Below, in pieces: positions 1 through 24,743 of a DNA stretch of 24,743 nt (its first letter is position 1; the number at the start of each line of letters is the position of its first letter). The position numbers were made by a program, and so were the translations under genes. The stretch lies in contig ONVT01000267.1 of assembly GCA_900321365.1 (NCBI GenBank), positions 1-24,743 of the forward strand, read 5' to 3'. Origin of the DNA: an uncultured Eubacteriales bacterium. GTDB taxonomy: Bacteria > Bacillota_A > Clostridia > Lachnospirales > Lachnospiraceae. Under the pieces are notes generated by a model. It was not told the origin of the DNA. It did no database searches and worked only from the letters and a program-made list of their open reading frames with translations.

Positions 1-27
1 AAGCCGGCAGGGGAGCTGCCGGCTTTT
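1..27 (+). terminator. Intrinsic terminator of an upstream gene outside the window
   Basis: A perfect 10-bp stem (bases 1-10 pair with 16-25) closes a 5-nt loop and runs into a short T tract at 24-27. It is GC-rich (core CCGGCAG), so it should be stable. The first gene on this strand begins about 80 bases later, so this most likely ends a transcript coming from the left of the window. Confidence 0.8.
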
Positions 28-56
28 CAAGGGGAGTATAAATAATTAATAAGGGG

Positions 57-84
57 TTGTAAAAAATACTATTAAGGGTAATAT
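57..84 (+). promoter_or_regulatory. Possible vegetative promoter for the RNA methyltransferase gene
   Basis: TTGTAA at 57-62 and TAATAT at 79-84 are 16 bases apart, in an AT-rich stretch between the upstream terminator and the ribosome binding site AGAGGA near 93. Each box matches the consensus only partly. AT richness alone can produce such matches, so this is a tentative call. Confidence 0.35.
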
Positions 85-107
85 TTTCTACAAGAGGATT
101 ATAGTAT

Positions 108-1334
108 ATGGAAAAAGAAAAATCAACCACTTTTTTAACCACTTTTTCAAATGATTTCAATCATGATGCTGACCATGATTCTATCACATTAATCTGCCCG
201 TGTCATTTCGGACTGGAGAGTGTGCTGAAAAGGGAGATCAATGACCTCGGATATGAGGTTTCGCAGGTCGAGGACGGTAAGGTTTCCTTCGTGGGAGACT
301 GGCAGGCTGTGTGCTATGCCAATGTTTTCCTTCGCTCCGCGGAGCGGGTGCTGGTGAAGGCGGGGGCATTTCGCGCGCAGACCTATGAGGAGCTGTTCCA
401 GGGTACCCGGGCGATTGAGTGGGAGAGGTTTCTGCCCCGCGACGCGAAGTTCTGGGTGGCGAAGGCGGCCAGCGTCCGCAGTACGCTGTTCTCGCCGCGC
501 GATATCCAGTCGGTTATGAAGAAGGCGATGGTGGAGCGGATGTCGCAGAAGTACCATCTTCTGTCATTTCCGGAGACGGGGGCGCAGTTTCCGCTGCGGG
601 TCACAATCCTGAAGGACGAGGTCACGGTCGGGATCGACACGACGGGTATTTCTCTCCACAAGAGAGGCTACCGGCTGCTTACCGCGAAGGCGCCGATCTC
701 GGAGACGCTTGCAGCCGCGCTGATCCTGCTGACGCCATGGAAGAAGGACCGGATTCTGGTGGATCCGTTCTGCGGGTCGGGGACATTTCCGATTGAGGCG
801 GCGATGATCGCATCGAACATCGCGCCGGGGATGAACCGTGAATTTCTGTCAGAGAACTGGGATCACCTGATCGCAAAGAAGCTCTGGTATGATGTGATCG
901 ATGACGCGGGAAGCCGGATCGATGATCAGATTGAGACGGATATCCAGGGGTACGATATCGACGGGGAGGTCATAAAGGCTGCGCGGGAAAATGCGAAGAA
1001 CGCGGGCGTGGACCACCTGATTCATTTTCAGAGAAGGCCGGTGTCAGAGCTGAGCCACTCCGGGAAGTACGGATTCATCATCACGAATCCGCCTTACGGC
1101 GAGCGGCTGGAGGAAAGGGAGGCGCTCCCGGCGCTCTACCGGGAGATCGGGGAGGCGTTCCGCAGGCTGGACAGCTGGTCGGAGTATGTGATCACCTCCT
1201 TTGAGCAGGCAGAGAAGTATATCGGGCGCAAGGCCGACAGAAACCGCAAGATCTACAATGGGATGATCAAGACGTACCTTTACCAGTTTCAGGGGCCGAA
1301 GCCGCCGAAAAGAAACCGGAAAACAGACGCCTGA
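108..1334 (+). CDS. THUMP-domain class I SAM-dependent RNA methyltransferase (RlmL/YpsC-like)
   Basis: Predicted to methylate a guanine at N2 in RNA, probably 23S rRNA, using S-adenosylmethionine, as in the RlmL/YpsC family. The THUMP-containing N-terminal half covers roughly residues 30-175. The Rossmann methyltransferase domain follows, with motif I DPFCGSGTF at residues 219-227 and the catalytic NPPYGER motif at 327-333. The family usually begins close to the ITLICPCHFGLE segment, which here starts at residue 26. The first 25 residues form an odd Ser/Thr/Asp/His-rich extension encoded by AT-rich DNA. ATG at 108 is the only ATG in frame in that stretch and follows AGAGGA at 93-98. The family call is firm; the exact rRNA target is inferred. 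The next gene is only about 60 bases downstream with no clear promoter between, so cotranscription is possible. Confidence 0.9.
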   Translation: MEKEKSTTFLTTFSNDFNHDADHDSITLICPCHFGLESVLKREINDLGYEVSQVEDGKVSFVGDWQAVCYANVFLRSAERVLVKAGAFRAQTYEELFQGTRAIEWERFLPRDAKFWVAKAASVRSTLFSPRDIQSVMKKAMVERMSQKYHLLSFPETGAQFPLRVTILKDEVTVGIDTTGISLHKRGYRLLTAKAPISETLAAALILLTPWKKDRILVDPFCGSGTFPIEAAMIASNIAPGMNREFLSENWDHLIAKKLWYDVIDDAGSRIDDQIETDIQGYDIDGEVIKAARENAKNAGVDHLIHFQRRPVSELSHSGKYGFIITNPPYGERLEEREALPALYREIGEAFRRLDSWSEYVITSFEQAEKYIGRKADRNRKIYNGMIKTYLYQFQGPKPPKRNRKTDA

Positions 1335-1392
1335 ACCAGTACTGATAATCAGATACCCGTAAACACAATTAACTGCCGAAGGATTGCTGCAA

Positions 1393-3228
1393 ATGAGCAT
1401 TCTCAAGGCGGATTCACCGGCAGGCAGCACTGTCGGTATAGTATCAGAGATGTCCCTGCGATACAGTGATGTTAAGATTCCGAACAGATCCCTGCGGAGC
1501 GGCAAAAAAGGCCGCTCTTCTTTGGATGGGGAAGATGCCCATAGCAGGTGGGAGTTCATTTCCCAGGAGGAGCTGTTCGGCACATCACAGCCGGGAATCG
1601 GGAATTTGTCCGGCGTCGCGGACCGCGGAGATGCAGATCTTTCCGAAGATATGAAGCATGGAGTGTCTGAAAAACCTTTTATGGAATCCTCCGACCCGTT
1701 CCAGGATCTGCTGAGGATGACAGGGGAATACTATGTCACGGAAGAACACCGTAGAGATGCGTTCATAAAGCAGGCCAGGCGGATGGAGTCCTATGAGGAG
1801 GAGGGCGGAATCAGCGTTACGTTCCGATACCATGCGTTTGTCGGATATCAGGAGATGGACACGAAGGAACTGCATAACTATTTCCGCTGGCGAACACAGT
1901 TCCGCCGGGACGAGGAGATTCCTCCCTGTGAGAGTTTTCTTTTTCTGCACGCGGCGGAGCTGATCAACCTTATCGGAGTCAGCAGTGAGCAGGAGGCATT
2001 TGACCGGCTTCTTCGACTTGTGAAGACAGAGAAGCCAGGTGTTCTTCAAATAAAGCTTTCCGCTCTCCTGGCCGGATTCGTGATCGCCTGGAATCCCGGA
2101 CCGGATATTGTTCAGGAATACTGTGTCCTCAATCCCGAGCGGGAATCGGCGCTTGTCACGCTGTGCAGTCTTGACGGGTCGGACGATGCGTCTGTCTTCC
2201 GGATGCTCCGGGGTCTGACGGACAGACGCACCCTGAATTCTGAATTTGTCAGGGATGCAGGAGAAGATGTCTGGCGTGTGGCTGCCAGAGTGTTCCGGAG
2301 GGTGTGCAGGATGCAGGAAAAGTCCGGGGTTCCTGTTCTGGCAGAGAGGATTCTTGGCAGGAGGAGATCATTTCCAAAAGACCTGTTTTCCGGGATTCCC
2401 TATGAAACGCGTGTGGAGGAGGGTTACTGTGTGGAGATCAGCCCGGCCACTTCGTATCTGTTCGAAGACGGTCGATGGAAGATGTCAACCTACCCTGCCA
2501 TGCGGGATGACGGGGCCCTCAGGGATCTGAATGCTCTCATGCGGGAATGTGAGCGGGTTCTGCGAAGGAAGTATCATTACAGGAGCCAGCTGCAGGATCG
2601 GATGAAGAACCCGTCTCTTGTCCGGCTGATTGAAGAGGAAGCTGACCGGTGGATGAGGGAGAAGGCGCTGCGCAGCCGGCCTGAGGTCCGCGTGGATCTG
2701 TCGAAGCTTGGTGCCATCCGCGATCTTGCGGCAATTACGCGGGAGCGTCTGCTTGAGGGGACGGAGGAAGGCGCTGAGGCGAAATTAGATTTGCAGCTGA
2801 ACTCTCCTGATATGTCCGGCATGCAGGAGGAAGATTCACAATCCTCGCAGGACTTGCACTACACATTGAAAGGCGCAAATCAAGATGGTCCGTCAGAGGC
2901 TGCTCTGCGTGTGGATGTACGAGATGTTCTGCCGGAGAATGAATCAGAAGATAATCTTTATGAGTCCGAAGAATATCCGTCTGAGACAGAGGGGCTATTC
3001 ACTGCGGCGGAACGTGAATTCCTGAGGCTGCTTCTTGCAGGGAATGGCAGTGCCGGTGCAGCGTTTTTCCGGAGCCACAGGATACTGCCGTCTGCCTTTG
3101 TGGATGAGATCAACGAGAAGGCTTATGATGAGATCGGGGATTCTATCGTGGAAGAAGATGAAGATAGCTGGCATCTGGTGGAAGACTATGTTGAGGATGT
3201 CAGAGAGCTTCTGGATGAACCCGGATGA
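1393..3228 (+). CDS. TerB-N / TerB-C domain protein, first gene of a predicted DNA-processing or defence module
   Basis: About 611 residues. Residues about 95-300 resemble the TerB-N domain, with the signature NYFRWRTQFRR followed by FLFLHAAELINLIG (about residues 162-195). The last 75 residues (about 535-611) resemble TerB-C: INEKAYDEIGDSIVEEDED followed by an acidic helix. A long charged region joins them, and the first ~90 residues look disordered. There is no signal peptide or membrane segment, so it is cytoplasmic. Comparative genomics of tellurium-resistance (Ter) genes has linked proteins with these two domains to P-loop ATPases and helicases in predicted DNA-processing systems; the ATPase and helicase follow here. 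The frame opens at TTG 1384, but that codon abuts GAAGGA (1378-1383), whereas ATG 1393 is correctly spaced, so 1393 is chosen. No catalytic residues are evident; a scaffold or sensor role is inferred. Confidence 0.75.
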   Translation: MSILKADSPAGSTVGIVSEMSLRYSDVKIPNRSLRSGKKGRSSLDGEDAHSRWEFISQEELFGTSQPGIGNLSGVADRGDADLSEDMKHGVSEKPFMESSDPFQDLLRMTGEYYVTEEHRRDAFIKQARRMESYEEEGGISVTFRYHAFVGYQEMDTKELHNYFRWRTQFRRDEEIPPCESFLFLHAAELINLIGVSSEQEAFDRLLRLVKTEKPGVLQIKLSALLAGFVIAWNPGPDIVQEYCVLNPERESALVTLCSLDGSDDASVFRMLRGLTDRRTLNSEFVRDAGEDVWRVAARVFRRVCRMQEKSGVPVLAERILGRRRSFPKDLFSGIPYETRVEEGYCVEISPATSYLFEDGRWKMSTYPAMRDDGALRDLNALMRECERVLRRKYHYRSQLQDRMKNPSLVRLIEEEADRWMREKALRSRPEVRVDLSKLGAIRDLAAITRERLLEGTEEGAEAKLDLQLNSPDMSGMQEEDSQSSQDLHYTLKGANQDGPSEAALRVDVRDVLPENESEDNLYESEEYPSETEGLFTAAEREFLRLLLAGNGSAGAAFFRSHRILPSAFVDEINEKAYDEIGDSIVEEDEDSWHLVEDYVEDVRELLDEPG

Positions 3229-3264
3229 GTAACCCCCGCTTTTGGCGAGGAGGAAGGAAGAAGG

Positions 3265-4782
3265 ATGGCACAAACACAGCAGAAGAATCAGGATGCCCGA
3301 AAGGAGCGGAAAGTACCGAGAAGAGTGGCGCAGGCCGTCATCAGTTCCCTGAAGGGTGGTGTGGTGCCCAGGATCGGGCTTCCTTATATAACAGTGGGCC
3401 GGAGCAGTGAGATCGAGGCCCTGCTTCGCGATGTTGAGATCATCGGCGACGGCGGCGCTTCGTTCCGTTTTATCGTCGGGCGGTACGGAAGCGGGAAGAG
3501 CTTCCTGCTTCAGACAATCCGGAACAATGTGATGGACAAGGGATATGTCGTCATGGACGCGGATCTGTCTCCGGAGCGGAGGCTTCAGGGCTCCCGCGGG
3601 CAGGGGCTTGCGACTTACCGTGAACTGATCGGGAATCTTGCTACCAGGACAAAGCCCGAGGGCGGCGCGCTGACTCTTGTACTGGAGCGATGGATTGCCG
3701 CGGTGCAGCAGGCGGTTATCGAGGAGGAGGGTCTGGAGCCGGAGACAAAGGCCGCCGGAGGTCCCTGGGATCCAGAGCCAGAGACAAAAGCCATCGGCGG
3801 AACCGGGGGCCTGGCGCCTGATTCGAAGATAAACGGCAAAGGTAAGGTTCCTGAGCCGGGGAAGCATTCGGACAATGGTGCAAAGCCTCCGGCTTCACAG
3901 AGATCGGAATTTGACACGGCGGTCGAGCGCCGGATCCGCACGGTGGCGCGCTCGCTGAGCGAGATGGTGCACGGCTTTGACTTTGCGCAGCTGATCACGC
4001 TCTACTACCGCGGTTTCCTTGCCGACGATGACGAGATCCGCGCCAAAGTGGTCAGGTGGTTCCGCGGCGAGTATATGACCCGTACCGAGGCAAGGCAGGA
4101 TCTGGGGGTAAATGCCATCATCACGGATGACGACTGGTATGAGTACCTGAAGCTGTTCGCGATGTTTTTCCGGCTTGCCGGCTACAAGGGGATGCTGATC
4201 TTTGTGGATGAGCTGGTGAATATCTACAAGATTCCGCAGTCGGTTGCCAGAAACAACAATTATGAGAAGATCCTGACCATGTACAATGACACTCTCCAGG
4301 GGAAGGCGCAGTATCTGGGCATCCTCATGAGCGGGACCCCGCAGTGTGTCGAGGACACGAGACGTGGCATCTACAGCTATGAGGCGCTCCGCTCCAGGCT
4401 TCAGGAAGGAAAGTTTTCCAAAGAAGGCGCCCGGGATCTGCTGTCTCCGGTCATCCGTCTGGAACCGCTCTCCTCGGAGGAGATGATGGTCCTGTGTGAG
4501 AAGCTCGCGGACATGCATGCAGGCCTGTACGGCTATACACGCACCATCGGAACGGGGGATCTTGTAACATTCATCCGGATCGAGTACGGACGGATCGGAG
4601 CGGATACCCACATCACCCCGCGAGAAGTCATCCGGGATTTCATTGAGCTCCTGGACATTCTCTGCCAGCATCCTGAGACAGACGTAGCCGGACTGCTGAA
4701 TTCCGATGAGTTCTCCTACGCGAAGTCAGAGGCGCTCGGAGGAGAGGAAGTCAGCGAGGAGTTCGCGGATTTCGTTCTTTGA
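3265..4782 (+). CDS. BREX-type ATP-binding protein (BrxC/BrxD-like P-loop ATPase, DUF2791 family)
   Basis: A 505-residue AAA+-like ATPase. The N-terminal segment (SLKGGVVPRIGLPYITVGR, residues 28-46) precedes Walker A GRYGSGKS at residues 72-79. Walker B is LIFVDEL at 311-317, and a sensor-like strand ending in SGTP lies at 356-359. This layout matches the ATP-binding proteins of BREX systems, closest to BrxD. A low-complexity Gly/Pro/Lys/Glu-rich insert at about residues 155-212 contains an imperfect 13-residue tandem repeat (EPETKA..GG twice). Start ATG 3265 follows GAGGAGGAAGG at 3247-3257. It begins 36 bases after the TerB gene and precedes the helicase, the same ATPase-helicase pairing seen as brxD-brxHI in type 2 BREX. 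ATP-driven remodelling of a DNA-bound complex is inferred; the family call is strong. Confidence 0.8.
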   Translation: MAQTQQKNQDARKERKVPRRVAQAVISSLKGGVVPRIGLPYITVGRSSEIEALLRDVEIIGDGGASFRFIVGRYGSGKSFLLQTIRNNVMDKGYVVMDADLSPERRLQGSRGQGLATYRELIGNLATRTKPEGGALTLVLERWIAAVQQAVIEEEGLEPETKAAGGPWDPEPETKAIGGTGGLAPDSKINGKGKVPEPGKHSDNGAKPPASQRSEFDTAVERRIRTVARSLSEMVHGFDFAQLITLYYRGFLADDDEIRAKVVRWFRGEYMTRTEARQDLGVNAIITDDDWYEYLKLFAMFFRLAGYKGMLIFVDELVNIYKIPQSVARNNNYEKILTMYNDTLQGKAQYLGILMSGTPQCVEDTRRGIYSYEALRSRLQEGKFSKEGARDLLSPVIRLEPLSSEEMMVLCEKLADMHAGLYGYTRTIGTGDLVTFIRIEYGRIGADTHITPREVIRDFIELLDILCQHPETDVAGLLNSDEFSYAKSEALGGEEVSEEFADFVL

Positions 4783-4808
4783 GCAGGCAGTCAGCCTTGC
4801 CTGTTTTT
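4783..4808 (+). terminator. Terminator-like hairpin between the ATPase and helicase genes
   Basis: Bases 4783-4789 (GCAGGCA) pair with 4798-4804 (TGCCTGT, one G-U pair) around an 8-nt loop, and the stem runs into TTTT at 4805-4808. It starts directly after the ATPase stop codon. The stem is short, so termination would be partial, lowering helicase expression relative to the two upstream genes. No other terminator is visible within the three-gene block. Confidence 0.5.
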
Positions 4809-4858
4809 CCTCCGGATGTACCAGATTCTCAGGCAAACGTTAATACAGAGGGCGGCAA

Positions 4859-7384
4859 ATGGACATTTTTTCAAGATATTCCCCTGAGATCCAGGACTTT
4901 ATCTACAGGAACCGGTGGGAGAATCTGCGGGCAGTGCAGGTTGCGGCGGGTGACGCGATCTTCAACACGACGCAGAATGTGCTTTTGTGTGCCTCCACCG
5001 CCTCCGGGAAGACCGAGGCCGCGTTTTTCCCGATCCTGACCGAGTTTATCGAGAATCCGCCCGCGTCGGTGGGCTGCCTCTATATCGCTCCTCTGAAAGC
5101 GCTGATCAATGACCAGTTTATCCGACTGAATGACCTGTGCGAGGAGTGTGAGATTCCGGTCTGGCACTGGCATGGGGATGTGTCGGCTTCACATAAACGG
5201 AAGCTTCTGAAGAAGCCTTCCGGTATTCTTCAGATCACCCCGGAATCTCTGGAAGCGATGCTGATGCACAAGCATGGCGAGATCCCCAGACTGTTCGGTG
5301 ATCTTCGATATGTTGTGATCGACGAGCTCCATTCCCTGCTCAGGGGCGACCGTGGCGGGCAGTGTATGTGCCTGATCCAGCGGCTCGGCCGGATGGCAGG
5401 CGTGAATCCGAGAAGGATCGGACTGTCGGCGACGATCGGAGATCCCCAGGAGGCCGGAAGGTTCCTGGCGGACGGCAGCGGACGGAGCACCGTAGTTCCT
5501 GAGATTCAGGCAAAGGGGATGCGGTGGAGGCTGTCGATGGAGCATTTTTACAATGCGTCGCCCCAGGCATCGGACATTGTCGAGAATCCGGAAAAACCAG
5601 TCTGGATGGGAGGCATTCCTTCTGCCGCAGGATCTTTTCTGAGCACCGGGGCCGAACCGGGAGGAAATGTTGCCTCAGTACGCAGCGAATCCAAACCGGC
5701 TGAAAAACCTGCTTCAGAGAGCATTGAATCCAGACTGGATTGCAACCCGGACATTACGAGTTTCATCCATCTGTCCCCATCACAAAAAAAGGACAGGAAA
5801 GAAGAAACCAGAGAAAACAGAAAAGCAGAAAACAAAGAAGGGGAACCTGCCGAAGATACCACGGTCGATCTTGTCTTCTCAGACGATGGCAACCGCGCCC
5901 CGACAGACAAGGCGCCGTTTGCGGCGGATCCCGGGATCGGCTACATCTTCGAGCACACGAGGGGCAGGAAATGCCTCGTATTCAGCAATTCGAGGGAGGA
6001 GTGCGAGGAGGTCACGACCACGCTGCGCGCCTACTGCGAGGCGAACCACGAGCCGGACCGCTTCCTCATCCACCACGGAAACCTCTCCGTCTCCTTCCGG
6101 GAATCGGCGGAGGACGACATGCGCGATGAGGGCAGCACGCTGACGACCTGCACGACAGCGACGCTGGAGCTGGGAATCGATATCGGGAAGCTGGAGCGGG
6201 CATTTCAGATTGACGCGCCGTTTACCGTGTCGTCCTTCCTGCAGAGGATGGGCCGGACCGGCCGGCGGGGAGAGCCGTGCGAGATGTGGTTTGTCATGCG
6301 CGAGGAACACGCGGAGCCGCGCGATCTTCTGCCGGACAAGGTGCCGTGGAGGCTGCTGCAGGGGATCGCCCTTGTTCAGCTCTACCTGGAGGAGCGCTGG
6401 GTCGAACCGCCCAGAAATGGAAGAATGCCGTTCAGCCTGCTGTACCACCAGACCATGAGCACCCTTGCCGGCAGCGGCGAGATGTCTCCTGCGGAGCTGG
6501 CATCAAGAGTGCTGACGCTCGCTCCTTTCAGGCGGATCACGAAGGAAGACTTCCGTGTTCTCTTGAACGACCTGATAAAGAAAGACCATATCCAGCGGAC
6601 AGAGAACGGAGGCCTGATTGTAGGGCTTGCGGGAGAGCGGATCACGAACAATTTCAAGTTCTACGCGGTCTTTCAGGAAAATGAGGAGTACAGTGTCCGA
6701 TGCGAGTCACAGGAGATCGGGACGATTGTGAAGCCGCCGCCTATCGGGGACCGCATCGCCATAGCCGGTCATGTGTGGGTGGTCGAGGAGGTAGACCGCA
6801 CGCACCATCAGGTTTACTGCCACATGGTGAAGGGGCGTGTGCCGGCGTATTTCGGCGACGAGCCGGGAGACATCCACACGAAGATCCTGCAGAAGATGCG
6901 GGAGGTGCTGACCGACACAAAGTCCTACCCCTATCTTCTGAAAAATGCGCAGGCGCGTCTTCTCTCAGCACGCATGGACAGTGCCCACAGCGGGATCGGG
7001 TACCGCCCGCTTATCTGCCTGGGAGGGAAGATGTTCTGCCTGACGCCGTGGCTGGGCAGCTACTCATTTCTGGCGCTGGAGCGTTTCCTGCGCATCCGCT
7101 GCGCGAAGCGGCTCTCCCTGAAGGGATTCAACTCGGTGCGGCCGTATTTCATCCAGTTTACGATGGACGTGAATCCGAGGGAATTCGTGGAGATCACGCA
7201 GGAGGAGGTGCGCGCCGGGATCGATCCGATGGAGCTGCTCTACCCGAAGGAGGTGCCGGTATTCGACAAGTATGACGACATTCTCTGCGCGGACCTGGTA
7301 CGGAAGGGATTTGCGCTGGGAGTGCTTGACGTCGAGGAGATGAAGGAGTGCGTCCTGAGCTGGACCGTCCAGCAGGTGGTGTAA
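4859..7384 (+). CDS. DEAD/DEAH-type superfamily II helicase, Lhr/BrxHI-like
   Basis: An 841-residue ATP-dependent helicase, presumably acting on DNA. The motifs are complete and in order: a Q-like residue near 27, motif I ASTASGKT at 45-52, motif II DELH at 155-158, motif III SAT at 190-192, a motif IV region VFSNSREE near 374-381, motif V TTATLELGIDIG at about 432-443, and motif VI QRMGRTGRRG at 462-471. A charged low-complexity insert (about residues 240-350) separates the two RecA lobes. About 370 residues follow, as in Lhr-type helicases. A four-cysteine DUF1998-like cluster, as in YprA/MrfA, is not seen, so an Lhr/BrxHI-type assignment fits better. ATG 4859 follows GAGGG at 4848-4852. 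It is the third gene of the TerB/ATPase/helicase block. Helicase identity is certain; the biological role is inferred. Confidence 0.9.
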   Translation: MDIFSRYSPEIQDFIYRNRWENLRAVQVAAGDAIFNTTQNVLLCASTASGKTEAAFFPILTEFIENPPASVGCLYIAPLKALINDQFIRLNDLCEECEIPVWHWHGDVSASHKRKLLKKPSGILQITPESLEAMLMHKHGEIPRLFGDLRYVVIDELHSLLRGDRGGQCMCLIQRLGRMAGVNPRRIGLSATIGDPQEAGRFLADGSGRSTVVPEIQAKGMRWRLSMEHFYNASPQASDIVENPEKPVWMGGIPSAAGSFLSTGAEPGGNVASVRSESKPAEKPASESIESRLDCNPDITSFIHLSPSQKKDRKEETRENRKAENKEGEPAEDTTVDLVFSDDGNRAPTDKAPFAADPGIGYIFEHTRGRKCLVFSNSREECEEVTTTLRAYCEANHEPDRFLIHHGNLSVSFRESAEDDMRDEGSTLTTCTTATLELGIDIGKLERAFQIDAPFTVSSFLQRMGRTGRRGEPCEMWFVMREEHAEPRDLLPDKVPWRLLQGIALVQLYLEERWVEPPRNGRMPFSLLYHQTMSTLAGSGEMSPAELASRVLTLAPFRRITKEDFRVLLNDLIKKDHIQRTENGGLIVGLAGERITNNFKFYAVFQENEEYSVRCESQEIGTIVKPPPIGDRIAIAGHVWVVEEVDRTHHQVYCHMVKGRVPAYFGDEPGDIHTKILQKMREVLTDTKSYPYLLKNAQARLLSARMDSAHSGIGYRPLICLGGKMFCLTPWLGSYSFLALERFLRIRCAKRLSLKGFNSVRPYFIQFTMDVNPREFVEITQEEVRAGIDPMELLYPKEVPVFDKYDDILCADLVRKGFALGVLDVEEMKECVLSWTVQQVV

Positions 7385-7483
7385 GCCCGCTGCCACCCGA
7401 GACTTCAAAAGAAGAGGATTTCGTGGTATGTTTGTAATAGATGGGCAGACGGCCCGGAAGAACCATGCAGGGAGGTGCGGCAA

Positions 7484-8263
7484 ATGATTGATTATTCGGA
7501 AGGATCAGGAAAACTGTATCATATTCAGGTGGCGCCCGGCGAGGTCGGAAGATATGTCATTCTTCCCGGAGACCCGAAACGCTGCAGGAAGATTGCGGAG
7601 TACTTTGATGATCCGGTTCTGGTGGCGGACAACCGGGAGTATGTGACTTATACGGGAACCCTGGACGGTGTGAAGGTTTCCGTGACTTCCACAGGAATCG
7701 GCGGCCCGTCCGCATCCATCGCGATGGAAGAGCTGAAGCGCTGCGGAGCGGACACCTTCCTGCGCGTGGGAACCTGCGGCGGTATGCAGCTTGACGTATG
7801 CGGCGGCGATCTCGTAATCGCGACCGGGGCTGTCCGCGCGGAGGGCACCAGCAAAGAGTACGCGCCGATCGAGTATCCGGCGGTTGCGGACTATGACGTG
7901 ATCACTGCCATGAAGGAGGCGGCGGACAGTCTCGGATGCAGATCCCATCTGGGCGTCGTGCAGTGCAAGGACTCTTTCTACGGGCAGCATGAGCCGGAGG
8001 TCAAACCGGTGGGATACGATCTCGTGAACAAATGGAATGCCTGGATCCGGTGCGGATGCCTGGCCTCCGAGATGGAGTCGGCGGCAATATTTATTGTCGC
8101 GTCATGCCTGAAGGTGCGCGCGGGCACGGTCCTGCTGACCATCGCGAACCAGGAGAGGGCAAAGGCCGGCCTGGAAAATGAGCAGGTGCATGATACCTCG
8201 ATGGCGATCAAAACGGCGGTCGAAGCGATCCGCATCCTGATTAGGAAGGACGCGGCGAAGTAA
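7484..8263 (+). CDS. udp: Uridine phosphorylase
   Basis: Cleaves uridine with phosphate to uracil and ribose-1-phosphate in nucleoside salvage. The 259-residue protein has the nucleoside phosphorylase-I signatures: the phosphate-binding VILPGDPKR near the N-terminus, [26 protein letters not shown], and EMESAAIF near the C-terminus. The GTCGGMQ and GQHEPE segments favour uridine phosphorylase over purine nucleoside phosphorylase. The frame opens at GTG 7475, but that codon lies inside the ribosome binding site GGGAGGTG (7470-7477); ATG 7484 is the correctly spaced start. It is followed by cytidine deaminase and deoxyribose-phosphate aldolase, forming a pyrimidine nucleoside catabolic cluster. 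No clear promoter is visible in the 99-base gap after the helicase, although one is expected. Confidence 0.93.
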
Positions 8264-8310
8264 TCAAACTGGTATCATTGCATGCCCCGGTGCGGCAGAA
8301 AAGCGTCAGA

Positions 8311-8398
8311 AAAACGGACGCAGCAGTTTGGAAGGAGAAGAAGTGCCGGAAAAACGGGCGCTGCAGATTGGAAGAAACGGACGTTTCAGACTGGAAGG
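8311..8398 (+). repeat. Three imperfect ~24-nt repeats in the leader of the cytidine deaminase gene
   Basis: Three related units begin at 8311, 8351 and 8375. Each reads roughly AAACGGRCG, then a short variable stretch, then CAG..TGGAAG. Spacing is 40 bases between the first two and about 24 between the last two. Each unit ends in a GGAAG-type sequence that could bind the ribosome; only the third (8393-8401) is well placed for ATG 8407. The repeats sit in an open frame that continues into the gene. Confidence 0.5.
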
Positions 8399-8406
8399 AA
8401 GACAGG

Positions 8407-8841
8407 ATGGAAAAAGCAGGAATCAGCAGTGACATGATTGAAAAGCTGTGCGGCATAGCAGTGAAGATGCGGGAGAAAAGCTACACGCCTTACTCACACT
8501 TTCGTGTGGGAGCCGCGCTGCTTGGCAGGGATGGACAGATTTTTACCGGCTGCAACGTGGAGAACGCGGCTTATTCAGTCTGTACCTGTGCGGAGAGGAC
8601 CGCTTTTGTGAAGGCTGTCAGTGAGGGTGTGCGCGAATTCACCGCGCTTGCGATCTGCGGCGGACATGAGAGAGGCGCTCTGGAATACTGTCTTCCCTGC
8701 GGCGTCTGCCGTCAGGTGATGGCAGAATTCTGCGAAGGGCATTTCCCGGTTTATCTGGCAAAGTCCGCGGACGATTATATCATGTACACGCTCGACGAAC
8801 TGATGCCGAACCGCTTTACGCCGGAGAGTTTGAAACTTTGA
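8407..8841 (+). CDS. cdd: Cytidine deaminase (tetrameric zinc type)
   Basis: Deaminates cytidine and deoxycytidine to uridine and deoxyuridine, feeding the adjacent phosphorylase. The 144-residue length fits the homotetrameric class. Zinc ligands are Cys61 (in CTCAERTA), Cys98 and Cys101 (PCGVCRQ); the catalytic proton shuttle is Glu63. The substrate-binding CNVENAAYS segment (residues 49-57) precedes them. The open frame reaches back to a TTG at 8278, which would add 43 residues. That part is Lys/Arg-rich, repetitive and absent from the family, whereas ATG 8407 has GGAAGGAAG 6 bases upstream, so 8407 is chosen. The gene lies 143 bases after udp and 149 before deoC. Confidence 0.92.
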   Translation: MEKAGISSDMIEKLCGIAVKMREKSYTPYSHFRVGAALLGRDGQIFTGCNVENAAYSVCTCAERTAFVKAVSEGVREFTALAICGGHERGALEYCLPCGVCRQVMAEFCEGHFPVYLAKSADDYIMYTLDELMPNRFTPESLKL

Positions 8842-8849
8842 CTTGATTA

Positions 8850-8865
8850 CGCAGCAAAGGCTGCG
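8850..8865 (+). other. Short hairpin after cdd
   Basis: CGCAGC (8850-8855) and GCTGCG (8860-8865) form a perfect 6-bp stem with an AAAG tetraloop. No T tract follows, so it is unlikely to be a complete intrinsic terminator. It could protect the 3' end of a processed cdd message or belong to the deoC leader. Confidence 0.4.
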
Positions 8866-8944
8866 GGACCGTCGAGAGAAGATGTTGGTAAACCATCACC
8901 ATTAATGGGGTGGGAGTGTCACGGTGAGGAGTAATCATCGTCTC

Positions 8945-8970
8945 AGGAACTGTTTTATTTGACAGCTCCT
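8945..8970 (+). promoter_or_regulatory. Hairpin immediately upstream of the deoC ribosome binding site
   Basis: AGGAACTGT (8945-8953) pairs with ACAGCTCCT (8962-8970) with one A-C mismatch and an AT-rich 8-nt loop. The stem ends about 5 bases before the deoC ribosome binding site GGAGGAAGGGG. It may terminate weakly or modulate translation; no known riboswitch was recognised in the leader 8842-8990. Confidence 0.35.
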
Positions 8971-8990
8971 TTGATGGAGGAAGGGGTATC

Positions 8991-9638
8991 ATGGAGACTA
9001 CCGGTATCGCAAAAATGATTGACCATACGCTGCTGAAGGCTGCGGCTACGAGTACCGATATTAAGAGAATCTGTGCCGAGGCGCGTGAATACGGGTTTGC
9101 CTCTGTCTGCGTCAACAGCTGTTATGCGAAGCTGGTGACACAGGAGCTAAAGGGAACGGATGTGAAGACGTGCTGTGTGGTCGGGTTTCCGCTGGGCGCG
9201 ATGTCATCCGGGGCAAAGGCATATGAAGCGCGGTGCGCCGTAGAGGACGGAGCCGGCGAGATCGACATGGTGATCAATGTGGGCGCCCTGAAGGAAGGAA
9301 ATGACGCTTTCGTGGAAGAGGATATCCGCGCCGTTGTCAAGGCAGCAGAGCCTGCGATCGTAAAGGTCATCATCGAGACCTGCCTGCTCACGGATGAGGA
9401 GAAGGTGCGCGCCTGTACGCTGAGCGAGAAGGCCGGCGCCGCCTTTGTCAAGACCTCTACCGGGTTTTCGACGGGCGGCGCAAATGCGCATGATGTCGCT
9501 CTGATGAAGAGGACGGTGGGAGATCGTCTTCGGGTGAAGGCGTCCGGAGGCATCCACACGCCGCAGCAGGCGAGGGAGCTGATCGAAGCCGGCGCGGACC
9601 GGATCGGCGCGAGCAACGGCGTGGCGCTGCTTGGCTGA
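8991..9638 (+). CDS. deoC: Deoxyribose-phosphate aldolase
   Basis: Cleaves 2-deoxyribose-5-phosphate to glyceraldehyde-3-phosphate and acetaldehyde, completing deoxynucleoside breakdown. The 215-residue TIM-barrel protein has the Schiff-base lysine Lys154 in [12 protein letters not shown], the second active-site lysine Lys183 in RVKASGGI, and the catalytic aspartate Asp92 in EIDMVINVG. Length matches the short bacterial class. ATG 8991 follows a strong GGAGGAAGGGG site. Together with udp and cdd it gives a route from pyrimidine nucleosides to central metabolism; a phosphopentomutase gene would also be needed and is not in the window. Confidence 0.95.
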
Positions 9639-9662
9639 ATCTGCATAAGGGAGCTGAATTCA

Positions 9663-9711
9663 GTTCTCGGTTCCGGCGCGAAGCTGGTGACGGAGCTCTG
9701 ATGCCGAGAAC
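9663..9711 (+). promoter_or_regulatory. Structured leader hairpin upstream of the phosphodiesterase gene
   Basis: GTTCTCGG (9663-9670) pairs perfectly with CCGAGAAC (9704-9711). Inside, CCGGC (9673-9677) pairs with GCTGG (9683-9687) around GCGAA, leaving an unpaired 3' strand TGACGGAGCTCTGATG. That 3' strand and the following bases to 9749 closely match the leader of the SPFH gene at 17694-17757. No T tract follows, so this is not an intrinsic terminator. Confidence 0.55.
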
Positions 9712-9766
9712 AGGTGAGTCAGATTAAAAACTGGCGTTTATAGAGGAGGAAACCATAAAAGAAACC

Positions 9767-10522
9767 ATGCATAAGATCAAAGTCTGGGCGCACCGGGGAG
9801 CCTCCGCCTATGTGCCGGAAAATACAATGGAGGCTTACGTGCTCGCGCACCAGCAGGGCGCAGACGGGATCGAACTGGATGTCCAGCTGTCGAAGGACGG
9901 GGAGATCGTCGTCATTCACGACGAGAAGATCGACCGGACGTCCAACGGAAAGGGTCTGGTCCGCGATTATACGATGAAGCAGCTGCGCGGATTCAACTTC
10001 AACAGGACAAGGCCGGAGCATTTTCAGGCGGATATACCAACGCTGAGGGAGGTGCTTCTCTACATCCGTGACAGGACGGAGATGACGGTGAACATCGAGC
10101 TGAAGACCGGAGTGTTCTTCTATCCCGGCATCGAGGAGAAGACGGTGGCTCTTGTGGACGAACTCGGTGTGCAGGACCGCGTCATTTATTCGTCTTTCAA
10201 CCATTACTCGATCCGCAGGATCTGTCAGATCGATCCGGAGGCGAAGACCGGACTCCTGTACAGCGACGGGTTCATCGATGTTCCGGCGTACGCGGACTCT
10301 CTTGGTGTGAACGCCCTCCATCCCTCATGGCACAGCCTGCAGTATCCGGGATTCCTGGAGGACTGCCGCAGGTACCATCTGGATCTGAATGTCTGGACGA
10401 TCAATGCCGAGAGCCTGATGAGACAGATGTGCGAGGCGGGCGTCCACGCGATCATCACCAACTACCCGGACAGGGCGGTGCGTGTGAGGGATGAATACGA
10501 GAGGACATTCTCGAGAATCTGA
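9767..10522 (+). CDS. Glycerophosphodiester phosphodiesterase
   Basis: Hydrolyses glycerophosphodiesters from phospholipid turnover to glycerol-3-phosphate and an alcohol. The 251-residue GDPD-family protein has the catalytic and metal-binding set His9 (AHRGA), Glu37 and Asp39 (IELDVQ) and His51 (VVIHDE). PENT at 17-20 and NIELKTG further on are also typical. There is no signal peptide, so it acts in the cytoplasm. The ribosome binding site GAGGAGG ends near 9749, leaving 17 bases to ATG 9767, which is long. An ATA codon in frame at 9755 has better spacing, so an unusual upstream start cannot be excluded. Its leader shares a structured sequence with the distant SPFH gene. Confidence 0.93.
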   Translation: MHKIKVWAHRGASAYVPENTMEAYVLAHQQGADGIELDVQLSKDGEIVVIHDEKIDRTSNGKGLVRDYTMKQLRGFNFNRTRPEHFQADIPTLREVLLYIRDRTEMTVNIELKTGVFFYPGIEEKTVALVDELGVQDRVIYSSFNHYSIRRICQIDPEAKTGLLYSDGFIDVPAYADSLGVNALHPSWHSLQYPGFLEDCRRYHLDLNVWTINAESLMRQMCEAGVHAIITNYPDRAVRVRDEYERTFSRI

Positions 10523-10554
10523 TGGGATACTGAGGGGAATAAGGGGAAGTCAGC

Positions 10555-11511
10555 ATGGGAGTACAGATAAGGGGAGTATACGGAGCCGCAGGGGTTATCG
10601 CGGCAGTGGCGCTTCTGGCGGGAGGCCTGGCCATGTCAGCTCCGGCTGTCACTTTGGACTGGGACGACCTCACGGACGCGCAGCAGGAGCAGGCATATCA
10701 TCAGCTTGAATCGGAAAATCAGGCTCTGAGGGAGCAGCTTGCGCAGCTGCAGGGCGCGGCGGGAAGCAGCTCCGGCGAGGGTGGTGACAGCGTGTCAGGA
10801 AGCGGCTCCGGCGGAGCTGCTGATCTTTCGGCAGCCGCTTCACAGGCCCAGTCTCAGCAGATCCGGAATACGGAGACGTTCCTTGCGGATCTTGCCGCGT
10901 CGTTCAATGCAAGGCAGGAGACTGCCCGCACGCATACCAATGAGGAAGTCAGCGCGATGAGCGAGGCGGATATGTGGGCCTTCCGGTTCCGGTGCGCCGA
11001 GGTCGAGCGCGCATTTTACGATGCCTATCATTCCGCGCAGTTTGATGACCTGAATGTCTTCTACCTGTGTTCGGAATACTGCATGGGTCTGGAGAAGCAG
11101 TTTCAGGCGGAGGAGATCTGGAACACACAGGGGGATTCTGACGAGGCGAACCGTCTGTATACTGCAGGGTACTACAACCGGGCGTATGCGCTCGTGGAGC
11201 TGTGTGAATACTACGGTCTGGATCTTTCGGACGAATACCAGAACCTGAAGAATGCGGTAAGCCAGATGGATGCGCTGAGCAGTGAAGAGACGAGAAACGC
11301 GTCGGTTGACCCTGCGAAGGTGATGCAGGTGCAGGAACTCCTGAACAGTCTGGGATTTCTCTGCGGGACCCCGGATGGCATCGCCGGAAGACAGACAGCG
11401 AGCTGTATCGAACGCTTTCAGAACATGTACGGCTATGAGCCCGCGGACGGTATCATCGACGATGAACTGATCTCGCAGATGACAGACCAGCTGTCACGCA
11501 GAAAGAGATAG
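10555..11511 (+). CDS. Secreted protein with coiled coil and C-terminal peptidoglycan-binding domain
   Basis: The 318-residue protein starts with a hydrophobic export signal or membrane anchor (about residues 8-29, ending near MSAPA). A short coiled coil follows at about 40-66 (QQEQAYHQLESENQALREQ), then a Ser/Gly-rich linker to about 90. The middle 100-240 is helical and unrecognised. A peptidoglycan-binding type 1 domain spans about 254-312, with the characteristic VQELLNSLGF..GTPDGIAGRQTASCIERFQ pattern. No hydrolase domain is visible, so it is probably a cell-wall-attached structural or sensory protein. ATG 10555 follows AAGGGGA. Its stop lies three bases before the permease gene, suggesting translational coupling. 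The binding domain is well supported; the overall role is unknown. Confidence 0.8.
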   Translation: MGVQIRGVYGAAGVIAAVALLAGGLAMSAPAVTLDWDDLTDAQQEQAYHQLESENQALREQLAQLQGAAGSSSGEGGDSVSGSGSGGAADLSAAASQAQSQQIRNTETFLADLAASFNARQETARTHTNEEVSAMSEADMWAFRFRCAEVERAFYDAYHSAQFDDLNVFYLCSEYCMGLEKQFQAEEIWNTQGDSDEANRLYTAGYYNRAYALVELCEYYGLDLSDEYQNLKNAVSQMDALSSEETRNASVDPAKVMQVQELLNSLGFLCGTPDGIAGRQTASCIERFQNMYGYEPADGIIDDELISQMTDQLSRRKR

Positions 11512-11514
11512 AGA

Positions 11515-12783
11515 ATGAAAATACTGGCGATTATTATATTTGTGGCAATGTATGTGCTGATGACGATCTTTCTGTCAAAGCGCATCTGGATCGTATTCGG
11601 CGCGGCAGCCATCTTCGTAATAACGGGAATACTGCCTCTTGCTTCCATCCCGGGCGCGATCAACTGGAATGTCCTCCTGATGATCTGCGGTACGATGGTT
11701 CTGGTGGAATTCTTTATCCGCTCAAAGATGCCCAATCGGATTGCGGATATCCTTCTGGACAAGGCGCCCACGGTCATGTGGGTCATCATCCTCATGTCGC
11801 TGTTCTCCGGGTTCATCTCCGCGTTTATGGACAATGTGGCTACTGTACTGATGGTGGCTCCGGTCGGGATCGCAATCTGCAGAAAGCTGAAGATCTCACC
11901 GGTTCCGATGATCCTCGCGATTGCCGTCTCATCGAACCTGCAGGGAGCCGCAACGCTCGTCGGCGACACCACGTCGATCATGCTCGGCGCATACGCGGAC
12001 ATGGATTTCCTGTCCTTCTTCTGGATGAAGGGAAGGCTGGGTATCTTCTTCGCGGTTGAACTGGGAGCACTGATGAGCGTGCCGGTGATGATGCTCCTGT
12101 TCCACAACATGAAGCAGAAGGTACAGGCGGATGAGCGCACAAAAGTGGAGGATCTTGTCCCGACCATCCTTCTGATCGTGATGGTGCTTCTCCTGATCGG
12201 TGCCTCCTTCATCACGAATAAACCGGAGATCACAAACGGCCTGATCTGCTGCTGCCTGGCCCTCGTGGCGATGATCTATGATTTCTTCCGGACACACAAA
12301 GGCGAGGGAAGCATCCGCGCGATAAAGGCGGTTGATTACGAGACGCTTCTTCTTCTGCTCGGACTGTTCCTTGTCATTCAGGGGATCACTGAGGTGGGGA
12401 TCATTCAGGATGTGGCAAATGCAATCGCCTCTGTCGGCGGCAAAAACATGTTCCTTCTCTACACGATCATCGTGTGGGTTTCCGTCGCGGCATCCGCGTT
12501 TATCGATAACATTCCATATGTCGCAACCATGCTGCCGGTCATCCGGGCGATTACCGCTGCGTTGGGTGTGGAACCGTACCTGCTGTACTTCGGCCTGCTG
12601 ATCGGGGCAACTCTGGGTGGGAACCTGACGCCGATCGGGGCCTCCGCGAATATCACGGCCGCCGGCCTTCTGAAGAAGGAAGGCTATGAGATCAGCTTTG
12701 GGGACTTCATGAAGATTGGCGTCCCGTTCACCCTGACAGCGGTGATATGCGGATATCTATTTATCTGGTTCGTGTGGCATTGA
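11515..12783 (+). CDS. ArsB/NhaD/SLC13-type (ion transporter superfamily) permease
   Basis: A polytopic inner-membrane protein of 422 residues with about eleven hydrophobic segments. It has the two-fold pseudo-repeat of the ion transporter superfamily: SAFMDNVATVLMVAP in the first half and SAFIDNIPYVATMLP in the second, each followed by a Gly-rich re-entrant segment (GDTTSIMLG; GATLGGNLTPIGASANI). Such proteins move anions such as arsenite or dicarboxylates, or exchange Na+ and H+. The sequence does not settle the substrate, and no arsenic-resistance genes are nearby. It starts three bases after the secreted wall-binding protein stop, with only a weak ribosome binding site, so it is probably translated by coupling. 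A convergent gene follows. Confidence 0.85.
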   Translation: MKILAIIIFVAMYVLMTIFLSKRIWIVFGAAAIFVITGILPLASIPGAINWNVLLMICGTMVLVEFFIRSKMPNRIADILLDKAPTVMWVIILMSLFSGFISAFMDNVATVLMVAPVGIAICRKLKISPVPMILAIAVSSNLQGAATLVGDTTSIMLGAYADMDFLSFFWMKGRLGIFFAVELGALMSVPVMMLLFHNMKQKVQADERTKVEDLVPTILLIVMVLLLIGASFITNKPEITNGLICCCLALVAMIYDFFRTHKGEGSIRAIKAVDYETLLLLLGLFLVIQGITEVGIIQDVANAIASVGGKNMFLLYTIIVWVSVAASAFIDNIPYVATMLPVIRAITAALGVEPYLLYFGLLIGATLGGNLTPIGASANITAAGLLKKEGYEISFGDFMKIGVPFTLTAVICGYLFIWFVWH

Positions 12784-12790
12784 ACCATCG

Positions 12791-12844
12791 AATAAAATCT
12801 GCCTGCAGGTCTGAGCGCTTCTGGCGGTCATGATCTGCAGGCAG
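12791..12844 (-). terminator. Terminator in the convergent gap, reading on the minus strand
   Basis: Bases 12799-12808 pair with 12835-12844 (10 bp, core GCCTGCAG/CTGCAGGC) around a 26-nt loop. On the minus strand the stem is followed by TTTTATT (from bases 12797-12791), a reasonable T tract for ending the diguanylate cyclase transcript. An overlapping alternative pairing of 12796-12803 with 12855-12862 exists. On the plus strand there is no T tract, so the permease transcript may end less efficiently. Confidence 0.6.
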
Positions 12845-12889
12845 CTGTCATTACGGCAGATTGTAAATGGTGGAAAAGAATAAGGATAA

Positions 12890-13984
12890 TCAGTTTTTCC
12901 TGTACTCGATCGAGGAACACTTGAAGTTGTCCTTGCCTTCTTCCTTCACCAGGTACAGCAGCTTGTCCGCAGCGGCGGACAGGCTTTCATAATCCGGATA
13001 GGAGCCCAGGTTGATGATGCAGCCGATGCTTGCGGTTACAAAATCATCGCCGGTTTCATCCAGCTTGATTTTGTGGAGCGCCTCCTTTGTCTTCTCCAGG
13101 CGGTCAATCACATGATGGATATCCGCCATGCCGATCGCGTAGACGATGAACTCATCTCCGCCCATACGCATGACAACGTCCATCTCACGGAAATTCTCCT
13201 GCAGGCAGTGGGCGATCTGTCTGAGCGTCTCATCACCCGCCGCGTGTCCGTACTCGTCATTGATGTGCTTGAAGTTATCAATGTCAACCAGCATGAATGC
13301 GCCGGTGATTCCGTTCGCCACATAGCTTCTGATCAGATGCTCGCCGCCGCGGCGGTTGTAAATGCCCGTCAGCGCGTCATGGTCCGCCTTGTCGGTGGCC
13401 GTGAAGCTGGATTCCATGAAGGTGATACGTTCACGGATCATCCGTTCGGAAAGAAACAGTGCAGCGCACACACACGCAGCAAGATAAATCATGTCCAGAG
13501 CAGGATAGACAGGCTTCCTGAAAACAAGATCCACAACCACGAAGAGCACGGCAAACACAAGAGTCAGTATCAGAATACGGCCCCATGCGTCCCGGATCAG
13601 AAGCGGCAGAGTAAGGAGGAAGAAATAGAACAGGACACAGGGATAATCCGAAGGCTCTCCCAGGCTCATGATCAGGGACCAGGAAAGCAGCAGACAGATC
13701 CAGATATAGAGCGTGTATGTCCCGTTTTTGATCATCTCCTTCTTATAACCGATCAGCAGTGCCACAGACACACTGAAAAACAAAAGATATTCCAGTGTAT
13801 GCGAGCCGGAATGAAAGTGGCTGCCTGCCGCAAGATTATAGAGGAAACTGATCAGACTGATCACTACGCCGGTGATCAGCAGAAAACACAGAGCCCTTCC
13901 GTTTTCTTTTTCAAAATCAATACGAAATCCCCTGATCTTACCAGGAAACAGGAACTCTTTGATTTTATTTCCCGTGGAATTCAT
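12890..13984 (-). CDS. Membrane-anchored diguanylate cyclase (GGDEF)
   Basis: Makes the second messenger cyclic di-GMP from two GTP. The 364-residue protein has six predicted membrane helices in the first ~190 residues, beginning with CFLLITGVVISLISFLYNLA and ending with MIYLAACVCAALFL. A GGDEF domain follows. The active-site motif GGDEF is intact (RMGGDEFIVYA), and the product-inhibition motif RxxD (REMD) lies five residues before it, so the enzyme is probably active and feedback-controlled. The membrane part has no recognised sensory domain. The frame extends upstream to 14062, but GGAAGGAG on the minus strand sits 6-7 bases before ATG 13984, which gives the start. A candidate promoter lies at 14097-14125. 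c-di-GMP control of surface behaviour is known for the family; the target here is not visible. Confidence 0.92.
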   Translation of the reverse strand: MNSTGNKIKEFLFPGKIRGFRIDFEKENGRALCFLLITGVVISLISFLYNLAAGSHFHSGSHTLEYLLFFSVSVALLIGYKKEMIKNGTYTLYIWICLLLSWSLIMSLGEPSDYPCVLFYFFLLTLPLLIRDAWGRILILTLVFAVLFVVVDLVFRKPVYPALDMIYLAACVCAALFLSERMIRERITFMESSFTATDKADHDALTGIYNRRGGEHLIRSYVANGITGAFMLVDIDNFKHINDEYGHAAGDETLRQIAHCLQENFREMDVVMRMGGDEFIVYAIGMADIHHVIDRLEKTKEALHKIKLDETGDDFVTASIGCIINLGSYPDYESLSAAADKLLYLVKEEGKDNFKCSSIEYRKN

Positions 13985-14096
13985 TGATTTCTCTCCTTCC
14001 TGGACGTTCCAGGTTGTCCAAACAGAGGGCAGCTTTGAGTATGGTAAATCTGCGGTTTGCAAATGATCGATTCACCGGCAGAATAGCACCGCTTAT

Positions 14097-14125
14097 ATTG
14101 TAGTATAAATGCGCAGTGGTTTCAA
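14097..14125 (-). promoter_or_regulatory. Vegetative promoter for the diguanylate cyclase gene
   Basis: On the minus strand TTGAAA (14125-14120) and TACAAT (14102-14097) are exactly 17 bases apart. Transcription would start near 14090, giving an untranslated leader of about 105 bases before ATG 13984. This is the best sigma-A-type match in the 210-base gap between the two minus-strand genes. Confidence 0.55.
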
Positions 14126-14194
14126 GGACAGACCTGAGTCTCCGTTAGTTCTCCGTAAGCGGTGGATCCTGGCGACGCTCCTGCTGATGGCATC

Positions 14195-15346
14195 TCACGG
14201 AGACGGTCCCTCAGCCGCAGGGGCAGCGGTGTGACTTACAGCGGCCCAGAGGGAGAGATCTGAGACATAGTCCCCGTCATCCATCCAGGGGGTGGTCAGA
14301 GACTCGTCGCGCCAGATCTCATATCCGGGCGGAAGGGTGATGGAAACAGGGTCGCCCTTCAGCGCGGTGAGAGAGAAAACCTGCTCCTCCTGTGTTCCGG
14401 GATCCCGGGTGAGCGTCACTGTCCGAAGATCTCCGGCATCCCAGAAGTCTTCCGGATCCATATGCTGCATCAGACCCGTGAGACCGGTCTGTACAAACGG
14501 GGTCATCCCCTGATCGTAGGAGTATCTGATTTCTCTCACATTCGTTACGCCCTGGCACGCGTCAGAGGGATTGTGCAGGGAAATCCGGACTGTCTGCGCC
14601 TCGAGCGTCGCCGGATCCAGAAGACAGGCACAAGAATAGAAGCCTCCTTCCTCCGGTTCTTCCAGATCAAGCCGAAGAATGGAGGGCTCCGTCAGCTGAG
14701 TGATGACAAAGACGGAATTCTCTGTCCGGTAGACCGACAAAAGCGTCTCCTCTATTGTTTCTTCCCCCAGAATGACCGGGTCTGCCTGCGGGACACGGTA
14801 CGCGTTTCCTGATGCGTTCAGGAAACAGACAAACCGCATAGACCGGGTATAATCCTCGACGCAATCATCTTCGCCGCGGATCAGGAGCCGGAGCTCCTCC
14901 AGGCCGGGAGACCAGTCATCAGAATAGTACAACCCGTTTTCAGCGTAAAAAAGGCTGTACTCCTCCATCTTCTGCGTCTGATCAGAATACAGGGCAAAGA
15001 CGGCAGTGAGATCTTCGTGACGATCCCACAGTGTCCGGGCGGAGTTTGCTTCGTATACTTCTTTGAGGAACATGACGCACTCATCCGGGGTCATCTTTGC
15101 AGCCTCCCCGACGGGAGTATCCTTTTTCAGGCTATCCTCGATTCCGGGAGGAATCTCGAAGGCCGTTTCCGTTTCCATCAAAGCTTCGGTTTCGGTCTCC
15201 GCCTTCTTCTCCGTTCCATCCAGCTCTTCCGACACCGGTCCGGCAGAAGGGTCCGGGATGACCGCATCATCCGCGACGACCAGGGGAGCGCAGGCGAAGA
15301 CAAGAAGACAGAGAGCGCACAGGGCGCGCAAGAGTCTGTGAAACAT
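14195..15346 (-). CDS. Secreted protein of unknown function
   Basis: I do not recognise this 383-residue protein. It begins with a clear Sec signal (positive MFHRLLR, hydrophobic ALCALCLLVFACAPLVVA, likely cleavage near VVADD). A Glu/Thr-rich low-complexity linker covers about residues 40-65. The rest is acidic and looks globular, with a few cysteines. Cys19 lies inside the hydrophobic core, but the surrounding CAPLV does not fit a lipobox well, so a lipoprotein is unlikely. ATG 15346 follows GGAAGGAAAC on the minus strand. It lies upstream of the diguanylate cyclase on the same strand, but a promoter is predicted between them, so a shared operon is not assured. The opposite-strand gene begins about 120 bases away, giving a divergent control region. 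Confidence 0.75.
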   Translation of the reverse strand: MFHRLLRALCALCLLVFACAPLVVADDAVIPDPSAGPVSEELDGTEKKAETETEALMETETAFEIPPGIEDSLKKDTPVGEAAKMTPDECVMFLKEVYEANSARTLWDRHEDLTAVFALYSDQTQKMEEYSLFYAENGLYYSDDWSPGLEELRLLIRGEDDCVEDYTRSMRFVCFLNASGNAYRVPQADPVILGEETIEETLLSVYRTENSVFVITQLTEPSILRLDLEEPEEGGFYSCACLLDPATLEAQTVRISLHNPSDACQGVTNVREIRYSYDQGMTPFVQTGLTGLMQHMDPEDFWDAGDLRTVTLTRDPGTQEEQVFSLTALKGDPVSITLPPGYEIWRDESLTTPWMDDGDYVSDLSLWAAVSHTAAPAAEGPSP

Positions 15347-15404
15347 CGCAGTTTCCTTCCATACCAGTTCTGCAGAAAGTGTACCATATTATGGAGAAAA
15401 CGGG

Positions 15405-15410
15405 TATAAT
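15405..15410 (+). promoter_or_regulatory. Candidate -10 box for the molybdopterin-binding protein gene
   Basis: A perfect TATAAT lies in the 122-base divergent gap, about 59 bases before ATG 15469. The -35 position about 17 bases upstream is a poor match, so an activator or a weak promoter is possible. The call rests on one box. Confidence 0.35.
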
Positions 15411-15468
15411 AGGAAAGTACGATCGCTGATCGTGTTTTCGAGACATGTTTTCAGAGAGGAGATCCTGC

Positions 15469-16527
15469 ATGAAGCAGATCAGAACCGTGGATGCGGCAGG
15501 GCATGTGCTGTGCCACGACATGACGCAGATTCTGCCCGGAGAGTTTAAAGGCCCTGTGTTCAAAAAAGGACATATTGTCACCGAGGAAGACATTCCGGTC
15601 CTTCTGAGTATCGGCAAGGAAAACCTCTATGTCTGGGAGAAGAAGGAGGGGATCCTTCACGAAGACGAGGCGGCGGCGATTCTCCGGGATCTGGCGATGG
15701 GGCCAAACATGACAGCCGGTGAGGCGTCCGAGGGAAAGATCGAGCTGACAGCAGACTGTGACGGCCTGTTCAAGGTGAATTCCGATGCGCTTCTCGCCAT
15801 CAACTCCACGCCCCAGATGATGATCGCGACCCGCTTCGGGGACACTCCGGTGAAGGCAGGCGACAAGCTTGCCGGTACAAGGATCATCCCGCTCGTGATC
15901 GAAAAAGAGAAGATGGATGATCTTGTACAGCGGACATATGACGTGACGCTCGGAGAGCCGGTTCTGACGCTGAAGCCTTATATTCACAGGAAGGTAGGGA
16001 TCGTCACTACCGGATCTGAGGTATACCGGGGAAGGATCGAGGACAGGTTTACTCCTGTTCTTCTGAAGAAGCTGGAAGAATTTGACACGGAGCTGATCGG
16101 GCACGAGACGACCGACGATGATGACAGCATGACGACTGCGGCGATCCGGCACCTTCTTGACGCGGGGGCGGACGTGATTCTGTGTACGGGAGGAATGAGC
16201 GTGGATCCGGACGACCGCACGCCGCTTGCGATCCGCAATACCGGGGCCCGCATCGTCACCTATGGCGCGCCGGTTCTTCCCGGAGCCATGTTCCTGCTTT
16301 CCTATCTGCAGGAGGAAGATGACTCTGCTTTGGCACGTGTTATCTGCGGTCTTCCGGGATGCGTCATGTACGCGAAGCGCACGATCTTTGACCTGTTGCT
16401 TCCGAGGATCATGGCAGATGATCCCGTCAGCGCGGAGGAGATTCACGCGCTGGGCGAGGGAGGCCTGTGCCTTGGATGCAGGGTATGCACATATCCGGAC
16501 TGCGGGTTCGGAAAGGGGCGTCTGTGA
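15469..16527 (+). CDS. Molybdopterin-binding (MoeA/MogA-fold) protein with a C-terminal cysteine motif
   Basis: A 352-residue protein. The C-terminal half is the MoCF-type molybdopterin-binding domain, with [10 protein letters not shown], the [15 protein letters not shown] segment, the signature [16 protein letters not shown] and the [10 protein letters not shown] segment. The N-terminal half replaces the usual MoeA domains with a smaller region, as in clostridial molybdopterin-binding proteins. A tail with four cysteines (334, 337, 340, 345; [17 protein letters not shown]) suggests a metal or Fe-S site. The frame opens at ATG 15445, but AGAGAGGAG at about 15453-15461 points to ATG 15469. The stop overlaps the start of moaC by one base, which supports a role in molybdenum cofactor assembly. 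Whether it inserts molybdate or acts as a cofactor-dependent accessory is open. Confidence 0.85.
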
Positions 16528-17012
16528 TGGAGTTTACACATTTCGATGAGCAGGGACACGCAGCCATGGTCGAGGTCATCGACAAGGAAGTGACGAGCCG
16601 GATGGCGGAGGCGGAAGGCTGGATTCAGGTCAATGATGAGTGTTTCCGGAAGATTTCGGAGGGAACGGTAGAAAAAGGAGATGTTCTGGGATGTGCGCGT
16701 ATTGCGGGAATCATGGGGGCGAAGAAGACTCCTGACCTGATCCCCCTGTGCCACATCCTGAACCTGACGAGTGTTGCCATCGATTTCGAGAAGGATGCGG
16801 AGCATCACCGGATCCGGGCGCTGTGCAGGGTACGCTGCAAGGGCAGGACCGGTGTTGAGATGGAGGCACTGACCGGCGTTTCAACTGCACTGCTCACGAT
16901 CTATGACATGTGCAAGGCAGTAGACCGGCGTATGGAGATCAGCGGGATCCGTCTGCTTCACAAGGAGGGCGGAAAGTCGGGCGTGTTCGACGCAGACACA
17001 AAAAGACTGTGA
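16527..17012 (+). CDS. moaC: Cyclic pyranopterin monophosphate synthase MoaC
   Basis: Catalyses the second half of the first step of molybdenum cofactor synthesis, forming cyclic pyranopterin monophosphate from the MoaA product. The 161-residue length is typical. Family signatures are present: [16 protein letters not shown] and [31 protein letters not shown] 16527 shares its A with the upstream stop TGA (TGATG), a translational-coupling arrangement, and GGAAAGGGGCG precedes it. The frame reaches back to 16467, but that part overlaps the upstream gene. moaA, moaE and other pathway genes are not in the window. Confidence 0.95.
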
Positions 17013-17019
17013 TCCGGGT

Positions 17020-17046
17020 ATGCCGCTTTTTGACTGAAAGCGGCAT
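17020..17046 (+). other. Perfect 10-bp hairpin after moaC
   Basis: ATGCCGCTTT (17020-17029) pairs perfectly with AAAGCGGCAT (17037-17046) around a 7-nt loop, 8 bases after the moaC stop. No T tract follows, so it may be a weak terminator or a 3' stabiliser. The following bases make CGGCATCAGGAC (17041-17052), the exact reverse complement of GTCCTGATGCCG inside the second repeat downstream of nfeD. Confidence 0.5.
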
Positions 17047-17142
17047 CAGGACGGATGAGAGTCTGGATGCGGGGAGTTCATGTGCATGTGAGCAGCGCCG
17101 CTGACTGTCAGCGCGCCTGCCGGTTATAAAAGGGGGGATACG

Positions 17143-17592
17143 ATGAGTACTGAGGCAATCTTCTGGCTGGTTGTGATGGTCCTGTTCCTGATTCTCGAGA
17201 TGGTCACCATCAGCCTTGTATCAATCTGGTTTGTCGGGGGAAGCCTTGCAGCATTCCTGGTTTCTTTTGTGGTAAATGAACTATGGATCGAGGTCCTTGT
17301 ATTCCTGGGTGTCTCACTGCTGCTGCTGTTCCTGCTCAGGCCGATGGCAAGGAAGTTTGGCGTGAAGCAGAAGGATCAGATCCGGAGCGGCGCGCAGGCA
17401 CTGGTCGGGAAGCGGGCCGTCGTGACGGAGCATATCGATAATCTGCACGCGAAGGGTGCGGTTCAGGTAAACGGGCAGTTCTGGAGCGCGAAGTCTCTGG
17501 ATGATGACACGACGATAAGAAAAGACAGCGTTGTTATCATCAAAGAGGTCGACGGGGTGAGACTCGTTGTGGAAGAGCTGAAGAAGGCATGA
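17143..17592 (+). CDS. NfeD-like membrane protein
   Basis: A 149-residue membrane protein partnering the SPFH protein encoded next. Residues about 5-66 hold three hydrophobic helices (AIFWLVVMVLFLILEMVTIS; LVSIWFVGGSLAAFLVSFVV; WIEVLVFLGVSLLLLFLL). Residues about 83-145 form the OB-fold NfeD domain (LVGKRAVVTEHIDNLHAKGAVQVNGQFWSA). This is the short NfeD form without the serine-protease domain. NfeD-SPFH pairs are a well-known conserved gene pair thought to organise membrane microdomains. ATG 17143 follows AAGGGGGG. The 130-base gap after moaC contains two hairpins (17020-17046 and 17099-17113) and TATAAA at 17125, but no confident promoter. Confidence 0.92.
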   Translation: MSTEAIFWLVVMVLFLILEMVTISLVSIWFVGGSLAAFLVSFVVNELWIEVLVFLGVSLLLLFLLRPMARKFGVKQKDQIRSGAQALVGKRAVVTEHIDNLHAKGAVQVNGQFWSAKSLDDDTTIRKDSVVIIKEVDGVRLVVEELKKA

Positions 17593-17641
17593 TTCGGCAT
17601 GAGGTGTCACCGGCTTTAGCCGGTGACGGAGTCCTGATGCC
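17592..17641 (+). repeat. 50-nt hairpin repeat, copy 1
   Basis: Identical over 50 bases to 17667-17716. It folds into two stacked stems. The outer one pairs CGGCATGAGG with CCTGATGCC, with a G-G mismatch and its final pair lost in this copy. The inner perfect 9-bp stem is GTCACCGGC/GCCGGTGAC with a TTTA loop. A one-sided bulge GGAGT lies on the 3' strand between them. The copy begins at the last base of the nfeD stop codon. Confidence 0.9.
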
Positions 17642-17666
17642 ATGGTGGCCGCCGAAGGCTGACGGA

Positions 17667-17716
17667 ATTCGGCATGAGGTGTCACCGGCTTTAGCCGGTG
17701 ACGGAGTCCTGATGCC
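17667..17716 (+). repeat. 50-nt hairpin repeat, copy 2
   Basis: A perfect second copy of 17592-17641, separated from it by a 25-nt spacer (repeat period 75). In this copy the outer stem is complete because the next base is G. It is followed by the conserved tail that runs into the SPFH gene ribosome binding region. Confidence 0.9.
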
Positions 17717-17757
17717 GACCGGATTGAATCAGATATAAACCTGCGTTTACGGAGGAG
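17694..17757 (+). promoter_or_regulatory. Leader element shared with the phosphodiesterase gene
   Basis: The first 25 bases match 9683-9707 at 22 positions, including the blocks GGTGACGGAG and CTGATGCCGA. The tail TCAGATATAAACCTGCGTTTAC-GGAGGAG matches the same region before the phosphodiesterase gene with a few small gaps. In both places the element ends in a ribosome binding sequence near a start codon. Shared ancestry or shared control is inferred; no known riboswitch was recognised. Confidence 0.55.
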
Positions 17758-17783
17758 ATAAAAACAGGAAGAGGAGGAGAATT

Positions 17784-18740
17784 ATGAACATCAGTATCGG
17801 CTTGATAATAGGAATCATCCTGGTGATCCTGATTGTGTGGATTATCATGTCCAGCATCCGGATTGTCCCGCAGGCGACGGCGGTAATTGTTGAGAGGCTC
17901 GGCGCCTATCAGGCAACCTGGGATGTGGGACTTCACCTGAAGATGCCTTTCATTGACAGGATCGCGAAGAGAGTAATCCTGAAGGAACAGGTTGTGGACT
18001 TTCCGCCGCAGCCCGTGATCACGAAGGACAACGTCACGATGCAGATCGATACGGTTGTGTTTTTCCAGATCACGGATCCGAAGCTGTATACCTATGGCGT
18101 CGAGAATCCCATCATGGCAATCGGGAACCTGACTGCCACCACGCTGAGAAACATCATCGGCGACATGGAACTCGACGAGACGCTTACATCCCGCGAGGTC
18201 ATCAACACGAACATGAGGGCCACTCTTGACCAGGCGACGGATCCATGGGGCATCAAGGTCGGCCGTGTCGAACTGAAGAACATCATCCTTCCGGAGGACA
18301 TCAAGAACTCGATGGAGCGGCAGATGAAGGCTGAACGTGAGAGACGTGCCGCAATCCTGACGGCAGAGGGTGAAAAGAAGTCCGCGATCCTGACGGCGGA
18401 AGGAAAGAAAGAGTCCGCAGTCCTCGAAGCGGAGGCGGAAAAGGAAGCCGCAATCCTGCGCGCGGAGGCGGCCAAGGAGAAGATGGTCCGTGAGGCGCAG
18501 GGCCACGCGGAAGCGATCCGCACCACGCAGCAGGCGACCGCAGACGGTATCCGGATGATCAAGGAAGCCGGTGCGGATCAGGCGGTTCTGGCCCTCAAGA
18601 GCCTTGAGGTCTGGCCGACAGTGGCAAACGGCAAGGCCACGAAGATCATCATTCCCAGTGAGATCCAGAACATCGCCGGGCTGATCAAGTCCATCCAGGA
18701 GGCCGCTTCTGACAAAATGATGGATCCGGACGCAGAGTGA
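17784..18740 (+). CDS. SPFH/Band 7 (stomatin-like, QmcA-type) membrane protein
   Basis: A 318-residue membrane-anchored scaffold protein. One N-terminal helix (about residues 5-23) is followed by the SPFH domain (about 25-185), with typical segments RLGAYQATWDVGLHLKMPFID and NVTMQIDTVVFFQITDP. Residues 190-233 contain four 11-residue repeats of the form AxLxAEGEKKS (nucleotides 18351-18482), an Ala/Glu/Lys-rich hendecad coiled coil that drives oligomerisation. The C-terminal part resembles QmcA and slipin proteins. It pairs with NfeD upstream; such proteins are linked to membrane microdomain organisation and envelope stress. ATG 17784 follows GAGGAGGAG. A second ribosome-binding-like GGAGGAG lies about 25 bases further upstream inside the shared leader. 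Confidence 0.94.
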   Translation: MNISIGLIIGIILVILIVWIIMSSIRIVPQATAVIVERLGAYQATWDVGLHLKMPFIDRIAKRVILKEQVVDFPPQPVITKDNVTMQIDTVVFFQITDPKLYTYGVENPIMAIGNLTATTLRNIIGDMELDETLTSREVINTNMRATLDQATDPWGIKVGRVELKNIILPEDIKNSMERQMKAERERRAAILTAEGEKKSAILTAEGKKESAVLEAEAEKEAAILRAEAAKEKMVREAQGHAEAIRTTQQATADGIRMIKEAGADQAVLALKSLEVWPTVANGKATKIIIPSEIQNIAGLIKSIQEAASDKMMDPDAE

Positions 18741-18796
18741 TCATCACAGACGCTGCCGATGGAAATTCTTTTTCGCGGTATATACAGTTTCACGAA

Positions 18797-18817
18797 ATGC
18801 CTGCCTCCGGCAGTCAT
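18797..18817 (+). terminator. Possible weak terminator after the SPFH gene
   Basis: ATGCCTGCC (18797-18805) pairs with GGCAGTCAT (18809-18817) around a TCC loop with one mismatch. No T tract follows, so termination is uncertain. It is the only stable hairpin between the SPFH gene and argF. Confidence 0.3.
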
Positions 18818-18835
18818 TCAGGAACAGCACATAAC

Positions 18836-18866
18836 TTGTACAGTTCTTTAGTGTAACTGTTATAAA
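18836..18866 (+). promoter_or_regulatory. Candidate argF promoter with an overlapping inverted repeat
   Basis: TTGTAC (18836-18841) and TATAAA (18861-18866) are 19 bases apart, upstream of argF. An inverted repeat, ACAGTT (18840-18845) and AACTGT (18855-18860), lies exactly between the boxes. This is a plausible operator position, for instance for an arginine repressor, but it does not clearly match an ARG box. Confidence 0.4.
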
Positions 18867-18893
18867 TGATAGAAGAAAGACAGGGTATCAAAG

Positions 18894-19877
18894 ATGAATA
18901 TACAGGGACGCAGTTTTCTGACGCTCAAAGATTTTACGCCGGATGAGATCACCGGCATGATTGATCATGCCGTAAAGCTGAAGGCGCTCAAGAAGGCACG
19001 CACGCCCCATCGCAGCCAGGAGGGGAAAAATATAGCACTGATCTTTGAGAAAACCAGCACCAGAACCCGGTGTTCGTTCGAGGTTGCGGCATATGACCTT
19101 GGGATGCATGTGACCTATCTGGATTCCTCAGGTTCACAGATCGGAAAGAAGGAAAGCATTGCGGATACGGCACGTGTCCTCGGGCGTATGTACGACGGGA
19201 TCGAATACAGAGGCTATGGACAGGAGATCGTCGAGGCACTGGCAAAGTATTCCGGCGTTCCGGTCTGGAACGGCCTGACCAATGAATTCCATCCCACACA
19301 GCTGTTGGCGGATATGATGACAATCCGGGAGCATTTCGGAGACCTGAAGGGAAGAAAGCTGACCTACTTCGGAGATGCGCGCTTCAATATGGGCAACTCC
19401 CTGATGGTCGCCAGCGCAAAGCTGGGCCTTCATTTTGCCGCGTGCACAGACAGCGAATATTTCCCGGAGAAGGCGCTGGTGGAGGAGTGTGAAGCCTGGG
19501 CGCGCGAATCGGGCGGAAGCATTACGCTTACGGAAAATATTGAAGAAGGCGCGAAGGGAGCCGATGTCATATATACCGATGTGTGGGTTTCCATGGGAGA
19601 GCCTGAGGCGGTCTGGGAGAAGCGGATCAGGAAGCTTCGTCCCTATCAGGTTAACCGGCATGTGATGGAGCTTGCCGGACCTGGGGCAGTCTTCATGCAC
19701 TGCCTGCCCGCGTTCCATGATCTGAAAACGACAATCGGACAGAAGATTCATGATAAATTTGGCCTGACTGCGATGGAGGTCACGGACGATGTATTCGAGT
19801 CAGAGCAGTCCATTGTATTTGACGAGGCGGAAAACCGCATGCATACCATCAAGGCTGTGATGGATCTGACACTATGA
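18894..19877 (+). CDS. argF: Ornithine carbamoyltransferase
   Basis: Transfers the carbamoyl group from carbamoyl phosphate to ornithine to form citrulline. The 327-residue protein has the carbamoyl-phosphate motif STRTR (residues 55-59), [11 protein letters not shown] in the middle, the ornithine-binding DVWVSMGEP loop, and HCLPAFHD near the C-terminus. The SMG loop distinguishes it from aspartate carbamoyltransferase. The sequence does not separate a biosynthetic role from a catabolic one (arginine deiminase pathway), and no other arg or arc genes are nearby. ATG 18894 follows a modest AGAAAGACAGGG. The last four bases overlap the next gene (ATGA). Confidence 0.95.
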
Positions 19878-20167
19878 CAAACCGGTTTATGCCATCCGAG
19901 GAATACCGGAGGAGGCTGAATGAGAGACATGCCCTGGAGGCCTTCTGTCTTGTTGATGCAGCAGTAATGATTGTTCTGAGCATGATCTACCTGCTGGATA
20001 TTGACCGCAGTCTGTGGGTGCCGGAGGCGGTCGTGATTCTTGGAGGCATTCTGAACATGATTCTGTCGATCCGGGGTATCCTGGCAAAGTCATGGGTGCA
20101 GTCTGTTGTAATGTTTCTGGCAGGCTGCGCATGCTTCGCCCTGCTTGCATGGCTGATCTGGACATAG
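19874..20167 (+). CDS. Small three-helix membrane protein of unknown function
   Basis: I do not recognise this 97-residue protein. After a charged N-terminus (about 20 residues) it has three hydrophobic segments: [36 protein letters not shown] and [19 protein letters not shown]. It starts inside the argF stop codon (ATGA overlap), so translation is likely coupled to argF. No motif hints at a function; a link to arginine or ornithine metabolism would be guilt by association only. Confidence 0.7.
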
Positions 20168-20169
20168 AC

Positions 20170-20184
20170 GTCAGAAAAGCTGAC
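20170..20184 (+). promoter_or_regulatory. Small hairpin upstream of birA
   Basis: GTCAG (20170-20174) pairs with CTGAC (20180-20184) around AAAAG. It is followed by ATTTATAGA and the birA ribosome binding site AAGAGGAAA. The phosphodiesterase leader has a similar order (GTCAG, A-rich loop, CTGGC, GTTTATAGAGGAGG at 9718-9749), so a common leader motif is possible, though the match is short. Confidence 0.3.
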
Positions 20185-20216
20185 ATTTATAGAATTAAGA
20201 GGAAATAATCTCCGAA

Positions 20217-21203
20217 ATGGAAAAGAAGGATGAGATCCTCAGGATCCTGCGCGAGAGTAAGGGATCTGTCTCCGGACAGGAACTGAGCGGGCGGATCGGC
20301 ATCTCCCGTACTGCGGTGTGGAAGCATATCCGGTCGCTGGAGGAGGAAGGATACGGAATTGAAGCCGTGAACCGGAAGGGATACCGTCTGGTGCATGTTC
20401 CGGATTCGATCGCGTCACGGGAAGTGGAAAGATTCCTGACTACGCAGCGGATGGGCCGTGAGATCTGCTTTCTCAGCAGGGTCGATTCCACGAACCAGTA
20501 CGCAAAAAGGATCGCGGAGGAAGGCGCATGTGACGGGACGCTGGTCATCGCGGATGAGCAGACCGCCGGAAAGGGCAGGAGCGGGCGGCACTGGGTGACA
20601 CCACCGAAATCGGCCGCGTCATTTACCCTTATTCTTCGTCCCCAGCTGCCGCCGGAGAAGATTTCCATGGTTACGCTGGTGATGGGGCTTGCCGTGGCTG
20701 ATGCGTTCTCTCATCTTTATGGCCTGAATGCCGGCATCAAATGGCCGAACGATGTCGTGGCGGGCGGAAAGAAGATCTGCGGAATTCTGACTGAGATGAG
20801 CGCGGAGATTGGCCAGGTCCACTATATCGTGATCGGGGCCGGGATCAACGCCAATATGGCGCATTTTCCGGAAGAAATCAGGGAGAGAGCCACAAGCCTG
20901 AGCCTGGAGCTTGGACATGATGTGAACCGGGCGGAGCTGGTCGCTGAAGTAATGAATGAATTTGAACATCTCTACGGACTGTTCGAGGAGAGCGGGAGCC
21001 TGAAGGAGCTGCGTGAGGAATACAATTCCGTCTGCGTGAACCTGAACCAGATGGTTCGTGTGCTGGACCCGAAGGGAGAGTACACAGGATTTGCGCGCGG
21101 GATCAATGACAGCGGCGCCCTTCTGGTCGAGACAAAGGACGGCACGATCCGGGAGGTCAGCTCGGGAGAAGTGTCCGTTCGCGGGATCTATGGGTATGTG
21201 TAG
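20217..21203 (+). CDS. birA: Bifunctional biotin operon repressor / biotin-protein ligase
   Basis: Activates biotin with ATP and attaches it to the lysine of biotin carboxyl carrier proteins, and probably represses biotin genes. The 328-residue protein has the full two-function layout: an N-terminal winged helix (about residues 1-60; SGQELSGRIGISRTAVWKHIRSLEEEGY), the ligase core with GRSGRHW and KWPNDV, and a C-terminal SH3-like domain ending in GEVSVRG. ATG 20217 follows AAGAGGAAA at 20197-20205 with slightly long spacing. No biotin synthesis genes are in the window. It begins 49 bases after the small membrane protein, and the next gene overlaps its stop. Confidence 0.95.
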   Translation: MEKKDEILRILRESKGSVSGQELSGRIGISRTAVWKHIRSLEEEGYGIEAVNRKGYRLVHVPDSIASREVERFLTTQRMGREICFLSRVDSTNQYAKRIAEEGACDGTLVIADEQTAGKGRSGRHWVTPPKSAASFTLILRPQLPPEKISMVTLVMGLAVADAFSHLYGLNAGIKWPNDVVAGGKKICGILTEMSAEIGQVHYIVIGAGINANMAHFPEEIRERATSLSLELGHDVNRAELVAEVMNEFEHLYGLFEESGSLKELREEYNSVCVNLNQMVRVLDPKGEYTGFARGINDSGALLVETKDGTIREVSSGEVSVRGIYGYV

Positions 21204-21567
21204 TATGGAGACAGGAAAAAAGGGCGAAGTCGTCCTGTGCGCTGCCAGCGCATACGAACAGAAATATTACTTCAACGGCCAGTTCAGCCAGCTTCCCGGG
21301 GATATCAAGGATCAGCTGCACATCATCTGCGTCCTGTTCACCGAGGACATCGGCGGGATCATACTGTTCGTCTTCGATGAGGAGGGACACCTGCAGATCC
21401 GCACCCAGGCGAAAGACTCCGACTACTATTACGATGAGATCGGGGCAGCCCTTGAGGTGAAGGAGATCCAGAGGCAGAGAAGGGACATGATGAACGGCCT
21501 CGAACTGTATTACCGCGCGGTCTTCCTCCATGAGAGCCTGGATCTGGAGGCATGGCAGCTGGAGTAA
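21196..21567 (+). CDS. Small conserved protein of unknown function (resembles the DUF6145 family)
   Basis: A soluble protein of about 123 residues with no signal or membrane segment. Aromatic-rich stretches (YEQKYYFNGQF; SDYYYDEIGAA) flank a strand-rich core (HIICVLFTEDIGGIILFVFDEEGHLQIRT), and the C-terminus is helical (QRQRRDMMNGLELYYRAV). It resembles a Lachnospiraceae family annotated DUF6145 that sits between birA and dusB, but this is from memory. Two starts are possible: ATG 21196, overlapping the birA stop by 8 bases with a weak GCGGGA upstream, or ATG 21205, just after it. Both lack a strong ribosome binding site, so translation probably depends on birA. Function is unknown. Confidence 0.7.
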   Translation: MCSMETGKKGEVVLCAASAYEQKYYFNGQFSQLPGDIKDQLHIICVLFTEDIGGIILFVFDEEGHLQIRTQAKDSDYYYDEIGAALEVKEIQRQRRDMMNGLELYYRAVFLHESLDLEAWQLE

Positions 21568-21648
21568 ATCTTTACAGGTGCTATCGAAAGAAAAGACCGG
21601 CAAGAGGCATATCGTGACAGATCCTGAGACACCTGAGGAGCGGACAAA

Positions 21649-22590
21649 TTGAGAATCGGCAATGTGGAATTACCCAACAACCTGATACTGGCACCGATGG
21701 CAGGCGTGAGCGACCTGCCATTTCGTCTGCTCTGCAGGGAGCAGGGTGCCGGCCTTACTGTCATGGAGATGATTTCCGCGAAGGCAATTCTGTATAAGAA
21801 CAGGAATACGGAAGAGCTGATGTACACTGTTCCGGAAGACAGGCCGGTCAGCCTGCAGCTGTTCGGGTCTGATCCGGATATCGTCTCTGAGATTGCGCTG
21901 CAGATTGAGGAGAGGCCGTATGACATCCTGGACTTCAACATGGGATGCCCGGTGCCGAAGGTGGTAAAGAACGGGGAGGGGAGCGCACTGATGCGCGAAC
22001 CGGAGAAGGCGGCCGCGATCGTAAGGGAATGTGTGAGGAAGATTCACAAGCCCATGACCGTCAAGATCCGGAAGGGCTTCAACGATCAGGAAGTCAACGC
22101 GGTGGAACTGGCAGAGAGGCTTGAGGACGCTGGCGCCGCCGCAATCGCGGTTCATGCCCGCACGAGGGAACAGTTCTATTCCGGAAAGGCCGACTGGGAC
22201 ATTATCCGCCAGGTGAAGGAGGCTGTGAAGATCCCGGTTATCGGGAACGGCGACGTGACCGGCCCGGAGAGTGCCGCCGCCATGCAGGAGGAAACCGGCT
22301 GCGACGCAGTCATGATCGGGCGCGCCGCGAGAGGGAATCCCTGGATTTTCCGCCGGATCCTGAAGGGCGGCAGCGCAGGGCCGGACCTCAGGGAACTGAC
22401 GGAGACCATTCTCAGGCATGCACAGATGACGGTGGACCTGGACGGGGAATATGCCGGCATCCGGAAGATGCGAAAGCATGTTGCCTGGTATACGGCGGGC
22501 TATCCCCATTCCTCCAGGCTGCGCGGCCTTTCAGGCAGTATCCGGAGCATGGAAGACCTGAGAATCTTATTGACTTTGCTGGAGGCTTAA
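21649..22590 (+). CDS. dusB: tRNA-dihydrouridine synthase (DusB-type)
   Basis: An FMN- and NADPH-dependent enzyme that reduces specific uridines of tRNA to dihydrouridine. The 313-residue protein starts with the family pattern NLILAPMAGVSDLPFRLLC, carries the catalytic cysteine in DFNMGCPVPKVVKNGEGSALM, and has the FMN-binding VHARTREQFYSGKADW and IGNGDVTGPESA segments followed by MIGRAARGNPWIF. It starts with TTG at 21649, 8 bases after GAGGAG (21635-21640), and no ATG near the conserved N-terminus competes. Its 3' end contains a consensus-like promoter for the greA-lysS genes. Confidence 0.94.
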   Translation: MRIGNVELPNNLILAPMAGVSDLPFRLLCREQGAGLTVMEMISAKAILYKNRNTEELMYTVPEDRPVSLQLFGSDPDIVSEIALQIEERPYDILDFNMGCPVPKVVKNGEGSALMREPEKAAAIVRECVRKIHKPMTVKIRKGFNDQEVNAVELAERLEDAGAAAIAVHARTREQFYSGKADWDIIRQVKEAVKIPVIGNGDVTGPESAAAMQEETGCDAVMIGRAARGNPWIFRRILKGGSAGPDLRELTETILRHAQMTVDLDGEYAGIRKMRKHVAWYTAGYPHSSRLRGLSGSIRSMEDLRILLTLLEA

Positions 22591-22598
22591 CCTATAAT
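22570..22598 (+). promoter_or_regulatory. Sigma-A promoter for greA-lysS, overlapping the end of dusB
   Basis: TTGACT (22570-22575) and TATAAT (22593-22598) are exactly 17 bases apart. The -35 box lies in the last codons of dusB and the -10 box just after its stop. Transcription would start near 22605, leaving a leader of about 110 bases before greA. This is the strongest promoter match seen in the window. Confidence 0.65.
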
Positions 22599-22714
22599 CT
22601 TGCTTTAGTGCAAACTCGGAAACAGCCATAGACGGAAGACAGGAACGGGGTGTGGGGCTGGTGCTGATTTGCCTGGAAATACCAGTTTTACTGAAGGATG
22701 GAAGAGGTTTTCAG

Positions 22715-23197
22715 ATGGAAGAAGGGAAGAGACTCCTGACCCAGTCAGGATACGAAAAACTCCAGAGCGAACTGGAAGAGCTGAAGGTCAACGCCAGGAA
22801 GGAGATCGCAGAAAAGATCAAGGAAGCAAGGGCGCAGGGAGACCTGAGCGAGAACGCGGAATACGACGCCGCCCTGGATGAACAGAGGGACATTGAAGCC
22901 CGTATTGTAGAGATCGAGACGATCCTCAAGAACTCAGAAGTCATGGAGGAGCATCCGGATGACGGTTCCATCAACATCGGAAGCCGCGTGACGATCCGCG
23001 AGATTGATACCGGTTTCGATATGGATATCGATATCGTGGGCGCGTCAGAGGCGAACAGTCTCAAGGGCCGTATCTCCAATGAATCTCCGGTCGGGAAGGC
23101 ACTCATGCATAAGACGGCAGGTGAGACCGTCATCGTCGATACGCCGGAGGGTGAGGTCCGCTACGAAATCATGAAAGTGGAGCATTCGGTTGCCTGA
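22715..23197 (+). CDS. greA: Transcription elongation factor GreA
   Basis: Rescues backtracked RNA polymerase by stimulating cleavage of the nascent RNA. The 160-residue protein has an N-terminal antiparallel coiled coil (LTQSGYEKLQSELEEL through EIETILKNSEV) with the acidic tip motif GDLSENAEYDAA, and a C-terminal FKBP-like domain with ISNESPVGKALMHKTAGE. The open frame reaches back to 22652, but the extra 21 residues are hydrophobic and foreign to GreA, and AAGAGG sits 7 bases before ATG 22715. It is followed 50 bases later by lysS, an order common in Firmicutes. Confidence 0.96.
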   Translation: MEEGKRLLTQSGYEKLQSELEELKVNARKEIAEKIKEARAQGDLSENAEYDAALDEQRDIEARIVEIETILKNSEVMEEHPDDGSINIGSRVTIREIDTGFDMDIDIVGASEANSLKGRISNESPVGKALMHKTAGETVIVDTPEGEVRYEIMKVEHSVA

Positions 23198-23247
23198 AAC
23201 GTGTTATAGGGCGATATCGTGACAGTTTCGGACAGAAAGGAATCCCG

Positions 23248-24743
23248 ATGGGAGAGCAGAATCAGAACACAAAGAATCAGCAGAGTGATCAGCAGAAAAC
23301 GCAGGATATGAACCAGCTGCTGAAGGTGCGCCGCGAAAAGCTGGCGAATCTCCAGGCAGAGGGGAAGGATCCGTTCGTCATCACGACCTACGACCAGACA
23401 CACCACGCACCGGACATCAAGGATCATTTTGACGAGATGGAAGGCCAGGAGGTTTCGATCGCCGGACGCATGATGAGCAAGCGTGTGATGGGCAAGGCAT
23501 CCTTCTGTAATGTACAGGACCGCTATGGAAACATCCAGGTCTATGTCGCCCGGGACAGCATCGGGGAAGAACCCTACAAGGCGTTCAAGAAGATGGACAT
23601 CGGCGATATCGTTGGTGTGAAGGGAACAGTTTTCCGCACAAAGATGGGAGAGATTTCAGTTCATGCCTCTTCCCTTACGCTTTTGTCGAAAAACCTGATT
23701 CCGCTGCCGGAGAAGTTCCATGGCCTGCAGGACACAGACATTCGTTACCGCCAGAGATACCTGGATCTGATCATGAACGCGGAGGTGCGTGACACCTTCA
23801 TGAAGCGCTCGCAGATCATCAGCGAGATCCGCAGGTTCCTCGATGACCGCGGCTTCATGGAAGTGGAGACGCCGATGCTGGTCAGCAACGCGGGCGGAGC
23901 TGCGGCGCGCCCATTTGACACGCATTACAATGCGCTCGATGAGGACGTCAAGCTGCGGATCAGCCTTGAACTCTACCTCAAGCGCCTGATCATCGGCGGG
24001 ATGGAGAGAGTCTACGAGATCGGCCGTGTCTTCCGGAACGAAGGCGTCGATACACGCCACAACCCGGAGTTCACGCTCATGGAGCTTTACCAGGCATATA
24101 CGGACTACAATGGCATGATGGAGCTGACAGAGTCCATGTTCCGTCATCTGGCGAACAAGGTCTGCGGAAGCGCGAAGATCACCTACCAGGGAACAGAGAT
24201 CGACATGGAGAGCCCGTTCAGACGCCTGTCCATGATTGACTCCGTGAAGGAATACGCCGGAGTTGATTTCAGTCAGATCCATACGGATGAGGAGGCGAAA
24301 GCGGCAGCGAAGGAAAAGGGTGTCGAATTCGAAGAGCACCATAAGAGAGGCGACATCATCAACCTGTTCTTCGACGAGTTCTGCGAGGATAAGATGATCC
24401 AGCCGACCTTCATCATCGACCATCCGGTCGAGGTGTCTCCGCTGACCAAGAGAAAACCCGATGACCCCTCGATGGTGGAACGCTTTGAGCTGTATATCTA
24501 CGGACGTGAGATGTGCAACGCTTATTCCGAGCTGAACGATCCTATTGACCAGAGGGAACGATTTAAGGCGCAGGACGCTCTCGCGGCGGCGGGCGACGAG
24601 GAAGCGAACCATACGGACGAGGACTTCCTCCACGCCATGGAACTGGGCATGCCTCCCACCGGCGGCATCGGCTACGGCATCGACCGCCTCGTGATGCTGC
24701 TTACAGACAGCGCCGCCATCCGGGACGTGCTGCTGTTCCCGAC
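23248..24743 (+). CDS. lysS: Lysine-tRNA ligase (class II), 3' end beyond the window
   Basis: Charges tRNA(Lys) with lysine. The 498 codons present run from ATG 23248, preceded by AGAAAGGA, to the window edge with no stop. A Gln/Asn-rich start is followed by a helix, the OB-fold anticodon-binding domain (VSIAGRMMSKRVMGKASFCNV), then the class II core. Motif 2 is VYEIGRVFRNEGVDTRHNPEF, a later segment is MCNAYSELNDP, and motif 3 is PPTGGIGYGIDRLVMLL. The visible part ends at DVLLFP, close to the usual catalytic-domain end, so only a few residues may be missing unless a C-terminal extension exists. No T-box leader is seen in the 50 bases before it. Confidence 0.96.
   Translation, partial: MGEQNQNTKNQQSDQQKTQDMNQLLKVRREKLANLQAEGKDPFVITTYDQTHHAPDIKDHFDEMEGQEVSIAGRMMSKRVMGKASFCNVQDRYGNIQVYVARDSIGEEPYKAFKKMDIGDIVGVKGTVFRTKMGEISVHASSLTLLSKNLIPLPEKFHGLQDTDIRYRQRYLDLIMNAEVRDTFMKRSQIISEIRRFLDDRGFMEVETPMLVSNAGGAAARPFDTHYNALDEDVKLRISLELYLKRLIIGGMERVYEIGRVFRNEGVDTRHNPEFTLMELYQAYTDYNGMMELTESMFRHLANKVCGSAKITYQGTEIDMESPFRRLSMIDSVKEYAGVDFSQIHTDEEAKAAAKEKGVEFEEHHKRGDIINLFFDEFCEDKMIQPTFIIDHPVEVSPLTKRKPDDPSMVERFELYIYGREMCNAYSELNDPIDQRERFKAQDALAAAGDEEANHTDEDFLHAMELGMPPTGGIGYGIDRLVMLLTDSAAIRDVLLFP

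Follow-up and report, generated by a model that had tools for sequence, protein, structure and literature searches.

A Shango system retained by vertical descent, with its genes in part separated, in one genus of Lachnospiraceae

The three genes at positions 1393 to 7384 of the window (the whole 24,743-nucleotide stretch of a Lachnospiraceae contig analysed here) constitute a complete Shango system, namely the TerB protein SngA, the ATPase SngB and the SF2 helicase SngC. Within the genus of the window these genes follow the species tree, and in some of its members sngA has come to lie apart from sngBC with both parts being kept. The reading which is favoured here is that Shango has probably been a permanent, vertically inherited resident of the chromosome since the ancestor of the genus, and that it still works as an immune machine, anti-phage activity being predicted for this lineage.

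The original prediction had described these genes as a stand-alone module with a candidate DNA-processing or anti-phage role. The anti-phage candidacy stands, whereas the module is not a new one, since PADLOC profiles identify the already described Shango (E-values of 3.5e-48 for SngA, 1.8e-184 for SngB and 1.1e-271 for SngC). All three ORFs (1384/1393-3228, 3265-4782 and 4859-7384) are open, well formed and on the same strand, in the A-B-C order by which Shango is recognized, an arrangement that is absent from several congeners. The first gene, sngA (1393..3228, plus strand), encodes 611 amino acids when read from the ATG at 1393, and a TTG at 1384 provides an alternative start; the ATG at 1450, at the equivalent of which 15 of 20 aligned homologues begin, is more likely to be the true one (592 amino acids). 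Its product matches both TerB_N (3.2e-12, 47.1 bits) and TerB_C (1e-15, 58.7 bits) of Pfam above the cut-off, which places it in the TerB families as had been proposed, and the PADLOC SngA model aligns to residues 32-610. The N-terminus and a linker are disordered, pLDDT being lower than 50 at residues 1-99 and 470-532 of the model, and the structure model together with a fold match suggests that the protein ends in a winged-helix-like domain. A fold search of the PDB with SngA returned no match below E 0.001, and no PDB sequence was matched by the SngA profile (up to E 1) or the SngB profile.

The second gene, sngB (3265..4782, plus strand; 505 amino acids), which is preceded by a purine-rich ribosome site (gaggaggaagg), encodes a P-loop ATPase of the BrxC/BrxD-like family (PF10923, 1.7e-162) with the Walker A motif GRYGSGKS and the Walker B-like motif LIFVDEL, in keeping with its original assignment to the BREX ATP-binding family. 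PADLOC scores it at 611.9 bits as SngB against 142.8 bits as BrxD. It carries a low-complexity insert at residues ~160-210, a stretch similar to which is also found in SngA, and of the 17 SngB rows from the genus, 16 share an identical Walker A, the 17th (G015) being cut by a contig end. The third gene, sngC (4859..7384, plus strand; 841 amino acids), encodes an Lhr/BrxHI-like SF2 helicase on the evidence of PADLOC, Pfam and the nearest solved structures. It is complete, as was originally held, with DEAD and Helicase_C domains (a WH_Lhr match falls below the cut-off) and the motifs ASTASGKT, DEL, SAT and GRTGRRG, of which motifs I and III are identical in all 18 rows from the genus. The SngC model of PADLOC scores 901.8 bits against 392 for BrxHI. 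Between the two RecA domains lies a hydrophilic, low-complexity insert of variable length (residues ~237-349).

On the plus strand, the system is flanked upstream by an rlmL-like rRNA methyltransferase gene (108..1334; Pfam) and downstream by the nucleoside-salvage genes deoD (PNP), cdd (cytidine deaminase) and deoC (7475..9638; Pfam and synteny), all of them outside the system and as first described; the salvage flank marks a conserved site of sngBC within the genus. The scan of the surroundings covered 20 of 21 genes chosen from the ORF list (all but a partial one at 23248-24741); for three of the 20 it used NCBIfam only, and two had no Pfam match. Among these 20 genes, no PglX, PglZ, integrase or transposase was matched, in agreement with the first reading of the locus, nor was PglW or BrxC, and RlmL is the sole methyltransferase. 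Neither mobile genes nor another defence system was seen among them, PADLOC having been applied to the three Shango genes only. Elsewhere in the window, a GGDEF diguanylate cyclase gene adjoins a gene for a 383-residue protein with no Pfam match (12893-15346, minus strand), and a small number of other genomes likewise have GGDEF-type relatives in the vicinity of Shango. Additionally, an NfeD-like gene is followed by an HflK/stomatin-like gene (17143-18740), a known kind of membrane-protease partner pair.

The nearest SngC relatives of the window, at 81-83% identity in the best segment, come from uncultured Clostridia and Lachnospiraceae assemblies, several of which bear RUG names, taken here to denote the rumen. 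Across the 19 genomes of the genus that were searched, including that of Porcincola intestinalis (L014, G001), SngC was recovered in 17, SngA in 17, SngB in 16 and all three in 16; rpoB, which served to gauge completeness, was detected in 16 of the 19 and exceeded its cut-off in 15 of these. Hence, Shango is retained in nearly every sampled genome of the genus, as if it were permanent equipment of the cell. One exception, G017, is without SngB and SngC, and the contig carrying its deoD starts 231 bases ahead of that gene; another, G020, is without SngA and SngB at a contig start and is also without rlmL. These contig edges in draft genomes limit the claim that Shango is fixed in the genus. A third, G010, is without all three genes, rlmL and a close deoD, with rpoB present, and may represent a real loss. 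The genes sngBC adjoin deoD in 15 of 17 genomes, with deoD lying downstream of sngC in 11 and divergently upstream of sngB in four; in the remaining two, deoD either lies on another contig, not adjacent to sngBC (G011), or was not detected (G015). In two draft genomes, G003 (L072 2604-4366) and G006 (L068 5348-7130), the SngA reading is divided between two frames, which reflects either an assembly error or real decay.

Phylogenetic comparisons point to vertical descent. The tree of SngB+C has 10 of 11 splits in common with that of rpoB (14 genomes), and the SngA tree has seven of 10 in common with rpoB and eight of 10 with SngB+C (13 genomes), the discordant splits having low support (bootstrap below 80). 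This congruence suggests that Shango was most likely present in the ancestor of the genus and was inherited with the chromosome. The three genes stand together in the window and in G002, G003, G006, G012, G018 and G019, and sngA lies apart from sngBC in eight genomes, clearly so in Porcincola intestinalis (G001), G013, G005, G008, G014 and G016, and by contig content, on shorter contigs, in G011 and G015. In G005, G014, G008 and G016, sngBC and deoD are divergently oriented, a gene that is GlmS-like by eye lies behind sngBC, and sngA has a separate location, which in two of these genomes (G005, on a 131-kb contig, and G014, on a 129-kb contig) is still close to rlmL and molybdate-transporter-like genes. 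The sngA gene of G001 and G013 occupies a different neighbourhood again (contigs of 116 and 48 kb), and the sngBC genes of these two genomes are on other contigs (142 and 27 kb). Two further genomes, G007 and G009, were left unscored, as A and B lie at contig ends and are possibly neighbours. None of the eight split genomes lacks either half. The linkage is taken as ancestral because most relatives in the family are contiguous; unordered parsimony gives two changes with or without G011 and G015, and irreversible splitting gives two separations without G011 and three with it. On these reconstructions, the linkage between sngA and sngBC would have been broken at least twice in the genus.

The wider family places this retention in context. 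In a sample of 299 family genomes (thresholds of E <1e-200 for SngC, <1e-80 for SngB and <1e-10 for SngA), SngC was found in 30, SngB in 31 and SngA in 31, and the identical 30 genomes hold all three (Fisher p ~2e-40, kinship ignored), so that the proposed grouping of the three genes is upheld by the survey. The one SngA-like gene without SngB and SngC (G150, C13:332260) and the one SngB-like gene standing alone (G215, C53:10459) are orphans or remnants. Eight of the 299 genomes with SngC matches of E ~1e-62 to 1e-73 in frames of ~1400 amino acids were excluded as other helicases. Two of the 30 carriers (G003 and G013) fall in the genus of the window, and 24 of the other 28 read as contiguous A-B-C (in G140, A is cut by a contig end). 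The four rearranged versions have A elsewhere (G063), C elsewhere (G268), A inverted behind BC (G279) or C ~8 kb away from AB (G317). The inverted arrangement recurs in G320 and G321, which were found via the genus of G100, where SngB is present in five of five genomes in two arrangements. In a neighbouring genus, that of G063, Shango (scored by SngB) is present in three of 11 genomes, the negatives being the smaller genomes. In the family relative G071 (C289:9423-11603; L063, L141), the SngC match contains a stop codon, a possible sign of decay of the system or of assembly error.

Inspection of the flanks of 24 family loci outside the genus (93 ORFs) recovered 19 PADLOC families at E 1e-20, each in at most three of the 93, single families being scored rather than complete systems; the 25 commonest of 128 Pfam families are metabolic, transport and signalling families with a few of repair. 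One flanking ORF in G107 resembles a transposase by eye, so mobile genes are not wholly absent from the flanks beyond the genus. A DNA-repair neighbourhood is not convincing, as ~3 of the 48 nearest neighbours are repair genes and such genes make up ~2% of all genes; those near Shango comprise one MutS and one IPP transferase (Pfam, among the 93 ORFs) as well as UvrA and DinB by eye. In G103 (L153 4108-13896), sngABC lies between MutS-like and IPP transferase (MiaA-like) genes on the same strand, an unusual location for a defence system. A general link to deo genes was likewise rejected, as outside the genus only G268 has them close by, and in G234 a relative of PNP lies at a distance of a few genes. 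In G268 (L102 4959-9961), a nucleoside-salvage cluster with relatives of PNP and DeoC and, by eye, a phosphopentomutase-like gene immediately precedes sngA-sngB, a resemblance to the neighbourhood in the window that is probably due to chance.

Outside the family, SngB relatives were detected in 681 of 72,556 plasmid records, all at below 60% identity and potentially including BrxD-type kin. In the two plasmids that were inspected, the A-B-C genes overlap or nearly abut; one of these is a conjugative Roseovarius plasmid with AbiE genes nearby and PD-(D/E)XK and UvrD-type genes behind Shango. SngB matched none of 50,697 phage records at 1e-20, and eight viral contigs carry distant SngC relatives (29-44% identity).

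The genes evolve under purifying selection at unequal rates. Across six pairs, NG86 dN/dS ratios span 0.15-0.37 for SngA, 0.02-0.16 for SngB and 0.035-0.10 for SngC, ratios that are approximate on account of high synonymous divergence (dS near or above 1 in several pairs). The split pair G005-G014 (0.19, 0.06 and 0.04 for A, B and C) is under purifying selection like that of the linked pair G012-G018 (0.21, 0.05 and 0.07). By median tree distance over pairs among 13 genomes, SngA diverges 3.2-fold as much as SngB+C and 8.4-fold as much as rpoB, and SngB+C 2.7-fold as much as rpoB. Median identities within the clade of the window, taken over the pairs available for each gene such that the pair sets differ, are 53% for the TerB_N core and 62% for the C-terminal domain of SngA, 85-87% for SngB, 90-95% for SngC outside the insert, 94% for rpoB and 89% for deoD. 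The divergence of SngA thus extends beyond its disordered regions to the folded parts. A comparable pattern is seen in another genus, where G318 and G319 differ at 18% of aligned residues in SngA, ~2% in SngB and ~3% in SngC.

These observations are compatible with a model in which SngB, as an AAA+-type ATPase of the BrxC/BrxD family, could load or license the SngC helicase on DNA, and SngA, by means of its TerB domains and C-terminal winged helix, could decide when or where this happens. SngA might then serve an AAA+-loaded helicase as a sensor or adaptor that evolves fast; the motor pair is well conserved, and the rapid change of SngA is what would be expected of a component facing a partner or inhibitor that itself changes. 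Further, SngA and SngBC would be able to act in trans, with no need for co-transcription.

The principal alternative, less probable than continued defence but worth serious consideration, is that Shango has in this genus been turned to chromosome maintenance (repair, fork or nucleoid processing), with defence secondary or lost. By the rule attached to the original prediction, under which universal vertical presence at the locus would argue for housekeeping, the near-universal presence in the genus leans this way, the presence being nearly universal at genus level but confined to 30 of 299 genomes in the family. The congruence with rpoB, the retention of the genes after breakage of the operon, the metabolic and core-gene neighbours and the identity of the SngC domains (insert excluded), which is close to that of rpoB in different pair sets, all fit such a role, as does the fact that the nearest solved structures of SngC are Lhr and MrfA, helicases which are thought to serve chromosome maintenance. 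However, the sparse occurrence in the family speaks against a general need, both SngB+C and SngA outpace rpoB, and tested homologues act against phages in the published passages cited here (PMC10250203). Vertical descent alone is not decisive, given the distribution in the family and in the neighbouring genus, the relatives on plasmids and the fast-evolving SngA. A variant, somewhat more doubtful still, would have the system, which elsewhere travels on plasmids and islands, domesticated into core chromosomal equipment that now guards or repairs the chromosome of the cell itself, the sensor gene having parted from the motor genes on two or more occasions with neither being lost and SngA still racing phage or plasmid inhibitors. 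That the window holds an ordinary mobile cassette recently acquired at this site is improbable: the patchy distribution in the family and the plasmid relatives are what such a cassette would show, but the shared site of sngBC in 15 of 17 congeners, the agreement of the trees with rpoB and the lack of mobile genes among the 20 scanned genes largely contradict it, and it was rejected on synteny and trees. A remnant or minimal type 2 BREX (BrxD and BrxHI without PglX, PglZ and PglW), to which the shared ATPase family and related helicase had pointed, is very improbable and was rejected, since SngB falls far short of the NCBIfam BrxD equivalog NF033438 (143.9 bits against a cut-off of 350), the SngB and SngC models outscore BrxD and BrxHI by ~469 and ~510 bits in PADLOC, no other BREX gene occurs among the scanned genes of the window and a TerB gene accompanies B and C in every one of the 30 family genomes that carry them.

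Defence systems usually come and go rapidly, and are kept as operons that enable joint movement. If Shango is indeed a resident immune system, the genus offers a natural experiment in which a defence system is near-universally retained, follows the species tree and survives breakage of its operon, a retention that implies action of SngA and SngBC in trans, and in which comparison of genomes reveals the fastest-changing subunit. The interest of the system thus lies in its manner of life, since it is resident and inherited vertically, can work in trans and has a fast SngA, and Porcincola intestinalis provides a named isolate in which to ask whether Shango serves the cell beyond phage defence. 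No paper on a split or vertically fixed Shango was found by title or abstract opening in the open-licence literature (main texts).

Among known systems, BREX type 2 likewise sets a PF10923 ATPase beside an Lhr-like SF2 helicase, and it has been suggested that BrxD may load or activate BrxHI (PMC12839542). The system in the window differs in having a TerB partner and in being without PglX, PglZ, PglW and BrxC among the scanned genes; because the BrxD and helicase equivalog scores lie far below their cut-offs (for SngC, 196.3 against 850 bits for TIGR04121 and 166.5 against 849 for NF010338, presumably an Lhr-type model), the likeness that was originally drawn to BrxD and BrxHI is one of shared families and not of membership. 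Solved structures that come closest to SngC, whether in sequence or in fold, include Lhr of M. smegmatis (5v9x), which is the nearest by sequence and also by fold (on a weak model), and MrfA/YprA of B. subtilis (6znp); to our knowledge, these are repair helicases without TerB or PF10923 partners. In a published phylogeny, SngC, BrxHI, DruE and DpdJ fall together in a clade of antiphage SF2 helicases that is potentially a distinct one (PMC12278908). SngC frames measure 777-903 amino acids in the genus and 721-870 in family relatives outside it, as compared with 720 positions in the PADLOC model, the length being due to low-complexity inserts. Shango itself, a TerB-like protein with an ATPase and a DEAD/DEAH helicase, has been reported in E. 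coli and P. aeruginosa, where the PA14 version reduced the plating of many but not all of the phages tried on P. aeruginosa PAO1 by 10-100 fold and the E. coli version acted ~10-fold against two phages; the passages cited state no mechanism (PMC10250203). These phage assays belong to the E. coli and P. aeruginosa systems, whereas that of the genus is known here from sequence. The window shares with Shango of E. coli and of P. aeruginosa PA14 cDHS1 the same three protein families in the same A-B-C order, and is unlike them in its metabolic locus, its near fixation and vertical inheritance, and the breakage of its operon in part of the genus.
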